The notes beneath the pieces are model-generated. The model was not told where the DNA came from and searched no databases. It was given only the letters and a program-made list of their open reading frames with translations. Positions 1-64,000 of a stretch of DNA of 64,000 nt are shown piece by piece. Position 1 is the first letter of the stretch. The number at the start of each line of letters is the position of its first letter. The stretch spans positions 4,891,501-4,955,500 of the forward strand of contig NZ_CP146991.1 of NCBI RefSeq assembly GCF_001941975.2. The letters are read 5' to 3'. The stretch comes from Sporomusa sphaeroides DSM 2875. Lineage in GTDB: Bacteria > Bacillota > Negativicutes > Sporomusales > Sporomusaceae. The translations under genes and the position numbers were made by a program.

Positions 1-12
1 TATCTTTTTCAT
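1..12 (-). CDS. 5' end of an unknown gene cut by the left edge
   Basis: Only four codons (Met-Lys-Lys-Ile) are inside the window, so the product cannot be named. The call rests on a strong ribosome binding site, GAGGAGGGG at 19-27 on the minus strand, six bases before the ATG at 12-10, and on a -24/-12 promoter about 60 bases upstream. It lies downstream of, and in the same direction as, the sigma-54 activator at 198-2309, separated by a terminator. The inference is that it begins the target gene or operon of that activator. Confidence 0.6.
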
Positions 13-71
13 TACTTACCCCTCCTCACAAATTACTGATTGTATATATGTCAGTAGCTGCTCATAGTCAG

Positions 72-88
72 AGCAAGAACTATGCCAG
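72..88 (-). promoter_or_regulatory. Sigma-54 (-24/-12) promoter
   Basis: Read on the minus strand the site is CTGGCAT-AGTTC-TTGCT. This fits the RpoN consensus YTGGCAC-N5-TTGCW with the GG and GC elements at the correct 10-base spacing. Transcription would start near 61, giving a leader of about 50 bases before the ATG at 12. It stands directly downstream of a gene for a sigma-54 enhancer-binding protein, which is the usual arrangement of activator and target. The region between 89 and 150 contains short GGC/GCC inverted repeats that could be activator sites, but no clear enhancer could be assigned. Confidence 0.8.
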
Positions 89-152
89 GCAAAGCCGCCT
101 GCCATCTTGCCGGCATATCACCAGGATTAGCGAGAATCGCAGACCTGCACGC

Positions 153-186
153 CAAAAAGAGCACCCATTTTTTTGCTGGCGCTCTT
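153..186 (-). terminator. Rho-independent terminator of the sigma-54 activator gene
   Basis: A nine-pair stem with one G-U pair (178-186 with 157-165) is followed on the minus strand by a run of T at 157-153. It begins 12 bases after the stop codon of the activator gene and isolates it from the sigma-54 promoter further downstream. Confidence 0.8.
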
Positions 187-197
187 GTACAAAAATA

Positions 198-2309
198 TCA
201 GCTTTCTATATTTTTCTTGATACTTTTTACCATACTGCTACAATTTTCCCAGGATACCGTTTTGGCAATTCCGTACTTTTGCGCTTTGGCTGCCACGGTT
301 TTGTGGGTTAACCCCAGCGCCTTGCCTGCGGCGTTAAAGCTGCCATATACAGCCAAAGCTCTGCTGATAATTTCTTTCTCATACTCCGCCCAGGGCAAAA
401 CGGCCTCCTGTCCCAGGGAAGCAGGCAGAGTGATATTGCTGCCGGAAAATAAGCCGGAAGGTTGGTTCTCGCTTTCCCGGAGATATAACGGTAAGTCCGC
501 GGCAGTCAATACTTTGCTGTCAGCAAGTGTGACCATCCGTTCAATGACATTCTCCAGCTCCCGCACATTGCCCGGCCAGCGGTAAGCCATCAAGCCGGTA
601 AGCGCTTCCCCGGTTATTCCGGAAATAATTTTACCTTGTTCGGTAATAATTTTATGTAAAAAATAATCAACCAGCAGCGGTATATCCTCCACCCGTTCCC
701 GCAGCGGCGGCAAGAGAATGGGAATGACGTTGAGCCGGTAATACAGATCTTCCCGGAACTCGCCGTCTTCCACCATCTGCACCAGGTTGCGATTGGTAGC
801 GGCGATAATCCGGACATCCACCCTGATAACAGCTTCACCGCCTACCCGGGTAAATTCTTTTTGCTGCAGCACTCTCAACAGTTTTGCCTGCATACTTTTA
901 CTAAGTTCACCAATCTCATCAAGGAAAATCGTTCCCTTATCTGCCAGACTGAATTTACCCGGCTTCTGGCGAACGGCGCCGGTAAACGCGCCTTTTTCAT
1001 GGCCGAACAGCTCGCTTTCCAACAAGCTGTCAGGAATAGCGGCACAGTTGACTTTGATGAGCGGACCGGCATTACGGCTGCTGGCATAATGGATGCCTTC
1101 GGCTACCAATTCCTTGCCGGTACCGCTTTCACCGGAGATCAAAACAGTTGTCCTGCTGGCAGCCGCCTTGGCGGCAACAGCTAAAGCCTCCCGTAGTTTG
1201 CCACTGTGTCCAATAAACTTTTCAAAGGACGGTCCGGGTTTTCGGGTTCGCCGCAGTTCCTGTTCCAGATATTCGGCTTTGGCAGAAACATGATTGAGTT
1301 TATCTACTAATTTATGTACCTCATTGACACTTTTAACAACAGACACCGCTCCGGTGAGCTCCCCATCCACCAGGATCGGGCTGACATTCGCCACCAGCGT
1401 CACGCCATCAGGCTTTACCACAATATTGCCAATAGCCGGCCGGCCTGTGGTCAGGACCCGGCTGCGTATGCCGTCGGGCGACAGGTTGCGGACATTTTGC
1501 CCAATCAGGCTCTGGCGCGATTGTTGTACCAGTTCAACATAGGCCGGATTAACGTAAGTTATATACCCCTCCCGGTCGACTACACAGATTCCGTCTTGCA
1601 CTGAGGCCAATACCAATTGCAAGCGTTCTTTGAGTTCTTTTACTGCCTTCAGTTCACCGGTCACCGCTTCCAGCACCGATATGTCCTCAAAAATAGCCAT
1701 CGCCCCACGCACTTGCCCATCGGCAATAATAGGCGTCCGGTTAGTCAGGATGGTCCGCAAACCAATGGACTGGCGGCAGCCTATTTCGGCTGCTTTTGTC
1801 TCAACAATGCTGTGCAGCCGTGACCCGGGAATAACGCATTGCGCTTTATTGCCTATGGCCTGGCAGACCGGGATACCCAAGATACGCTCTGCCGCCGGAT
1901 TAAAGATGGTAATCACATCATTTTCATCAGTAACCAGCAAACCATTAGCCATGCTGGCAAATATCTGCCCGGCAGTTAACGCATTATCCTGCAGCACATT
2001 ATCCACCTGATTCATGATGGCAGCATCGGCCGGCAAAAAATCACTTTCCAGAAAGGCTGCCATTTCAGCAGCCGCGGCAGCCGCGGATAACCCTTCCGCC
2101 TCTACCCATAACCGATCCCCCTGCTTGACCCGCAATGCCACCAACGGCATCATGCTGGTTGCCAAAATAGCCGCACCACCCGGGGGCCGGAAATATAGCT
2201 GGACTTTTCTGCGGTCTTCAATTTCATACGCCTTTTGTACGATCATAGCTGCCACCCGGGCATGCAAGCCTTTATTATGAGTGATAACCGCCTGTTGTCT
2301 ACTATCCAT
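198..2309 (-). CDS. Sigma-54-dependent activator with N-terminal HPr domain (HPr-PAS-PAS-AAA+-Fis)
   Basis: Predicted cytoplasmic transcription activator of RpoN promoters, 703 residues. Residues 1-90 resemble the PTS phosphocarrier HPr, including GLHAR around His16 (the phosphorylated histidine in HPr) and Ser52 in SMMPL, where HPr carries its regulatory serine. Two PAS domains follow (about 105-215 and 225-335). The AAA+ domain has Walker A GESGTGKE, the sigma-54 contact loop GAFTGA and Walker [10 protein letters not shown] Fis-type helix-turn-helix lies near 645-685. The ATG has GGAG about nine bases upstream. The architecture suggests sensing through phosphotransfer and a PAS ligand; the signal is unknown. 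The nearby -24/-12 promoter points to the gene at the left edge as its target. Confidence 0.9.
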
Positions 2310-2396
2310 GACCGCTCACTCCAGTGCCACAGTAATTCTACTATTATTTTACTGTATGACCGGAGCTTCGTAAAGAAACAGCCCCAATAAAGTAAA

Positions 2397-2441
2397 CCAC
2401 TCTAAGCTCCCTGTCTGTATCAAGCTGGGAGTTTAGAGTGG
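2397..2441 (-). terminator. Terminator-like hairpin downstream of the sigma factor gene
   Basis: Fifteen paired positions with one G-U pair (2397-2411 with 2427-2441) form a long stem 28 bases after the stop codon at 2469. On the minus strand it is followed by a T-rich stretch (TTTACTTTATT) rather than a pure T run. The same 45 bases could also act on transcripts from the other side. Confidence 0.65.
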
Positions 2442-2468
2442 CTGACTCGAAAAATGAGCTGCTCTAGC

Positions 2469-3182
2469 TTATACGGTTGCGCAAAGCAGTCCTGTTTGTA
2501 CCCGGCCGGAGGTTCCTGGTTGTTTATGCTTCTTGCAAAAACTTTTCCATTCTTTCATATGTAATGCCATCTTTTTGCGTGCTCTTTGGACGGCATTGTC
2601 TACCACCTTTTCCTGCAAATTCAGCTTTTGTGCAATTTCCCGCTGTTTGTAGCCTTCAATATATAAGTCAATAACTCTTTTCTCCAGGCGTGACAAAACA
2701 TTTGCCAGCTCGCCATTAATCTTAGTGATGGTTTCCTTTTCAATAATCATATCGGCAGGGTCATCGGAAGAATTCTTATTAAATACTCCCTGTGATTCGA
2801 GTTGGCTTTTTGTGTTTGATGATTCAACTATGGTATTAAGTGAAATTGCTTCATTAAGAATATAGTGTTTTTTACGATTGTGCATGGTAACTGCCGATTT
2901 AATTGTGTTCTTGATATTAAGCTCGGCAATCAGACGAAAAGAACTGCCGCGGGCTTCATCATAATGACAAACTGCTTTATACAGGCCGATTAATCCCCAT
3001 TGGTACATATCGCGGTAATCACCGCCAGGCAAATAATAGATCTTGACATAGCGCAGAATTATTTTGTTATATTTGGATACTATTCTTTCAAACTCTTCAT
3101 TATTAATTCTTCCGTCATTGTAAAAACACTCTGCCAGCACTTTACCTACCCCTTGTTGTCCAATTTTCGTTATTTTATACAA
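2469..3182 (-). CDS. Sigma-70 family factor, SigH-like
   Basis: RNA polymerase sigma factor of the SigH (Spo0H) type, the early-sporulation and transition-state group. Region 2 is recognisable in DYRDMYQWGLIGLYKAV (about residues 55-72), matching the SigH pattern DIxQEGMIGLYKAIRDF, followed by an AELNIKNTIKSAV helix. Region 4 near the C-terminus (VIDLYIEGYKQREIAQKL) is the -35-recognition helix-turn-helix. The first codon given is a TTG with a poor site; a GTG at 3140 preceded by AAGGGG at good spacing would give 223 residues, closer to SigH. The match is diverged, and orthologous sigH normally lies near the rpoB region, so this may be a paralogue with its own regulon. Confidence 0.8.
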   Translation of the reverse strand: MYKITKIGQQGVGKVLAECFYNDGRINNEEFERIVSKYNKIILRYVKIYYLPGGDYRDMYQWGLIGLYKAVCHYDEARGSSFRLIAELNIKNTIKSAVTMHNRKKHYILNEAISLNTIVESSNTKSQLESQGVFNKNSSDDPADMIIEKETITKINGELANVLSRLEKRVIDLYIEGYKQREIAQKLNLQEKVVDNAVQRARKKMALHMKEWKSFCKKHKQPGTSGRVQTGLLCATV

Positions 3183-3708
3183 GTACCTTTGTCCATTGAC
3201 TGCTATTTACTTGTTTTTCGTCTGTTATATTTAATAGCAAAAATCGTGCCAACGTCTGCAAAGCTTATTGTATCAACATTTGTAAAGGATAACGGTCCGG
3301 CAAATTTTGTCATATTGTACAAAATTGTACACTCTGCTGTCAATTTTTGTACAACAGAGTCCATATTTTAAATTCCGTTTTTTTACGAAGTAAGCTGCCA
3401 CCTTTTTTAGAATGGTATTTTCGTCTTTCATTTAGAAGATAGTTTGAAGGAGCGTGAAAATAATAATTTTTCACACTCTTCTGAATAAGCAGGAATTATA
3501 AAAAGAAAGTAGAATATGTATAATCTAGAAGAATATGGGACAGAGATAAAGAAAAGTCCGAATTTCCATCTGGGCAGCACTGACTGCTCTGGTGTTAATT
3601 TTGGCTTTTATTTTTTTGCCCAGACAAGAAGGAGGCTCAGGCGGTAGATAGTATTGGCAGATGTTTGTCAGAAAGTCTAAGGTGTATATAAGAAGGAGGA
3701 GAGAGTTT
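3183..3708. other. Divergent intergenic region, sigH-like gene / alkaline phosphatase
   Basis: This 526-base AT-rich stretch separates divergent genes. Besides the minus-strand promoter and TTGTACA repeats it holds a hairpin (3332-3340 with 3351-3359) and a TATAAT at 3519-3524 that may be the -10 of the phosphatase gene, though no good -35 is visible. No convincing PhoP box was recognised. At 3550-3651 (plus strand) an open frame without a usual start codon encodes a peptide with a hydrophobic core AALTALVLILAFIFLP; an ATG four codons upstream is cut off by TAA. This could be chance or a decayed small membrane protein. Confidence 0.4.
3314..3343 (-). promoter_or_regulatory. Probable sigma-A promoter of the SigH-like gene
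   Basis: On the minus strand TTGACA (3343-3338) and TACAAT (3319-3314) are separated by 18 bases. The heptamer TTGTACA occurs three times here (3315-3321, 3325-3331, 3347-3353), overlapping and flanking the promoter. Its TGTACA core is palindromic, so a regulator could bind. The leader would be about 125 bases. Confidence 0.5.
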
Positions 3709-5307
3709 ATGTTTAAAAAGAAACGATTACCTTTACAGTTAGTGGCTATCTGTTTAGTATTTTTTTTCTGTATTACCTTTATCACAGGATACTCGCCAAT
3801 AACTGCCCAAGCCGACAAAAGGACTGCTCAGGAGATATCCAGTATTGCTAAAACCAATGTCGATCAAACAGGTGTAAAGCCTAAATATATTTTCTTATTT
3901 ATTGGTGATGGCATGAGTTTCCCTCAAGCCACAGCATTGGGTCATTATAATGGAACTGTTGACCACAATTTTGTCGGAACCCTGAATAAGCCGACACGCG
4001 AAAATATTCCTAAAGCAGAAATGCCCTCCTTTGTCAATTTTCCTGCTGTTGGCGCTGCCACAACCTATGATGCTTCCAAGTTTATTACCGACTCAGCTTC
4101 CGCGGCTACAGCCATCGCCTGTAGCGTAAAGACCTTAGACGGCGCGCTTGGCGTTGACCCTTACAACAAGCGCGTTATATCGATTGCAGAACAGTTAAAA
4201 GCACAAGCAGGCTATAAGATTGGTATTGTGACAAATGTTTCCCTTGATCATGCAACACCGGCAGGTTTTTATGCGCATCTTCCCAACCGGAACAGTTTTT
4301 ATGAAATTGGACTGGACTTGATTGCCAGCAATTTTGATTTCTTTGGCGGCGGCGGTTTTAAACAACCTACCGGTAAAGATAAAAATCAAACTCACCTGTT
4401 CGAGTTGGCTAAACAAGCCGGCTATAATGTAGCCAATACTTATGAAGACATAAAAGCCTTGAATTCCCGCTCAGGCAAAACCATTGCCATTAATCCCGTT
4501 TTGGATAACCCTGGCGATGTGGCCATCCATTATAATATTGACCGTGATGCCGGCGATTTGGCGCTTGCAGATTATGTGCAAAAAGCCATTGATGTTCTAG
4601 GCGAAAAGAACAGTTTCTTTATTATGGCTGAGGGCGGCAAAATTGACTGGTCAAGCCATGCCAATGATGCTTATACAACCATTCAGGAAGTGAAAGACCT
4701 GGAAAATGCCGTTAATGTAGCAGTGGCTTTTGCCAAAAAGCATCCCAAAGAAACGCTCATTATTGTGACAGGTGATCATGAAACAGGCGGCTTCACCCTG
4801 GGCTATAACGGCACCCAATATGACACATATCTCCATTTGCTCCAAAATCAAAAGCTGTCATTTAAACGATTTGCCGATGAATATGTACAGCAATATCGCG
4901 ACAATAAAGTTCCGTTCGAAACTGCAATGGCTGATGTTAAGCAGCTGTTTGGCCTGATGCTGCCCAACGACCCTGCTGTTGCCGGCATGAAGGATCAGCC
5001 TTTGGTCTTGACGGCTAAGGAAGTTGCGCAGCTTCGGGAAGCTTATGCCGTAAGTATGATTCCCTACAAACAGCGCCAGCGCGATAAGGAATACCAAACT
5101 ACTTACAGCATGTATGATCAAGAGCCGTTCCAAATTGTCATTACCCGTATCTTAAATAGCCGTTCAGGACTTGGCTGGACATCAACTGCCCATACAGGCC
5201 TCCCGGTTGCCGTGTATGCCTTGGGAACAGGACAGGATGTATTTAACGGGTTCTATGATAATACCGACATTAGCAAGAAAATCAAAACCCTTGTAGGATT
5301 GCACTAA
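3709..5307 (+). CDS. Alkaline phosphatase, secreted
   Basis: Phosphate monoester hydrolase of the PhoA superfamily, 532 residues, acting outside the cytoplasmic membrane. The ATG at 3709 follows AGGAGGAGAG and is preferred over an upstream in-frame ATG. Residues 1-31 form a signal peptide (KKKR, hydrophobic stretch, cleavage near ITAQA). Metal and catalytic motifs are visible: FIGDGMS (first metal aspartate), TDSASAATA (nucleophilic serine), MAEGGKIDWSSH, TGDHETGG and STAHTG. Length and motif order fit full-length bacterial enzymes. It is divergent from the sigma factor gene and monocistronic, with a hairpin after the stop. Phosphate control is likely from the family but no Pho box was identified. 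Confidence 0.93.
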   Translation: MFKKKRLPLQLVAICLVFFFCITFITGYSPITAQADKRTAQEISSIAKTNVDQTGVKPKYIFLFIGDGMSFPQATALGHYNGTVDHNFVGTLNKPTRENIPKAEMPSFVNFPAVGAATTYDASKFITDSASAATAIACSVKTLDGALGVDPYNKRVISIAEQLKAQAGYKIGIVTNVSLDHATPAGFYAHLPNRNSFYEIGLDLIASNFDFFGGGGFKQPTGKDKNQTHLFELAKQAGYNVANTYEDIKALNSRSGKTIAINPVLDNPGDVAIHYNIDRDAGDLALADYVQKAIDVLGEKNSFFIMAEGGKIDWSSHANDAYTTIQEVKDLENAVNVAVAFAKKHPKETLIIVTGDHETGGFTLGYNGTQYDTYLHLLQNQKLSFKRFADEYVQQYRDNKVPFETAMADVKQLFGLMLPNDPAVAGMKDQPLVLTAKEVAQLREAYAVSMIPYKQRQRDKEYQTTYSMYDQEPFQIVITRILNSRSGLGWTSTAHTGLPVAVYALGTGQDVFNGFYDNTDISKKIKTLVGLH

Positions 5308-5316
5308 TTGCTGATG

Positions 5317-5351
5317 CACCTGCCGCCTTTCGCATGGGAAGGCGGCAGGTG
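5317..5351 (+). terminator. Hairpin after the alkaline phosphatase gene
   Basis: A perfect 13-pair stem (5317-5329 with 5339-5351) starts ten bases after the stop codon. The 3' side is not T-rich, so it may be a weak terminator or an RNA-stabilising structure before the yibE/F-like gene. Confidence 0.55.
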
Positions 5352-5381
5352 TAACTTATAACTACTATTGCGAGGTTAACC

Positions 5382-6542
5382 ATGATAAAACAATATTACA
5401 ACAAATGCGTTACTTCAAAATCCTTTATACCGTCAGTAGTGGTTTTGCTGTCAGTGCTTGTACTCCTCATGCTGCCTGATCGATTCGTAAATCCCGTATA
5501 CAAGCAATTCGAAACTGCAAAAGCCCGGGTAATATCCGTAAACAATAGCGATATCCAAAGAGCCGGTATTGTGGCGTATGGTCAGCAGCAGTGCATGGTT
5601 GAACTGCTGGACGGCAGCTACCAGGGAACGGTTGCCGAAGCCATGAATATGCTGTCCGGTTCTCTGGGAACCGATAAGCAGTATCAGGCAGGAGATATTG
5701 CGCTGGTTACAGTGGGCGGAAGCCAAAGCCAGGGAGTCTATAAAATATCAATGGTAGATCATTACCGGCTTAATTATCAGCTGTTGTTTGTCGGCGCCTT
5801 TATGCTGCTGCTGATTGTCTTGGCCGGTTGGATTGGCGTGCGGGCTATTTTGGCTTTTGCATTTACCATTCTTTGTATCTGGAAAATGCTGATTCCGCTT
5901 TTGCTGGCAGGATACCAGCCGATCTTGTGCGGTCTTTTGATTACAGCTATGCTGACAACAGTCATTATCATCTTGGTATATGGTTTTGACAGGCGATTTA
6001 TTGCTGCGACAATGGGGTCGCTGTTAGGCACCGGTCTGACGGCGCTATTGGCTATTATTTTTGTTAACATGTCAAAAATTCATGGTGCCGTTATGGACTA
6101 TTCCGAAAGTCTCTTATATACCGGTTTTCAGCTTAACCTGACAGAAATATTTATTGCCAGCATTTTTATTGCTTCAGCGGGAGCGGTAATGGACATTGCC
6201 GTAGATATCACCTCTGCCGTTCATGAAGTGATTGAAGCAAATCCGGCAATTAGCAAAGCGGCAGCTATTAAGGCCGGACTGAACGTTGGCCGCACGGTTA
6301 TTGGGACAATGAGCACTACTTTGCTGTTGGCCTACTCCGGCGGATACATCGGCCTCCTGATGGTGTTTGTCGCTCAGGGTACGCCGGTGATAAATATATT
6401 GAACTTAAATTATATTTCAGCGGAAATATTAAATACGATGATTGGCAGTTTCGGTTTAATTACCGTTGCGCCTTTTACGGCTGTCACCAGCGCGACCTTG
6501 CTTACCAGGAAAAAGAGCAATGCGGCTGAAGCCGCTGTATAA
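5382..6542 (+). CDS. YibE/F family membrane protein
   Basis: Polytopic inner-membrane protein of 386 residues, function unknown. The N-terminal helix (about 18-34) is followed by an extracytoplasmic domain of about 100 residues containing GDIALVTV. About seven further hydrophobic segments (136-370) follow, including the YibE/F landmarks ASAGAVMDIAVDI and GRTVIGTMSTTLLLAYSGG. The start has GAGG six bases upstream. It lies 74 bases after the phosphatase, behind a hairpin, so co-transcription is possible but uncertain. A dispersed repeat and a strong bidirectional terminator follow. Confidence 0.88.
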   Translation: MIKQYYNKCVTSKSFIPSVVVLLSVLVLLMLPDRFVNPVYKQFETAKARVISVNNSDIQRAGIVAYGQQQCMVELLDGSYQGTVAEAMNMLSGSLGTDKQYQAGDIALVTVGGSQSQGVYKISMVDHYRLNYQLLFVGAFMLLLIVLAGWIGVRAILAFAFTILCIWKMLIPLLLAGYQPILCGLLITAMLTTVIIILVYGFDRRFIAATMGSLLGTGLTALLAIIFVNMSKIHGAVMDYSESLLYTGFQLNLTEIFIASIFIASAGAVMDIAVDITSAVHEVIEANPAISKAAAIKAGLNVGRTVIGTMSTTLLLAYSGGYIGLLMVFVAQGTPVINILNLNYISAEILNTMIGSFGLITVAPFTAVTSATLLTRKKSNAAEAAV

Positions 6543-6577
6543 GTATATATATTTGGCAGTAGCACGTAAAGAAAACA

Positions 6578-6657
6578 CGGCTTGCGCCAAGCCTTTGGCG
6601 ACAGCGCAAACCGATGTTGCCCTTATCCTGCTTTTAAGAAAGTTATACTTTCTGTTA
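6578..6657 (+). repeat. Dispersed intergenic repeat A, copy 1
   Basis: About 80 bases shared with copies at 34686-34767 (very close) and 21061-21105 (partial). The first half is an imperfect palindrome (CGGCTTGCGCC ... GCGCAAACCG). The second half carries a short hairpin AGAAAGT-TAT-ACTTTCT. As in copy 3, it lies immediately before a terminator stem in the same orientation. No open frame is shared between copies. Confidence 0.75.
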
Positions 6658-6663
6658 GGACAA

Positions 6664-6697
6664 AAAAATAGAGAAGGCGATAGCCTTCTCTATTTTT
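6664..6697. terminator. Bidirectional terminator between yibE/F-like gene and dnaB
   Basis: A perfect 15-pair stem with a GATA loop (6664-6678 with 6683-6697). The outer five pairs are A-T on each side, giving a U tract on both strands. It serves the convergent genes on both sides. Confidence 0.93.
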
Positions 6698-6725
6698 GTA
6701 TTGCTTGCGGCAAAATTCTCTAACC

Positions 6726-8060
6726 TCACCCTGATATTCTCGATAAATCGCTAAACTTTGTAAATTGTTTATGAAAGAACAGCTGGACGCTGTCAACAGG
6801 TCCGTTACGGTGTTTGGCAACAATAATATCGGTAATATTCTTCCGTTCGGTTTCCGGCTCATAATAATCTTCCCGGTAAATAAAGGCAACAATGTCGGCA
6901 TCCTGCTCAAGTGAACCTGATTCTCTAAGGTCACTAAGCATGGGTTTTTTGACCTGACGGGATTCGACACCCCGGCTGAGCTGGGATAAAGCGATAACAG
7001 GCACTTTAAGCTCACGGGCCAGGGCTTTCAAGGAACGGGAAATTTCGGAAATCTCCTGCTGGCGGTTTTCGCTGCGGGAGCTGCCGGTGCCGCCCTGCAT
7101 GAGCTGAAGATAGTCAATGATAATCAGCTGTAAATCATGTTCAATTTTGAGGCGGCGGGCCTTGGAACGCATCTCCATCACCGTAATACCGGCGGTATCA
7201 TCAATAAAAATCGGTGCCGCCGCCAGCCGGTCGGCAGCCCGTACCAGCTTGTCCCAGTCATTGTTTTCCAATTCGCCGATTCTAAGGCGTTGCGCGTCAA
7301 TCGGAGCCTCGGCGCACAGCATCCGCTGCACCAGCTGCTCTTTGGACATCTCCAGACTGAAAAAAGCCACCGCTTTCTTTTCCTTGACGGCAATATTCTG
7401 GGCAATATTAAGGACAAACGCTGTTTTACCCATACTGGGACGGGCTGCAATCAGGATAAGATCAGAGGGCTGGAGGCCTGATGTCAGCTTGTCGAGGTCT
7501 TTAAACCCGGTTGGCAGCCCCGTAATCCCGCCCTTGGAGGAATATAGCTCCGATACTTTGTCAAATACGTCAAAAATGATATTTTTAATCGAAGCAAATT
7601 CCTGGCCGGCCTTGCGGTTGGATACTTCAAGAATCAATTTCTCGGCTTTGTCCATAATTACGGCTACTTCTTCATTGGCTTCATAGCCCATACCGGCCAC
7701 ATGGGTCGCGGTATTGATCAGTTGACGCAATAAGGCTTTTTCCTCCACAATCCGGGCATGGTACATCACATTGGCGGCTGTCGGCACACTGTTGGCCAGT
7801 GCCGATACATAAGCAATCCCACCGGCACCCTCAAGCTTTTCGTCCCGGCGCAATACTTCAACTACGGTTACCAGATCGACAGCTTCATTCTTATTGAATA
7901 ATTCCATCATGGCATTAAAGATCAACCGGTGGGCCTCACGATAAAAATCCTCCGGCCGGATAACTTCCGATACCTTGGAAATAGCCTCGCGTTCAATCAT
8001 CATAGCGCCCAGTACCGCTTGCTCAGCTTCAACGTTTTGGGGGGGAACGCGGTCAATCAT
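6726..8060 (-). CDS. dnaB: Replicative DNA helicase DnaB
   Basis: Hexameric 5'-3' helicase of the replication fork, 444 residues, the normal length. The N-terminal primase-interacting domain begins VPPQNVEAEQAVLGAM. The RecA-like motor has Walker A ARPSMGKT (about residues 205-212), the FFSLEMS segment and Walker B IIIDYLQLM. A conserved LSQLSRGVE and DLRESGSLEQDAD follow. No intein is present. The start ATG has GGAGAG upstream. It is the last gene of the run from the MazG-like gene through yybS, gdpP, rplI and lonC, and ends at the bidirectional terminator. Confidence 0.97.
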   Translation of the reverse strand: MIDRVPPQNVEAEQAVLGAMMIEREAISKVSEVIRPEDFYREAHRLIFNAMMELFNKNEAVDLVTVVEVLRRDEKLEGAGGIAYVSALANSVPTAANVMYHARIVEEKALLRQLINTATHVAGMGYEANEEVAVIMDKAEKLILEVSNRKAGQEFASIKNIIFDVFDKVSELYSSKGGITGLPTGFKDLDKLTSGLQPSDLILIAARPSMGKTAFVLNIAQNIAVKEKKAVAFFSLEMSKEQLVQRMLCAEAPIDAQRLRIGELENNDWDKLVRAADRLAAAPIFIDDTAGITVMEMRSKARRLKIEHDLQLIIIDYLQLMQGGTGSSRSENRQQEISEISRSLKALARELKVPVIALSQLSRGVESRQVKKPMLSDLRESGSLEQDADIVAFIYREDYYEPETERKNITDIIVAKHRNGPVDSVQLFFHKQFTKFSDLSRISG

Positions 8061-8139
8061 GTAAACTCTCCTCGCTTAAAATGCCGCGCCTGCCGGGATT
8101 ATCGCACAGAAAACCCGGGTAAGCGCGGCAATTTCATCT

Positions 8140-10095
8140 CTAAGCTAACTCAGCACTGGCTTCCTGACTTTCCGCAAACAGAATTGCCAACGCTTCCTCG
8201 ACGGTGGCAACAGGACGAATATCCAGGCCCAGATGACTTTCCGGAATGTCTGACTTATTTTCCTCAGGAATAACCATTGTGGTAATACCGGCTTGTTTGG
8301 CACCATAAGCCTTTTCAAAAACACCGCCAACGGCTTTCACCCGGCCTTGGATAGAAATTTCACCGGTAATGGCTACATCCTGACGGATAGGTTTACCGTT
8401 TATGGCGGAAATAATGGCTGAAAGAATCGCCGTACCGGCTGACGGGCCGTCAATCCGGCCACCGCCGATAATGTTTATATGCAAATCAAAGCTGGCTAAA
8501 TCCTGGCCGGTAATTTTCCTGACAACAGCCGCGGCGTTAAATACCGAGTCCTTGGCCATGCTGCCGGCAGTGTCATTAAAGCGAATACTGCCTTTACCCT
8601 TTTCTGACGGAAAAGCTACTGCTTCAATTTCCAGGACAGAACCAAGGTAGCCGCTTACCCCCAAGCCAAACACTTTCCCCACTTCCAGGGTAGCTGCTGC
8701 CTTACGGTTAACATACGGCGACAACCGGCTGACCTGAGCCACCCGGTACACATCCTCCCGGGTAATGGTAACCGGCTCTTGGGTCTCACCCACCCGCATA
8801 AGCGCCATGCTGTAGGCATCTGACAAGATGTTGACAGCTTTCCGGCCTTCGATGGTATAATCGCTAATCAGCTGCGGCACTTCCGGCTCAATGACAACCT
8901 CCAGCTTGACTGCCGCATTATAGACAATTTCCTCAATATGCTTGGGTGTCAACGGTTCAAAATATATCTCAGCACAACGCGACCGTACGGCAGGCATGAC
9001 ATCGCCGGCATCACGGGTGGTAGCGCCAATGAGGATAAAGTCGGCCGGCGCCCCTTCTTCAAACAGCTTTTTAATATACTTAGGTACATTATTATCAGAA
9101 GGATCATAGTACGCCGAATCAAAAAACACCCGTTTATCTTCCAGAACCTTCAACAGCTTATTTTGCAGCATCGGGTCCATCTCGCCAATTTCATCAATAA
9201 ACAGAATGCCGCCATGGGCATCTGTAGCCAAACCCGGTTTCGGCTCCGGCACACCACTGTCGGCTAAATCCCGGCGTGCTCCCTGATAAATGGGGTCATG
9301 CACCGAGCCTAAGAGCGGATTGGTGACATCGCGGGGGTCCCAGCGCAAAGTAGTCCCATCGACTTCAATAAACGGAGCATCCGGGGTAAAAGGTGTCTTT
9401 TTAATTTGCTTGGCTGCTTCCAGTACCAGCCGGGCGGCTGTGGTTTTACCCACTCCAGGCGGTCCGTAAAGAATCAGATGCTGGGGATAGGGAGAGGCAA
9501 GTTTGGCCTTAAGCGCCTCCACCGCCCGCTCCTGCCCAATGATTTCGTCAAGCGTGGCCGGACGCAACAGCTCCATCGCCGAACGGGTTAATTTGCGGGT
9601 CTCCAGTTTTTCCAAAAGGGCATATTTCTTGAGAGTCTGCGGGTTCTCGGCATTGGCCGGGGCTTCTTCCTTGATAACCTGGGTACGGATTTCCTGGACA
9701 TATTCCTGATGGCGTTCTTCCATCTTTTCGGCAATTTTCTTTTCAATACGGTCTTCTACTGTACGGCGGGCACACAGGTCTGCCAGCTCATCTTCGATTT
9801 CACTAAGCAGCTCCGGAATTTCACCCACAGACGGTAATTTATCAATTGTCGGATCTTCAAACACCAGCTTCTGCAGCGCCAGCACCCGTTCCGGCAGGCT
9901 GTTTGATCGCATAAGTTCCAGCGCTCCCAGTTTGCCTGCTTTGAGCACCACCTTTTCTGCGCCCAGAACACCGGTGTACAAACCGTACAAGGCGGCTACC
10001 TGGCGTTTGAGCTGATCTTCCTGGTTGCCATGACCGCTGCTGACAGCGCGGTCGACGTTGCCACTACGTACTAGTTTGTTAAAAAAATCTTTCAT
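8140..10095 (-). CDS. lonC: ATP-dependent protease LonC (spore-former Lon family)
   Basis: Lon-type AAA+ serine protease of 651 residues lacking the long N-domain of LonA. After a region of about 175 residues the AAA+ module carries Walker A YGPPGVGKT and Walker B ILFIDEIGEM. The protease domain has the catalytic serine in GGRIDGPSAGTA and the dyad lysine in GRVKAVGGVFEKAYGAK. The layout and position next to dnaB fit the LonC group of Clostridia and Negativicutes, whose relative LonB is forespore-specific in Bacillus. Membrane anchoring is not evident. It sits 150 bases downstream of rplI. Confidence 0.9.
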   Translation of the reverse strand: MKDFFNKLVRSGNVDRAVSSGHGNQEDQLKRQVAALYGLYTGVLGAEKVVLKAGKLGALELMRSNSLPERVLALQKLVFEDPTIDKLPSVGEIPELLSEIEDELADLCARRTVEDRIEKKIAEKMEERHQEYVQEIRTQVIKEEAPANAENPQTLKKYALLEKLETRKLTRSAMELLRPATLDEIIGQERAVEALKAKLASPYPQHLILYGPPGVGKTTAARLVLEAAKQIKKTPFTPDAPFIEVDGTTLRWDPRDVTNPLLGSVHDPIYQGARRDLADSGVPEPKPGLATDAHGGILFIDEIGEMDPMLQNKLLKVLEDKRVFFDSAYYDPSDNNVPKYIKKLFEEGAPADFILIGATTRDAGDVMPAVRSRCAEIYFEPLTPKHIEEIVYNAAVKLEVVIEPEVPQLISDYTIEGRKAVNILSDAYSMALMRVGETQEPVTITREDVYRVAQVSRLSPYVNRKAAATLEVGKVFGLGVSGYLGSVLEIEAVAFPSEKGKGSIRFNDTAGSMAKDSVFNAAAVVRKITGQDLASFDLHINIIGGGRIDGPSAGTAILSAIISAINGKPIRQDVAITGEISIQGRVKAVGGVFEKAYGAKQAGITTMVIPEENKSDIPESHLGLDIRPVATVEEALAILFAESQEASAELA

Positions 10096-10245
10096 AATTA
10101 TACCTTTCTAATAGTAAGGGTTAGAAACAAAAAGCAAAAACGCAATTGGCGCACAGCTTTCGCAATGACCGTTTGGGGTAAACCACGTATACATTGCGAG
10201 TGCGGGCAGCGCGAAACCGTCACTGCCTATCCATTCGCTCTGGAT

Positions 10246-10692
10246 TTAATCGGCTTTAATGATTACCTGGATTTCGGTGCTTACCTCAGGATGAAGCTTT
10301 ATGGGTACGGTAAATGTCCCCAGAGACTTGATGGCATCTTTAAGCTCAATTTTACGCTTATCCAGATCAAGTTTGTGCTCCTGGGCCACAGCCTCGGCAA
10401 TGTCCTTGGCCGTTACCGAGCCAAACAGGCGGCCGCCCTCTCCCATTTTGACCGGGATGGTGACAACAATTTTGGCCATCTGTGCGGCCAGCAGCTTGGC
10501 TTCATCCAGAGCGCGCTCTTTTTTGCGCTCCTCGGCTGCCTTTTGCAGATTAGCATTATTCACATTATTGGCAGTGGCCGCAATGGCCAGTTTTTGCGGT
10601 AAAAGATAGTTGCGGGCATAACCCTCAGAAACTTCAATGATGTCGCCCTTCTTACCGAGTTTTTTCACTTCTTGCTGCAGAATTACTTTCAT
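10246..10692 (-). CDS. rplI: 50S ribosomal protein bL9
   Basis: Large-subunit protein that binds 23S rRNA near the L1 stalk base; 148 residues. The N-terminal domain MKVILQQEVKKLGKKGDI and the EGYARNYLLP segment are diagnostic. The start at 10692 is chosen over an ATG three codons earlier because the family begins MKVIL and AAAGGAGAG precedes it. The first 41 bases overlap the end of gdpP in another frame, so its ribosome binding site is inside gdpP and the two are probably translationally coupled. Confidence 0.97.
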   Translation of the reverse strand: MKVILQQEVKKLGKKGDIIEVSEGYARNYLLPQKLAIAATANNVNNANLQKAAEERKKERALDEAKLLAAQMAKIVVTIPVKMGEGGRLFGSVTAKDIAEAVAQEHKLDLDKRKIELKDAIKSLGTFTVPIKLHPEVSTEIQVIIKAD

Positions 10693-12655
10693 GTATTGCA
10701 CTCTCCTTTATGTAACTATCTACTATATCAATAATTCTTGCTTTCACTTCATCAATGCTGGCATCTTTTACTTTAGCACCGGCTACCGATTGATGACCGC
10801 CGCCATCTAATTGCTCCATGATCACCTGGACGTTAATATCGCCATGCGATCTGGCGCTGATAGCAACACCCTCTTCAACCTCAAACAGAACAAAGCTCAC
10901 CCGCACACCTTCAATATTCAGCAGCATATCTGCCGTCTGCGCCGCCGCCACCTGAGGATTTTTGACATCAGCCGGACAGACGGCGATAACTACACCCTCG
11001 TACGGCATCTCGGTATTATCAATGATTGCCGCCCGGTTTTTCATTGTCTGGAAATCGACGCGGAATAAGTGGCGCACCAGTGTAGGATCAGCACCTGCCC
11101 GGCGCAGATAAGAAGCCGCTTCGAAGGTACGCACCCCTGTCTGAACCGCAAAATTCTTGGTATCCACCACAATCCCCGCATAGAGTGCCGAAGCTTCCAG
11201 GCGGTTTAGTTCAATTTTTTCGTCAAAGTAACCTAATAGCTCTGTTACCAGTTCACTGGTGGACGAAGCCGAAGGTTCAAGATACACCAGCAGCGTATTG
11301 GGAATAATGGTCTCAGCCCGGCGATGATGGTCAATAATAACCGTCCGTTCGGCCCTGGCCAGTACATCCGGTGCCGCCACCAGCTCCGGCCGGTGGGTGT
11401 CAACAACAAACACCAGTGTTTTGGAATTGCCCAGGAAGGCCGCCTGCATCGGCGATATAAAGAGGTCCCGGAATTCTTCATAGTCCAGCAGCAGCTCTGA
11501 CAGCTTATCCATAGCCATCCCCGGCTGACTGACAACAATATGGACTTGCTTGCCCATATGGCGCACCATTTTGGCTACCCCAAAGGCTGCTCCCAGGCTG
11601 TCAAAATCTTCACCGGCATGCCCCATAATCACAATACTGTCCGCCTGGTCGATGAGCTCTCTGATAGCTTGCGCCACAATCCGGGCTTTCACCCTGGTAT
11701 TTTTCTCAACCGCCTTGGCTTTACCGCCAAAAAACTGAACTTTGCTGCTAATATTCACCGCTGCTTGATCACCGCCGCGGCTTAACGCCAGATCCAGCCC
11801 GGCCTGAGCCCGCTGTCCCAGTTCCGCAATTGAGATTTCGCCGGTGGCGGCACCAATGCTTAGCGTTACCGGGATTTTATTGCCTGCCTGAATGGCGCGA
11901 ATGCGGTCCAAAATCTCAAATTTATCATCAGTCATCAGACGATCAAGGGCTAAACGATTTAAAACAGCAATATAGGTGTCTTCACTGTATTTTTTTATAT
12001 GTCCGTCCAGCTCTGTCATCCACTCTGCCAGCATGCGGTTGACCTCACCCAGGATAGTCGTACGCTGGCTTTCATTCAAGCCGGTTAAGGCATCATCATA
12101 ATTATCAATTTGAATATAGGCAAGTACGGTCTGAATCTGGCAGCAGGATGCCCGGTAAGACTCCAAACCGGTAACATCCGATATATAAAAAACCGTAAGC
12201 TCATGGTCAACAGCCCTGTGGACAATGTCGTAATGCTGCTGCCCGGCTTCAAATTTAAGCTGTCCGTCTTTGCCTGTCATTTTTTCTAACGGCAGGGCAG
12301 GCCAAATGGCTGCTAACGATTCCCCCGGTTCAACCGACTCGGTAACCCATTCGCTCAGCAGTTCATTGCGCCAGTAAATAATACCCTGCTGGTCAACAAT
12401 TACTATTGCCAGCGGTAAATTGGTAAACGCCTGGACTGCCGCATTATCCACACTGCGCCCTACAGTTTCCAGATAATTATTCACTTCTTTTTGCCGCATA
12501 GTATAGCGTTCCCGCCCATATAAATAGAGAGCATAGAGCAAAATAGCGCCAAGAATGGCCGCATAATGGTTATAATAACTGATAATCACTAAAAAGGCTG
12601 CCATCACTGCTAAATAAATACGGGTGTCAAACCAAAACGATGGTCCTTGAGGCAT
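10652..12655 (-). CDS. gdpP: Cyclic-di-AMP phosphodiesterase GdpP (YybT)
   Basis: Membrane-bound enzyme that hydrolyses c-di-AMP, 667 residues. Two N-terminal helices (about 10-50) precede a PAS-like domain and a degenerate GGDEF domain (about 170-300). The DHH/DHHA1 catalytic module shows MGHAGEDFDSLGAA, FVVDTHRPE, IIDHHRRAE and a GGGHQSVAGA segment near the C-terminus. All metal-site motifs seem intact. It lies between yybS and rplI, the standard Firmicutes order, with a 41-base overlap into rplI. c-di-AMP controls potassium and cell-wall homeostasis in this group. Confidence 0.95.
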   Translation of the reverse strand: MPQGPSFWFDTRIYLAVMAAFLVIISYYNHYAAILGAILLYALYLYGRERYTMRQKEVNNYLETVGRSVDNAAVQAFTNLPLAIVIVDQQGIIYWRNELLSEWVTESVEPGESLAAIWPALPLEKMTGKDGQLKFEAGQQHYDIVHRAVDHELTVFYISDVTGLESYRASCCQIQTVLAYIQIDNYDDALTGLNESQRTTILGEVNRMLAEWMTELDGHIKKYSEDTYIAVLNRLALDRLMTDDKFEILDRIRAIQAGNKIPVTLSIGAATGEISIAELGQRAQAGLDLALSRGGDQAAVNISSKVQFFGGKAKAVEKNTRVKARIVAQAIRELIDQADSIVIMGHAGEDFDSLGAAFGVAKMVRHMGKQVHIVVSQPGMAMDKLSELLLDYEEFRDLFISPMQAAFLGNSKTLVFVVDTHRPELVAAPDVLARAERTVIIDHHRRAETIIPNTLLVYLEPSASSTSELVTELLGYFDEKIELNRLEASALYAGIVVDTKNFAVQTGVRTFEAASYLRRAGADPTLVRHLFRVDFQTMKNRAAIIDNTEMPYEGVVIAVCPADVKNPQVAAAQTADMLLNIEGVRVSFVLFEVEEGVAISARSHGDINVQVIMEQLDGGGHQSVAGAKVKDASIDEVKARIIDIVDSYIKESAIHESNSAARSEKTR

Positions 12656-12669
12656 ATGCTTTCCTCCTG

Positions 12670-13629
12670 TTACTCCATATGCGGAGCACGCAGTTGACGA
12701 TAGTCGAAAATGAGATCAAAGGCACCGGCGAGAATCAGTCCCTGCATGATAAACCCGTTAGAAAATATCAAGAATATTATAAGCCCCTTGACGATTCTTG
12801 ACAAATTGTATTTATCGGCAAGGAAGTAAAACAAAGCCATTCCCTGAACAAAAAGCACCATAGTGGTAATAACCTGAAGATTCATGCCCACCTGATACAA
12901 AAGCTCAATTTCCCGGGTCTGACCCCAGTAAATGGATACCAGCGCCACCGCCAGCGCATATACCGTAATACGCGGCATTGTCCAGTGACGAAACAGGGGA
13001 AAGGGCTCAATCCTTTGCCCCAGCTTGGCAAGTACGGCTTTAGCCACCTGATAATTCAGGAAGGTGTCAAGAAAGGCTGCGAGGACAAAGCCGGCAGGCA
13101 GAATAACCTTCACAAGCTCCAGCATGGGGCCCATAGCGGCTTCCATTTGCGCCAAATCTTCCGCTTTCATCCCCATCTCCCGGTAAAACGCTATCGCCTG
13201 CTCCAGACCGTGAGCCATAGCCTCGGTCTGAAAGTTAAGGGGATTAAAGCCCATAATAACAGCGGTAAGCGCCAAAACGGCAGCTTTAGAAACCAAGGAA
13301 GCAACCGCACCAAGCAAAACGGTTTTTGCCGGGGAAAACCCTTCTTTAATTGCATAACCCAAGGCAATACCAATCAGTCCAAAACCTACCACCACCGAGA
13401 TGGCACTAAGCGGGTGCATAAGCATGGAAATAATGATCCCTGCCGCGACGACAGCCATAATACTCCGCCTATAGCCATGCCGCACTCCCAGTAATACAAT
13501 CGGGACCGGCCAAATTAAATTGACAAAAGCACCCAGTATCGGCACATACGTACTGATAAGAGCAAAAATTATAGCCACTGCGGTAAGTATGCCGCCTTCA
13601 ACCACCGGCCTAACCGGACTTTTTTGCAT
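12670..13629 (-). CDS. yybS: YybS family membrane protein (DUF2232)
   Basis: Integral membrane protein of 319 residues with about eight hydrophobic segments, related in layout to ECF-type substrate-binding membrane components; substrate unknown. It starts with GGILTAVAIIFALISTYVPI and includes a conserved RHGYRRSIMAVVAAGI. Its place directly before gdpP and rplI is conserved in Firmicutes and supports the call. Four bases separate it from the MazG-like gene and 14 bases from gdpP, so the three are co-transcribed. Confidence 0.88.
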   Translation of the reverse strand: MQKSPVRPVVEGGILTAVAIIFALISTYVPILGAFVNLIWPVPIVLLGVRHGYRRSIMAVVAAGIIISMLMHPLSAISVVVGFGLIGIALGYAIKEGFSPAKTVLLGAVASLVSKAAVLALTAVIMGFNPLNFQTEAMAHGLEQAIAFYREMGMKAEDLAQMEAAMGPMLELVKVILPAGFVLAAFLDTFLNYQVAKAVLAKLGQRIEPFPLFRHWTMPRITVYALAVALVSIYWGQTREIELLYQVGMNLQVITTMVLFVQGMALFYFLADKYNLSRIVKGLIIFLIFSNGFIMQGLILAGAFDLIFDYRQLRAPHME

Positions 13630-13632
13630 ATT

Positions 13633-13941
13633 TCACCTCTTCTGGCGAAGATGTCGGCGATATTCGCTCATATCTCCAAACCAACGTTCGATTTCAGGCT
13701 CCTGGTTTATATTGGTTCCAAGCCTGTTATTTATAAGCTCATCCATTTGCGGGTAATCAATACCCAGCCGCCGTCCTAAAACAAAGGCTGAAATAATAAT
13801 CTGGGCCAGCGCTTCACCAATGGCTTCCCGCTTATTGCGGGCCATTGCCTGGTATAGTTTACCCACTTCGGTCAGAAGATCGGCTTTAAGGCCTTCGATC
13901 AGCCTAAGTTTACGCAAGATATCCGATTCCTGTGAAAACAC
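13633..13941 (-). CDS. MazG-like all-alpha NTP pyrophosphohydrolase fold protein
   Basis: A 102-residue helical protein. The segment LLTEVGKLYQAMARNKREAIGEALAQIIISAFVLGRRLG resembles the MazG-like domain, but the acidic metal-binding pattern EExxE/ExxD is only partly recognisable, so activity is uncertain. It is the first gene of the operon running to dnaB, with a promoter 165 bases upstream and GGAGG before the ATG. Proteins of this kind at the head of the yybS-gdpP operon seem typical for Negativicutes (recollection, not searched). Confidence 0.7.
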   Translation of the reverse strand: MFSQESDILRKLRLIEGLKADLLTEVGKLYQAMARNKREAIGEALAQIIISAFVLGRRLGIDYPQMDELINNRLGTNINQEPEIERWFGDMSEYRRHLRQKR

Positions 13942-14105
13942 TAAACCGCCTCCTTACTCCATCCTGTTTATATTCGAAAGAGGCCGGCCTATTTCCTGCT
14001 TTTCTATTTAGGAAAATAGTATGAAACCCTGGCACTGGCCAGGGCGGTTCGCTGGTAAAGTTCCGTGTTGGCAAATTAAAACTCCCTGCCAGACAGTCTT
14101 ATCCA

Positions 14106-14134
14106 TTTATATTAGTAACATTTTATGCAAGCAA
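14106..14134 (-). promoter_or_regulatory. Promoter of the MazG-yybS-gdpP-rplI-lonC-dnaB operon
   Basis: On the minus strand TTGCTT (14134-14129) and TATAAA (14111-14106) are 17 bases apart. The predicted leader of about 155 bases contains two hairpins: one at 14025-14042 (CCCTGGC/GCCAGGG) and one formed by CTATTTTCCT with AGGAAATAG. The rest of the 13942-14286 gap holds two small palindromes (14173-14197 and 14194-14217) of unknown role and the rpsR terminator. Confidence 0.65.
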
Positions 14135-14236
14135 TTAACAAATTATTACTGCCTGGCTATATAATTGTGCAAGCCCGGCTAAACTCAGCAGCCGGGTTTT
14201 GTGCCGGCACACAAAACTATACCAGCTGTTAGACAT

Positions 14237-14280
14237 AAAAAGGGCAAGAAGTCTGCCATGGCAGACATTCTTGCCCTTTA
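14237..14280 (-). terminator. Terminator of the rpsF-ssb-rpsR operon
   Basis: A long stem of about 19 pairs with one bulged base and a two-base turn (ATGG centre), starting seven bases after the rpsR stop codon. It is followed on the minus strand by a T run. Confidence 0.93.
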
Positions 14281-14286
14281 TCAATC

Positions 14287-14523
14287 TTATTCTGCTGTAA
14301 ACGGCAGCAGAGCGATATTACGCGCCCGCTTAACAGCCAAGGTCAGTTGGCGTTGATGTTTGGCGCAGTTACCGGAAATGCGGCGCGGCAGAATTTTGCC
14401 ACGCTCGGTGGTGTACCGGCGCAATTTCGGAACATCCTTATAATCAATATCGGTTACTTTATCAACACAGAAGCTACAAACTTTTTTCTTAGGTTTGCGA
14501 CCTCTTTCGCGTTTTATAGCCAT
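14287..14523 (-). CDS. rpsR: 30S ribosomal protein bS18
   Basis: Small-subunit protein of 78 residues that pairs with bS6 on the platform. Diagnostic segments are [17 protein letters not shown] (a CxxC-bearing, zinc-type N-terminus), [17 protein letters not shown] and the C-terminal [11 protein letters not shown]. It is the last gene of rpsF-ssb-rpsR and is followed by a strong terminator. Confidence 0.97.
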
Positions 14524-14538
14524 TCATTTACCCCCCTT

Positions 14539-14928
14539 TTAAAACGGTATTTCCTCTTCAGGGAAGACATCTTTGCCGAACGAATTTATATCTATATTCC
14601 CGGCCTCAGTGCCGGATGTCTGTCTGCTGTCCAGATATTCAACATTCTGTGCTACCACTTCGGTAACACGGCGTTTTTGGCCATCATTAGCTTCATATGA
14701 GCGAACTGAGAGCCTGCCCTCCACCAGAACCCGCCGACCTTTGGTAAGGTTATTGCCACAAGTCTCGGCCAGCTTCTCCCAAGCTACAATCGGAATGAAA
14801 TCCGCTTGCTCTTGGCCACCGGCAAAACGGTTAACTGCAATAGAAAAAGATGCCACTGCTTTACCGCTCTGTGTATATCTCACCTCAGGATCTCGCGTCA
14901 AACGACCGAGAAGGATGACTTTATTCAT
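14539..14928 (-). CDS. ssb: Single-stranded DNA-binding protein
   Basis: Tetrameric ssDNA-binding protein, 129 residues. The OB-fold starts MNKVILLGRLTRDPEVRYT and includes FIPIVAWEKLAETCGNNLTKG. The acidic C-terminal tip, ending in FPEEEIPF, is the docking site for replication and repair partners. It is shorter than Bacillus SsbA because the linker is reduced. It lies between rpsF and rpsR, the usual order. Confidence 0.97.
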   Translation of the reverse strand: MNKVILLGRLTRDPEVRYTQSGKAVASFSIAVNRFAGGQEQADFIPIVAWEKLAETCGNNLTKGRRVLVEGRLSVRSYEANDGQKRRVTEVVAQNVEYLDSRQTSGTEAGNIDINSFGKDVFPEEEIPF

Positions 14929-14954
14929 AATTCCTCATACCCCCGGCTAAAACA

Positions 14955-15239
14955 TTAGTCTTCCAACTTAATAACCATGTGCTTAAGAACATCGTCAGTA
15001 ATTTTGAGTACACGCTCCAGCTCAAATACGGTAGCTGGCTCAGCAGTGAAGTTAATCAGGGTATAGTACCCTTCCATGACGTCTTTTACTTCATAAGCCA
15101 GGCGCTTTTTGCCCCAGCGATCCACTTTGTCGACATTGCCGCCAGTGTTCTTAATGATGTTTTCGAACTTAGCGATGGTGGCGTTAAGAACCTCTTCGTC
15201 ACCAACTTTACTAATAATCACGACTTCGTATTTTCTCAC
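14955..15239 (-). CDS. rpsF: 30S ribosomal protein bS6
   Basis: Small-subunit protein of 94 residues, partner of bS18. MRKYEVVIISKVGDEE and the WGKKRLAYEVKDVMEGYYTLINF segment are diagnostic. GGAGGAGGTGA precedes the ATG. It heads the rpsF-ssb-rpsR operon. The roughly 95-base leader contains a GC-rich stem-loop (about 15270-15290) that could be the S6:S18 autoregulatory site; this is an inference from position only. Confidence 0.97.
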   Translation of the reverse strand: MRKYEVVIISKVGDEEVLNATIAKFENIIKNTGGNVDKVDRWGKKRLAYEVKDVMEGYYTLINFTAEPATVFELERVLKITDDVLKHMVIKLED

Positions 15240-15340
15240 GAAATCACCTCCTCCTTTGGACTATTGGCCCCCACAGACGGGAGCAGGGAAGGTTTTGAAT
15301 AACAAAACCATGTCACAATATGTACTTTTGCGACTAAACT

Positions 15341-15370
15341 ATTATAGCATTAGTTGTCCGCCAAATGCAA
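15341..15370 (-). promoter_or_regulatory. Promoter of rpsF-ssb-rpsR
   Basis: TTGCAT (15370-15365) and TATAAT (15346-15341) on the minus strand are 18 bases apart, placing the start about 95 bases upstream of rpsF. Confidence 0.75.
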
Positions 15371-15379
15371 GGAAAAAGC

Positions 15380-15411
15380 AAAGATTTTCATGGCAACCCA
15401 TGAAAATCTTT
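15380..15411 (-). terminator. Terminator downstream of the MFS gene
   Basis: A perfect 14-pair stem with a four-base loop (15380-15393 with 15398-15411), followed on the minus strand by TTTGCTTTTT. It lies between the MFS permease gene and the rpsF promoter and shields the ribosomal operon. Confidence 0.85.
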
Positions 15412-15435
15412 TAGAAACAGTTCTTATACTATTGA

Positions 15436-15508
15436 GGCGTGGGCGGCCGTTGTGCATAAGCGGAGGTTAAGCGCCAGCGCGCAGCGTTGCATGACTGGCG
15501 CCCGCGCC
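15436..15508 (+). repeat. Dispersed palindromic repeat B, copy 1
   Basis: A 73-base element with ten-base terminal inverted repeats, GGCGTGGGCG and CGCCCGCGCC (one T-G pair). Its body, GCATAAGCGGAGGTTAAGCG then CAGCG, is shared with 51401-51474 and 62030-62078. The fourth terminal pair is G-C here and A-T in copy 2, and the fifth is T-G here and C-G there, so the stem is conserved while the bases change. Confidence 0.8.
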
Positions 15509-15525
15509 AGTCCTAGGTATACTTA

Positions 15526-16740
15526 TTATAACGATTGCTCGGCAACTCTCTCGGCCTGTTTCCGGCCCGGCTCTGAAATGGCGACAGCCAATACGGCGGC
15601 AGCTGCCAGCGAAAGCAGTGACCACATCAACGCGGCCTCCAAACCGATCCTGTCTCCCAGAGCGCCGGTTATGGCCGCGCCCACGCCGCCCAGGCCGAAT
15701 GCCAGCCCCAGCATCATGCCTGATGCCATGGCTGCATTGCCGGGAATAAGCTCCTGTGCCCAGACAACCGAAGTCGGTGCCGTGCTTTGCAATAAAGCGC
15801 CGCTGACTGCCAGTAACAAATAACTCATCGGCGACGGACTGATATCAATTAAAAATAGATAAGTAACAGGCAGACACAGGGCCATAGAACCAATAACGCC
15901 GGCCTTACGGCCAATCCTGTCACCCACCCAGCCGCCGACCAGCGAGCCGCCCGCAGCCCCCAGCAGCAGCACGGTGACCATAGTGGCGGCAACTGCCGAT
16001 GGTTGCCCGGCCCGAACTAAGAGCAGCGGCAGAAACGTGAGCAAGGCCACTTGCATCCACGATCTAAGGGCTGTAACAACATTTAACAGCAGCAGGTCGC
16101 GCGACTTATGCCAGGGTGCTGCCGCCACAGCAACGGCAGTATTTTGCTCCCGGCGGACTGCCGGACTGATATCCACCTTGTGCAAGCCGGCGAAATAAGA
16201 CGCTGCCGTAAAGATAATGCCGGGAATAATTAACCATAACAGACTGGCCGTCCCCCATACAGTAAGGCAATACATAATAATAGCAGGCGCTATGGCAAAA
16301 CCGGCATTGCCACCAAAGACAAAGACCGACATTGCCGTGCCCTTGGTTTCCGCAGTAACTACCTTGCCCATCAGGCTGGCAGCCAGGGGATGAAAAATCG
16401 AAGAACCCAAGCCGGCCAAACCGACTAAGAGAAAAAGCACAAGCTTACTGTCAGCCAACCCGGCCAGACAGATAAATATCGCGCTTACCGGGGTTGTAAC
16501 CAGAATTAGCCAGGAATAGCCATACTTGTCAATAATATAGCCGGAAACCGGCTGAAGCACACTGGATAATACCGAATAAGCCATGACCAGCATGCCGCTC
16601 AGCGTGAGTGACAAGCCCAGCTTAATCATAACAACAGGCAGTAACGCCGGTAAGAAGTTGGCATAAAAGTCACTGAAAAAGTGCCCTGTTCCTAATAAGG
16701 ATACCTGAAAAACCGTAGATTTTCTGAACTCCTTTTCCAT
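15526..16740 (-). CDS. MFS transporter, Fsr (fosmidomycin resistance)-like
   Basis: Major facilitator superfamily permease of 404 residues with about twelve membrane helices. Signatures resembling Fsr-type exporters include GTGHFFSDFYANFLPALLPV at the first helix, the loop YIIDKYG and GSSIFHPLAASLMGKV. The second-half loop VGGWVGDRIGRKAGV is a typical MFS loop-8/9 motif. The start at 16740 follows AAGGAGGGA; an upstream in-frame ATG would place the binding site inside the gene. Substrate cannot be told; drug or small-molecule efflux is the family inference. Confidence 0.85.
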   Translation of the reverse strand: MEKEFRKSTVFQVSLLGTGHFFSDFYANFLPALLPVVMIKLGLSLTLSGMLVMAYSVLSSVLQPVSGYIIDKYGYSWLILVTTPVSAIFICLAGLADSKLVLFLLVGLAGLGSSIFHPLAASLMGKVVTAETKGTAMSVFVFGGNAGFAIAPAIIMYCLTVWGTASLLWLIIPGIIFTAASYFAGLHKVDISPAVRREQNTAVAVAAAPWHKSRDLLLLNVVTALRSWMQVALLTFLPLLLVRAGQPSAVAATMVTVLLLGAAGGSLVGGWVGDRIGRKAGVIGSMALCLPVTYLFLIDISPSPMSYLLLAVSGALLQSTAPTSVVWAQELIPGNAAMASGMMLGLAFGLGGVGAAITGALGDRIGLEAALMWSLLSLAAAAVLAVAISEPGRKQAERVAEQSL

Positions 16741-16802
16741 TACAATTCCCTCCTTAAAAGGAAAAGAACGGCCCAAAAACCGTTCACCCTCCAGCAGCCT
16801 AA

Positions 16803-17912
16803 TTACACATTAAATCTAAAATAGGTTACATCGCCATCCTGCATAATGTACTCTTTGCCTTCCAGGCGCACCAGCCCTTTTTCCTTGGCGGCACCATGCG
16901 ACCCGGCAGCCATTAAGTCATTATAGGAAACAATTTCGGCCCGGATAAAGCCACGTTCAATATCGCTGTGGATCTTGCCGGCAGCCTGTGGCGCTTTGGT
17001 ACCCCGCACAATGGTCCAGGCCCGTACTTCCTGCTCACCTGCGGTAAAAAAGGTCATCAGTCCCAGCAGGGTAAAGCTGGCACGAATGAGCTTATCCAGT
17101 CCGGATTCCTCCAGCCCTAAATCTGCCAGGAACTCGCGGGACTCCTCAGCGTCCAGTTCGGCAATCTCGGATTCTACTTTGGCTGATACAACAATCACTT
17201 CCGCACCCTCACGTGCAGCGTATTCGCACACTTTGGCGACATGCGGATTGGCACTGGCATCTGCCGCCTCCTGCTCGCTGACATTGGCAACAAACAATGT
17301 AGGCTTTAAGGTCAATAAGAATAAATCGCGCAGTAAGGCTGCGGTTTCTTCATTTTGAACAACACGGCGGGCAGGCTGCCCGTCTGAAAGTGCCTGCTGC
17401 ACCTGCTTAAGGACTTCCAGCTCGGCCGGCGCCTTTTTATCGCCGCTTTTCAACAGTTTCTGCAGCCGTTCTATGCGCTTTTCCACCGTTTCCAAATCGG
17501 CAAGACACAGTTCGGTATTGATGATTTCAATATCTCTGATGGGATCAAGACCACCGGCCACATGGGTAATGTTTTCATCAGTAAAACAGCGCACCACCTG
17601 TGCGACCGCATCTACCTGACGGATATGGGACAAAAACTTATTGCCAAGTCCCTCCCCCTGGGCCGCCCCGGCCACCAAGCCGGCAATATCAACAAACCGC
17701 ATGGCAGCAGGTATTGTCCGTTGTTTCGGCTTATACATCTCCGTCAGTTTCCACAGACGGTCATCAGGTACATCAACAACACCAACATTGGGTTCGATCG
17801 TACAAAAGGGATAATTGGCCGCCTCGGCTCCGGCCTTGGTAATGGCGTTAAACAGTGTGCTTTTGCCGACATTCGGCAGGCCCACGATACCTACTTCTAA
17901 GTTAGTACTCAT
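16803..17912 (-). CDS. ychF: Ribosome-binding ATPase YchF
   Basis: Obg-related P-loop NTPase with ATP preference, 369 residues. G1 is GLPNVGKST (about 10-18), G3 DIAGLV, with the C-terminal TGS-like domain ending [12 protein letters not shown]. The helical insertion (about 130-200) is typical. In the family it binds ribosomes and modulates stress translation. It has its own promoter and lies 26 bases before the MFS start region, from which a small hairpin separates it. Confidence 0.97.
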
Positions 17913-17978
17913 AAATGCTACTCCACCTTTAAGGCTGGTTACAGGGTACAGCCTGAATGTTTACTTTGCTATTACCCT

Positions 17979-18007
17979 ATTGTAAGATACTGACGGTGTA
18001 ATTTCAA
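17979..18007 (-). promoter_or_regulatory. Promoter of ychF
   Basis: TTGAAA (18007-18002) and TACAAT (17984-17979) on the minus strand with 17-base spacing. The leader before the ychF ATG is about 60 bases. The -35 lies 15 bases beyond the stop codon of the DUF951 gene. Confidence 0.65.
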
Positions 18008-18021
18008 GTAGAGAAATACTA

Positions 18022-18225
18022 TTACGCCTGCGGGCCGGAAATAACCGTTTTTACCCCTTTTTCAAACTTGGGCCGGGGAATCATAACCTGCCGGCCGCAC
18101 TGCAGGCATTTAAGCCCGAAATCAATGCCGGTGCGGGTGATCTCCCAGCGGTCACCGCCACAGGGATGAGCTTTCTTCATTTTTACAATTTCGCCAACTT
18201 TATAATTATATCTTTCCTGACTCAT
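18022..18225 (-). CDS. DUF951 family protein
   Basis: Small conserved Firmicutes protein, 67 residues, function unknown. The family core is visible: VGEIVKMKKAHPCGGDRWEI, then RTGIDFGLKCLQCGRQVMIPR. The two cysteine sites (CGG and CxxC) suggest zinc binding. In many Firmicutes it neighbours mscS and ychF or parB, as here. It begins 26 bases after the mscS stop and is probably co-transcribed with it. Confidence 0.9.
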   Translation of the reverse strand: MSQERYNYKVGEIVKMKKAHPCGGDRWEITRTGIDFGLKCLQCGRQVMIPRPKFEKGVKTVISGPQA

Positions 18226-18251
18226 AGTAACCTCCCGTATCCCCTAGCGAC

Positions 18252-19076
18252 CTATACGCTGATCTTAAGCTGCGGCGGCGGAATTCTGGCGGCGGCAAAC
18301 TTCTCCCTTACCAGGCGGCGCAACGCCGTTTCCACTTTCGTCTGCTGCAAGGGCATCGATTTGGCCGTTATCCGGATAACCACTTCACCGGGTTTAAAGT
18401 CAACCACCCCGACTACCCTGGGGCCGTCCAGCACCTCTGGTACAGTATCACCGATAGTAGTGCAGACCTCCTCCAGGAGAGCAAATACCTGGTCAAGGTC
18501 GGCCTCGTAGGAAACCGGCACATTCACCGTTGCCAGCATTTGTCCTCTGGTATGGTTGCTGACTCTGAGCACCGAACCATTGGGAATAATATGCAGAATG
18601 CCGTTGCCGTCCCGCAGCTTGGTAACGCGAAAGCCCATTTCCTCAACTGTTCCGGCCATATCACCCAGTACCACATAGTCGCCTACCCCATACTGGTCTT
18701 CCAAAATAATAAAAAATCCGGTCATAAAATCTTTAACAAGGCTTTGCGCGCCAAAGCCCACCGCTAAGCCGATAATACTGGCACCGGCTAATACCGAAGT
18801 GGTATCGACCTTAAACTCCCGTAAAACCATCATGCCCACAATAAAATAAATAATATAGCGAACTACGCTGCGCAGGAGACTGCTGAGTGTCCTGGCCCGT
18901 TTTTCATCTATATACATTGTCGCTCCCGGTCTGGGTACAAAAAACTGGTCAACCAGCATATTGGTAATCCGCAGCAGCAGGTATCCCCCGCAGAGAATAA
19001 TCACCGCGCGGATAAGGCTTACCGTCGCGTTTAGCCAAAAATCAGGTGTCAACAGCTGTTCCACGCTAACCTCCAT
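18252..19076 (-). CDS. mscS: Small-conductance mechanosensitive channel MscS
   Basis: Membrane channel that opens on osmotic down-shock, 274 residues. Three N-terminal hydrophobic segments are followed by the pore helix in LAGASIIGLAVGFGAQSLVKD, close to the MscS TM3 pattern. The beta domain has GDYVVLGDMAGTVEEM. The C-terminal alpha/beta domain ends near the C-terminus. Its start overlaps the 3' end of the DUF3343 gene by 11 bases, linking it to the selD cluster. Confidence 0.93.
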   Translation of the reverse strand: MEVSVEQLLTPDFWLNATVSLIRAVIILCGGYLLLRITNMLVDQFFVPRPGATMYIDEKRARTLSSLLRSVVRYIIYFIVGMMVLREFKVDTTSVLAGASIIGLAVGFGAQSLVKDFMTGFFIILEDQYGVGDYVVLGDMAGTVEEMGFRVTKLRDGNGILHIIPNGSVLRVSNHTRGQMLATVNVPVSYEADLDQVFALLEEVCTTIGDTVPEVLDGPRVVGVVDFKPGEVVIRITAKSMPLQQTKVETALRRLVREKFAAARIPPPQLKISV

Positions 19077-19347
19077 ATTCGGTTATTTGTTCATAAATAA
19101 CGGCACTGCCTGCCGCTGTCCGGCTAAATAATTTTGACCAACGCACATTGGTCTGAGCAAAGAGGCGGATAAGCTCTTCTTGCCATCCTGCCATAAACAG
19201 CAGGCACTGACCGCAGCTAATATCAATCTCGCGCGGCGTGGGCAAGGCATAAACAGGAATGCCTTGCCGGCTTAAAAGCGTCTCCGCCTTAATGGCCTGA
19301 TGTACCGAATCAAAGGAAATCAACCGGTCATAGTGCTGGCTTGTAAT
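19066..19347 (-). CDS. DUF3343 protein, probable AUU start
   Basis: Small protein of 93 residues in the DUF3343 (putative Se/S carrier) family, with LISFDSVHQAIKAE at the N-terminus and a cysteine pair region DISCGQCLLF. The frame has no ATG or GTG near its head. A TTG at 19323 would lose conserved residues and lies 30 bases from the Shine-Dalgarno. An ATT at 19347 is six bases after AGGTG (19358-19354) and restores the family N-terminus, so AUU initiation is proposed. It follows yedF by 12 bases, in the selD-yedF-DUF3343 order that fits selenium or sulfur trafficking. Confidence 0.8.
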   Translation of the reverse strand: MTSQHYDRLISFDSVHQAIKAETLLSRQGIPVYALPTPREIDISCGQCLLFMAGWQEELIRLFAQTNVRWSKLFSRTAAGSAVIYEQITEYGG

Positions 19348-19359
19348 AAAATCACCTGC

Positions 19360-19959
19360 TTATAAAGTCACCGTTTTATTAGTGGAAATGGTCTCAAGTA
19401 TGGTATACATATTCGTAATTTCACCGATTGCCAGGTCGGATTTGTGCTGATAATAATCCAGGCAGGTACCGCAGGACAGAAGGCTTACGCCCCGCCCGGC
19501 CAAAGTCCGGAGTTGTTCAAGCACCGGCGAATCCTGTATGGTCAGCTTGATACCGCTATTGATGAACAAAAGTGCAGCCGGCTGCGGTTTGATCTCCAGC
19601 AGTGTCGTCATGAAGGCCTTCATCAATACGGCCCCCAGTTCCGGCGAACCCTGACCTAAGGTATTTTGGGTAATCAGGTACACCTGGCCGCCGGCCTCAG
19701 CGGCCGCAAGCAGGCTTGCGACTGCTTGCGGCTGCTGGCCTGTCCCCTTGATCATGCTGATATAGTAGTTTCCGTCTTTGGCTTCGACCGCGACCCCCAG
19801 TGCATGGGCAGACGCAAATTTAACAACATTAGCTTTAGCCACTTCATTGTCTACAATAATGGTAATTTTGCCTGAAACCGTTTCTTCCACCGCTTTTTTG
19901 GTATGAATGACCGGCTGCGGACAAACCAGCCCCCGGCAATCAACAATTCTATCTGACAT
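19360..19959 (-). CDS. yedF: YedF, sulfurtransferase-like selenium metabolism protein
   Basis: Two-domain protein of 199 residues. The N-terminal TusA-like domain has DCRGLVCPQPVIHTKKA with the CPxP active-site cysteine at about residue 12. A DsrE-like C-terminal domain (about 95-195) carries a cysteine pair in LLSCGTCLDYY. The start at 19959 is preferred to an ATG six codons upstream because the TusA fold begins at MSDRIVDCRG. The gene overlaps the end of selD by 11 bases. Linkage to selD suggests a role in selenium delivery; the exact reaction is not established. Confidence 0.9.
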   Translation of the reverse strand: MSDRIVDCRGLVCPQPVIHTKKAVEETVSGKITIIVDNEVAKANVVKFASAHALGVAVEAKDGNYYISMIKGTGQQPQAVASLLAAAEAGGQVYLITQNTLGQGSPELGAVLMKAFMTTLLEIKPQPAALLFINSGIKLTIQDSPVLEQLRTLAGRGVSLLSCGTCLDYYQHKSDLAIGEITNMYTILETISTNKTVTL

Positions 19960-20977
19960 GCACTTCTCCCTCTCCAATTCCAGTTACTTCTCCAATAATA
20001 CTAGCCGGCACCAGGCCTGCGGCCTTAAGTGCCGCAACCAAAGGCCCGGCCTCGCTGGCCGGCACGGCCAGTAAAAGTCCGCCAGAGGTCTGCGGATCAA
20101 AACAAATGTCCCGGATAGGTTCCGGTACATTCTCGGCAAAAGTTGCGGCCGTAAGATAGTTCCGGTTCTGATAAGCCCCTCCGGGCACAAATCCCATGGC
20201 AGCAGCCTCTGCCGCCTCCGGCAATAACGGCAATGCCGTACTGTCAAGGCGGATTGTCACTTTGCTGCCTGCCGCCATTTCGTACACATGCCCAATAAGT
20301 CCAAACCCGGTAATATCGGTGCAGGCATGGACACTAAAACCGGCTGCTATTTTGGCTGCCGTTGCATTCAGTGCAGCCATGCTGGCGGTAGCTGCCGCCA
20401 CACCCTGTAAAAACAAATCAGCTCTTGCTGCCGAAGCTAAAATTCCTGTTCCCAGCGCTTTCGTTAATATCAGACAATCGCCCGGCTGCGCACCGGCATT
20501 GGTCCATATCCTGTCAGGATGGGTAATCCCCGTAACCGCCAGGCCATATTTGGGCTCAGTATCATCAATGGTATGGCCCCCGATAATCACTGCCCCGGCC
20601 TCGGCAACTTTATCCTGGCCGCCTTGTAAAATAGCCAGCAAGGCTTCACCAGGAAGTTTGCAGTTAGGAAATGCCACCAGGTTCAGTGCTGTCAACGGTG
20701 TCGCCCCCATGGCATAAATATCGCTCAAACTATTGGCTGCCGCAATTTGGCCAAACAGATACGGGTCGTCCACAATCGGCGTAAAAAAATCCACTGTTTG
20801 CACCAAGGCGGTTGTTTCATTTAATTTATAAACACCGGCGTCATCTGACGTAGTAATGCCAACAAGCACGTTGGGGTTAGTCATTACCGGCAGCTGATTT
20901 AATATTCCGGCCAGGTCCCCTGGCCCCACTTTAGCCGCTCAGCCGCCCCGTGTTGTATACTGTGTAAGTTTCACCAC
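19949..20977 (-). CDS. selD: Selenophosphate synthase SelD, a selenocysteine protein
   Basis: Makes selenophosphate from selenide and ATP for tRNA-Sec charging. The obvious open frame starts only at 20929, but upstream in frame a single TGA (20941-20939) interrupts an N-terminus that reads VVKLTQYTTRGG-U-AAKVGPGDLAGIL. This is the SelD active-site loop, where Cys or Sec is normally found. A GTG at 20977, eight bases after AAGGGGG, gives 342 residues, the family length, with Sec at residue 13. The metal/ATP motifs DDAGVY, VDFFTPIVDDP and GGHTIDD follow. A hairpin just after the TGA fits a SECIS element. yedF overlaps its 3' end. Automatic annotation would truncate this gene. Confidence 0.95.
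20909..20941 (-). promoter_or_regulatory. Bacterial SECIS element with the UGA selenocysteine codon of selD
   Basis: The UGA at 20941-20939 is followed after 13 bases by a perfect seven-pair stem (GGCCAGG/CCUGGCC, 20925-20919 with 20915-20909) closed by a GGA loop. Bacterial SECIS stem-loops sit at this distance, and SelB binds their apical loop. A selB gene is in this window. Confidence 0.82.
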
Positions 20978-21060
20978 AATAAAGTCCCCCTTTCCTATCC
21001 TATATTATACCCTTAAACTATTCTAAGCTGCTATAGAAAAAACCAATAAATAAAAAACTA

Positions 21061-21105
21061 CGGCTTGTGCCGTGCCTGTGGCAACGGCGCAAGCCGATAG
21101 TGTCC
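21061..21105 (+). repeat. Dispersed intergenic repeat A, copy 2 (partial, diverged)
   Basis: About 45 bases match the first, palindromic half of the copies at 6578 and 34686 (CGGCTTG ... GCGCAAGCCG). The AGAAAGT hairpin half is absent. It lies between the selD promoter region and the end of the cation transporter gene. Confidence 0.6.
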
Positions 21106-21112
21106 TATTACC

Positions 21113-22039
21113 CTAATCACGCTTGCAATTTTCACTACATTCGACCGGACAGGTACTAAAGCCCTCGGTATAATCACAAGGCTCTAAATGGATAGTAACA
21201 TCACAGGGTACGAATTGTTGCTTGATTAACGCTTCAAGCTCGTCGCATACGGCATGAGCCTTATCGAGATGCATATTCTTTTGCAGAACAATATGCATGT
21301 CAATAAGCCGCCAACTGCCTGACCGCCGGGTACGCAGCTGGTGAAAGGCAATAACAGCCGGATGAGCGTAAACAATGCCTCTGATGATTTCTTCTTCTGC
21401 CGGCGGCAAACTGACATCGGTCAGTTCATAGATGCTTTTCATAGTCATTGAAAAACCGGCCTTAAAGACAATGACCGCCACGACAATGGCAATAACCGGG
21501 TCCAGCCAATACAGATTGGTCAGTTTGATAATAACCAGCCCGATAAAGACCCCCATACTTGTCCAGATATCGGCTCTGAGGTGAAGCGCATCGGCTTCCA
21601 GCGCTTGTGAACCGGTCAGGCGGGCCACAGCATACAGTTTGCTGGATACCCAATAGTTCACAGCTACCGACAGGGCCATGACAATAAGTCCATATTCCAG
21701 GTATTCCGGCACATGCGGATTATTTATTTTATCTACAGCCTCATACACAATCCATAGTGCTGCCAGCACAATCAGCACCGCTTCAAAGGCTGCCGACAGG
21801 TTTTCAATTTTGCCATGACCGTACGCATGCTGGTCATCAGGTGGCTGAGCAGACTTCTTTACAGCAAAATAGGCAACCAAGGCAGCAATCAAGTCCACGC
21901 CGGAATGGGCTGCCTCAGAGATAATACTTACAGCACCGGTCATTATCCCCACAAATAATTTTAACGCCACAAGCAGGGTGTTCGATACTACCGACAGCCG
22001 TGCGGTTTTCTGCTTTAGTTGATTGTAATCTTTATCCAA
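21113..22039 (-). CDS. Cation diffusion facilitator transporter (Co/Ni/Zn-type efflux)
   Basis: CDF family metal/proton antiporter of the inner membrane, 308 residues. Six hydrophobic segments; metal-site motifs are SEAAHSGVDL in TM2 (equivalent of HxxxD) and EADALHLRADIWTS in TM5. DQHAYGHGKIENL lies in the TM2-TM3 loop. The cytoplasmic domain (about 210-300) ends with a Cys-rich tail CPVECSENCKRD that may bind metal. A TTG at 22039 is taken as start because GGGAGGG lies six bases before it; the earlier TTG overlaps that site. The upstream NiCo riboswitch indicates nickel/cobalt export as the physiological role. Confidence 0.9.
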   Translation of the reverse strand: MDKDYNQLKQKTARLSVVSNTLLVALKLFVGIMTGAVSIISEAAHSGVDLIAALVAYFAVKKSAQPPDDQHAYGHGKIENLSAAFEAVLIVLAALWIVYEAVDKINNPHVPEYLEYGLIVMALSVAVNYWVSSKLYAVARLTGSQALEADALHLRADIWTSMGVFIGLVIIKLTNLYWLDPVIAIVVAVIVFKAGFSMTMKSIYELTDVSLPPAEEEIIRGIVYAHPAVIAFHQLRTRRSGSWRLIDMHIVLQKNMHLDKAHAVCDELEALIKQQFVPCDVTIHLEPCDYTEGFSTCPVECSENCKRD

Positions 22040-22073
22040 ACCGTTCCCTCCCAATAAGTGGAAAATAAAAATA

Positions 22074-22158
22074 AGCCTGCGGGATATAGGTCCCGCAGGC
22101 TTTCCTGCTGCTTGCTGCCCGGCTGCGCCTTATGGTAAAGGCCGCCTGTTCCTACTTT
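22074..22158 (-). ncRNA. NiCo (czcD) riboswitch with terminator platform
   Basis: The leader of the CDF gene reads on the minus strand TAGG-AACAGGC ... GCGCAGCCGGGCAGC ... GCAGG-AAAG-CCTGC-GGGA-CCTA. The conserved CAGGC, GCAGCCGGGC and GxGGGA elements and the four-helix layout (P1 TAGG/CCTA, P2 GCCTT/AAGGC, P4 GCAGG/CCTGC) agree with the Ni/Co-binding czcD motif as I recall it. The 3' strands of P4 and P1 can instead pair in an 11-pair terminator stem (22084-22074 with 22101-22091) followed by TATTTTTATTTT. Metal binding would therefore prevent termination and switch efflux on. Confidence 0.88.
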
Positions 22159-22163
22159 ATATT

Positions 22164-22192
22164 ATATTAACACAGCAAACAAAATGTGTAAA
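22164..22192 (-). promoter_or_regulatory. Promoter of the NiCo riboswitch and CDF gene
   Basis: TTTACA (22192-22187) and TAATAT (22169-22164) on the minus strand are exactly 17 bases apart. Transcription would begin within a few bases of the predicted riboswitch P1 stem. Confidence 0.75.
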
Positions 22193-22216
22193 ATTTTGTG
22201 AGGAAACTGTTATTTG

Positions 22217-22861
22217 CTAACCGATCTGCACAACATGCTGCACCGGGTAGCCCACTGCCGCCAGGCGTTCGGTAAAAGCTTTCACATCTTTAATATCGGC
22301 CCGGATAACCACTTCATACTGCCCCTCGTCGGTTGGGTAGCTGGCAAAGCTGCCGATGCTGATCCCGAACTCTTTGAACACGCCGGAAATATCATGAACA
22401 ACGCCTAACCGGTCAGGCACTACAATACTTAAGCGGGTTTTCCCCTGCGGTAATCCCATGATGTCCACAAAGGTTTTAAAAATGTCGGTTTCGGTTAAGA
22501 TTCCGACAACTTGCTGGTTCTGATCCATAACAACCAGGCCGCCGATCTTATGATTATACATAATCAGCGCGGCTTCTTCCACAGTAGCTTCCGCACTCAC
22601 GGTCAGCACCTTTTTGGCCATAATGTCTTTAACCTGCATTTTAGACAAAAGATAGTTTAGTTCAAATACAGACAGCGAGGTGGCCGGTGAAGCCGATACT
22701 TCCCTAAGGTCCCTATCGGTGACAATACCCACCAGCTTGCCGTTATCCACCACCGGTAAACGGCGGAACTTGTTGCTGCGCATGATTTGCAGCGCATCCA
22801 CAATAGTCATGGCAGACGTTATGGTAGTGGGATTGGGTGTCATTCGTTTGGATACGATCAT
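22217..22861 (-). CDS. CBS-pair and ACT domain protein (AcuB-like)
   Basis: Cytoplasmic regulatory protein of 214 residues. Two CBS motifs occupy about 7-60 and 78-135 (RRLPVVDNGKLVGIVTDRDLR; IGGLVVMDQNQQVVGILTETD), a nucleotide-binding pair. A C-terminal ACT domain (about 140-212) begins TRLSIVVPDRLGVVHDISGVF. This is the AcuB layout, though acuA and acuC are not next to it. It lies 52 bases downstream of livF, so a role as nucleotide or amino-acid sensor tied to branched-chain amino-acid uptake is plausible but unproven. Confidence 0.88.
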   Translation of the reverse strand: MIVSKRMTPNPTTITSAMTIVDALQIMRSNKFRRLPVVDNGKLVGIVTDRDLREVSASPATSLSVFELNYLLSKMQVKDIMAKKVLTVSAEATVEEAALIMYNHKIGGLVVMDQNQQVVGILTETDIFKTFVDIMGLPQGKTRLSIVVPDRLGVVHDISGVFKEFGISIGSFASYPTDEGQYEVVIRADIKDVKAFTERLAAVGYPVQHVVQIG

Positions 22862-22913
22862 AACATAACACTTCCCTGCATATGTATTTTAGCTATGGGT
22901 ATTTGGGCGGCTG

Positions 22914-23624
22914 TTAGCCGCCCAAATAAGCTTTACGTATTTCTTCGCTTTCCGCCAATTCCTGGCCACTGCCTGACAGAATTATCCGGCCGGTTTCCAG
23001 TACATAAGCCTTATGCGCAATAGACAATGCCATATTGGCGTTTTGCTCCACCAACAGGATGGTAGTACCTGTTTCATTAATATCTTTAATGATGGAGAAT
23101 ATCTCTTTTATCAGGAGCGGTGCCAAACCCATCGAGGGTTCGTCCAGGAGTAAAATCCGGGGACGGCTCATCAGCGCCCGGCCCATGGCCAGCATTTGCT
23201 GCTCACCGCCGGAAAGCGTCCCGGCCAACTGACTGCGCCGTTCTGCCAGTCGGGGAAAACGTCCGAATACGATATCCATATCGGCTTTAATTTCTTTGGT
23301 ATCAGAACGAAGATAGGCGCCCAGTTCCAGATTCTCCAGCACCGACATATGGGCAAATACCCGGCGGCCTTCCGGAACCTGTGAAATTCCCAGTTTAACG
23401 ATATTTTGAGCCGCCATACCGGCAATGTCCTGGCCCTCAAAAATGATCTGACCGATTTTAGGCTTCAGCAGACCGGAAATGGTACGCAGTGTCGTGCTCT
23501 TACCGGCGCCATTAGCGCCGATTAAGGTTACGATTTCCCCTTGGTTAACATCAACACTAATGCCCTTTAAGGCGTGAATAGCGCCATAGTATACATTTAT
23601 ATTATCAATTTTTAACATTGTCAT
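22914..23624 (-). CDS. livF: Branched-chain amino-acid ABC transporter ATPase LivF
   Basis: Cytoplasmic ATP-binding subunit, 236 residues. Walker A GANGAGKST, signature LSGGEQQM, Walker B ILLLDEPSMG, and the family-specific SQVPEGRRVFAHMSVLENL place it in the LivF group. GAGGAGGT lies seven bases before the ATG. Last gene of livK-H-M-G-F, three bases after livG. Confidence 0.95.
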   Translation of the reverse strand: MTMLKIDNINVYYGAIHALKGISVDVNQGEIVTLIGANGAGKSTTLRTISGLLKPKIGQIIFEGQDIAGMAAQNIVKLGISQVPEGRRVFAHMSVLENLELGAYLRSDTKEIKADMDIVFGRFPRLAERRSQLAGTLSGGEQQMLAMGRALMSRPRILLLDEPSMGLAPLLIKEIFSIIKDINETGTTILLVEQNANMALSIAHKAYVLETGRIILSGSGQELAESEEIRKAYLGG

Positions 23625-23627
23625 GGT

Positions 23628-24392
23628 CTATACCTCCTCGCCGAGGTAAGCCTCGATAACCCGCGGATTATTTTTGATTTCCTCCGGCGTTCCCGAAGCG
23701 ATAATACTGCCATAATCAAGCACGTAAATGCGCTCACATACACCCATAACCAGACTCATATCATGCTCAATCAGGAGGATGGTCAGGTCAAACTTTGTTT
23801 TTATCCAGCGGATCATTTCCATCAGTTGCTGTGTTTCCTGGGGATTCATGCCGGCAGCAGGTTCATCCAGCAAGAGTAGTTTGGGCTGGGCGGCCAGGGC
23901 GCGGGCAATTTCCAGGCGGCGCTGCTCACCATAGGGCAAATTTTTGGCGATCTCATCTTTTTTATCGGCCAGCTGAAATATCTCCAGAAACTTTATGGCT
24001 TTTTCCTCAATTTCAGCCTCTTCCTTATGGTAACGACCGACGCGAAACAGCGATTCCATCAAACCATACTGCACGTGAAAATGATAGGCAATTTTAACAT
24101 TGTCAAGCACACTTAAGTCGGCAAACAGCCTGATGTTCTGAAAAGTACGGGCAATACCGCGCTGCGTGATTTGATAAGGTTTAAGCCCGACAACGCTTTT
24201 GCCGTCAAACTCAATTTGTCCCTCTGTCGGCTCATACACCCCGGTTAAGAGATTAAATGCTGTTGTTTTACCCGCGCCATTAGGACCGATAAGACCAACC
24301 AGCTCGCCTGGCGCAATGTCGACTTCGAAATTTGATACCGCTCTTAAGCCGCCAAAGACTTTCGATAGCTTAGTTGCCTTGAGTAGAGCCAT
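23628..24392 (-). CDS. livG: Branched-chain amino-acid ABC transporter ATPase LivG
   Basis: Second ATP-binding subunit, 254 residues. Walker A GPNGAGKTT, RTFQNIRLFADLSVLDNV (a LivG hallmark), LPYGEQRRLEIARAL in place of the usual LSGGQ signature as in other LivG proteins, Walker B LLLLDEPAAGMN, and the HDMSLVMGVC switch histidine. It overlaps livM by 23 bases, with its ribosome binding site (AGGAGGT) inside livM. Confidence 0.95.
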   Translation of the reverse strand: MALLKATKLSKVFGGLRAVSNFEVDIAPGELVGLIGPNGAGKTTAFNLLTGVYEPTEGQIEFDGKSVVGLKPYQITQRGIARTFQNIRLFADLSVLDNVKIAYHFHVQYGLMESLFRVGRYHKEEAEIEEKAIKFLEIFQLADKKDEIAKNLPYGEQRRLEIARALAAQPKLLLLDEPAAGMNPQETQQLMEMIRWIKTKFDLTILLIEHDMSLVMGVCERIYVLDYGSIIASGTPEEIKNNPRVIEAYLGEEV

Positions 24393-25332
24393 CTTTCTTA
24401 CCTCCTGTCACGCGGCTAAACATTTTCAAGCTTAGCTCTTTGTTGCCAAACAGCCCCTGCGGCCGGTAAAGCATTAAAATAATGAGCAGCAGCGAGTAAA
24501 TAATCATCCGCCACTCAGGATAACTGGCCAGTGCTGCCGAAATAAAGGTCAGCAAAACAGCGCCGGTAATACTGCCGCTAATGCTGCCCAGACCGCCCAG
24601 TACCACCATGGTCAAAATGTCAAACGACCGCATGAAGGTAAAGGAGGCCGGATGGGCAATGTAAAAGTAATGGGAAAACAGTGAGCCGGCCACACCGGCA
24701 AAAGCTGCCCCCATGGTAAAGGCCAATACTTTGTATTTTGTCGTATCCACACCCATGGCTTCGGCGGCAATTTCGTTTTCGCGAATAGAAATACAAGCCC
24801 GCCCATGTGTTGAATTAACAAAATTCTTAATAGCATATACGGTAAACACAACAAACGCAAATACCCAGGTAAAATCAGTATAGCGGGGAATGCCCATAAA
24901 GCCTGAAGCACCGCCAACATACTGAATATTGAGAATACAGATCCGGATAATTTCACCCAGACCTAATGTGGCAATGGCCAGGTAATCGCCATTTAACCGC
25001 AAGGTCGGCAAGCCAATCGCAAAGCCTAATACCCCGGCGGCCATTGCGCCGCCTAAAATAGCAGCTAAAAATGGCAACTGCATTTTCACCGTAAGCACGG
25101 CGCTTACATAAGCGCCAACCGCCATAAACCCGGCATGGCCGATGGAAAACTGACCGGTGAAGCCATTAATAAGGTTAAGGCTTACTGCCAAAATAATATT
25201 GATACCGATTAATATAATATTAAGCTGCCAAAATGAGCCGATAATATCGGCCATCATCAGGCCTTGGATACTAGCGTAAATGACCAAACAGGCCAATAAT
25301 GCTTTCACATCTGTTTTAGTTTTGTTATTCAC
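24370..25332 (-). CDS. livM: Branched-chain amino-acid ABC transporter permease LivM
   Basis: Membrane permease, 320 residues, eight to nine hydrophobic segments. The family segment LNLINGFTGQFSIGHAGFMAVGAY is near residues 50-75, and the cytoplasmic coupling loop RENEIAAEAMGVDTTKYKVLAF is near 180-205. The start is a GTG. It begins 10 bases after livH and overlaps livG. Confidence 0.95.
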   Translation of the reverse strand: MNNKTKTDVKALLACLVIYASIQGLMMADIIGSFWQLNIILIGINIILAVSLNLINGFTGQFSIGHAGFMAVGAYVSAVLTVKMQLPFLAAILGGAMAAGVLGFAIGLPTLRLNGDYLAIATLGLGEIIRICILNIQYVGGASGFMGIPRYTDFTWVFAFVVFTVYAIKNFVNSTHGRACISIRENEIAAEAMGVDTTKYKVLAFTMGAAFAGVAGSLFSHYFYIAHPASFTFMRSFDILTMVVLGGLGSISGSITGAVLLTFISAALASYPEWRMIIYSLLLIILMLYRPQGLFGNKELSLKMFSRVTGGKKDGSTQGN

Positions 25333-25342
25333 GGCCTGCCAC

Positions 25343-26239
25343 CTACACTTTCTCCCGGATATTTTTACCCAAGAGGCCTGCCGGTCTCCATATTAAAATA
25401 ATAATCAGGATGGCAAATGCTGCCGCATCCCGGAAAGTGGAGGACCAGAAGCCGCTGACCAATGCTTCGATAACACCCAAAATGGTGCCGCCAAGCATGG
25501 CTCCCGGAATATTGCCGATACCGCCCAGTACGGCGGCAACAAAGGCCTTTAGCCCAGGCATAATACCCATAAGCGGATCAATTGAGTTGTAGTAGATGCC
25601 GACAAGCACACCGGCTGCAGCTGCTAAAGCTGAGCCGATACCGAAAGTAAAAGAAATTACTTTGTCAACATTAATGCCCATAAGGCGGGCGGCATCGGTA
25701 TCAAAGGATACGGCACGCATAGCCTTGCCCATTTTGGTGCGGTGTACGACATAGGTCAGAATGACCATAAGCAGCAGGGATACCCCTAAAATGACGATTT
25801 GCTGGCTGTTAATTACCAGGCCGCCAAAATTATAAATCTCCGCGGCAAATATTGCCGGGAACGTACGCGGCTGTGGTGTCACCAACAGCATTCCGCCATA
25901 TTCCAAAAACAATGATACACCGATAGCCGTAATCAGTATGGCTATTTTAGGCGCATGCCGGAGTGGCCGGTACGCAACCCGTTCAATAACCATACCCAGG
26001 ATACTGGCCATAGACATGGAAAAAATCAAGGCCGGCACAAAAGAAAACTTCAGTATCGATGTAGCAAAAAACCCTGCATAGGCGCCCACCATATAAATGT
26101 CGCCGTGGGCAAAGTTGATCAGCCTGATTATACCGTAAACCATAGTATAACCCAGTGCAATGAGCGCATAAATACTGCCCAGGGATATACCATTAATTAA
26201 TTGTTGTCCTAACTGTACAATTATGTGTGAAGATTCCAA
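25343..26239 (-). CDS. livH: Branched-chain amino-acid ABC transporter permease LivH
   Basis: Membrane permease, 298 residues, about eight hydrophobic segments. GSIYALIALGYTMVYGIIRL then INFAHGDIYMVGAY at the N-terminus and DTDAARLMGINVDKVISFTF in the coupling loop are LivH signatures. The longest frame starts at 26338, but its first 33 codons are not LivH-like; a TTG at 26239 has GAGGGG eight bases upstream and gives the normal N-terminus, so it is chosen. A strong hairpin lies between livK and livH. Confidence 0.94.
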   Translation of the reverse strand: MESSHIIVQLGQQLINGISLGSIYALIALGYTMVYGIIRLINFAHGDIYMVGAYAGFFATSILKFSFVPALIFSMSMASILGMVIERVAYRPLRHAPKIAILITAIGVSLFLEYGGMLLVTPQPRTFPAIFAAEIYNFGGLVINSQQIVILGVSLLLMVILTYVVHRTKMGKAMRAVSFDTDAARLMGINVDKVISFTFGIGSALAAAAGVLVGIYYNSIDPLMGIMPGLKAFVAAVLGGIGNIPGAMLGGTILGVIEALVSGFWSSTFRDAAAFAILIIILIWRPAGLLGKNIREKV

Positions 26240-26299
26240 TGCGCTCTCCCCTCTCCATTTCAAAATAGTATAGTGTGTTGAAGGGCCGGTTGGTCCGGA

Positions 26300-26321
26300 T
26301 GGCCGGGGCAAGCCCCGGCCA
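26300..26321 (-). promoter_or_regulatory. Intercistronic hairpin between livK and livH
   Basis: A perfect ten-pair GC-rich stem with a two-base turn (26300-26309 with 26312-26321) and no T run. It follows the livK stop by 23 bases. Such structures often protect the upstream message and lower downstream expression, which would give more binding protein than permease. Confidence 0.6.
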
Positions 26322-26344
26322 CAGGGAACGCAACGCACCCTTAA

Positions 26345-27514
26345 TTAGGGATTAACCTTTTCTTTAAAGGTTTTATTGCCGTCTTTCATCTCAATAATTA
26401 CGGCACTCTTAATCGGATCATGGTTGGCATCAAAAGAGATTAAACCGGAAACTGCCTGATAATCCTTGGTTTTGGCCAATTCATCCTTGATTTTGACCGG
26501 ATCGGCACTGTTGGAACGTTTCATGGCTTCAATGACCATCATGGTAGCATCATAGGATAATGCCGCAAAGGCGTCAGGAGTTTGATTGTATTCTTTCTTA
26601 TAAGCTTCAACGAAAGTCTGTACCGCCGGACTGTTGTCATCAGGCGAATAGTGATTGCTGAAGAAGGTATTATTTAAGGCTTGTGCGCCGCCGATTTCCG
26701 GCAGCTTAGCCGAATCCCAGCCGTCGCCGCCCAGGAAAGGCACTGTAAGACCAAGCTCGCGGGCTTGCTTAATAATCATGCCCACTTCCTGATAATAGCC
26801 GGGAACAAATACTACATCCGGATTCTGGGCCTTGATTTTGGTCAACGTGGCTTTGAAATCGGTATCTTTGGCCAGATAAGCTTCACTGGCAACAATTTTG
26901 CCGCCGTTTTTCTCGAAGGTTTCTTTAAAGAACTGGCCTAAGCCTTTAGCATAGTCACTGGAATTATCAATATATAAAGCTGCTGTTTTGGCTTTAAGCG
27001 AGTTTTGCGCAAAGGTAGCCATTACCGAACCCTGGAATGGATCAATAAAGGCGGCCCGGAAATTGAATTCGCGAACCTTGCCGGTATTAGGATCAACCGT
27101 AACTTTAGGATTGGATGCGGTCGGGCTGATTGCCAACACCTTATTGTCAGCATTAACCTGCGCTGCCGCAATTACACTGGATGAGGCAATAGGAGCAATA
27201 ACCGCTACCACTTTATCTTGAGTAAGTAATTTTTGCATAGCATTGGCTGCCTCGGCTGCTTCGCTCTTATTGTCGGCAACTACCAGGGTAAGCTGCTTGC
27301 CCAATACGCCGCCTTTAGCATTGACTTCTTTAATTGCCAGTTTAGCGCCGTTTGTAGCCGACTGACCGAAAGTGGCGTTATTGCCGGTCATCTCCAAGTT
27401 GGCTCCAAACTTAATTACATCTTCCTTCTGGCCACCACAGCCGGCAACAAGCCCTGCCACCATAAGCACACCAACCATTACACTTACGAGCTTGAAGAAT
27501 TTTGTCTTTACCAT
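26345..27514 (-). CDS. livK: Branched-chain amino-acid ABC transporter substrate-binding lipoprotein (1)
   Basis: Extracytoplasmic binding protein, 389 residues, of the Leu/Ile/Val type I periplasmic-binding fold. The start at 27514 follows GGGAGGGGAAACT; a longer frame has an unrelated prefix. The signal peptide ends in the lipobox LVAGC (Cys at about 25). The fold begins KFGANLEMTGNNATFGQSATNGAKLA and contains APIASSSVIAAAQVN and YYQEVGMIIKQARELGL. It is closely similar to the second binding protein at 27939-29117 and heads the liv operon. Confidence 0.93.
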   Translation of the reverse strand: MVKTKFFKLVSVMVGVLMVAGLVAGCGGQKEDVIKFGANLEMTGNNATFGQSATNGAKLAIKEVNAKGGVLGKQLTLVVADNKSEAAEAANAMQKLLTQDKVVAVIAPIASSSVIAAAQVNADNKVLAISPTASNPKVTVDPNTGKVREFNFRAAFIDPFQGSVMATFAQNSLKAKTAALYIDNSSDYAKGLGQFFKETFEKNGGKIVASEAYLAKDTDFKATLTKIKAQNPDVVFVPGYYQEVGMIIKQARELGLTVPFLGGDGWDSAKLPEIGGAQALNNTFFSNHYSPDDNSPAVQTFVEAYKKEYNQTPDAFAALSYDATMMVIEAMKRSNSADPVKIKDELAKTKDYQAVSGLISFDANHDPIKSAVIIEMKDGNKTFKEKVNP

Positions 27515-27673
27515 AGTTTCCCCTCCCAAAATACTAAATACGGATGCAGCTGGTCCGGGTAATATATGCACTATCTCCCGCCATACTGCTGGAGGACTCA
27601 GCAAACAATGTACGATAAGTCCTCCGGTTGCTAGCACTCCGTGTCCACTAACAACATATCATTGTATGCCATA
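27515..27673 (-). promoter_or_regulatory. Structured leader of the liv operon
   Basis: About 160 transcribed bases precede livK. They contain a seven-pair stem (GGAGGAC/GTCCTCC, about 27622-27591) with a 21-base loop, but no T run after it and no T-box sequence (AGGGTGGNACCGCG). No known riboswitch was recognised. No convincing leader peptide was seen. Confidence 0.4.
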
Positions 27674-27680
27674 CAGTGTA

Positions 27681-27709
27681 ATTATAGGGGTCTTGTCCAT
27701 CGCTGTCAA
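27681..27709 (-). promoter_or_regulatory. Consensus sigma-A promoter of livKHMGF
   Basis: TTGACA (27709-27704) and TATAAT (27686-27681) on the minus strand, both perfect, with 17-base spacing. Transcription would begin near 27673. Confidence 0.88.
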
Positions 27710-27783
27710 TACTCTCAGCATAGTACATCTGCTTCAATGTACACCATACACGGACATATTCCTATGGTTTCCTTTGAAGCCGG

Positions 27784-27814
27784 AAAGGGGGTAAGGCCTC
27801 CGCCTTCCCCCTTC
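27784..27814 (-). terminator. Terminator-like stem downstream of binding protein 2
   Basis: On the minus strand GGGGGAAGGC pairs with GCCTTACCCCC (one bulged base) and is followed by TTTCC. It lies about 125 bases after the stop of the second binding-protein gene and upstream of the liv promoter, so it could end that transcript. The T run is short. Confidence 0.5.
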
Positions 27815-27938
27815 ACCGCATTGTATACTGACAGTGTCATTGAGTATCTGTTTTTTTGCATATCCCGGGTTAAGGACCAACAAGCGCAAGCAAGGTGCTT
27901 AGCCAGAAATTAACACCTTGTTCTTATTTGTTTTGCTA

Positions 27939-29117
27939 TTAAGGGTTGATTTTCTCTTTGAACATTTGCTTTCCGTCTTTCATTTCAATAACTACCGCAC
28001 TTTTAACCGGATTATGGTTAGCGTCAAGCGTCAGGATACCCGTACTTACCTGGAGGTTTTTCGTTTGTTCCAGGGCCTCACGGATTTTAGCCGGATCATC
28101 GCTGCCGGCACGTTTAATGGCGTCAATAATCATGATACCGGAATCATAACCAAGGGCAGCCAGCGCACTGGGCTCCTGCCCATACTCTTTTTTGTAAGCT
28201 TCCACAAATTTTACGATGTTAGGGTCTTTATCCTGCGAGGAATAGTGATTGCTGAAGAAACCGTTATTAAGGGCAGCTGCACCGGCAATTTCAACCAGCT
28301 TGCCATCGTCCCAGCCGTCGGTGCCCAGCAGTGGTACAGTAATTCCCAGCTCGCGGGCCTGTTTCACAATCTTGCCCACTTCTTCGTAATACGCCGGAAT
28401 AAAGATAACATCAGGGTTGGTGGCTTTTATCTTGGTTAAAGTGGCTTTAAAATCTGTATCTTTTTGCAAGAAACCTTCTTTGGCTACGATCTTGCCGCCA
28501 TCCTGCTCAAAAGCAGCTGCAAAAACCTCAGCCAGGCCTTTGGAATAATCAGAACTGCTATCCAGGTAGACAGCGGCGGTTTTGGCCTTAACCGACTTGA
28601 TGGCAAAATCGGACATTACCTTGCCCTGGAAGGGATCAATAAAGCAGGCGCGGAAAACATAGGGACGCACCTTGCCATTGTCTACTGTAACTTTAGGGTT
28701 GGTCGCGGTAGCGGTTAGTACAGGAATTTTATGGTCTTCGGCAATCTGAAGGGTAGCCAGTACATTGGAGCTGGATACCGGCCCCAGTACTGTTACCACT
28801 TTATCCTGCGTGATAAGTTTGGTAATGGCATTGGCGGCTTCGGCCGGTTCTGACTTGTTGTCGGCCAGAATAAGGGTAATCGGCTTGCCAAGCACACCGC
28901 CGGCGGCATTGGCTTCTTTGAACGCCAGTTTAATTCCATTTGAGGTCTGGGTGCCAAAGTTGGCAATACCACCGGTCAGTTCATAGTTGCCACCGATTTT
29001 AATAACTTTTGAGTCAGCCGGTTTGGAGGTGGTCGAGCTGCCGCAGCCTGTTACTAAAGCTGCCAACATGGTAAAAGTTACTGCCAGACTGATCAATATC
29101 AGCCATTTTTTCTTCAT
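27939..29117 (-). CDS. Branched-chain amino-acid ABC transporter substrate-binding lipoprotein (2)
   Basis: A paralogue of LivK, 392 residues. Lipobox LVTGC (Cys at about 25) after a short signal peptide MKKKW. The fold includes KIGGNYELTGGIANFGTQTSNGIKLA, GPVSSSNVLATLQ and PAYYEEVGKIVKQARELG. It shares most positions with the 26345-27514 protein, pointing to tandem duplication and possible change in specificity. It has its own consensus promoter and long leader, so it can be regulated apart from the transporter operon it presumably feeds. Confidence 0.92.
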   Translation of the reverse strand: MKKKWLILISLAVTFTMLAALVTGCGSSTTSKPADSKVIKIGGNYELTGGIANFGTQTSNGIKLAFKEANAAGGVLGKPITLILADNKSEPAEAANAITKLITQDKVVTVLGPVSSSNVLATLQIAEDHKIPVLTATATNPKVTVDNGKVRPYVFRACFIDPFQGKVMSDFAIKSVKAKTAAVYLDSSSDYSKGLAEVFAAAFEQDGGKIVAKEGFLQKDTDFKATLTKIKATNPDVIFIPAYYEEVGKIVKQARELGITVPLLGTDGWDDGKLVEIAGAAALNNGFFSNHYSSQDKDPNIVKFVEAYKKEYGQEPSALAALGYDSGIMIIDAIKRAGSDDPAKIREALEQTKNLQVSTGILTLDANHNPVKSAVVIEMKDGKQMFKEKINP

Positions 29118-29317
29118 ACAGATTTCTCCTCTTTCCCTTTACAGATTTAGCTCATTCGTTACACTAAAACAGATTTCCGGGAAACCTACTGAGTTACCAT
29201 TAAGCAGCAATATAGATTTGTAACGGCCGCGTCTCAACCCCCTTATACAAATTTACCTTCGTCCCCAATAACAGGATAATGTTTTTTACTTGTAGATGTT
29301 TGTGTTTATTATCCTGT
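29118..29317 (-). promoter_or_regulatory. Long structured leader of binding protein 2
   Basis: Around 200 transcribed bases before the ATG. The first part can fold CAGGATAAT with ATTATCCTG, nine perfect pairs starting near the transcription start. A second stem pairs AAATTTGTA with TTACAAATC around a GC-rich loop. No known riboswitch class was recognised and no terminator follows. It may be a regulator-binding or RNA-structure control region. Confidence 0.4.
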
Positions 29318-29324
29318 AGCATTC

Positions 29325-29354
29325 ATTATATTTGCAAATTATCAGAACTGTCAA
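29325..29354 (-). promoter_or_regulatory. Consensus sigma-A promoter of binding protein 2
   Basis: TTGACA (29354-29349) and TATAAT (29330-29325), both perfect, 18 bases apart on the minus strand. Confidence 0.85.
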
Positions 29355-29400
29355 TATATTTATTTTTGTTCCCTGTATGCCTCTGCTTTCGCACAAAGAA

Positions 29401-29519
29401 CATAACTCCCCTGACAGAATACATGGCCGGCATATAGCTGCCGCGTCAGATATAACGACACGGCAGCCAAAGGCCGGCCCGCTTTAAGACTTCCGGTTTC
29501 TATCAGCAGGAGTTATGCC
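29401..29519. repeat. Long nested inverted repeat after the glutamate synthase operon
   Basis: Three nested arms can pair: CATAACTCC/GGAGTTATG at the outside, GGCCGGC/GCCGGCC next, and GCTGCCG/CGGCAGC inside. Together they could fold into one extended stem of about 119 bases. It starts 12 bases after the stop of the glutamate synthase gene. It lacks a T run, so it is more likely an RNA-processing or mobile-repeat structure than a simple terminator. Confidence 0.65.
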
Positions 29520-29530
29520 TGAGTCTCCAT

Positions 29531-31840
29531 TTATCGGTAAAATTTAATCGGTTCGGCATTTGTCTCCATATTCCAGACACCGCAGGGACAAATACCGGCA
29601 CAAATACCGCACCCAATACAGCTTGCCGGATCTGACACATATTCGGCGCCATTTTCCCCGGCCAGCCGGGTGATGGCATTTTCCGGGCAGGATTTAAGGC
29701 ACATATGGCAATCACGGCAAGTACCACAGCTAATGCAGCGGGCGTAGTCACCGCTGGCGTCAGGTACATCGCAGCTATGACATTTTTTAAAGTAGGCGGT
29801 ACTCATCCGCTCTGCCGGAATCCTAATCTTCCCTGCAGGCATATAGGCGGCACTCCTCAGATAGGCGTCGGCAGCCAGGGCGGCCTCGCGGCCGGCACCG
29901 ATGGCGTCCACCAGCCGACCGGGACGAATGGTGTCACCGGCCGTAAAGATACCGGGAGCCACACTATAATTACCGGCCGGTTGCAAAAAGCCGCGTTCCA
30001 AAGCAATACCGTCAGGCACAAAATCCAGATCAGGCACTTCACCAATAGCAATGATTACGGTATCGCCTTTAATCAGCTTGCCATCTTGCGTAATGATTCC
30101 CTCATCTGTCACCTCTTTGGTAAATACCGGCCAGCAAATTTCTCCGCCCAGCGCCTTAACGTGCGCCAGCTCCGCCGCGAAGGCAGCCGGCCGCTGCACG
30201 TCAATGCAGGTAACCTGTTCTGCGCCAAGGCCATAGGCCCCGACAGCCACATCCATGCCCGAGTTGCCGCAGCCGATAACGATGATCTGTTTACCAATAG
30301 CCGGTTTTTCTCCTTTGTTGATGGCTTTAAGGAAATCCAGACCTTTGATAATGCGTTCATGCCCCGGCCAGGGAATCACTTTGGTTACATGCGTCCCGGT
30401 GGCCACCACTACCGCATCATGACATTCTTTAATAGAAGTAAATTTTTCTTTGTCCACACTTACCCCGGTTTTATAGGCAACACCCATGGCCGCAATGCGG
30501 GCGATCTCCCGTGTCAGCGTCTCCTGCGGCAGACGGGAGCGCGGGATAACCTGCTCCATTTTACCGCCCATTTTTTCATCGGCTTCAAATACGGTTACCT
30601 TATGCCCCAGCCGCGCCAGCTGCCAGGCAGCTGTCAGTCCGGCAGCGCCGCCGCCGATGACGGCCACATGTTTGCCGGTTTCAGCCTCAGGCATAGGTAC
30701 GTCAACGGCTGACGAATATCGTCCCAGTTTACCGATTTGCGCTGAAATATCCACGGTTTTGCGGGTACAGTCATCCATGCAGAGATTAGGGCATACTGCG
30801 CCGCACACAGAACCGGGGAAAGGTGTATATTCAAGCACCAGACGGTAAGCTTCCTCAATCCTGCCGTCCCGGAGCAAGTTGAAACGCTGCTGGGATGGGA
30901 TTGAGGCCGTGCAGTTAAATTCGCAGGGGGCGCTATATTTTCCATTCTCCCAGACAGGGACGCGCCGGCGGTATTCTCCTGTCGCAACAGTATCGATAAC
31001 GGTAAAGTCGTCGTCACAGACATCACTGAAAATACTGCCAGGCACCCAGGCACTGTTCCGGAAGGAAAACAGGTCGGTGTTGGCTTTTTTGGGACGTTCG
31101 TCATAAGAAAGCGGTACTACCTTGTGCCATTCCTGCCAGTCAGTCAGTTCTGTTCTTAGTTCCGGCCGGCCGACTGCATTCAGAAAGTCCTCCATTTTTC
31201 CGTCAAGATAGGCAATATCTTCTGCTGCCAACGGCAGAATCTTGGTATCTTTGGCCGATATGCCGCCGGCACTGCCCCGGAAGTAAACAATGCCTCCCAC
31301 CATCCCGGTGCAAGCCCGGTCACCCAATACCGAATCAAACTGTTCACTGTCATAGCCGCACACTACGGCAATGCCGCCACCCATGAACTCAAAGGCAAAG
31401 CTGCCGACATTTTTAAGTACCCAGAATTCCGGCGCGTCAAACAGCGGGTCATGCTTCATCAGCGAACCGGAGCGGGTTCCCGCCCTGCCGCCGACATAAA
31501 TTGTGCCGGCAGCGGCACAATGAGCAGCCGTATCGCCGCCATCGCCTTTTACGACAATCCGGCCGCCGGCGTTAAGCCAGCCGATATCGGCCGAGGCAGA
31601 GCCTTCCACAATAATTTCCGTTCCCGGCAAACACATGGAGCCTACCCGCTGACCGGCATTTTTGACCAGGAAGGTAAGCGGTTTTCCTTCCGGATGCCAC
31701 AGCGGACCGCCAATATCATGCTGACCTGCCGCTTCAATATAAAATTCGGTTTCTCCCTGCGCCAACGCTGCATTAATGCTTTCTAAGAGGTCCTGCGTGG
31801 ACATCCGGTTGTTACCGTCAATGGTATTTATTTTAAACAT
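29531..31840 (-). CDS. Glutamate synthase: GXGXG domain fused to GltD-like oxidoreductase and ferredoxin domain
   Basis: A 769-residue fusion. Residues about 20-220 form the beta-helical GXGXG domain of glutamate synthase large subunit (VEGSASADIGWLNAGGRIVVKGDGGDTA). A GltD-type section follows: an iron-sulfur N-terminal part with CEFNCTASIP and CGAVCPNLCMDDCTRKTV, an FAD site VIGGGAAGLTAAWQLARLG and an NAD(P) site VIGCGNSGMDVAVGA. The C-terminus has ferredoxin-like clusters (CISCGTCRDCHMCLKSCPE; CIGCGICAGICPCG). It would deliver electrons to the FMN subunit. In archaeal-type split enzymes the GXGXG protein is usually separate, so this fusion is notable. AGGGGGACC precedes the ATG. Confidence 0.88.
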   Translation of the reverse strand: MFKINTIDGNNRMSTQDLLESINAALAQGETEFYIEAAGQHDIGGPLWHPEGKPLTFLVKNAGQRVGSMCLPGTEIIVEGSASADIGWLNAGGRIVVKGDGGDTAAHCAAAGTIYVGGRAGTRSGSLMKHDPLFDAPEFWVLKNVGSFAFEFMGGGIAVVCGYDSEQFDSVLGDRACTGMVGGIVYFRGSAGGISAKDTKILPLAAEDIAYLDGKMEDFLNAVGRPELRTELTDWQEWHKVVPLSYDERPKKANTDLFSFRNSAWVPGSIFSDVCDDDFTVIDTVATGEYRRRVPVWENGKYSAPCEFNCTASIPSQQRFNLLRDGRIEEAYRLVLEYTPFPGSVCGAVCPNLCMDDCTRKTVDISAQIGKLGRYSSAVDVPMPEAETGKHVAVIGGGAAGLTAAWQLARLGHKVTVFEADEKMGGKMEQVIPRSRLPQETLTREIARIAAMGVAYKTGVSVDKEKFTSIKECHDAVVVATGTHVTKVIPWPGHERIIKGLDFLKAINKGEKPAIGKQIIVIGCGNSGMDVAVGAYGLGAEQVTCIDVQRPAAFAAELAHVKALGGEICWPVFTKEVTDEGIITQDGKLIKGDTVIIAIGEVPDLDFVPDGIALERGFLQPAGNYSVAPGIFTAGDTIRPGRLVDAIGAGREAALAADAYLRSAAYMPAGKIRIPAERMSTAYFKKCHSCDVPDASGDYARCISCGTCRDCHMCLKSCPENAITRLAGENGAEYVSDPASCIGCGICAGICPCGVWNMETNAEPIKFYR

Positions 31841-31852
31841 GCAGAGGTCCCC

Positions 31853-33490
31853 CTAACATACATATTGGATAGCCAGCTTGTCGGCAATGGCTTTATCGGT
31901 ACTAACCAGGGCATCAGAGCGTCCCACAGGCAGCGAGCTGTTGCCGACAGGCGCCATAAGCTTTTTGAGTTCGCTGTCTAAGGCCAGCATGTAGTCAACA
32001 ATGTTTTGCGCCGCTTTATCAATATCCAGACGCTTTACCAGCCGCGGGTTCTGGGTACAAATACCGGCAGGACAGTTACCGGTGTTGCAGGCATTGCAGC
32101 GGCCAAGTTCATTGCCGACGCAGCCGCACAGCTGAATCAGCATTTTGCCCATAAAGACACCATTGGCACCCAGACAGATGAGTTTGAAGGCATCGGCTGC
32201 CGCGTTGCCTGTTAAGCCTACGCCGCCGCCGGCCCATAACGGGATTTGTCCCTGGCGGCCCTGCTTAACCGCAGCAAGATAACATTCGCGGGCTTTGGAC
32301 ACCACCGGATGTCCGGTATGGTCAAGCGACACTTCATTGGCGGCGCCGGTCCCTCCCTGGATGCCGTCAATGAAAAAGCCGCCGCAAATTTTGTATGGGT
32401 CGCGCAGCAAGTTGTTATAAACGGAAACCGAGGTCGCTGAAGCCGCACATTTGATGGCAACAGGTACCCGGAACTTGAAGGCGGCATTCATGGACATAAA
32501 CATCTTTTGTACCGACTCTTCAATCGAATACAGTCCCTGGTGATTAGGCGGTGATAACAGGTCGGCCTTAGGTACGCCGCGAATAGACTGTACCGGTTTA
32601 GATACTTTGGCTGCCGGCAATAGTCCGCCGTCACCCGGTTTGGCACCCTGGCCGATTTTGATCAGAATGCCGGCCGGGTCTGCCTTCATGTGCGGCAATG
32701 CCTGGATAATCCGGTTCCAGCCAAAATGACCTGAGGCAATTTGCAGAATCATATATTTCAGCTGCTCGGATTGCAGGAGCTTTTTCGGCATGCCGCCTTC
32801 ACCGGAGCACATCCGCACAGGCAGATTATGTTTTTCGTTGAGATACGCCGTGGCCATGGCAACAGCTTCCCAGGCCCGGGTTGAAAGGGCACCAATAGAC
32901 ATATCGCTGAAGATTACCGGATAAATCCAGTTTACCGGCGGTGTCTGAGTCGTCAGTTTAAGTTCCCGGCCATCGGAAGCCAGCGGCAATTCATGGGGCA
33001 AAAGCACCCGGCCAAAAGGAGCCAGGATATCAAAAGTATGCCGTTCAGAGTCTAACGCCGGGTCGGTCATTTGCGAAATCCGGCCAACCACAATCCGGTC
33101 CAGTGTCCGGTCGCCGCCGCTAAGATTGTTGCGTCCGCCGCGTTTAACCGGCGAGCCGCCGCTCCGGTTGAGATAATTTATCCGTGAATCCAGGTTGCGC
33201 ACAGGTTTAATGGCACTGTTCGGGCACACCTTTTCACACATGCCGCAGCCCACACAGGCGTTGCCTACAGCTGCCTTCTGCTTAATGACCGGAATGGCCA
33301 TATGCCGCTGGCTGGGTTCAGGCTGGTGGCCGGTGGATACGGTAACAGACCGCCGCTCCATGGCCGCCTCTATTGCGTTAAAGGTACAGGCAGCCACACA
33401 GCTGCCGCACATGGTACAGCGTTCATGAACATATTGTAATTTCCACGGCAGATCATTAACGCTGACATCCTGCACTTTTACTGTTTCCAT
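31853..33490 (-). CDS. Glutamate synthase FMN-binding synthase subunit with ferredoxin domain
   Basis: Catalytic subunit of 545 residues. An N-terminal section with two [4Fe-4S] motifs (CTMCGSCVAACTFNAIE and CVGCGMCEKVCPNSAI) is joined to the TIM-barrel FMN domain of glutamate synthase, with KIGQGAKPGDGGLLP, QGGTGAANEVSLDHTG and GGVGLTGNAAADAFKL. The cysteine cluster CGCVGNELGRCNACNTGNC near the C-terminus fits the 3Fe-4S region. It would combine 2-oxoglutarate with ammonia passed from the amidotransferase. It overlaps the amidotransferase gene by 13 bases. Confidence 0.9.
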   Translation of the reverse strand: METVKVQDVSVNDLPWKLQYVHERCTMCGSCVAACTFNAIEAAMERRSVTVSTGHQPEPSQRHMAIPVIKQKAAVGNACVGCGMCEKVCPNSAIKPVRNLDSRINYLNRSGGSPVKRGGRNNLSGGDRTLDRIVVGRISQMTDPALDSERHTFDILAPFGRVLLPHELPLASDGRELKLTTQTPPVNWIYPVIFSDMSIGALSTRAWEAVAMATAYLNEKHNLPVRMCSGEGGMPKKLLQSEQLKYMILQIASGHFGWNRIIQALPHMKADPAGILIKIGQGAKPGDGGLLPAAKVSKPVQSIRGVPKADLLSPPNHQGLYSIEESVQKMFMSMNAAFKFRVPVAIKCAASATSVSVYNNLLRDPYKICGGFFIDGIQGGTGAANEVSLDHTGHPVVSKARECYLAAVKQGRQGQIPLWAGGGVGLTGNAAADAFKLICLGANGVFMGKMLIQLCGCVGNELGRCNACNTGNCPAGICTQNPRLVKRLDIDKAAQNIVDYMLALDSELKKLMAPVGNSSLPVGRSDALVSTDKAIADKLAIQYVC

Positions 33491-34584
33491 CGTTCCACCT
33501 CCAATTCCGAAGTAATAACTACAACTTCCCGTTCATTCGGATAAATATCAAGCTCCTGGTTACGGTTAGGCAAAATTTGATTTATACCGCAAACTTCCGA
33601 GGATATCGCAATAGTGGTACCGTCACCGCCCACAACTACCGGGCGCAGCTTTTTCGAGTCACAACAGGTCATCATCCGCCCATCAGGCAGCATAGCAATA
33701 ATGGTATTAGGCCCGTTAATTTCCAGATGGCCTAAGGATTGGCGGATGGCTGTCAGCTCCCGGTGGTCTGCCCGTTTGGCAATCTCGGCAAAGGGCAGCG
33801 GCGTAATCACATGCTTGTAGTACTTTATCGGCCATTTGAGCACATCAAGAACATAATGCAAAGTATAAAGGAAGTTTTGCGAATCTGATTCAAAGCCGAT
33901 ATAGCCGCGATGCAGCGATTTTTGATATTCTTTATTTTTGGTATAAAAGGTATTTTCACCATTGGCACACAGCGTATATCCCTGCAAAAAGAAAGGATGG
34001 GCAGCATATCGCACAATCTCATAGTTGGTATTTTGCCGGCACTGCACAACAACATTTTTGGCCATTAAATCGCCGTTATTGTCCCATAATTTAAAATAGA
34101 CGGCAATATCGCGGGGATCGCCAATTTCCTTTAAGGTTAAAACATCAGGCCAGAAAGAATAGACATAACCTTCTTCCTCCTTGGCTAACAGCTCCCTGAG
34201 GGCCAGGCGAATATCCAGCAGCAGTTCTGCTTTTGCCTCCTGGGTGGCCTGGCGATAATACTCAGGATAATCATAAGCCCGAAAAATATAATAAGGCATG
34301 GCCTTGATGTCAAGCCCTGTCTGACGGACACCTCGCGGAATCCACTCATGCACCGGGGTAAAGTTATTGGTTTCCATGAAAAGCTCTACCATAGAGGCGC
34401 CCTTTTGGGTACAAGCCAATGACAGTAACGGCTTATCCTTATAATCGGCAAATACTCCTTCCAAATCCTGCATGACCATGGCGAACCCGGAGTTGTCATG
34501 TCCTTCCTGCTGGGGCAGCATTAACTGTAACGCCAGTGACGGATGAAAGGCCACTTTACTTTTAATAGCTCCAATTCTACACAT
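33478..34584 (-). CDS. Glutamate synthase glutaminase subunit (class II glutamine amidotransferase)
   Basis: Releases ammonia from glutamine, 368 residues. The class II nucleophile is Cys2 in MCRIGAIKSK, exposed by removal of the initiator Met. Further N-terminal nucleophile-fold motifs are QQEGHDNSGFAMV and the GENTFYTKNKEY region. It corresponds to the separate GltB N-terminal domain of archaeal-type glutamate synthase. First gene of the three-gene operon; its leader holds a ykkC-family riboswitch, a terminator and a dispersed repeat. Confidence 0.88.
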   Translation of the reverse strand: MCRIGAIKSKVAFHPSLALQLMLPQQEGHDNSGFAMVMQDLEGVFADYKDKPLLSLACTQKGASMVELFMETNNFTPVHEWIPRGVRQTGLDIKAMPYYIFRAYDYPEYYRQATQEAKAELLLDIRLALRELLAKEEEGYVYSFWPDVLTLKEIGDPRDIAVYFKLWDNNGDLMAKNVVVQCRQNTNYEIVRYAAHPFFLQGYTLCANGENTFYTKNKEYQKSLHRGYIGFESDSQNFLYTLHYVLDVLKWPIKYYKHVITPLPFAEIAKRADHRELTAIRQSLGHLEINGPNTIIAMLPDGRMMTCCDSKKLRPVVVGGDGTTIAISSEVCGINQILPNRNQELDIYPNEREVVVITSELEVERWKQ

Positions 34585-34619
34585 CCTACTTCTCTCCCAC
34601 CCTCTTAGACTCGTTAAAC

Positions 34620-34653
34620 GGCCGGCTGCTTTGCCGCGTCTGGCAGCCGGCCT
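34620..34653 (-). promoter_or_regulatory. Hairpin just before the glutaminase gene
   Basis: A perfect ten-pair stem GGCCGGCTGC/GCAGCCGGCC with a 14-base loop, ending about 36 bases before the ATG at 34584. No T run. It may protect the mRNA 5' end or be part of a longer leader structure. Confidence 0.5.
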
Positions 34654-34685
34654 TGCTCACAAGTCTTAATTTTTAAAGAATACAC

Positions 34686-34767
34686 AGCTGGCTCCGAGCC
34701 TTTGGCGACAGCGGAAACCGGTGTTGCCCTTATCCTGCGTTTAAAGAAAGTTATACTTTCTGTTAGA
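34686..34767 (+). repeat. Dispersed intergenic repeat A, copy 3
   Basis: About 80 bases nearly identical to 6578-6657 across GCCTTTGGCGACAGCG, TGTTGCCCTTATCCTGC and the AGAAAGT-TAT-ACTTTCT hairpin. As in copy 1, a terminator stem follows at once on the plus strand. Here the element lies inside the 5' leader of the glutamate synthase operon. Confidence 0.78.
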
Positions 34768-34778
34768 ATAAAGACAAT

Positions 34779-34828
34779 AAAAAGACCTGGCGAAATATCC
34801 TAACCTAGGACTTTCCGCCGGGTCTTTT
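34779..34828 (-). terminator. Terminator of the ykkC-type riboswitch
   Basis: On the minus strand AAAAGACCCGGCGGAAAG pairs with TTTCGCCAGGTCTTTTT with minor mismatches, followed by TTTTTATT. It starts at the 3' edge of the riboswitch aptamer and lies 195 bases before the glutaminase gene, as expected for an attenuation platform. It may also end selB read-through. Confidence 0.82.
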
Positions 34829-34829
34829 A

Positions 34830-34964
34830 TACCCACGGTGTAGTGCTCGTTACGTCGCACCTGTGCCGCTTGGTCCAGCCCACTTTGCAGCGCGGAACCC
34901 TAGGCACACTCCTTAAAGTACGTTTGTACGTAACAGATGCACGACGCTGTACACTGTTTCTCTT
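34830..34964 (-). ncRNA. ykkC-family riboswitch, probably subtype 2a (ppGpp)
   Basis: The minus-strand leader contains CTAGGGTTCCG (34903-34893), GGCTGGACC (34880-34872) and ACACCGTGGG (about 34841-34832), the conserved blocks of the ykkC-yxkD aptamer in the right order. The family has guanidine (subtype 1), ppGpp (2a) and PRPP (2b) binders. Subtype 2a is, from the literature as I recall it, found before branched-chain amino-acid and glutamate synthase genes, whereas PRPP members precede purine genes. The gene order here therefore favours ppGpp. A consensus promoter starts the RNA and a terminator follows it. Confidence 0.83.
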
Positions 34965-34970
34965 GAGTAT

Positions 34971-34999
34971 ATTATAAAAACGAATTGTTATACTGTCAA
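34971..34999 (-). promoter_or_regulatory. Consensus promoter of the riboswitch and glutamate synthase operon
   Basis: TTGACA (34999-34994) and TATAAT (34976-34971) on the minus strand, both perfect with 17-base spacing. The predicted start near 34964 coincides with the 5' side of the riboswitch, and the whole 34585-35018 gap is thus leader plus promoter. Confidence 0.9.
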
Positions 35000-35018
35000 T
35001 ATGCAAATTTAAAAAAAA

Positions 35019-36899
35019 TTATTCTGAAAAATCCATGATTTTACGGCTTGGTCGACGAATATCACCTTCTCTTATTGTATATTTATTCATATCAAGATAT
35101 TCCATGATTGGAACTGCAATTTTCCGGGAAGTGTTCAGAATATCTCGCAACTCTGCCACTGTTAAGGTCTCTTTCTCCTGAAAATATGTATGAATAAGCT
35201 GTACAATGTTTTGAATTGTTTTGCTGTATACAAACATATCTCCAAGCTTAATCAATACCCCTGCCCGGACCAGCTCACCATGGGCAACTTTAATTTTATC
35301 CGGCGGCAGACCAATTTTTTGCGCCAATAACTCCGGATCAATATTTATCAATCCAATATTTTCAAACGCAACTGCCGCTTTGGCCACAACCTCCTGCTGC
35401 CAGCCGCCATGACGCTCGGCGTGATTTTTTAATGCCAGCTGGCCGCCGTCGATTACCACTACACCGGTTTCCAGCCAGCAAGCAAGCAGGGTGTCAAAGT
35501 TTTTCTCCCCAAGGGACATTTTTTGCCGGACTATTTCTTTGGACAAACCATTCCGGTCAGGCTCACGTCTATGATAATCCTGCAAAATGCCGGTAACAGT
35601 ATGACTCAGTCGCTCAAGAACCACAGTCGCAATATACGACTTGTCCAGCTTACGAATTTTTTCCGCCGCAGTCAGCCGCTCAATCGCCTGATTCACCGCC
35701 CGGTCAGGAAGATAGCCGCTCTGCCGTTTGATCTCCTCTTTTGTTAACAGTTGACGACTCTCTGCCAGACGATAATACAGGGAAGCCGCTTCGTCGGAGC
35801 ACGCCACCGCTGCGGCTAAAGCAGTCCTGGCAGCAGTTAACCGCCTGGTATTACACCCGGGAGCGATCAAGGTCACACCGCCCAGCAGATGCTGTGGCGA
35901 ATACAGTCTGATAATCCCCCTGTCGCCAGCCCCTGCGGCTAACGGCTGTTCCAAAATCAGCCGCATATAGCGATTATCCGTGCCTTTAAAGGAATAAATC
36001 CGGCCCAAAAACTCACCTGTTCCCAGATGCAGCCGGACCCGCAAACCGTTTTCCACTTCCTGCCGCCAGTCGGCGGCTACATCCCAGAGGCAGCTTATTT
36101 CACCGCGGGTGCTTGCACTGAGCATCATTCCCCGGGAAAGCTGTTCCTGTTCTATTCCCGTCAGATTAATGGCTGCCCGCTGGCCGGCAATAATATTGTC
36201 GGCTTTCTCACCATGCGATTCTAACCCGCGAATCCGTACAACCGTTTCTGCCGGGTATAACAGCAAGCTGTCACCCACACCGGCTTGCCCGCTCAGCACC
36301 GACCCGGTCACTACCGCGCCATGCCCCTTAACGGTAAACACCCTGTCAATCCACAGCCGGAACGGAGCGGTGCTGTCCCGGGCAGGTATTTTTTCCGCCA
36401 GTTCTGCCAGAGAGGCTTTAAGCCCCGCAAAGCCTTCGCCGGTTATGGCCGATACGCGGCAAATGGCGGCAGCCTGCAAAAAAGTATCTTTCATATATTC
36501 TCTTATTTCTTCTTCGACAAGTTCCAGCCATTCGCCGTCTACTTTATCAATTTTATTGATAACAATAATTCCCTGCCTGATGCCGTACAATTGGAGCATA
36601 GCCAAATGTTCTTTGGTCTGCGGCATAATCCCTTCATCGGCGGCAATTACCAGCATGGCCAGATCAATGCCGCCTGTGCCGGCCAGCATATTTTTAAGAA
36701 ACCGTTCATGTCCCGGAACATCAACAATCCCTGCCTTTAGCTTATCGCCCAAAGACAGGGAGGCAAACCCCAGATCAATTGAGATGCCGCGCATTTGTTC
36801 TTCTTTCAGCCTGTCGGTCTCTGTCCCGGTCAAGGCTTTAATAATGGCCGATTTTCCATGGTCCACATGACCGGCCGTACCAATGATGACATACTTCAT
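35019..36899 (-). CDS. selB: Selenocysteine-specific elongation factor SelB
   Basis: GTPase that brings Sec-tRNA to UGA codons with a SECIS hairpin, 626 residues. G1 GTAGHVDHGKS, G2 region RGISIDLGFA, G3 DVPGHERF and G4 NKID are intact. The C-terminal third (about 375-620) holds winged-helix repeats that bind SECIS RNA. The start at 36899 is set by the ATGA overlap with the selA stop; an ATG five codons upstream is not needed. It should act on the UGA of selD in this window. Confidence 0.96.
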   Translation of the reverse strand: MKYVIIGTAGHVDHGKSAIIKALTGTETDRLKEEQMRGISIDLGFASLSLGDKLKAGIVDVPGHERFLKNMLAGTGGIDLAMLVIAADEGIMPQTKEHLAMLQLYGIRQGIIVINKIDKVDGEWLELVEEEIREYMKDTFLQAAAICRVSAITGEGFAGLKASLAELAEKIPARDSTAPFRLWIDRVFTVKGHGAVVTGSVLSGQAGVGDSLLLYPAETVVRIRGLESHGEKADNIIAGQRAAINLTGIEQEQLSRGMMLSASTRGEISCLWDVAADWRQEVENGLRVRLHLGTGEFLGRIYSFKGTDNRYMRLILEQPLAAGAGDRGIIRLYSPQHLLGGVTLIAPGCNTRRLTAARTALAAAVACSDEAASLYYRLAESRQLLTKEEIKRQSGYLPDRAVNQAIERLTAAEKIRKLDKSYIATVVLERLSHTVTGILQDYHRREPDRNGLSKEIVRQKMSLGEKNFDTLLACWLETGVVVIDGGQLALKNHAERHGGWQQEVVAKAAVAFENIGLINIDPELLAQKIGLPPDKIKVAHGELVRAGVLIKLGDMFVYSKTIQNIVQLIHTYFQEKETLTVAELRDILNTSRKIAVPIMEYLDMNKYTIREGDIRRPSRKIMDFSE

Positions 36900-38290
36900 G
36901 CCCCAGGCCTCCATATCTCGCTGAGCGCTGCCGCAATTTCCTCCATATCTGTCTCAACCAGACAGCGCACATCGAAAATAATCCGCTCTTCCTGAATTCG
37001 GACAATAATGGGTATATTCCGCTGCCTCAGGCGGCTTTCAAGCTTATCAGCACTCATCCCCGGCATATTGACAGCCACACCATAGCCCCGCAAAGCGGCA
37101 AGCGGGAGCGCGCCGCCGCCGGCGGGTGAACTCAGCGGTACGACCTCGGCCGTCAGACCGCTTAGTTCCGGCTGCAGAATTAACCGGGTAAGCTGTATTG
37201 CCCGTTCTTTCAATATATCCTCAGCAATAGTAAGCATCGCTAATGCCGGTACAGTCTGTTCAGGCTCTCCCAGCACATATTCCATCAAAGTTCCTTCCAG
37301 GGCTGCTAACGATAGCTTGTCAATACGTACAGCCCGCAGCAGCGGCTGCTGTTTCATCATGGCCACATATCGGGCTTTGCCGGCAATAATACCAGCTTGC
37401 CCTGCGCCCAGCAGTTTATCGCCGCTAAAAGTAACTACATCAAAACCCAGCTGCAGCCGTTCTGCCACCGTAGGTTCTGTCTGTCCGCCGGCAGCCAGCG
37501 GCAGCAGTGTCCCGCTCCCTAAGTCTTCAATAACCGGCAATTGATAGCGATGCGCCAAAGCGGCCAGTTCCCGGCCGTCCGGTTGGGCTGTAAAACCAAT
37601 GATGCGATAATTGCTGGTATGCACCTTTAAAATAGCCCCCGTATTGGGCCCAATGGCTTGTTCGTAATCTGACAAATGGGTTTTATTAGTGGTTCCCACT
37701 TCAACAAGGGTGGCGCCGCTTTGTCTGAGGACATCCGGAATGCGGAAAGAACCGCCAATTTCCACAAGTTCACCACGGCTGACAATAACCTCCCGCCCTT
37801 TCGTTACAGCGGACAAAACTAACAGCACAGCTGCTGCATTATTATTTACCACGATAGCATCTTCCGCGCCTGTTAACTGACACAGTTGCTCCGATACATG
37901 GGCATAACGGCTGCCGCGCCCGCCTGTTTCCGTATCATATTCCAGCGTGCTATAGCCTGCCATTACATCGGTTACACATTCCCTGGCCCGCCTGCCTAAC
38001 GGCGCCCGCCCCAGATTGGTATGCAGCACTACGCCTGTGGCATTAATAACCCGGCGCAGGCTGGGACGGCTGCACCGGCTCAGCATTTCCCTGGCCTCAA
38101 CCAGCAGGGCTGCCGGACTGCATTCCTGCTCAGAGTTCAGCCTGAGTGCCTCTCTGGCCTCAGCCGCCACCTGGCGCAAACAAGCAACCACCAGTTCGCG
38201 CGGATAGGCGTTGATCTCTTTATCGGCTGACGCAATCGACAGTAGCCGGTCGATCGACGGTATAGAACGTAACTTGTTATTCCCCTCCAT
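36896..38290 (-). CDS. selA: L-seryl-tRNA(Sec) selenium transferase SelA
   Basis: PLP enzyme that converts Ser-tRNA(Sec) to Sec-tRNA(Sec) with selenophosphate, 464 residues. The N-terminal tRNA-binding domain begins SIPSIDRLLS. The PLP fold has INATGVVLHTNLGRAPL and the Schiff-base lysine in TFSGDKLLGAGQAG. It is the first gene of selA-selB (ATGA overlap). selC, which often adjoins, was not found on either side. Confidence 0.96.
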   Translation of the reverse strand: MEGNNKLRSIPSIDRLLSIASADKEINAYPRELVVACLRQVAAEAREALRLNSEQECSPAALLVEAREMLSRCSRPSLRRVINATGVVLHTNLGRAPLGRRARECVTDVMAGYSTLEYDTETGGRGSRYAHVSEQLCQLTGAEDAIVVNNNAAAVLLVLSAVTKGREVIVSRGELVEIGGSFRIPDVLRQSGATLVEVGTTNKTHLSDYEQAIGPNTGAILKVHTSNYRIIGFTAQPDGRELAALAHRYQLPVIEDLGSGTLLPLAAGGQTEPTVAERLQLGFDVVTFSGDKLLGAGQAGIIAGKARYVAMMKQQPLLRAVRIDKLSLAALEGTLMEYVLGEPEQTVPALAMLTIAEDILKERAIQLTRLILQPELSGLTAEVVPLSSPAGGGALPLAALRGYGVAVNMPGMSADKLESRLRQRNIPIIVRIQEERIIFDVRCLVETDMEEIAAALSEIWRPGA

Positions 38291-38449
38291 CTATCTTGCT
38301 GCCTCCCTATTGTTCCTTAACTATTGATATAACCTGGTAAACATTTCATAGTGTATTCCTGTTTTCTGGCAAAAATTCCTGCCCGGATGTATAGATTATT
38401 GCTTTTTCACACATACTGGTAATAGTAAATATGCAACAGGAGTTTGCCT

Positions 38450-39082
38450 ATGCTAAATAATCTTTTAAACTTTCCCCGTTTAAACAAATTAGCTCCGCCT
38501 AAGCCATCACCACCGGTTCCCGGGCCAAGCCGCGAATTAAAGTTTAATGTCACTCAAGCGAATGTTATGTACGATTTAGCCATTTCCATCCGTAATCTGA
38601 TTGAAACCGCCAGGGCCGACGGAAATGACATTATCGTATTATGTATTGGTACCGACCGCTCAACAGGTGATTCTCTCGGTCCGCTAACCGGTACAAAACT
38701 AAAAACGCTTAATCTATTTCCCCACATTTACGGCACCCTGGACGATCCGGTACACGCCACCAATCTGGAAGACAAACTCAAATTTATTGGCAGTTCCTTC
38801 AGTCATCCTTTTGTCATTGCCGTAGATGCCTGCCTGGGAAAACTGGAGAATGTCGGCTGCGTGACACTGGGTCATGGCTCTGTTAAGCCAGGTGCTGCCG
38901 TCAACAAAAACCTGCCGCCGGTAGGGAATGCTTATATCACCGGTATTGTTAATGTTGGCGGCTTTATGGAACATTTGGTGCTGCAAAGCACCAGACTGAA
39001 TCTGGTAATGAAAATGGCTGACACAATTGCCCATAGCTTATCTTTTGGTCTGGGCCGTTCACATACGCATTCACAAAACTGA
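38450..39082 (+). CDS. yyaC: Spore protease YyaC family protein
   Basis: Conserved spore-former protein of 210 residues, related in fold to the GPR spore protease. Family blocks are VLCIGTDRSTGDSLGPLTG, LDDPVHATNLEDKL, AVDACLG and GNAYITGIVNVGGFMEHLVL. The ATG at 38450 has CAGGAG seven bases upstream. It is a single gene with a terminator, divergent from selA. It supports the view that the organism forms endospores. Confidence 0.92.
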   Translation: MLNNLLNFPRLNKLAPPKPSPPVPGPSRELKFNVTQANVMYDLAISIRNLIETARADGNDIIVLCIGTDRSTGDSLGPLTGTKLKTLNLFPHIYGTLDDPVHATNLEDKLKFIGSSFSHPFVIAVDACLGKLENVGCVTLGHGSVKPGAAVNKNLPPVGNAYITGIVNVGGFMEHLVLQSTRLNLVMKMADTIAHSLSFGLGRSHTHSQN

Positions 39083-39136
39083 AAATAAGCCGGCCTTGTA
39101 ATAGCGCGCCAAACTTATACATTCTGGTAAATATAG

Positions 39137-39183
39137 AAAATCCCCGGGATACTTGTCGTCAAACAGTATTCCGGGGGTTTTTT
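39137..39183. terminator. Terminator between yyaC and bactofilin (convergent genes)
   Basis: AATCCCCGGGATACT pairs with AGTATTCCGGGGGTT (one G-U pair), followed on the plus strand by TTTTTT. On the minus strand AAAA/TTTT flanks give a weaker T run, so it can also end the bactofilin transcript. Confidence 0.85.
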
Positions 39184-39192
39184 ATGATCATT

Positions 39193-39576
39193 TCACTCGT
39201 TTTCTGCGGCCGGTACTTCCTTAAGCATCTGACAGGCACCACGAAACACGGCGCCTTCGTTAATGGTGAGAGTACCCACCTTAATATCCCCATAAACTTT
39301 GGCGGTAGGCATAAGCTCCAGTTTATCCGTAGCCTCAATATTGCCGCTGATCATGCCGGCAACAAGTATGCTGCGGGCTTTGATCTGCGATTGGAGCTGG
39401 CCGCGTTCGCCAATTACCAGATCACCGGCTATAGTTAAATCCCCTTCATGCTGGCCATCAATACGAATGGTGCCTTGTGAAGTAATGCTGCCTTTAAAAG
39501 AAGTATCACTGCCAATAATAGTGCCGACTTGCTCGCCAATGTTACCGCTGCCTGCCTGCTTCTTCATGCCAAACAT
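39193..39576 (-). CDS. Bactofilin (polymer-forming cytoskeletal protein)
   Basis: Small beta-helical scaffold protein of 127 residues. The bactofilin core is clear: GSDTSFKGSITSQGTIRIDG, GDLTIAGDLVIGERGQL and AKVYGDIKVGTLTINEGAVF. It lies 19 bases after an M23 peptidase gene, a frequent pairing in which bactofilin positions a cell-wall hydrolase, so the two probably work together at the envelope. Confidence 0.93.
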   Translation of the reverse strand: MFGMKKQAGSGNIGEQVGTIIGSDTSFKGSITSQGTIRIDGQHEGDLTIAGDLVIGERGQLQSQIKARSILVAGMISGNIEATDKLELMPTAKVYGDIKVGTLTINEGAVFRGACQMLKEVPAAENE

Positions 39577-39595
39577 TAATGCTTAACCTCCTATT

Positions 39596-40519
39596 TTATA
39601 AAAAAGTTGACGGGTTAACAGCCGTGCCATTGACGCGAACCTCATAGTGCAGGTGCGGCCCTGTACTTATTCCTGTGCTTCCCATATGAGCGATGGTTTC
39701 ACCTTTTTTAACCCTCTGGCCTGCTTCCACCAGGTTGCGGGAATTATGTCCGTAAATAGTGACAATGCCATTGCCATGATCAATTTCTATCATTTTACCG
39801 TAACCGCCATACCAGCCGCTATTGACAACCGTACCGTCGGCTGCGGCAACAATAGGCGTACCGATATCGTTAGCGATATCAATGCCCGGATGCCAACTGC
39901 TTCCCATACCCCAGGGCGAACTGCGCCAGCCGAAGCGGGAAGATACTTCGCCATTCGTCGGCCAAATGGAGGGCGTAACCGCTAAACGTTCATTTTTCTC
40001 TATTAACGCGTCTTTCAAATTGCTAAGACTTTTCTCCCGCTCACTTACTGATGCCTTAAGCTCGTTGACCAGGGTGGTCAACTGTTTAATATCCGGCTTG
40101 ACCTCAGGCCCGCCTTGTCCGTTGTAGTTTGCGATACGTACCGGCGCCGAACGGGAAACAGCAGCCGACTCCTCACTGTTTACCATGCGGCGAAGGTCGC
40201 TGTCCAACTGGTTGAGACGGTTCATATTGTCCTGGAGCTCGGCAGTCGCCTTAGCCAGCTCTTCCAGCTCTACATTTTGCTTACTGCTCACTTCCCGCAA
40301 TTGAACTAACTCGATCTTTTCCTGGGTGGCTATATTGGCCTGATACCGGTAATTTAACATTGTGCCGGAAAGTATCGTAAGACAGATACCCAGCGTTACT
40401 GCTGCGTATTTGACTATTTTTATAGGTATACGAAGACTAAATACCGATTTGCCATGATGGGGCACAATCATTAGTGTATATTCGCGCTTGTCAGGCTTCT
40501 GCATTTTTTGTTTCAACAA
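39596..40519 (-). CDS. M23 family metallopeptidase, membrane-anchored
   Basis: Zinc endopeptidase of the LytM type acting on peptidoglycan, 307 residues. A short cytoplasmic N-terminus precedes one membrane helix (about 35-55). A coiled coil (about 65-180) leads to the catalytic domain with HPGID (HxxxD) and GPHLHYEV (HxH), so zinc ligands are present. It is probably co-transcribed with the bactofilin gene. Confidence 0.92.
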   Translation of the reverse strand: MLKQKMQKPDKREYTLMIVPHHGKSVFSLRIPIKIVKYAAVTLGICLTILSGTMLNYRYQANIATQEKIELVQLREVSSKQNVELEELAKATAELQDNMNRLNQLDSDLRRMVNSEESAAVSRSAPVRIANYNGQGGPEVKPDIKQLTTLVNELKASVSEREKSLSNLKDALIEKNERLAVTPSIWPTNGEVSSRFGWRSSPWGMGSSWHPGIDIANDIGTPIVAAADGTVVNSGWYGGYGKMIEIDHGNGIVTIYGHNSRNLVEAGQRVKKGETIAHMGSTGISTGPHLHYEVRVNGTAVNPSTFL

Positions 40520-40717
40520 ATATCACCTTCTTCGTAAAGTAGACTTAGCTTCAGGTGGATTTAACCCTTCTGAAGGTTCGTCGTCCTCATCCAAGGGCTT
40601 GTCCGCTCTAAATACCCTTTGTAACAACCCGAAATCTTAAAGCGGCTAGTCATTAGACAAGATTGCATTACTCCAACCCTGGTATTATTCGCCAAAAAAC
40701 GCAAAAATCCTGCCAAT

Positions 40718-41236
40718 CTATGAAATTTTTCCCAACGCTTTGTCTATAGCTTCTTTTTCTTCGCCTGTTAATAAATAGGTTGACTGACCGTTAACCACCG
40801 GTTTGGCATATACCCGCGACTCACTGCGCCCGTAAATGCTGGATAACACAACTCCATTCCTTTTGCTGTCAAGCAGTGCCAGGGAAAAGCTAAGGTCACT
40901 GCCAATCTCCTCAAACGCGCTAAAGCGTACAACACCTACATGTTGTACGGAGGCAGCGGCGACAGCCTGCAAACGGCGATATTCCCCGTCAAGCTGATTT
41001 ACTTTGGTAACTGCCTGACGTACTTCTTCCATATGCACCTGCAGCAACCGCTCAATATTACCGCCGTCGATTCCTGTCATCATTCTCCGGTAACGCTTGT
41101 TAAGCTTATTCATTTTAATGCTAATATTAATAAAAACAAGTAAGGCCAAAAAAATTAAGGCTGTCAGTATAAGAAGTATATAGGGCAAATTAGCAGTAAT
41201 TAATGCGGTATACTGCGATAAATCCACGTTAGTCAT
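40718..41236 (-). CDS. DUF4446 family protein
   Basis: Conserved Firmicutes protein of 172 residues, function unknown. One N-terminal membrane helix (about 14-36), a basic helix NKLNKRYRRMMTG, a coiled segment, and a C-terminal domain with VGVVRFSAFEEIGSDLSFSLALLD, a family hallmark, and GEEKEAIDKAL. The start at 41236 follows AAAGGTGATGCA; the longer frame adds an unrelated prefix. The family is commonly encoded near the parA-parB region. Confidence 0.88.
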   Translation of the reverse strand: MTNVDLSQYTALITANLPYILLILTALIFLALLVFINISIKMNKLNKRYRRMMTGIDGGNIERLLQVHMEEVRQAVTKVNQLDGEYRRLQAVAAASVQHVGVVRFSAFEEIGSDLSFSLALLDSKRNGVVLSSIYGRSESRVYAKPVVNGQSTYLLTGEEKEAIDKALGKIS

Positions 41237-41372
41237 TGCATCACCTTTCTTTTTTGCGACAAAAGTTTCATACAAAATTCCGGGCATAGGATTATTAGCT
41301 ATGATCAAATGTCAAAGCTGGATTTCACTGCTATTATGACCGGCAAATCCATGCGAAAGCCAACTATTACGC

Positions 41373-42065
41373 CTATACCGGCCAAAAGTAGGCTAAAGCG
41401 GCGGCAGCCGGTATGGCAGGCAGCAAATTGGCCAGCTTTATCTTTTTAATTTCCAGCATTAGTATGCTCACTCCGACAATAAGAATCCCGCCGGTTGCCG
41501 TTAATTCGGTAACCACCCGGTCAGACAGCACCGAGCTGAAAAATCCGGCAAGTAAAGTTATCGAGCCTTGGTATGCCAGAATGGACAGGCTGGAAAAGGT
41601 TACTCCCACCCCCATACTGGAGGCAAATACAATCGAAGTAATCCCATCCAGTAACGATTTGGCGTATAAGGTACTGGTATCTCCGGTTAAACCGTCCTGG
41701 ATTGCCCCAACAACCGCCATGGCACCAATACAATATACTAAACTGGCAGTAACAAATCCGTGCCCGATATTGTTTTGTCCGGGCTGGTCTTTGCCTCCCA
41801 GTTTCTCTGACAGCCAATTACCTATTTGGTTTAAACCGCCATCAATATTGAGCGCTTCTCCGATAACTGCCCCGGCAGCTAACCCCAAAATAACGATAAG
41901 CATATTCTCTGTCTTAAATGCCATCTGCAGGCCAATGACACCGACGGCCAGCGCCATCCCGTGCATGATGGTATTCTGATATTTCTCGGGAATACCGCGT
42001 TTTAGCACCAGGCCCAAGCCTGAGCCAACGACTACAGCCGCGACATTAACTAAAGTCCCTTTCAT
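41373..42065 (-). CDS. DUF554 family membrane protein
   Basis: Putative transporter-like membrane protein of 230 residues with about seven hydrophobic segments. Family signatures are KGTLVNVAAVVVGSGLGLVL, GEALNIDGGLNQIGNWL and LDGITSIVFASSMGVGV. The start at 42065 is set by GGGAGG upstream and overlaps the end of the preceding aminotransferase gene by 20 bases. Function unknown. Confidence 0.9.
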   Translation of the reverse strand: MKGTLVNVAAVVVGSGLGLVLKRGIPEKYQNTIMHGMALAVGVIGLQMAFKTENMLIVILGLAAGAVIGEALNIDGGLNQIGNWLSEKLGGKDQPGQNNIGHGFVTASLVYCIGAMAVVGAIQDGLTGDTSTLYAKSLLDGITSIVFASSMGVGVTFSSLSILAYQGSITLLAGFFSSVLSDRVVTELTATGGILIVGVSILMLEIKKIKLANLLPAIPAAAALAYFWPV

Positions 42066-43215
42066 GAATGAATCCTCCCTGAGCGGCAATTTCGCGAATG
42101 GCGGCAAGCGCCTGCTCAATTTCTTGTTGTGTATTGAAATATCCCGGACTTAGGCGCACAGTGCCGGTCTCGAGCGTACCGATGGTTTTATGCGCCCAGG
42201 GTGCGCAATGTAAGCCGGAACGGCAGGCAATGGCATACTGCTGGTCAAGCAGGTGCGCTATCTGCCCACTGTCCTGCCCTTTCAGGGTAAACGAAACCAC
42301 TGCCGTCCGTCCTAAAAGATCAAGCCTGCCATAGACACTGGCTGCCGGTATTGCCAGCAAGCCTGCCAGTAATTGTCCGGTCAGCTCCATTTCTTTCGCC
42401 CGGATAGCAGCCTGACCGGTTTGCAGAATAAATTGCACTCCGGCATTAAGTCCGGCAATACCAGGTGTATTGGGTGTACCACTTTCCAAGCTGTCAGGCA
42501 TAAACTCCGGCTGCAAATCAGATTCAGACAAGCTGCCGGTACCGCCAACCCTCAGCGGCCGTACGGTAATAGCCTCATGGATATACAAGCCGCCTGTCCC
42601 TTGCGGGCCAAGCAACCCTTTATGCCCGCTAAAAGCCAGGATATCAATCCCCATATCTGCTACATGGATATCCTCCACACCGGCGGTTTGTGCCGCATCA
42701 ACCACCAGCGCAACACCTTGCTCTTTTGTTAGTTTACCTACCTCGGCAACCGGCATAATAGTACCGGTAACATTAGAGGCGTGGGTCATCACCACCGCTT
42801 TCGGCTTTTGCCTGATGGCTGCTGCCATTGCCTGCATATCAAGCTGCCCGGTCGAATCACAGGGAATTACATGAATCGTTACCCCTCGCGACTGGGCAAG
42901 CCGAAGCGTTCTGGCTACAGCATTATGCTCCATGGATGTAGTCACAATGCTGTCACCCGGATCTGCCAATCCCATAACCGCCATACTGATGGCATCGGTA
43001 GCATTATAGGTAAAGACCAGTTGATTGGCATCGGCAATGCCAAATAGCTCCGCTAAAGCTTCGCGGGTTTCATATAATAACAAGCTGGCCGCCCGCGCCA
43101 TGCCATGTCCGCCACGTCCGGGATTAGCCCCCCTTGTTCGCAGGCACTGATCTACCGCCTGATACACACTTTCCGGTTTAGGCCACGTCGTAGCGGCATT
43201 ATCAAGATATATCAC
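42046..43215 (-). CDS. Class V aminotransferase / cysteine desulfurase-like enzyme
   Basis: PLP enzyme of 389 residues in the NifS/SufS superfamily. It starts VIYLDNAATTWPKPESVYQAV. PLP-site motifs are MEHNAVART, VDAAQTAGV and the lysine in LAFSGHKGLLGPQGTG. The C-terminal CRSGLHCAPWAH contains the cysteine expected for sulfur transfer. The longest frame extends into hydF; a GTG at 43215 gives the family N-terminus and lies 15 bases after the hydF stop. The neighbourhood suggests sulfur supply for the iron-sulfur enzyme HydF, an inference. Confidence 0.9.
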   Translation of the reverse strand: MIYLDNAATTWPKPESVYQAVDQCLRTRGANPGRGGHGMARAASLLLYETREALAELFGIADANQLVFTYNATDAISMAVMGLADPGDSIVTTSMEHNAVARTLRLAQSRGVTIHVIPCDSTGQLDMQAMAAAIRQKPKAVVMTHASNVTGTIMPVAEVGKLTKEQGVALVVDAAQTAGVEDIHVADMGIDILAFSGHKGLLGPQGTGGLYIHEAITVRPLRVGGTGSLSESDLQPEFMPDSLESGTPNTPGIAGLNAGVQFILQTGQAAIRAKEMELTGQLLAGLLAIPAASVYGRLDLLGRTAVVSFTLKGQDSGQIAHLLDQQYAIACRSGLHCAPWAHKTIGTLETGTVRLSPGYFNTQQEIEQALAAIREIAAQGGFIHERDFS

Positions 43216-43229
43216 AATTCGTTCAGCCC

Positions 43230-44453
43230 CTACTCTGTCAAAATCATTTGTGCCAGCGGAAAAGGCGCAAGCGCCCGGTGCAAGATGCCATGAAGGTGAG
43301 CAATCAACAAGCCGTAATTTACTATTGGCACCCCTGCTTCTCTGGCCGTAGCCAAACGATACAGCATTTCCCGGCGATTGAGCATACATCCGCCACAATG
43401 TACAATCAATTTATATTTTGTCAAATCCGGCGGAAAAGTCCCGCCAGACACCCATTCAAATTCCAGTTCGCCACCGACATTCTGTCTAAGCCAGCGAGGA
43501 ATTTTCATTTTCCCGATATCGTCAGCCTGACGGTGATGGGTACAGCCTTCCGCTATGAGCACCTTATCGCCCGGCTCCAGACTGTCAATGGCTTTAGCAC
43601 CCGTTACCAGGGTTTCCAGGTCACCTTTATGACGCGCCAGGAGAATCGAAAATGAGGTTAGCATCACACCCGGCGGCGTATCTGCGCCTACTTTCATAAA
43701 TTCCTGCGAATCAGTAACCACCAAATGCGGCGGCTGCTTTAAACCCGCTAATGCTTCTTTGAGCTCGCGTTCCTTAACCACAACAGCACAGGCGTCATTG
43801 TCCAAAATATCCCGGATGGTCTGCACCTGCGGTAAAATCAAGCGCCCTTTAGGCGCTGCCAAATCAATGGGAACAACCAAAACGACAGTGTCTCCCGGTG
43901 AAACCAAATCACCAATCAGCGGCGGCCCTTCCCAATCATCAGGAGCCAGCTTAATCATGAGACGTTTTAGTTCCTCAATTCCCTGACCGGTTTTGGCACT
44001 AATGCCAATCAACGGCACATCTATCTCGACACTCCACTGTGCCAGCTGCTCCGGACTTATTGACAGCAAATCACTTTTATTGATTACACCGGCAATCGGC
44101 AATTTACGTTTTCTGATTGCTTTAACAAGCTCTTTTTCAAACTCTGTCACACCTTGTTCCGGCTCAATTACCATAACTGCCAAATCGGTTTTATTAAGCA
44201 CTTGCATGGTTCGTTCTACCCGCAGTGCACCTAAATCTCCCACATCATCAATACCGGCTGTGTCAATAATCATGACCGGACCAATCGGCAATATTTCCAT
44301 GGCTTTATATACCGGATCAGTGGTAGTGCCTGGCACATCAGAAACCAGAGCAATATCCTGACTGGTAAGAGCGTTGATTAAACTGGACTTACCGGCATTT
44401 CGCCGGCCAAAGATGGCAATATGCAGCCGGGAACCTTTCGGTGTTTCTTCCAT
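43230..44453 (-). CDS. hydF: [FeFe]-hydrogenase H-cluster maturation GTPase HydF
   Basis: Scaffold on which the diiron H-cluster subsite is assembled, 407 residues. The N-terminal GTPase domain has GRRNAGKSSL, DTAGIDD and NKSD. The C-terminal iron-sulfur domain has EGCTHHRQ and VHCGGCMLNRREM, the CxHx(n)HCxxC ligand set. All key residues are present. hydE and hydG are not in the window, so the maturation genes are split in this genome or lie further off. aspA is 11 bases upstream. Confidence 0.95.
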   Translation of the reverse strand: MEETPKGSRLHIAIFGRRNAGKSSLINALTSQDIALVSDVPGTTTDPVYKAMEILPIGPVMIIDTAGIDDVGDLGALRVERTMQVLNKTDLAVMVIEPEQGVTEFEKELVKAIRKRKLPIAGVINKSDLLSISPEQLAQWSVEIDVPLIGISAKTGQGIEELKRLMIKLAPDDWEGPPLIGDLVSPGDTVVLVVPIDLAAPKGRLILPQVQTIRDILDNDACAVVVKERELKEALAGLKQPPHLVVTDSQEFMKVGADTPPGVMLTSFSILLARHKGDLETLVTGAKAIDSLEPGDKVLIAEGCTHHRQADDIGKMKIPRWLRQNVGGELEFEWVSGGTFPPDLTKYKLIVHCGGCMLNRREMLYRLATAREAGVPIVNYGLLIAHLHGILHRALAPFPLAQMILTE

Positions 44454-44464
44454 ATTATTTCCCC

Positions 44465-45868
44465 CTATTTTCGTGCTCCGGCAATACCCGGTCTAGTCAT
44501 AGCCCGCGGGTCCAGGATGGCGTCAAGCTGTTGTTCAGACAATACGGCCAGTTCAATGGCGGCTTGCCGCACTGTTATTTTTCCCTCCATGGCTCTGCGC
44601 GCCACCTTAGATGCCAAATCATAACCAATATGCGGCACCAGTGCTGTTACGCTAACCTGGCTGTTATGCAATAAGTTTTGACAGCGTTCGACCTCTGCCG
44701 TTATTCCCTGTACACAAAATTCATTGACAACTTTTACAGTATTCTTTAAGATGGTCAGACTTTCCAACAGATGATGCGCAATAAGTGGCATAAATGGGTT
44801 CAGTTCAAGCTGACCTGATTGTGCCGCCATAGCAATGGCCATATCGGAGGCCATAACATGAAAGACAGTTTGGTTAACAGCTTCCGGGATTATCGGGTTA
44901 ACTTTGCCAGGCATGATGGAAGACCCGGCCTGCCGTTCAGGCAGTCGTATCTCACCCAAACCGGCACATGGTCCTGATGACATTAATCTAAAATCATGCG
45001 CCATTTTACCTAAATTGACAGCCAACGCTTTTAGCAGCCCGGATACTTCCACAAATACATCAGCATTTTGAATAACATCAATCATGTTTTCCGCTCTGGC
45101 TACGCCCACACCGGCATACTGCCGTACCCGTTCATTAACCATAAATAAATATTTCTTATCCGCATTGAGCCCGGTACCAATGGCAGTACCACCTAAACCA
45201 ACCTGACGCAGTCGTTCCTCAACTTTGTACAAGCGCCAGCGGTCACGGGCGATTGCACTGGCATAGGCACTAAACTCCTGTCCTAACATAACCGGCACAG
45301 CATCCTGCATTTCCGTTCGGCCAACCTTGATAATTCCGGCAAACTCGGCTTCTTTGGCCTGCAGCGCCTCTTGCAACGCTGCACAACCATCGCTCAAAGG
45401 CTTCAGCAGCCAAATGGCGGCAATTCTGAGGGCTGTCGGATAAACATCATTGGTAGACTGATGCATGTTAACATGATTAAGGGGGTGAATCAGCGAATAA
45501 TTGCCGCGCTGCCCGCCCAGAAATTCGATAGCCCGGTTTGCCAGCACTTCATTGACATTCATGTTTGTCGAAGTTCCTGCCCCTCCCTGTAACGCATCAA
45601 CGACAAACTGTTCCTCCCACTGTCCGTCCATAACCTCATCTGCTGCTAAGGCTATCGCGTGGGCCTTATCATTCGGTAAATACCCCAGTTCGGCATTAAC
45701 CTCAGCCGCTGCTTTTTTGATTAGCGCAATGGCTTTAATCAGCACTACCGATACTTTATAACCGGAGAGAGGAAAATTTTCTATTGCCCGCAAGGTATGA
45801 ATACCATAATATACGTCTGCCGGCACTTCCCGCTCACCCAGCAAATCTTTTTCCAGGCGCATCCTCAC
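44465..45868 (-). CDS. aspA: Aspartate ammonia-lyase
   Basis: Converts aspartate to fumarate and ammonia, 467 residues. N-terminal VPADVYYGIHTLRAIENFP and the fumarase/aspartase signature GSSIMPGKVNP are present. TNDVYPTALRIA and QAGLELNPFMP-like segments (here SGQLELNPFMPL) favour aspartase. It is 11 bases upstream of hydF. Aspartase genes are known next to hyd maturation genes in several anaerobes, so a link to H-cluster assembly is possible. Confidence 0.93.
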   Translation of the reverse strand: MRMRLEKDLLGEREVPADVYYGIHTLRAIENFPLSGYKVSVVLIKAIALIKKAAAEVNAELGYLPNDKAHAIALAADEVMDGQWEEQFVVDALQGGAGTSTNMNVNEVLANRAIEFLGGQRGNYSLIHPLNHVNMHQSTNDVYPTALRIAAIWLLKPLSDGCAALQEALQAKEAEFAGIIKVGRTEMQDAVPVMLGQEFSAYASAIARDRWRLYKVEERLRQVGLGGTAIGTGLNADKKYLFMVNERVRQYAGVGVARAENMIDVIQNADVFVEVSGLLKALAVNLGKMAHDFRLMSSGPCAGLGEIRLPERQAGSSIMPGKVNPIIPEAVNQTVFHVMASDMAIAMAAQSGQLELNPFMPLIAHHLLESLTILKNTVKVVNEFCVQGITAEVERCQNLLHNSQVSVTALVPHIGYDLASKVARRAMEGKITVRQAAIELAVLSEQQLDAILDPRAMTRPGIAGARK

Positions 45869-45898
45869 GCACCTCCGTCACCAAGAATCCCTTGCTAA

Positions 45899-45914
45899 TG
45901 TTTCACGTGAAACA
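45899..45914. promoter_or_regulatory. parS centromere site (perfect consensus)
   Basis: TGTTTCACGTGAAACA, a perfect 16-base palindrome identical to the ParB/Spo0J binding site of Bacillus and relatives. It lies 50 bases downstream of the parB stop codon. Confidence 0.96.
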
Positions 45915-45963
45915 TCTACAGCACCAGCCACTACTATGCCGCTACCGTAATTTGGCCTAACTG

Positions 45964-46875
45964 CTACACAATTAATTGTCCATGAAATTTAGAACCAGCT
46001 ACTTCCTGACGAGTAGATAGCATTTCCATAATGCGTTCTAAATCTTCATTGGAATAGTACTCAATTTCAATCTTGCTTTTTAATTTGCCGGGTTTAATTC
46101 TAACTTGTGTACCAAGTAATACTTTTAATCGGTCCTCAAATTCATTCATGAAGAATTGATCTTCCTGTATCTCCTGCTTTGGCTCAGCCGGTTTTACCGG
46201 ACGGCGAGCTGCCAGGCGGCGTACCAACTCTTCAGCGTCACGCGCCGAAAGATCCTCTTCCATAATTTGATTAGCCGCATCTAGTTGAAGTTCCGGATTT
46301 TCTAAAGCAAGCAGCGGGCGAGCCTGTCCCATATTTAATGTTCCACGTGAAACAAAACTCTGCACTTCAGGATGAAGCTTGAGTAATCTAACGGTATTGG
46401 CAATCATTGAGCGACTGCGCCCAATTCTTTGCGCCACCTCTTCCTGGGTGAGGCCAAATTCCTCCATCAGGCTGCGGAAAGCCATAGCTTCTTCAATTGC
46501 ATTCAGGTCACGGCGTTGAAGATTTTCAATAAGCGCTATTTCCATCATTTCCGCATCGGTATATTCACGTACCACTGCCGGAATCATTTTCAATCCGGCT
46601 ATTTGGGAGGCGCGCCACCGCCGTTCACCGGCCACCAGTTCATAGCCGCTAAGGGTCTTTCTCACTACTACCGGCTGAATAACCCCATGCTGCTTAATTG
46701 ACTGCGCCAGTTCTGCCAATGCTTCTTCATCAAAATCCCGCCGGGGTTGATGCAGGTTGGGAGTAATATCTTTGATTGCAATCTCATTCACCGGTTCGTT
46801 AGTATCTATAGCCTGCGCTGCATCAGGTGCAGCAAATAAGGCATCCAGCCCTCTACCCAATCCACGTTTACTCAT
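45964..46875 (-). CDS. parB: Chromosome partitioning protein ParB (Spo0J)
   Basis: CTP-dependent clamp that loads at parS and organises the origin, 303 residues. N-terminal KRGLGRGLDALF is the ParA-stimulating motif. The CTP-binding segment contains ELVAGERRWRASQIAGL and EIALIENLQRRDLN, followed by the helix-turn-helix TQEEVAQRIGRSRSMIANTVRLL. The ATG at 46875 has GAGGTG eight bases upstream and overlaps the parA stop. A second parS-like site lies inside the gene. Confidence 0.97.
   Translation of the reverse strand: MSKRGLGRGLDALFAAPDAAQAIDTNEPVNEIAIKDITPNLHQPRRDFDEEALAELAQSIKQHGVIQPVVVRKTLSGYELVAGERRWRASQIAGLKMIPAVVREYTDAEMMEIALIENLQRRDLNAIEEAMAFRSLMEEFGLTQEEVAQRIGRSRSMIANTVRLLKLHPEVQSFVSRGTLNMGQARPLLALENPELQLDAANQIMEEDLSARDAEELVRRLAARRPVKPAEPKQEIQEDQFFMNEFEDRLKVLLGTQVRIKPGKLKSKIEIEYYSNEDLERIMEMLSTRQEVAGSKFHGQLIV
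46339..46354. promoter_or_regulatory. parS site inside parB (one mismatch)
   Basis: TGTTCCACGTGAAACA differs from consensus parS only at the fifth base. parS sites within parB are known in other bacteria, for example in B. subtilis spo0J. Confidence 0.88.
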
Positions 46876-47629
46876 CACCAATCACCTCACGTGCTAAATC
46901 AAAATAGACTTCCGTCCCTTTTGATTTAGGATCATATTTTATCACCGGTTGCCCATGGCTGGGAGCCTCGCTTAAGCGAACATTTCTCGGCACAATGGTT
47001 TGATACACCTTATGCCGGAAATGATTTTTCACCTCGTCAACAACCTGAATCGACAAATTAGTCCGGGCATCAAACATGGTAAGTACGACCCCTTCCAGGG
47101 TAAGCACCGGATTGAGATTTTTCTGGACCAAACTAACGGTATTCATTAGCTGGGTCAACCCCTCCAAAGCATAAAATTCGCATTGAATGGGTACAAGCAC
47201 AGAATTAGCTGCTGTCAACGAGTTGATGGTAAGCAGGCCTAACGAAGGTGGACAATCAATTAATACATAGTCATAAGCAAACTTAGCCTTATCAAGTGCC
47301 CGCTTAAGTTTTCCCTCCCGTGACATCATTGATACCAGTTCAATTTCTGCACCGGCTAATTGAATGGTAGCCGGCAGTAATTTAAGCTTATCAATTTGAG
47401 TTTGGACGACAATGGATTCAACCGGAACATCATTAACCAGAGCATCATAGACACAACGTTTAATAGTCCCCTTATTGAAGCCCAACCCACTGGTAGAGTT
47501 ACCCTGGGGGTCTATATCGATAAGTAATACCTGTTTGCCCAACTCAGCCAAACAGGCCGCGAGATTGACCGCAGTCGTGGTTTTACCGACCCCGCCTTTT
47601 TGATTGGCGATAGCAATCACTTTAACCAA
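46868..47629 (-). CDS. parA: Chromosome partitioning ATPase ParA (Soj)
   Basis: Deviant Walker-type ATPase that works with ParB in origin segregation and DnaA control, 253 residues. The deviant Walker A KGGVGKTTTAVNLAA, LLIDIDPQGNSTSGLG and DCPPSLGLLT are present. The start is a TTG at 47629, seven bases after AGGTGA. The stop overlaps the parB start. Confidence 0.96.
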   Translation of the reverse strand: MVKVIAIANQKGGVGKTTTAVNLAACLAELGKQVLLIDIDPQGNSTSGLGFNKGTIKRCVYDALVNDVPVESIVVQTQIDKLKLLPATIQLAGAEIELVSMMSREGKLKRALDKAKFAYDYVLIDCPPSLGLLTINSLTAANSVLVPIQCEFYALEGLTQLMNTVSLVQKNLNPVLTLEGVVLTMFDARTNLSIQVVDEVKNHFRHKVYQTIVPRNVRLSEAPSHGQPVIKYDPKSKGTEVYFDLAREVIGDE

Positions 47630-47654
47630 GCTTTTTTCACCTCAAAATAGTGAC

Positions 47655-47800
47655 TCATCCGGCAGGGTTATGGAGTATAGCGCCGAGCATTTTTGTCGTC
47701 AGGCGCGGCGAAGGAGGCGCGCATATCGGACATATGTAAGCCGACACCAACAAAGCATGGCGGCAAAAAGGCATATACTTCATGGTCTTGCCGGATGAGG
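47655..47800. repeat. 146-base palindromic element upstream of parA
   Basis: The ends TCATCCGGCA and TGCCGGATGA are perfect inverted repeats. Inside, TATGGAGTATA faces TATACTTCATG and TTTTTGTCGTC faces GGCGGCAAAAA, so most of the element can fold into one long imperfect stem. The centre contains AAGGAGGCGCGC and CATATCGGACATATG. It has the look of a small non-autonomous repeat or structured RNA rather than a terminator. No second copy is in the window. Confidence 0.6.
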
Positions 47801-47857
47801 CAATAATTAGTTCCATCTTTTCATTCCACATATCTGCGCAATTTCCTGCCAAAAACT

Positions 47858-47901
47858 GCTGCAAAGTAGAACTTACAGTAAAGGAAGTTTTACTTTGCAG
47901 C
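47858..47901. repeat. Strong inverted repeat between parA and the methionine synthase promoter
   Basis: Seventeen-base arms, GCTGCAAAGTAGAACTT and AAGTTTTACTTTGCAGC, match except at one position, around a ten-base loop. On the minus strand TTTTT follows shortly after, so it could be a terminator-like element in the parA leader. An operator is also possible. Confidence 0.6.
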
Positions 47902-47983
47902 ATAATATTTTCTTAATATATTACATAATTAAATAGTTATGTTAATAACAAGATCGTAAACTGTTTAATCCGCTAAGTCTTAC

Positions 47984-48012
47984 TTTAACTAATCAGCAAA
48001 ATATACTATAAT
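47984..48012 (+). promoter_or_regulatory. Promoter of the methionine synthase pair
   Basis: TTTAAC (47984-47989) and TATAAT (48007-48012), 17 bases apart, 40 bases before the ATG. The leader is too short for a SAM or cobalamin riboswitch and none is seen. Confidence 0.72.
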
Positions 48013-48051
48013 GCTAATAATACCGCTTGTCGCTAAGGAGGTATCCTAAAA

Positions 48052-48741
48052 ATGCCCATGTACCACCCGCGCTTAACTACCATTGACCCTGCCGAAACCA
48101 AACGCTATGCCGGGCTCACCAGTAAATCCGATTTTTCCGCAGCTTTGCTGGCAGAAGCCTGCACGCAAGGTCAACTTTTAGCTATGCCGAAAGGGGTCTG
48201 GCAGGTTTATGTCTATGATCAGGAAGAGCATACCATCCTGTCTCCCGAGCCGCTGGTACTGACTGCCGACAGTGTGATTAAACACTTGCATGGAGCCTCC
48301 CAGGTAGCCGTAATGGCGGTAACCATCGGTCTGCCGCTGGAGCAGGAAGTTTCTAATCTATTTTCGCAAAATCAATATACCTTAGCCCTGCTGTTAGATG
48401 CTGCCGGAACAACAGCAGTTGAAACAGCTTGCGATGCTGTCTGCACTATCATCGGTCAGCATGCCGGCCGCTCAGGCCTGACAGCCGGACGCCGCTTCAG
48501 TCCTGGCTATGGCAGTTGGTCTGTCGAAGTGCAGCCTGAAATATTAAAACTAGCGACAGGTGCCAGTATTGAGCTTAGTGTCACCGACACAAAAATGCTG
48601 GTACCGCGCAAATCGGTTACTGCCATTGTTGGTCTATATCCCTACCACCAGACAGTAAACTTATCCCATCAGCAAGAACTGGCCTGTGATAAATGCGGGC
48701 AAGCCGGTTGCCACGCACGAAAGGAGACTATTAGCAAATGA
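48052..48741 (+). CDS. MetH activation-domain protein (reductive reactivation partner)
   Basis: Stand-alone protein of 229 residues resembling the C-terminal S-adenosylmethionine-binding activation domain of MetH. The landmark RRFSPGYGSWSVEVQPEILKL matches the RxxPGYpa(c)pdh-type SAM loop, followed by MLVPRKSVTAIVGLYP. A cysteine group near the C-terminus (CDKCGQAGCHA) is an added feature. GGAGGT precedes the ATG by nine bases. The stop overlaps the metH start by four bases (ATGA), so the two form one split methionine synthase. Confidence 0.88.
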   Translation: MPMYHPRLTTIDPAETKRYAGLTSKSDFSAALLAEACTQGQLLAMPKGVWQVYVYDQEEHTILSPEPLVLTADSVIKHLHGASQVAVMAVTIGLPLEQEVSNLFSQNQYTLALLLDAAGTTAVETACDAVCTIIGQHAGRSGLTAGRRFSPGYGSWSVEVQPEILKLATGASIELSVTDTKMLVPRKSVTAIVGLYPYHQTVNLSHQQELACDKCGQAGCHARKETISK

Positions 48742-51107
48742 TCGCAATTTTTGATGGTGCTATGGGTACCATGCTGCAGCAAGCAGGTTTGGAACCAGGC
48801 CAATGTCCGGAAATATGGAATATCGAAGCAGCAGCTAAGATAACGGCTATTCACCGCCAATATGTAGCAGCAGGCGCCACTATAATAGAAACAAATACCT
48901 TTGGCGCCAACCGTATCAAACTATCCCACTATGGCCTGGAGAACAAAGTCGCAGCAATAAATGCGGCCGGTGTAGCTGCCGCCCGTCAGGCAGCAGGCGC
49001 CCACGCTAAAATTGCCGGCTCTGTCGGTCCGACAGGCAAGTTTATTGCACCTTTGGGTGAACTTACTTTTGCTGACGCCTACGCGGTATATTATGAGCAG
49101 ATTAGTGCTCTGGCTCAAGCCGGGGTTGACTACATAATTATTGAAACAATTATTGATATCCAGGAGATGCGGGCAGCGCTGCTGGCAGCCAAAGCCGTTA
49201 GCCCACAACCTGTGATTTGCCAACTCTCCTTTGATGCCGACGGCCGGACAGTAACCGGTACCGACCCGCGAACGGCTGCCATTACCTTAGAAGCTTTAGG
49301 TGCAAGCGTTATCGGCGCCAACTGCTCTTTGGGACCGGCACAGCTGTTGCCGGTGGTGGAAATATTGGCACAAGCCTGCTCTCTCCCCATCAGTGTACAG
49401 CCTAACGCCGGCATGCCTGAACTGGTCAACGGTCAAACGGTATTCCCGATGTCGGCAGAAGAAATGGCCGTCTGGGTACCTAAACTGGCTGCTGCCGGTG
49501 CCAGTTACATTGGCGGCTGCTGCGGCACTACCCCTGCGCACATACAGGCCATTCGCCAAACGGCTGATAAGCTGACAACCACGCCGGCCAAACAGAGTCA
49601 GACCTTCACCGCACTAACCAGCCGCACCCGTACGGTATACCTTGGCCCCCAGGTTTCACCGGTAATAATCGGTGAAAGAATTAATCCCACAGGCCGCAAA
49701 GCCCTGGCGGCTGAGATCAAGGCCGGTAGTTTTGTCACCGTAAAAAAAGAAGCACTGGCACAAATCAAGGCCGGTGCCGGTATTTTAGATGTCAATATGG
49801 GTGTACCCGGTATTGATCAGGTACTTGTCATGAAACAGGCTATCGAAGATTTATCGGCCTTGGTCGATGTGCCCCTGGCTATTGATACCACCGACCCGGC
49901 AGCGCTGGAAGCCGGACTAAAAGCTTATCCCGGCCGGGCGCTGATTAATTCCGTCAGCGCCGAGACCGAACGCTTAGATACCTTCCTGCCACTTGCCAAA
50001 AAATACGGCGCAGCTGTTTTATGTCTGCCGCTATCAGATATCGGTGTACCAAAAACCGCAGCCGAACGCATAAAAATAGCCAGGCAAATTATTCAGCAGG
50101 CGGAGGAGCATGGACTAAACCGCCAGGATCTGCTGCTGGATGCTTTGGTTATGACGGTGGCAACAGACTCCCAGGCTGCGGCTGAAACGCTGTTAACCCT
50201 GAAATTATATCGCGAACAACTCGGCTGCCCGGCAGTCATGGGACTCAGTAATGTCTCCTTCGGCCTGCCGCGGCGTGATGTAATGAATGCCGCCTTTTGC
50301 GCTATGGCGTTAGATGCCGGGCTTGATGCCCCCATTCTCAATCCTTTTGATCCGTTAATGCAAGACATCTGGTCGGCTGCGGTGGCTTTAGGGGGACGCA
50401 ACCGCCAGGCGGTGGCCGAATACAGCAAAAAATATGTGAATATGCCCGCTCAGGCGCCGGAGTCTGCCACAACTGCCCCTGATATCTTAACGCAAATTCG
50501 CCAAACAGTAATCAATGGCGAAACAACAGGAGTAGCGCCGCTGATCCGCCAGGCCTTAGCCGAAAATCATAGCCCGCTTGCCATTACCGAGCAGGCACTG
50601 ACAGCTGCAATGAACGAGGTCGGGCAAGCCTTCGGGCAGGGGCGTTGCTTCCTGCCGCAGGTACTCTTATCGGCTGAAACCATGCGCACGGCTTTTACCA
50701 CGATTAAAGAGGTACTCCCCTCCCATACCACCCAAAGCCTGGGTACGGTAGTACTGGCCACAGTAAAAGGAGATATTCATGACCTGGGAAAAAATATTGT
50801 TGCCGCATTATTAGAGAACAATGGCTTTACAGTCATTGATTTAGGTAAAGATGTTACTGCCGAAACCATTGTTGATGCCGCCCGGAACCATCAGGCCCAT
50901 ATCGTCGGTTTATGCGCCCTGATGACCACCACCTTGCCGCAAGTCGATGCCACCATTACCGCGCTCAAGGCTGACGGCTTCCCCGGTCAAACCATAGTAG
51001 GCGGTGCTGTACTTACCGAAAGTTATGCCCGGCAGGCCGGAGCCGATGCTTACGCGGCCAACGGCGTAGCGGCGGTGAATATTGCTAAACAACTGCTTGG
51101 CTGTTAA
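48738..51107 (+). CDS. metH: Cobalamin-dependent methionine synthase MetH, lacking activation domain
   Basis: 789 residues: homocysteine-binding barrel (1-280) with zinc cysteines in GANCSLGP and IGGCCGTTPAH; pterin (methyltetrahydrofolate) domain (about 300-560) with GERINPTGRKA; B12 cap (about 580-660); and B12 domain with the base-off ligand motif DIHDLG (about 680). The C-terminal activation domain of E. coli MetH is absent and is supplied by the preceding gene. It transfers methyl from methyltetrahydrofolate to homocysteine. Such short MetH forms are common in anaerobes. Confidence 0.95.
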   Translation: MIAIFDGAMGTMLQQAGLEPGQCPEIWNIEAAAKITAIHRQYVAAGATIIETNTFGANRIKLSHYGLENKVAAINAAGVAAARQAAGAHAKIAGSVGPTGKFIAPLGELTFADAYAVYYEQISALAQAGVDYIIIETIIDIQEMRAALLAAKAVSPQPVICQLSFDADGRTVTGTDPRTAAITLEALGASVIGANCSLGPAQLLPVVEILAQACSLPISVQPNAGMPELVNGQTVFPMSAEEMAVWVPKLAAAGASYIGGCCGTTPAHIQAIRQTADKLTTTPAKQSQTFTALTSRTRTVYLGPQVSPVIIGERINPTGRKALAAEIKAGSFVTVKKEALAQIKAGAGILDVNMGVPGIDQVLVMKQAIEDLSALVDVPLAIDTTDPAALEAGLKAYPGRALINSVSAETERLDTFLPLAKKYGAAVLCLPLSDIGVPKTAAERIKIARQIIQQAEEHGLNRQDLLLDALVMTVATDSQAAAETLLTLKLYREQLGCPAVMGLSNVSFGLPRRDVMNAAFCAMALDAGLDAPILNPFDPLMQDIWSAAVALGGRNRQAVAEYSKKYVNMPAQAPESATTAPDILTQIRQTVINGETTGVAPLIRQALAENHSPLAITEQALTAAMNEVGQAFGQGRCFLPQVLLSAETMRTAFTTIKEVLPSHTTQSLGTVVLATVKGDIHDLGKNIVAALLENNGFTVIDLGKDVTAETIVDAARNHQAHIVGLCALMTTTLPQVDATITALKADGFPGQTIVGGAVLTESYARQAGADAYAANGVAAVNIAKQLLGC

Positions 51108-51116
51108 GCCAAGCAG
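51093..51116 (+). terminator. Hairpin spanning the metH stop codon
   Basis: A perfect ten-pair stem (51093-51102 with 51107-51116) with a GTTA loop that includes part of the stop codon. No T run follows, so termination is uncertain; it may stabilise the 3' end. Confidence 0.45.
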
Positions 51117-51236
51117 CCACCCCGGGCCTTTGGCTTTGCCCAATATCAGCAAATCCGGGAATACAAGAAGAACGGTTTTACTTTTGGCATTGCCCCAAAA
51201 GTAACAAAAAGTCTAGGCCTGAAGCCTCCAAAAGCT

Positions 51237-51322
51237 GAAAAGCCGGGTGGTATTCCTAAAATCCGTAAACTCGCTACGCTCAAACAGTACGGATTTTTTA
51301 ACGGAATACCACCCGGCTTTTC
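51237..51322. repeat. 86-base palindrome with 20-base perfect arms
   Basis: The arms GAAAAGCCGGGTGGTATTCC and its exact complement enclose a second pair AAATCCGT/ACGGATTT and a loop CTCGCTACGCTCAAACAG. It lies in the 405-base gap between metH and the DraG-like gene. The loop resembles the GTTTGAGCG(N)AGCGAGTTT palindromes scattered through some Firmicutes genomes. TTTTC follows the right arm, so it could also stop metH transcription. Confidence 0.75.
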
Positions 51323-51400
51323 TCCTGCGGAACGCTTTTTCCGGCAATGGCCGGAGGGTCACGGAAGCAACCGGGGCTGGCCGAACCTAAACAGTACTGA

Positions 51401-51474
51401 GGCACGGGCGGCCGTTAGGCATAAGCGGAGGTTAAGCGCCAGCGGCGCAGCGTTGGCTGACGGTCGCCCGTGCC
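51401..51474 (+). repeat. Dispersed palindromic repeat B, copy 2
   Basis: A 74-base element with perfect ten-base terminal inverted repeats GGCACGGGCG/CGCCCGTGCC. The interior is nearly identical to copy 1 (15436-15508). It ends 38 bases before the DraG-like start codon, so it is probably transcribed or overlaps the promoter. Confidence 0.82.
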
Positions 51475-51512
51475 AGGTCTTGTATATAATAAAAATACGG
51501 GAGTGAATATCG

Positions 51513-52433
51513 ATGAAACATAACCGTTACCGGGGCGCACTCTTGGGCCTGGCAACCGGGGATGCCCTGGGAGTGACGCTTGAAGGCAAGCCTCCGGGCA
51601 GTTTTGCGCCGATAACCGGCCTGATCGGCGGCGGTACTTTTGCGCTCAAGCCCGGCTACTGGACTGATGATACCTCTATGGCCTTATGCCTGGCAGAAAG
51701 CTTGATCCACAGTCAGAAATTTGATCCGGCCGATCAAATGGAGCATTACCTGAGGTGGTACAAAGAAGGCTATCTAAGCAGTACAGGCAGCTGCTTTTCC
51801 ATTGGCCAAACCGTACGCGCCGCCCTGGAAACTTACAGCCGTACCGGCCAGCCTTACACCGGCTCGGAAGACCCCCGTACCGCCGGCAATGGCTCCCTTA
51901 TGCGCCTGGCGCCTGTCCCGCTGCGGTATGCAGCAAACCCGGCGCTGGCTATCGACCTGGCAGCAGACAGTTCCCGTACCACCCACGCCGCGCCTGAAGC
52001 CGTTGATGCTTGCCGCTATTTAGCCGCCCTGCTGATCGGCGCACTTCAGGATCAGGATAAGGCCACACTGCTTACCCGGCATTACTCACCCCTGCCGGAA
52101 GGCTGGATCAGGCCATTGTCGCCAAATATCGCCGCCATTGCCGCCGGCTCGTATAAATCCAAAAACCCGCCGGACATTCGCGGCACAGGTTATGTTGTTG
52201 ATTGCCTGGAAGCAGCACTATGGGCTTTTTATCATAGCGACAGTTTTGCTGAGGGTGCTTTGCTTGCCGTAAACCTTGGTGATGACGCCGATACCACCGC
52301 TGCTGTCTACGGGCAATTAGCCGGAACCTATTACGGGGCAAACAGCATACCCGCTTCCTGGCTTGCCAAAGTATACCGGCGGGAATATATAGAAGAACTG
52401 GCCGATTCGTTATGCAAACTCTCCGCACAGTAA
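51513..52433 (+). CDS. ADP-ribosylglycohydrolase (DraG/ARH family)
   Basis: Hydrolase of ADP-ribose linkages, 306 residues. The dimagnesium-site motifs are GLATGDALGVTLEG near the N-terminus, GYWTDDTSMALCLAESL and, near residue 255, NLGDDADTTAAVYGQLAG; all metal-binding acidic residues expected for ARH/DraG are present. GGGAG lies nine bases before the ATG. No DraT, toxin or nitrogenase gene is adjacent, so the substrate is unknown. It is a single gene with a strong terminator. Confidence 0.92.
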   Translation: MKHNRYRGALLGLATGDALGVTLEGKPPGSFAPITGLIGGGTFALKPGYWTDDTSMALCLAESLIHSQKFDPADQMEHYLRWYKEGYLSSTGSCFSIGQTVRAALETYSRTGQPYTGSEDPRTAGNGSLMRLAPVPLRYAANPALAIDLAADSSRTTHAAPEAVDACRYLAALLIGALQDQDKATLLTRHYSPLPEGWIRPLSPNIAAIAAGSYKSKNPPDIRGTGYVVDCLEAALWAFYHSDSFAEGALLAVNLGDDADTTAAVYGQLAGTYYGANSIPASWLAKVYRREYIEELADSLCKLSAQ

Positions 52434-52440
52434 ATAAACG

Positions 52441-52480
52441 AATAAATCCTGACACCCCTTTCCTGGTGTCAGGATTTATT
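52441..52480. terminator. Bidirectional terminator, DraG-like gene / histidine kinase
   Basis: A perfect 16-pair stem (52441-52456 with 52465-52480) with an eight-base loop, A-T rich at the base so that both strands give T-rich tails. It is shared by the convergent genes on either side. Confidence 0.88.
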
Positions 52481-52537
52481 TTGTCTTAATCAAGATACCT
52501 ATAGGCGATTATCCTGGTGCCCTGTACCGGAACAAGT

Positions 52538-53656
52538 TTACCGGGGTAAATAAACATAAAATATGCTGCCTTTGCCAAGTTGGCTCTCAACCATGATTTT
52601 GCCGCCATGAAGCTCAACCAGTCGTTTGACTATCGCCAAACCAATGCCCGACCCGCCGCTCCGGCGGTCACGCGCGGCATTCACACGATAAAAATGATTA
52701 AAAATATGGGGAAGATGCTCAGCGGGAATTCCCTGGCCTGTATCCTGAATCGCTATCTGCCGCCAGCAGCTGCCTGCCTCTGCTGTCTCCCGCAGCTCAA
52801 CCGTTATCTCACCGCCAGGAGGCGTGTAGCGAATAGCATTGGTAAGCAGGTTATATACAACCTGGTTCAGACGCTGAATATCAATATCTGCCATTACCGG
52901 TTGTGGCGCAATAACCTGAATGGCAATATCTTTTTCTTCAGCCAAAGGCTTTAGCATATTGACGGCTCTTGTCAGCAGCTGACACAAATCGGCCGGCTCC
53001 TTTTCCAGCGACAGCTGCCCGGCCTCGGCCAGCGATAATTCCCGTAAATCTTTAATCATCCGGTTAAGCTGTTTTGTCTCATCCAAAAGAGAGTGCAGCT
53101 GTCCACTGTCTCTGGCCACTACCCCGTCAATCATGCCTTCCAGATTTCCCTGAATGACGGTAAGCGGTGTTTTCAGCTCATGGGCGACATCTACCAGCAG
53201 CTGCCGGCGCAAACGGTTATTAACCGCCAACACTTCGGTCATATGGTTAAAAGCGTTGGCCAGCTGACCCACCTCATCCTTTGACTCTACCAGCACTTTT
53301 TGGCCAAAATGGCCTTCGGCAATTTGTGCCGCCGCCTGATTCAATTTTCGCAGGGGTACAGTTATGCTGCGCGCCAGGGCAAAACTGACACCTAAGCCAA
53401 ATACTAAAATGGCTAATCCAACCCAGATCAGCGCCCGGTGTACCGAGGATAAATAGATCAATTCAGAGGCGCCCAGCAGCTGCCCGTGCATTGGCTGATG
53501 ACCCGAAAATCCGTCAGTCATCCTGTCACTGCTGCCTAAAAGATAATTATGAAATAAATCTGTCATTTGCCATTCTGCCAGTGTGATCAAACTAACAACG
53601 GTAAACAATACCATCAAAAACATGAGTCCGGTAATCCGGTAAGTAATGCTATTCAT
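52538..53656 (-). CDS. Two-component sensor histidine kinase
   Basis: Membrane sensor of 372 residues. Two transmembrane helices (about 8-28 and 75-98) frame a short extracytoplasmic loop of about 45 residues. A HAMP domain follows, then HisKA with DVAHELKTPLTVIQGNLEG (phospho-His), and HATPase with NLLTNAIRYTPPGG, DTGQGIP and GGSGIGLAI. The start at 53656 follows CGGAGGAGAAT and overlaps the regulator stop by eight bases, so kinase and regulator are translationally coupled. Signal unknown. Confidence 0.94.
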   Translation of the reverse strand: MNSITYRITGLMFLMVLFTVVSLITLAEWQMTDLFHNYLLGSSDRMTDGFSGHQPMHGQLLGASELIYLSSVHRALIWVGLAILVFGLGVSFALARSITVPLRKLNQAAAQIAEGHFGQKVLVESKDEVGQLANAFNHMTEVLAVNNRLRRQLLVDVAHELKTPLTVIQGNLEGMIDGVVARDSGQLHSLLDETKQLNRMIKDLRELSLAEAGQLSLEKEPADLCQLLTRAVNMLKPLAEEKDIAIQVIAPQPVMADIDIQRLNQVVYNLLTNAIRYTPPGGEITVELRETAEAGSCWRQIAIQDTGQGIPAEHLPHIFNHFYRVNAARDRRSGGSGIGLAIVKRLVELHGGKIMVESQLGKGSIFYVYLPR

Positions 53657-54341
53657 ATTCTCCTCCGAACTTGTACCCGATACCGTATACGGTTTGAATA
53701 TACCGCGGTTCTTTAGGGTTGTCGCCAATCTTACGGCGCAGGTTTTTCACATGGGCATCAATGGTACGCTCAAAGCCCTCAAACGCATAGCCCTGCACTG
53801 CGTCAACAATTTGCAGCCGGGAAAATACCTGACCCGGTTTTTTAGCAAGCAGTTCCAATATCTTAAACTCTGTGGGAGTAAGTTCAACAACATTGCCATT
53901 AAATACAACCTGATGGCGCAAAGAATCAATTTCAAGCAAGCCGAAACGCAAAATATCGGCTTTATTTATTGCGCGTCCTACCCGCCGCAGAATGGCTTTG
54001 GCTCTGGCCACCACTTCCCGTGGGCTGAATGGCTTGGCAACATAATCATCAGCCCCCAGCTCCAGGCCAACCAAACGGTCACTCTCCTCATCCCGTGCTG
54101 TCAGCATAAGTATCGCTACCTCACTCTCCTGCCGCAGGCGCCGGCATACTTCCCAGCCGTCAAGTTCAGGCAGCATAAGATCCAGCACAACAATATCAGG
54201 AGCATGTTCTTTTACCGCAGTCAGCGCAGCCAAACCATCATAGGCAGTAAACACGGCAAAGCTTTCTTTTTCAAAATACGCTTTCAACAACCGGACAATT
54301 TTTTCATCATCATCAACAATAACTACAGAATACTGGGCCAT
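53649..54341 (-). CDS. OmpR-family response regulator
   Basis: DNA-binding regulator of 230 residues. The receiver domain has IVDDDEK, the phospho-acceptor aspartate in VVLDLMLPELDGWE and the switch lysine in DYVAKPF. The winged helix has ELTPTEFKILELLAKKPGQVFSR and DAHVKNLRRKIG. The start at 54341 follows GGAGGGAG. Partner of the kinase encoded next. Confidence 0.95.
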   Translation of the reverse strand: MAQYSVVIVDDDEKIVRLLKAYFEKESFAVFTAYDGLAALTAVKEHAPDIVVLDLMLPELDGWEVCRRLRQESEVAILMLTARDEESDRLVGLELGADDYVAKPFSPREVVARAKAILRRVGRAINKADILRFGLLEIDSLRHQVVFNGNVVELTPTEFKILELLAKKPGQVFSRLQIVDAVQGYAFEGFERTIDAHVKNLRRKIGDNPKEPRYIQTVYGIGYKFGGEYE

Positions 54342-54431
54342 GATTTCTCCCTCCGTCTGAAGCTTAGATGCGCAGCCTTCAGTCAACCAGCCACAAGTTT
54401 ATCCCTCGCTATTACCACCATCAACGATACA

Positions 54432-54458
54432 AAAGCCTCCCTAACACAGGGAGGCTTT
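54432..54458 (-). terminator. Terminator of the small secreted protein gene
   Basis: A perfect 11-pair stem with a five-base loop (54432-54442 with 54448-54458), followed on the minus strand by TTTTG. It separates the 105-residue protein gene from the response regulator. Confidence 0.75.
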
Positions 54459-54470
54459 GTCTCAGCATAG

Positions 54471-54788
54471 CTATTCCGGGGCAACAACCTGCTGTGAGCC
54501 GCAGCAAGAACCAGTATCATCCGGCATGCCGCCCCTTTTATTATTCATCATCTCCGGCATAGTATTCATGTGCCGTGACATGGTTTCCACCATTCTGCTT
54601 TGAATAGTTGCAGCCTGGTCTGAGGAAATAACCTGGTCTTGCACCAATTGATCCAGCATCACCCGGTGCTGGCTATCCATGGGGGCAATACAGTCATTTG
54701 CAGTTGATGCAGCCATAGCTGCCGCACCAACCATCAGAATAATCAGGGCAGCCGCACCAATAATCAGATACATTTTTTTATTGCTCAT
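54471..54788 (-). CDS. Small membrane-anchored or secreted protein, unknown function
   Basis: 105 residues. A hydrophobic segment (about 7-27, ending AAAMAAS) is a signal peptide or anchor. The exported part has DQLVQDQVISSDQAATIQSRM, which resembles the helix-turn pattern of DUF2680/YckD-type small proteins, then a Met-rich stretch (MSRHMNTMPEMMNNKRGGM) and a CC pair in TGSCCGSQQ. Met and Cys richness is compatible with metal binding, which is speculation. It lies upstream of a two-component system but behind its own terminator, so it may be a target of that system. Confidence 0.75.
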   Translation of the reverse strand: MSNKKMYLIIGAAALIILMVGAAAMAASTANDCIAPMDSQHRVMLDQLVQDQVISSDQAATIQSRMVETMSRHMNTMPEMMNNKRGGMPDDTGSCCGSQQVVAPE

Positions 54789-54888
54789 AATATCGCCTCC
54801 TAGTTAAATTCTGGACTGTTTCCGTCTGTCTATATCATACCGCGACATTATGAATTTCTTATGAAGAATGAATTCGTATAAAACTTAG

Positions 54889-55848
54889 TTATTTACGGCT
54901 ATTTTTCACCTGAATATTAATAGTAACATAATCGCCCTCAATATCCTGTTTAACCTTTATATCCATACCGCTTTTCTTCATCTGGCTGATTACACTGTTA
55001 ATAGTATTAATAAAAATGCGGACATCTTTGATTATTTTAACCAGCGTCTGTTTTGGGGTGACTTCTTTATTATTCTTTTCCCGGGAAATATTATCTGTAT
55101 AGGTTTCAATCAAGTCTTCTGTTGCCCGGACATTTAGACCATTTTCCCTGACCCCGTCAAGCACTTCCATTTGCACACGCGTATCTTCCAGTTTCAACAA
55201 CGCACGCGCATGGCGCTCTGTCAAACTTTGTCCCACAACAGCTTGGCGCACTTCCGGCGCAAGTTTTAACAAACGGAGTTTATTGGCAATGGTTGATTGG
55301 TTTTTGCCTACCCGTCTGGCTAATTCCTCCTGAGTAAAATTAAAACTGGCAATCAGATGCTGATAGCCTTCAGCCTCCTCCAGGAAATGCAGATCTTCCC
55401 GCTGAAGATTCTCAATCATCGCTAATTCAGCCATTTCCTTGTCGTCCAGCTCGCGTACTATGACCGGAACTTCGTCAAGGCCAGCCAGTTTTGAGGCCCT
55501 AAGCCGCCGTTCACCGGCAATAAGTTCGAAGCGTTCTCCCTGGCGGCGGACTAACAGCGGCTGAATTACACCGAACTCCCGGATAGATGCGGACAATTCC
55601 TGCAGCGACTCGTCATGGAAAGTCTTACGCGGCTGAAAAGGATTGGGCACAATGATTTCCGGTGAAACCCGCTGCACTGATTGCAGCTCGCTGGCACTAA
55701 CCTCTATCGCAGTATCAGAAGCATCATTAGCTGTATCACGCTGTTCACCGGCAACTGACGGAACCAATTCCGGGACAGCCTCGGCAACAACTTCGGGAAC
55801 ATTTGGCGAAGCATCTCCGATGCCAAATAACCTGGCCAAATTTCTCAT
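54889..55848 (-). CDS. noc: Nucleoid occlusion protein Noc (ParB paralogue)
   Basis: ParB-like CTPase of 319 residues that in the family binds DNA and membrane and blocks division over the nucleoid. Residues 1-12 (MRNLARLFGIGD) form an amphipathic helix like the Noc membrane anchor. CTP-site motifs are ELIAGERRLRASKLAGL and ELAMIENLQREDLHFLEEAEGY; the DNA-binding helix-turn-helix is TQEELARRVGKNQSTIANKLRLL. Its place next to rsmG-mnmG-mnmE is that of noc in Firmicutes. A Noc-type site lies inside the gene. Confidence 0.92.
   Translation of the reverse strand: MRNLARLFGIGDASPNVPEVVAEAVPELVPSVAGEQRDTANDASDTAIEVSASELQSVQRVSPEIIVPNPFQPRKTFHDESLQELSASIREFGVIQPLLVRRQGERFELIAGERRLRASKLAGLDEVPVIVRELDDKEMAELAMIENLQREDLHFLEEAEGYQHLIASFNFTQEELARRVGKNQSTIANKLRLLKLAPEVRQAVVGQSLTERHARALLKLEDTRVQMEVLDGVRENGLNVRATEDLIETYTDNISREKNNKEVTPKQTLVKIIKDVRIFINTINSVISQMKKSGMDIKVKQDIEGDYVTINIQVKNSRK
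55076..55089. promoter_or_regulatory. Noc-binding site (NBS) inside noc
   Basis: TTTTCCCGGGAAAT differs from the B. subtilis NBS palindrome ATTTCCCGGGAAAT only in the first base. It supports naming the surrounding gene noc rather than a second parB. Confidence 0.75.
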
Positions 55849-55932
55849 GTTTCCACCACCTACAAAACAACATTAAGACATGTTGTACTTTTATCCTGAT
55901 ATATTCTACAAATAATGGAATTTTCCTTTAAA

Positions 55933-56652
55933 TCACAAGGGCTTTTTTTCGGGTGTTCCAGCCTTGCGCGGATACGAGGGCGGTGTTGCGGCAACCTTTT
56001 TAATATAGATTACCGCACGTTTGTCAGCAAGCCCCGGCAGGCTGACAGGCCGGATGTCTGCCACTTTGCCGCCAAGAATAGTCAGCGCTTTGGCGGCTTC
56101 GTGCACTTCATCCTCATATTGGGCGCCTTTAAGCGCAATAAACCAGCCGCCCACCTTGACCATCGGCAGGCATAGCTCGCATAATACATTCAGTCTGGCA
56201 ACCGCCCGTGATACGGCGATATCATAACTTTCACGGTGCTGTTTATTTTTCCCGGCTTCCTCCGCCCGGGCATGAACAAAAGCAACCCCTTGCAGACCTA
56301 GGTTACCGGCAACTTCCCGCAAAAAATTCAGCCGCTTATTGAGCGAATCCATCAGGATAAGCTCTAGCTCCGGCTGAAAAATTTTCAGTGGAATCCCGGG
56401 AAACCCGGCGCCGGTACCAACATCAACAATCCTGGCGGCAGCAGTAAAAATTTCCTCCCGGTAACAGGATAACGAATCAATCATATGTTTTACAGCCACT
56501 TCGTGAGGCTCAGTTATGGCTGTCAGATTCATTTTTTCATTCCATTCAAGCAACAGCCGGTAATAGGTATCCATTGCCGCTATTTGCCCGTTTGTCAGTT
56601 GTAGTCCATATTCAGCAGCAGCATTAGCCACCAGCTCCTGAAAACTCCCCAT
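55933..56652 (-). CDS. rsmG: 16S rRNA (guanine-N7) methyltransferase RsmG
   Basis: Methylates G527 of 16S rRNA, 239 residues. The SAM-binding Rossmann fold shows VDVGTGAGFPGIPLKI, followed by MDSLNKRLNFLREV and SRAVARLNVLCEL. N-terminal YYRLLLEWNEKMNLTAIT is typical. AAAGGAGA precedes the ATG. It follows mnmG by 13 bases in the conserved mnmE-mnmG-rsmG-noc order. Confidence 0.97.
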   Translation of the reverse strand: MGSFQELVANAAAEYGLQLTNGQIAAMDTYYRLLLEWNEKMNLTAITEPHEVAVKHMIDSLSCYREEIFTAAARIVDVGTGAGFPGIPLKIFQPELELILMDSLNKRLNFLREVAGNLGLQGVAFVHARAEEAGKNKQHRESYDIAVSRAVARLNVLCELCLPMVKVGGWFIALKGAQYEDEVHEAAKALTILGGKVADIRPVSLPGLADKRAVIYIKKVAATPPSYPRKAGTPEKKPL

Positions 56653-56665
56653 AACCGTCTCCTTT

Positions 56666-58543
56666 CTATGCCTGACGACTTCGCCGCTGCTCTAAATACA
56701 CCATTAATATGGCGATGTCTGCCGGTGAAACACCGGAAATGCGGGCTGCCTGGCCAACCGACAGAGGCCGGATTTTGTTGAGCTTTTGCCGGGCTTCCAG
56801 CGACAAGCCGCTGATTTGGCTATAGTCGATATCCTCAGGCAAATGCTTGACCTCAAGCTTAGCTGACCGCTCCACCTGTTCTACCTGCTTTTGAATATAG
56901 CCTTCATACTTAACCGCAATTTCCACCTGTTCACGTACCAGTGACGGTATTTCCGGTAAATCAAACTGCGCCCGTATGGCTTCATACGTTACTTCTGTGC
57001 GCCGGAGTAAATCATACAAGGTAATCCCTGTCCTAAGCTCTGCTGTGCCAAGGGCTGTCATTTTAGCCTGGGTTTCGGGAATAGGGGTAATTTGCCTGCT
57101 TTTTAAGAGTTCCAGAGTAGTGTCAATGGCCTCGCGCTTGGCCGCAAACCGTTCATACCGCTCCTGGGTAACCAGCCCAAGGGCCCGCCCTTTTTCCGTC
57201 AGCCGGAGGTCGGCGTTGTCCTGCCGCAGGATCAGACGGTATTCCGCACGGGAAGTCATCATTCTGTAAGGTTCACTTGTTCCCTTTGTCACCAGATCGT
57301 CAATCAGCACACCAATATAAGCCTCAGACCGGGACAAAATAAAAGGCGGCTTGCCTTGTACCAGCAAAGCGGCATTAATACCGGCCATCAGCCCCTGAGC
57401 GGCAGCTTCTTCATACCCGGAAGTACCATTGGCCTGTCCGGCTGAAAATAAACCGCCGACCTTTTTGGTTTCCAGGGTTGGCTTAAGCTCTGTCGGGTCA
57501 ACACAATCATATTCGATCGCATAGCCTGGACGCATAATTTCCGCCTGCTCCAGACCGGGGATGGTTCGTAAAAAAGCCAGCTGCACATCTACAGGCAGGC
57601 TTGACGACATACCCTGGACATACATTTCCGTAGTACTGGCGCCTTCCGGCTCAATAAATGTCTGATGAGCCAATTTCTCGGCAAACCGTACTACCTTATC
57701 CTCAATCGAAGGACAATAGCGCGGTCCGGTACCCTCGATCATGCCGGTATACATCGGGGCACGATGCAGGTTGGCCCTGATAATCTCATGGGTTCGTTCA
57801 TTGGTATATGTCAGCCAGCAGGGAATTTGCTCCCGGTCAGCAATATCGCTCATAAACGAGAAATTATGGACCACACTGTCACCAGGCTGAATGGTCATTT
57901 TACCGGTATCAACCGTCCGGGCATCCACCCGTGCCGGTGTGCCGGTCTTAAACCGCATCAGTGTAATACCTAATGCTTTAAGCACTTCAGACAGTTTTTC
58001 CGCAGTCCGCTGTCCGGCCGGCCCGCCAGGGTAAGTAGTTTCACCAAGGATGACCTTACCCCGCAGATAGGTGCCGGTAGCAATCACAACACATTTGGCA
58101 TTGTAGATTTCCCCCAGCTCGGTAACAACACCGCTAATCCGGCCATTTTCCACAAGTATATTGTCAATCAACGCCTGTTTGACATCCAGCTTGGGCTGAC
58201 TTTCCAGAGTATGCTTCATACCCGACTGATACAGGCGTTTGTCAGCCTGCGCCCGTAAGGCATGTACCGCCGGTCCCTTCCCGGTATTAAGCATCCGCAT
58301 CTGGATGCAGGTCTTATCGGTATTAATCCCCATTTCACCGCCCAGCGCGTCCACTTCCCGCACCAAATGGCCTTTGGCCGGTCCGCCTATCGACGGATTG
58401 CATGGCAGCATAGCGATATTATCCATATTCAGAGTGGTAACCAGTGTCCGGCAGCCCAGCCGCGCTGCTGCCAGCGCCGCCTCACACCCGGCATGTCCGG
58501 CACCGATAACCACCACATCATAACTTCCTGCTTGAAACAACAT
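56666..58543 (-). CDS. mnmG: tRNA uridine-5-carboxymethylaminomethyl modification enzyme MnmG
   Basis: FAD enzyme that with MnmE modifies the wobble uridine of several tRNAs, 625 residues. FAD site [21 protein letters not shown], then [21 protein letters not shown] with the catalytic cysteine region and the C-terminal [19 protein letters not shown]. The ATG at 58543 is preferred to a GTG two codons earlier because that GTG lies within the ribosome binding site AAGAGGTG. Confidence 0.97.
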
Positions 58544-58555
58544 TGTCACCTCTTC

Positions 58556-59950
58556 TTACTTACCGATACAAAACTGTGTAAATATCTGATCAATTATATC
58601 TTCACCCACGGTGTCGCCGGTAACCGCACCCAGCTTTTCCCAAGCCTCACGCAGATCAACAACAATACAGTCGGACGGCATGCCGGCCTCAATCGTGGCT
58701 TCAGCATCGTTAAGCCGCTCCAGCGCCGCCCGGAGCGCGGCACTATGACGGACATTATTAACAAAAGCTGCCTCACCCGGGCTGACTTGACCACCATACA
58801 CCATATCGACAATCGCCTGCTCCAGTGCAGCCAGCCCCTCTTCCCTGGCAACCGAGATCTTTAGTACCAGCCGGCCACCGGTATATTTCTCAACTTCTTC
58901 GGTCTCCAGCCGGGCTGGCAAATCACTTTTGTTAATCAGCACAATAGCTTGTTTGCCTGGCAAAAGCTCCAGAACGGCCCGGTCCTCCGGCGACAGCGGT
59001 GCTGATGAATCCAATAATAACAAAATCAAATCTGCCTGTTCCACCAAAGCTTTGGCCCGCTCTACCCCGATTTTCTCCACTACATCGGCCGTATCGCGAA
59101 TACCTGCCGTATCAATGATTTTAAGCGGTATACCACCAATATTGACATATTCTTCAATAATATCCCGGGTAGTACCGGGAATGTCGGTTACAATGGCCCG
59201 CTTCTCCCGCAGCAGGGCATTTAACAGACTGGATTTACCGACATTGGGTTTGCCGATAATAACGGTTGCCAGGCCCTCGCGTAAAATTCGCCCCGTCTGG
59301 GCGGTAGCCAACAGTGTGGTAAGCCGGCTCTTAGCTTCAGCAATTAATTGGGCAACATCAGCGGCTGCCGCCTCTTCAATATCCTCTTCCGGAAAATCAA
59401 TGGCCGCCTCCAGCTGGGCAATCATTCGCAAAACAGCATGGCGCAAAGCTCTTACTTGTTCGGATAATTGACCTGACAAATTGCCCACAGCCACTTTCAG
59501 CGACGCATCGGTTTTTGACCTGATAATATCAATGACTGCTTCGGCCTGCGCCAAATCCAGCCTGCCGTTTAAAAAAGCCCGTTTGGTAAATTCCCCCGGC
59601 TCCGCCAGTCTCGCCCCCTGGACAAGTGTCAAATCTAAGATACGCTTTAACGGAACCGGCCCGCCGTGACAGTGAATCTCCACAACATCCTCACAAGTAT
59701 ATGACCTGGGAGCACGCATACTCAGCAAAATAGCTTCATCTACCGTCTCACCACTCGCGGGATCAATAATATGCCCATACATAACCTGATGGGACAAAAG
59801 ACTGTCAACCGTTTTACCTGATTTACTGATAAACAGTTTGCCGGCAATAGCCATGGCTTTACTGCCGCTTATCCGGATAATGCCAATACCGCCTTCGCCG
59901 ATTGCTGTAGCGATAGCGCTAATAGTATCATCGCCTGTCAGCATGCTCAA
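58556..59950 (-). CDS. mnmE: tRNA modification GTPase MnmE
   Basis: 464 residues. The N-terminal folate-binding domain starts DDTISAIATAIGEGGIGIIRISG. The inserted G domain has GKPNVGKSS, the DTAG switch in IIDTAGIRDTADVVE and NKSD. The C-terminus ends IFTQFCIGK with the catalytic CxGK. Partner of MnmG, whose gene begins 12 bases downstream. Confidence 0.97.
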   Translation of the reverse strand: MSMLTGDDTISAIATAIGEGGIGIIRISGSKAMAIAGKLFISKSGKTVDSLLSHQVMYGHIIDPASGETVDEAILLSMRAPRSYTCEDVVEIHCHGGPVPLKRILDLTLVQGARLAEPGEFTKRAFLNGRLDLAQAEAVIDIIRSKTDASLKVAVGNLSGQLSEQVRALRHAVLRMIAQLEAAIDFPEEDIEEAAAADVAQLIAEAKSRLTTLLATAQTGRILREGLATVIIGKPNVGKSSLLNALLREKRAIVTDIPGTTRDIIEEYVNIGGIPLKIIDTAGIRDTADVVEKIGVERAKALVEQADLILLLLDSSAPLSPEDRAVLELLPGKQAIVLINKSDLPARLETEEVEKYTGGRLVLKISVAREEGLAALEQAIVDMVYGGQVSPGEAAFVNNVRHSAALRAALERLNDAEATIEAGMPSDCIVVDLREAWEKLGAVTGDTVGEDIIDQIFTQFCIGK

Positions 59951-60225
59951 GTACTTTCACTCCTTATATCTACTACGTCCCATATCCGCTGTATTAATAC
60001 TGCAAAAATATATTGTTCCCCACTCTTTCCCAATTTCCTGCAAAATATGATTAATCTATATAGTATTCTCCGGCTAAATTGAATAATACCTGTAAAAAAT
60101 TATTATTAATTATAAATTATTAGCAGGTAAAGTAAGCAAAGTATAGAAATATTTACTATTCCGATTTATCTACACACTATAGCAGGTACAAATGTGACAT
60201 AAGATATAAGAAAGAAGGGACGGCA

Positions 60226-61128
60226 ATGTCTGATAAAAAGGGAATTTTACTGGAAACCGGTACTAATGAATTTGAGATAGTAGAGTTTTCAATTGGCCCT
60301 GTCAGTTATGGCATTAATGTGGCCAAAGTAAGGGAAGTTATAAACCCGGTTCCTGTCACAAAAATGCCCAATATTCATCCATGGGTTGACGGCATATTTA
60401 CTTTGCGCGGCCGGGTTATGCCGCTTGTTAATCTCCCCCGCTGCCTTGGCAATCAATCAACAACCACTTCCCCCAAAGTTATTGTCAGTGAACTTAATAA
60501 CTACTATGTAGCTTTTCTGGTGGATGAAGTATCACGCATTCATCGTATTTCCTGGACAGCCATGGAACCGCCTCCCCATATTGCAAACTCCGATATGGTT
60601 GTCGGCATTATTAAGATGGCGGAAAAAATGGTTGTATTGCTGGATTTCGAAAAAATAGTGGCCGACATAAACCCGGAAATGAATGAAAAGTTCAGCCAAA
60701 TAGATTCCACCTCTTCCACCATACTTGATAACCGTAAAAATAAAACCATCCTGGTTGCCGAAGATTCCAAAATGCTGCGTGATCTGCTATTAAGTACACT
60801 GCATACTGCCGGTTATGCCAAGATAATTTCAACAGAAAATGGGCAGGAAGCCTGGAACAAAATTGAGCAGCTTGTTAAAAGTGGCGAACCGATCGAAAAT
60901 AATATCCAATTGGTAATAACAGATATTGAGATGCCGCAAATGGATGGTCATCATCTCACAAAACGCATCAAAGAAAATGAGAAATGCAAGCATTTGCCGG
61001 TAGTTATCTTTTCTTCGCTTATTAACGAAGAAATGCGCCTAAAAGGCGAATCCATCGGCGCTAACGGACAAGTATCCAAGCCTGAAATCAATCAATTAAT
61101 AGAACTTGTCGACAGGTTCATTTTATAG
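60226..61128 (+). CDS. cheV: Chemotaxis coupling protein CheV
   Basis: CheW-receiver fusion of 300 residues. The CheW domain (about 15-155) has FSIGPVSYGINVAKVREVIN and DGIFTLRGRVMPLVNL. The receiver (about 175-298) has VAEDSK, the phospho-acceptor in VITDIEMPQMDGHHL and the lysine in GQVSKPE. It couples receptors to CheA and adapts by phosphorylation. The ATG follows GAAGGGACGGCA. Other chemotaxis genes are absent. The 275-base gap upstream is very AT-rich; no sigma-D promoter was recognised. Confidence 0.95.
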   Translation: MSDKKGILLETGTNEFEIVEFSIGPVSYGINVAKVREVINPVPVTKMPNIHPWVDGIFTLRGRVMPLVNLPRCLGNQSTTTSPKVIVSELNNYYVAFLVDEVSRIHRISWTAMEPPPHIANSDMVVGIIKMAEKMVVLLDFEKIVADINPEMNEKFSQIDSTSSTILDNRKNKTILVAEDSKMLRDLLLSTLHTAGYAKIISTENGQEAWNKIEQLVKSGEPIENNIQLVITDIEMPQMDGHHLTKRIKENEKCKHLPVVIFSSLINEEMRLKGESIGANGQVSKPEINQLIELVDRFIL

Positions 61129-61233
61129 TGAGTAAAATTAAGTGGCTGCTCATTAACCGGAGTGGCCATTTTCCCTGTTATTCTTCAAATACTGTAAGCA
61201 GTACACAATATTGGTGAAAGCGAGGTGCCTGTA

Positions 61234-61989
61234 TTGGACTGTAAACCCAACTACTACAGTGTTATTTTGAAAAACTGCTCCCGCCGGGAAAGCCTGGGGC
61301 AGCGTTTAGACAAGATTCTACTCCGCGGACGATTGGCAATAAAACTGGCTCTGGATAATATGCCGTCTGTTATTATCTATAAGGGCAACACCAACAAAAT
61401 TCTGCCAATACTTAACGCGTTTAAAGCTGAATTTGCCGCAATAACTGTTCTGCCGGAAAATATGCCGCCGGTTTTACCCCTTTATAGGCTATACCGTAAT
61501 TTTGACAAGTTAAGTCTTGATTTACAAGCGCTGCTTGCCAATGTCCCTCATAACCTTTGGCTGGGAGAAGCTATTTATCATATTTCTCCGGCCAGTTTTG
61601 CCGGAGAAAACGGAGCCTTAGTCATCACCAGCCATGCCTTGTATTTTATTGACAAGCCTGCCGGTGATCAGAGTTCCCGTTGGCTAATCATTCCCTATGA
61701 CCAAATCAGCAGCCTTTCCCCTGCGGCAACATCACCGGAAACAAACCTGATGATCAGCTATCAGGATGCCGCCGGTTGCCAAAATACGATGTTCATTATT
61801 CCGAAAGAAGGGCTAAACGCAGTCACAACTGCCATAAACCAGGCAAAAACAGCCGGTCACTATCTGGTTAAACTAAAAACAGCCTGCACAGTCTGTGATT
61901 ATGTGTCGGAAAGCAATACCGACAACGCCTCCACTGAAGAATACTGCCATTGCGGCGGACAATACCAGCGCACACTGATTACCTATTGA
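61234..61989 (+). CDS. Hypothetical protein with PH/GRAM-like and zinc-ribbon segments
   Basis: Not recognised by name; 251 residues. The start is taken as TTG at 61234, six bases after GAGGTG, rather than the GTG inside that site. The middle (about 120-205), GALVITSHALYFIDKPAGDQ then WLIIPYDQISSLS, follows the beta-strand pattern of bacterial PH or GRAM domains. The C-terminus has a CxxC (CTVCDY) and a CxC (YCHCGG), a likely zinc ribbon. No signal or membrane segment. It lies 96 bases after cheV on the same strand; a link is possible but nothing shows it. Confidence 0.7.
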   Translation: MDCKPNYYSVILKNCSRRESLGQRLDKILLRGRLAIKLALDNMPSVIIYKGNTNKILPILNAFKAEFAAITVLPENMPPVLPLYRLYRNFDKLSLDLQALLANVPHNLWLGEAIYHISPASFAGENGALVITSHALYFIDKPAGDQSSRWLIIPYDQISSLSPAATSPETNLMISYQDAAGCQNTMFIIPKEGLNAVTTAINQAKTAGHYLVKLKTACTVCDYVSESNTDNASTEEYCHCGGQYQRTLITY

Positions 61990-62029
61990 AAAAACAGCAA
62001 AACCGTTAATACGCTGCTACCACCGCCGA

Positions 62030-62078
62030 GGCGTGGCTAGCCGTTATGCATAAGCGGCGGTTAAGCACCAGCAGCGTT
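62030..62078 (+). repeat. Dispersed palindromic repeat B, copy 3 (diverged)
   Basis: GGCGTGGCTAGCCGTTATGC then ATAAGCGGCGGTTAAGCACC shares the body of copies 1 and 2 but has lost their right terminal arm. Instead AGCAGCGT near its end pairs with ACGCTGCT at 62011-62018, outside the shared body, so a stem is kept with different partners. Confidence 0.65.
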
Positions 62079-62107
62079 TAAAACATATACATGCTGTCAG
62101 GACAAAT

Positions 62108-62134
62108 AAAAACCGGGGAATATCCCCGGTTTTT
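62108..62134. terminator. Bidirectional terminator between the hypothetical gene and jag
   Basis: A 12-pair stem with a three-base loop (62108-62119 with 62123-62134) and T runs on both strands. It serves the convergent plus-strand hypothetical gene and the rnpA-yidD-yidC-jag operon. Confidence 0.92.
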
Positions 62135-62194
62135 TTATTATCCGCTGACTCAGCTTCAGCAAGGATGAAAACCCCACCTGAAGCTAAATCTACT

Positions 62195-62839
62195 TTATCT
62201 GCCGTTGTTTTTTAAGGCAATTACAACCTTGCGGTAAGGCTCGTCGCCTTCACTATAGGTAACAATTCTGTTATCATTCTGAAGTGCCATGTGAATAATC
62301 TTGCGTTCCTGCGGGCTCATAGGCTCAAGCACCACGCGCTCTCCCCGACGCTTAACCTTATCGGCTAACCGTGTAGCCAGACGGGACAGCGTTTCGGCGC
62401 GACGTTTACGGTAATCTTCCACATCAAGGATAATCCGGGTGCGTTCGTCAGCCTCCCGATTAGCGGCAAGATTAGTCAAATACTGCAGGGCATCCAGTGT
62501 TTGTCCATGTTTACCAATAAGCACACCCAAATCTTCACCGCGTAAATTGATAACCACATGATCACCCTGGTTCATCTTTTCCATACTTACGGTAACATTC
62601 ATGGCTTTAAATACATTGTTTAAGAACTGTTTGGCTTCTTCCACCGAATCAATAGCCCGGACAGTCACTCTTACTTTAGCAAGCTTAGAACCGATAAACC
62701 CGAACAGCCCTTTGCTAGGAACTTCCAATACTTCATAATCAATCCGGTCACGACTTACATTAAGCTCTGCCAATGCAAGTTCAATTGCCTCGTCAATTGT
62801 CTTTCCGGTCTTTTCCGTAACAGTAAGCTTACCAGCCAT
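62195..62839 (-). CDS. jag: RNA-binding protein Jag/KhpB
   Basis: RNA-binding regulator of 214 residues with Jag N-terminal domain (SKGLFGFIGSKLAKVRV), KH domain with GxxG loop IGKHGQT, and R3H domain (RIILDVEDYRKRRAETL; EPMSPQERKIIHMAL). The ATG at 62839 is used; a TTG one codon earlier touches the yidC stop. It overlaps the end of the yidC region by spacing of three bases, the conserved order. Confidence 0.96.
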   Translation of the reverse strand: MAGKLTVTEKTGKTIDEAIELALAELNVSRDRIDYEVLEVPSKGLFGFIGSKLAKVRVTVRAIDSVEEAKQFLNNVFKAMNVTVSMEKMNQGDHVVINLRGEDLGVLIGKHGQTLDALQYLTNLAANREADERTRIILDVEDYRKRRAETLSRLATRLADKVKRRGERVVLEPMSPQERKIIHMALQNDNRIVTYSEGDEPYRKVVIALKNNGR

Positions 62840-62842
62840 CAA

Positions 62843-63493
62843 TTAGCGTACCTCCTCCTGAACGACAGACGGATTATTACGATACATAAACCACTGCTGA
62901 AAAATCTGGAATATATTGCTGACTACCCAATATAGTACTAAACCACCCGGGAAAGTTATGCTAATATACCCGATAAACAGCGGCATAAAAATCATCATCA
63001 TCTTGGTTTGCTGATTCATTTCGGTAGTTGTTTGCTTTTGCTGGATATAAGTAGTAACAGCCGACAAAACCGGCAGTATATATGTAGGATCAGGCTGAGC
63101 CAAATCTGTCATCCATAAAAAACTTGGCGGCAATTGAGCATACTGGTAATCACGGATGGCAAAGAATATGGCAATTAAAAACGGCATTTGCACCAGCAGC
63201 GGCAAACAGCCTGCCAGCGGGTTTACGCCTGCCTCTTTATAAAGAGCAGCCAGTTCTTTATTGAGCTTTTCCGGATTGCCTTTGTATTTATCCTGCAGCG
63301 CCTTCATTTTAGGCTGAATTTCCTGCATTGCTTTCATTGACCTTACTTGCTTTACAGTTAGCGGATACAGCACTAATTTAATCGCGATAGTTAACAAAAT
63401 TATCGCAATACCATAGTTGGCAAACCCCATGCTAATTGTTAAATTGTAGAAGAAAGTCAATGCAGTTTGCATAATGTTGCTTAAAAAATCCAA
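62843..63493 (-). CDS. yidC: Membrane protein insertase YidC (SpoIIIJ type)
   Basis: Inserts proteins into the cytoplasmic membrane, 216 residues, about five helices. Motifs: LTIAIKLVLYPLTVKQVRSMKAM with the groove arginine region, EIQPKMKALQDKYKGNPEKLNKEL, and NPLAGCLPLLVQMPFLIAIF. Unlike Bacillus SpoIIIJ it has no lipoprotein signal, as in many Negativicutes and Clostridia. Confidence 0.95.
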   Translation of the reverse strand: MDFLSNIMQTALTFFYNLTISMGFANYGIAIILLTIAIKLVLYPLTVKQVRSMKAMQEIQPKMKALQDKYKGNPEKLNKELAALYKEAGVNPLAGCLPLLVQMPFLIAIFFAIRDYQYAQLPPSFLWMTDLAQPDPTYILPVLSAVTTYIQQKQTTTEMNQQTKMMMIFMPLFIGYISITFPGGLVLYWVVSNIFQIFQQWFMYRNNPSVVQEEVR

Positions 63494-63529
63494 AAAAGTT
63501 TCCCTCCTGCAAGCAATAGGATATGTATT

Positions 63530-63748
63530 TTAAACAGGGTCATATCCGCCGGGGTGAAACGGATGACAGCGCAAGATACGCCGCACAGCCATCACTAAGC
63601 CGCGGGCAACCCCATACTTTTCGATAGCCAGTAACGCATATTCGGAACAGGTAGGCACAAACCGGCAGCTTGGCGGCTTTAATGGTGAAATAAAGCCCCG
63701 GTAAAACTTAATCAAACCGATAACTAATAAAGTTACTAGTTTTTTCAT
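63530..63748 (-). CDS. yidD: Membrane protein insertion efficiency factor YidD
   Basis: Small membrane-associated protein of 72 residues. The family core is complete: [24 protein letters not shown] and [13 protein letters not shown] with its three conserved cysteines. The ATG overlaps the rnpA stop (ATGA). Confidence 0.97.
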
Positions 63749-64000
63749 AGTTTTTCTGCCAATATTTTTGCTTTGGCACTAAGCTCCAATACAGCCTTCG
63801 TTGTTTGAGCCAATCCGGCTCCAACCAATGGCTTACGGCCAACAAGCACCAGGTCAACACCGGTGATAAATTTATCCTGGTGCAGCCGATAGGCTTCCCG
63901 TAACAGACGTTTCAGGCGATTGCGCACAACAGCCGACCCTAAACGTTTTCCTGCCGCAAAACCAACCTGCCGTTTAGCAGAACGATTAGGCAAGACATAT
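63745..64000 (-). CDS. rnpA: Ribonuclease P protein component RnpA (5' end cut by window edge)
   Basis: Protein subunit of RNase P, which matures tRNA 5' ends. The visible part continues in frame to the window edge ([21 protein letters not shown]), so the first roughly 35 residues are outside. The RNA-binding signature [16 protein letters not shown] is complete. rpmH and dnaA are expected just beyond. Confidence 0.95.

Follow-up and report, generated by a model that had tools for sequence, protein, structure and literature searches.

A probable ppGpp-type ykkC riboswitch ahead of the split glutamate synthase operon of Sporomusa sphaeroides

The 64,000-nucleotide stretch of the Sporomusa sphaeroides genome analyzed here (the window) carries on its minus strand, from position 34999 to 34780, a promoter followed by an aptamer and a terminator, after which a three-gene glutamate synthase (glt) operon begins (Table 1). 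This leader very probably contains a riboswitch of ykkC subtype 2a (ppGpp), which would turn on transcription of the operon (ON switch). Its parts and their positions, the mutual exclusivity of aptamer and terminator, their conservation and the subtype signature are directly apparent in the window and its relatives. An initial annotation had proposed a perfect promoter, the blocks CTAGGGTTCCG, GGCTGGACC and ACACCGTGGG in that order, and a terminator before a split glutamate synthase. All of these were recovered: the promoter matches at every position, the three blocks follow one another as proposed along the minus strand, the terminator stem overlaps P3 and P0, and the downstream genes are identified by Pfam domains (genes 2 and 3) and by likeness to an amidotransferase (gene 1).

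Table 1. Features of the glutamate synthase leader and operon (positions in the window)
Feature	Position	Strand	Remarks
Sigma-A promoter	34971-34999	-	-35 TTGACA (34999-34994), 17-nt spacer, -10 TATAAT (34976-34971); 12/12 match
ykkC subtype-2 aptamer from P0 to P0 (predicted to sense ppGpp)	34807-34913	-	RF00442 52 bits; 2a 106.8 vs 2b 90.7 bits; four-way junction fold
P0 5' strand AGGA	34910-34913	-	Pairs with UCCU 34810-34807; GGGA/UCCC in relatives
P1/P1a/P1b arm with CUAGGGUUCCG and CUGGACCAAGCG	34862-34908	-	C34868 at the guanidine-I A position
P2 hairpin (GGUGC ... GCACU)	34842-34861	-	Pairs kept in 12/12 or 11/12; pair types flipped in L137
P3 hairpin GGGU-AUAAAAG-ACCC, after ACACCGU	34820-34834	-	C34840, the C75 equivalent, predicted to pair with the ppGpp guanine (role per PMC6031431)
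G in the PRPP/ppGpp discriminator slot (counterpart of T. mathranii nt 96)	34819	-	Alignment comparison
Intrinsic terminator; cannot form together with P3 and P0	34780-34828	-	Folding of longer leader; equivalents in 12/12 glt leaders examined
Dispersed repeat (repeat A)	34678-34771	-	In leader, outside the switch
Glutamine amidotransferase subunit of split glutamate synthase, 368 aa	33478-34584	-	Aligns over 327 aa with a Pfam GATase_2 protein (27% identity)
FMN (Glu_synthase) subunit with 4Fe-4S domains	31853-33490	-	Pfam PF01645, 1e-63
GXGXG + GltD-type NAD(P)H oxidoreductase subunit	29531-31840	-	Pfam PF01493, PF14691, PF07992

In each of the family's 11 glt loci the promoter likewise matches 12/12, with a 17-nucleotide spacer. 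Between promoter and aptamer (34964-34914), TGTACA-like motifs are repeated, as they are in most relatives' glt leaders; they possibly form a leader hairpin or an operator. The gene order selB-riboswitch-glt is common to the window and one Sporomusaceae MAG, and a search with ARAGORN found no tRNA-Sec gene (selC) adjoining selB. Elsewhere, a NiCo riboswitch at 22086-22163 (minus strand) exceeds the Rfam gathering score and is the sole above-threshold Rfam match in the whole window.

At the leader itself, the Guanidine-I family (RF00442) matches over its full length (1-107) at 34914-34813, with 52.0 bits and an E-value of 1.7e-8 (481 bases searched), and no other Rfam family reaches an E-value of 0.1 there. 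The match was found by an E-value threshold and lies below the gathering score of 63 bits. The initial annotation had held that lack of an above-threshold covariance-model match would refute the riboswitch; taken literally, there is no such match for Guanidine-I (52 against 63 bits), and the full-length match was obtained nonetheless. Elements of the non-guanidine branch ("subtype 2") are expected to score under the cut-off, because the Rfam model is tuned to subtype 1. Together with the conserved family blocks (CUAGGGUUCCG, CUGGnCC(G/A)AG and ACAC-G) and the P1-P2-P3 architecture, the full-length match confirms membership of the ykkC family.

Guanidine-I, although the sole Rfam family matched and alike in core blocks and overall fold, is a hardly credible identity (subtype 1) for the element. 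Apart from the score, the position that is a conserved A (A46) in guanidine-I aptamers is a pyrimidine in the 2a (ppGpp) and 2b (PRPP) aptamers, and an extra helix, P0, is found in 2a and 2b (PMC6031431). In the window, C34868 within CCAAGCG replaces the pocket A (GAGAG; A46 of the solved structure), providing the pyrimidine expected of 2a at the C49-equivalent position (PMC6031431), and a P0 helix (AGGA/UCCU) joins the aptamer ends. The gene context is also different, and a genuine guanidine-I element (80.6 bits) is found elsewhere in the genome, where it precedes an SMR efflux gene. A guanidine-I identity was rejected on the score and the pocket base.

Unconstrained energy folding of the isolated aptamer yields a four-way junction (-39.8 kcal/mol), and RNAalifold recovers P0, P1, P1a/b, P2 and P3 in both the 2a and the 2b alignments. 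Over 12 glt leaders, compensatory changes occur in P0 (G-C in relatives, A-U in the window), P1 (C-G to U-A) and P3 (G-C to A-U) and, as flipped pairs in the glt-linked element L137 of another lineage, in P2, so that the pairs are kept.

The subtype was assigned with models built from a search for a subtype-2 pattern in 84,980 species genomes, which gave 81 elements among the matches listed, sorted by downstream genes. The 2a covariance model (R1) was made from 23 amino-acid-linked elements and the 2b model (R2) from 36 purine-linked elements, again among the matches listed; Sporomusa and every glt-linked element were left out of the training. The window element scores 106.8 bits (E about 1e-28) with R1 and 90.7 bits with R2, placing 2a ahead by 16 bits. 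The labels behind both models come from gene context and ORF reading and not from assays of ligand binding; for a few 2a elements (L081, a peptide transporter; L096, a gene resembling a lyase) the motif itself helped to set the label. The control sets separate fully by the difference R1 minus R2: all 11 pur controls fall on the PRPP side (-18 to -24 bits), and untrained ilv and paaK elements give +4.5 to +16 and +24 to +32 bits, respectively. All 11 family glt elements are on the 2a side (+6.8 to +16.1 bits), and so are glt-linked elements of other lineages (L137 +22.5, L125 +10.3, L107 +8.9 and L073 +8.6 bits), with a weaker context in L073 and L107, where the first product, as judged by reading rather than by a family search, is an FMN protein that resembles glutamate synthase and stands alone.

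Individual positions, numbered (80, 81, 95 and 96) by our own mapping from the text of PMC6031431, agree with this assignment. U80, the 2a form, is present in the glt, ilv and paaK elements of all 11 genomes, versus A in 11/11 pur elements. P3 of the window has the 2a form (ACACCGUGGG) with a Watson-Crick pair G81-C95, whereas 2b elements are mismatched at 81-95; the P0 ends read AGGAG...GUCCU, whereas those of 2b elements are nearly always GAAAG...GUUUC. The claim of a ppGpp subtype is thus upheld at the level of sequence by the pocket C, P0, the ACACCGUGGG P3 and the 16-bit lead of the 2a model; the ligand itself is a prediction, and the base at slot 96 leaves some room for PRPP. On these grounds, ppGpp appears to be the most likely ligand.

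The ppGpp riboswitch (ykkC 2a) was described by Sherlock, Sudarsan and Breaker in 2018, as cited in PMC5912903, PMC6031431 and PMC7266159, and according to the same three papers 2a elements are found ahead of glutamate synthase genes and act as ON switches in response to ppGpp. Compared with the published 2a consensus (taken from PMC5912903 and PMC6031431), the window element shares the four-way junction with P0, the pyrimidine in place of the guanidine-I A, the ACACCGUG entry into P3, the overlapping terminator (ON architecture), and an amino-acid biosynthesis or transport gene downstream, here a glutamate synthase operon, a context already listed for 2a. It differs in that its ligand is predicted, in that the Sporomusa glutamate synthase is split into three subunits, and in that slot 96 holds G instead of A, U or no nucleotide.

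This last difference makes the ligand of the window element a real question, not a formality. Nucleotide 96 switches specificity: G specifies PRPP, and A, C, U or absence specifies ppGpp; G96A moves specificity about 40,000-fold, in the T. mathranii aptamer G96 lowers the affinity for ppGpp (91 uM), and alignment around this nucleotide is called difficult (all PMC6031431). With the slot alignment ambiguous to that extent, G34819 of the window corresponds to the invariant G96 of 2b, and the family glt elements have G in 10 of 11 cases and U in the remaining one (G011); U is also found in L137. Among the matches listed, 36/36 PRPP-type elements have G at the slot, whereas of the 24 amino-acid-linked 2a elements 17 have A, 3 have U and 2 have G, the other 2 being unclear or different. 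The glt-linked elements of other lineages lack G: L125 has A, L137 has U, and the nucleotide is missing from L073 and L107. The two 2a elements with G, contrary to the published rule, are L098:7404-7530 (ilvE, Melghirimyces profundicolus) and L110:1583-1714 (liv, Clostridium rhizosphaerae).

An aptamer that senses PRPP (2b), or both PRPP and ppGpp, would account for the G shared by nearly all family glt elements and by the PRPP-type elements; the strands flanking the slot also equal those of PRPP aptamers in length, the fold is alike, and in PRPP aptamers G96 flips out, forms a pair with C75 and makes contact with the ribose of PRPP. Such a ligand is nevertheless unlikely, given the 16-bit deficit with the 2b model, the intact 81-95 pair and the different P0 ends. 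Two sister glt elements (G011 and L137) have U for G and keep the remainder, the ilvE- and liv-linked 2a elements have G too, and the operon contains no purine gene. The genome's own 2b element, in addition, adjoins a guanine aptamer, which the window element does not. Very unlikely is a 2a-like aptamer with the same ON mechanism but a preference for a different guanine nucleotide or a related ligand, such as pppGpp: 2a aptamers preferring pppGpp or ppGpp are known (PMC12373219) and the window pocket differs at one specificity base, but positive evidence for a different ligand was not found. It is rather doubtful, too, that the Sporomusa glt aptamers are natural in-betweens, with a ppGpp-type scaffold and a PRPP-type G, which would answer PRPP as well or ppGpp only at high concentration.

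The preferred reading, a ppGpp-responsive ON switch, draws its mechanism from the overlap of aptamer and terminator. When the longer leader is folded, the terminator stem 34828-34780 forms instead of the aptamer; its 5' arm holds the 3' strands of P3 and P0, and therefore the two structures exclude each other. Where slot 96 is U (G011 and L137), the partner in the terminator is A. A simple terminator scan did not list the 34828-34780 stem, we think because of its internal mismatches. Transcription would start at the strong promoter and, when ligand is lacking, the nascent RNA would shift to the terminator hairpin (AAAAGACC...GGUCUUUU) and stop before the genes. Amino-acid shortage would raise (p)ppGpp, whose guanine is predicted to pair with C34840 and whose phosphates would lie between P0 and P3; the bound ligand would then lock P3 and P0, block the terminator and let RNA polymerase enter the operon. 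That ligand favours read-through is likely by analogy, the arrangement being that reported for 2a and 2b, and very probably the glutamate genes are turned on as ppGpp rises.

The first product of the operon, the 368-residue subunit, has no match in Pfam, NCBIfam or PDB. The protein to which it is 27% identical is a class-II glutamine amidotransferase encoded beside a glutamate synthase gene in another genome. The subunit is 74-93% conserved in Negativicutes, and a scan of viral contigs found no relative of it; its AlphaFold model (pLDDT 36) was not used. A scan with the 2a model of 29 other loci encoding distant homologous glutamate synthases in other Firmicutes found no riboswitch before them.

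Within the family, ykkC elements occur in 11 of 12 genomes. Each of these 11 has one element apiece before glt, ilv, paaK and pur, and the glt element precedes the same operon in every one. The genome-wide RF00442 search returned eight matches in S. sphaeroides, assigned by gene context. Besides the guanidine-I element and the window element, they comprise a PRPP-type element before purine permease-purE-purC, directly after a guanine aptamer (RF00167, 85.9 bits), an element before ilvN-ilvC-leuACD, a 2a-type element before a phenylacetate-CoA ligase gene (paaK; L012:8100-8193), an NDP-type element before a HAD-Nudix fusion, an odd ykkC-like element before the gene of an exported protein (L011:2980-3078; C1:2063279-2063377, plus strand), and a chance match inside a coding gene. 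The guanine-PRPP aptamer tandem is a published arrangement, and the HAD-Nudix fusion is a published 2c context. The odd element contains CTGGGATTCCG, CTGATCCGGGAG and ACACGAAAGATAGAAGTCTGGGAG, and has AGA/UCU in P3 for GGG/CCC and a perfect overlapping terminator; the exported protein after it has a weak FG-GAP match, and none of 380 other genomes of the class contains the core pattern of the element.

The paaK element lies near the ilv operon in 11/11 genomes (S. sphaeroides and 10 relatives), and the S. sphaeroides copy lacks the 5' P0/P1 strand. Decay of ykkC elements thus does happen in this genome; it is nonetheless extremely improbable that the window element is a degenerate or non-functional relic, as it has every conserved block and an intact P0, its 2a score is top-class, its promoter and terminator are conserved, and 11 of the 12 family genomes retain it.

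The initial annotation had also placed a "repeat A" element between the terminator and the first gene. Its presence and place are correct; it is, however, an unrelated dispersed repeat and no part of the switch. Repeat A is about 95 nucleotides long and consists of two hairpin-forming halves, with a second copy in the window at 6571-6664 and further ones in L183-L212. At least 40 copies are present in the genome, often right after terminators and sometimes in tandem; it occurs in nine other family genomes, with many copies in other Sporomusa, and matches no Rfam family. It is missing from the orthologous glt leaders of five relatives (G002, G004, G009, G010 and G011) and stands at another distance in three (G005-G007). 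A role as part of the switch was ruled out by this dispersal and these absences.

Glutamate synthases are named among the 2a-linked genes in PMC5912903. The link between 2a and glutamate synthase being already published, the window element is a good but expected new example, and it adds a conserved and clean one; a literature search combining Sporomusa, riboswitch and ppGpp found no paper in the collection searched. The G at the specificity base makes the element a natural test case for how strictly a single base separates PRPP from ppGpp recognition, and, if the Sporomusa aptamers were in-betweens, glutamate synthesis would be tied to both starvation and ribose-phosphate supply. A single genome with guanidine-I, ppGpp-, PRPP- and NDP-type ykkC elements is also a handy set for comparing specificities in one organism. 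For the Sporomusa acetogens, the element means that nitrogen assimilation is probably controlled by ppGpp directly, through the RNA.
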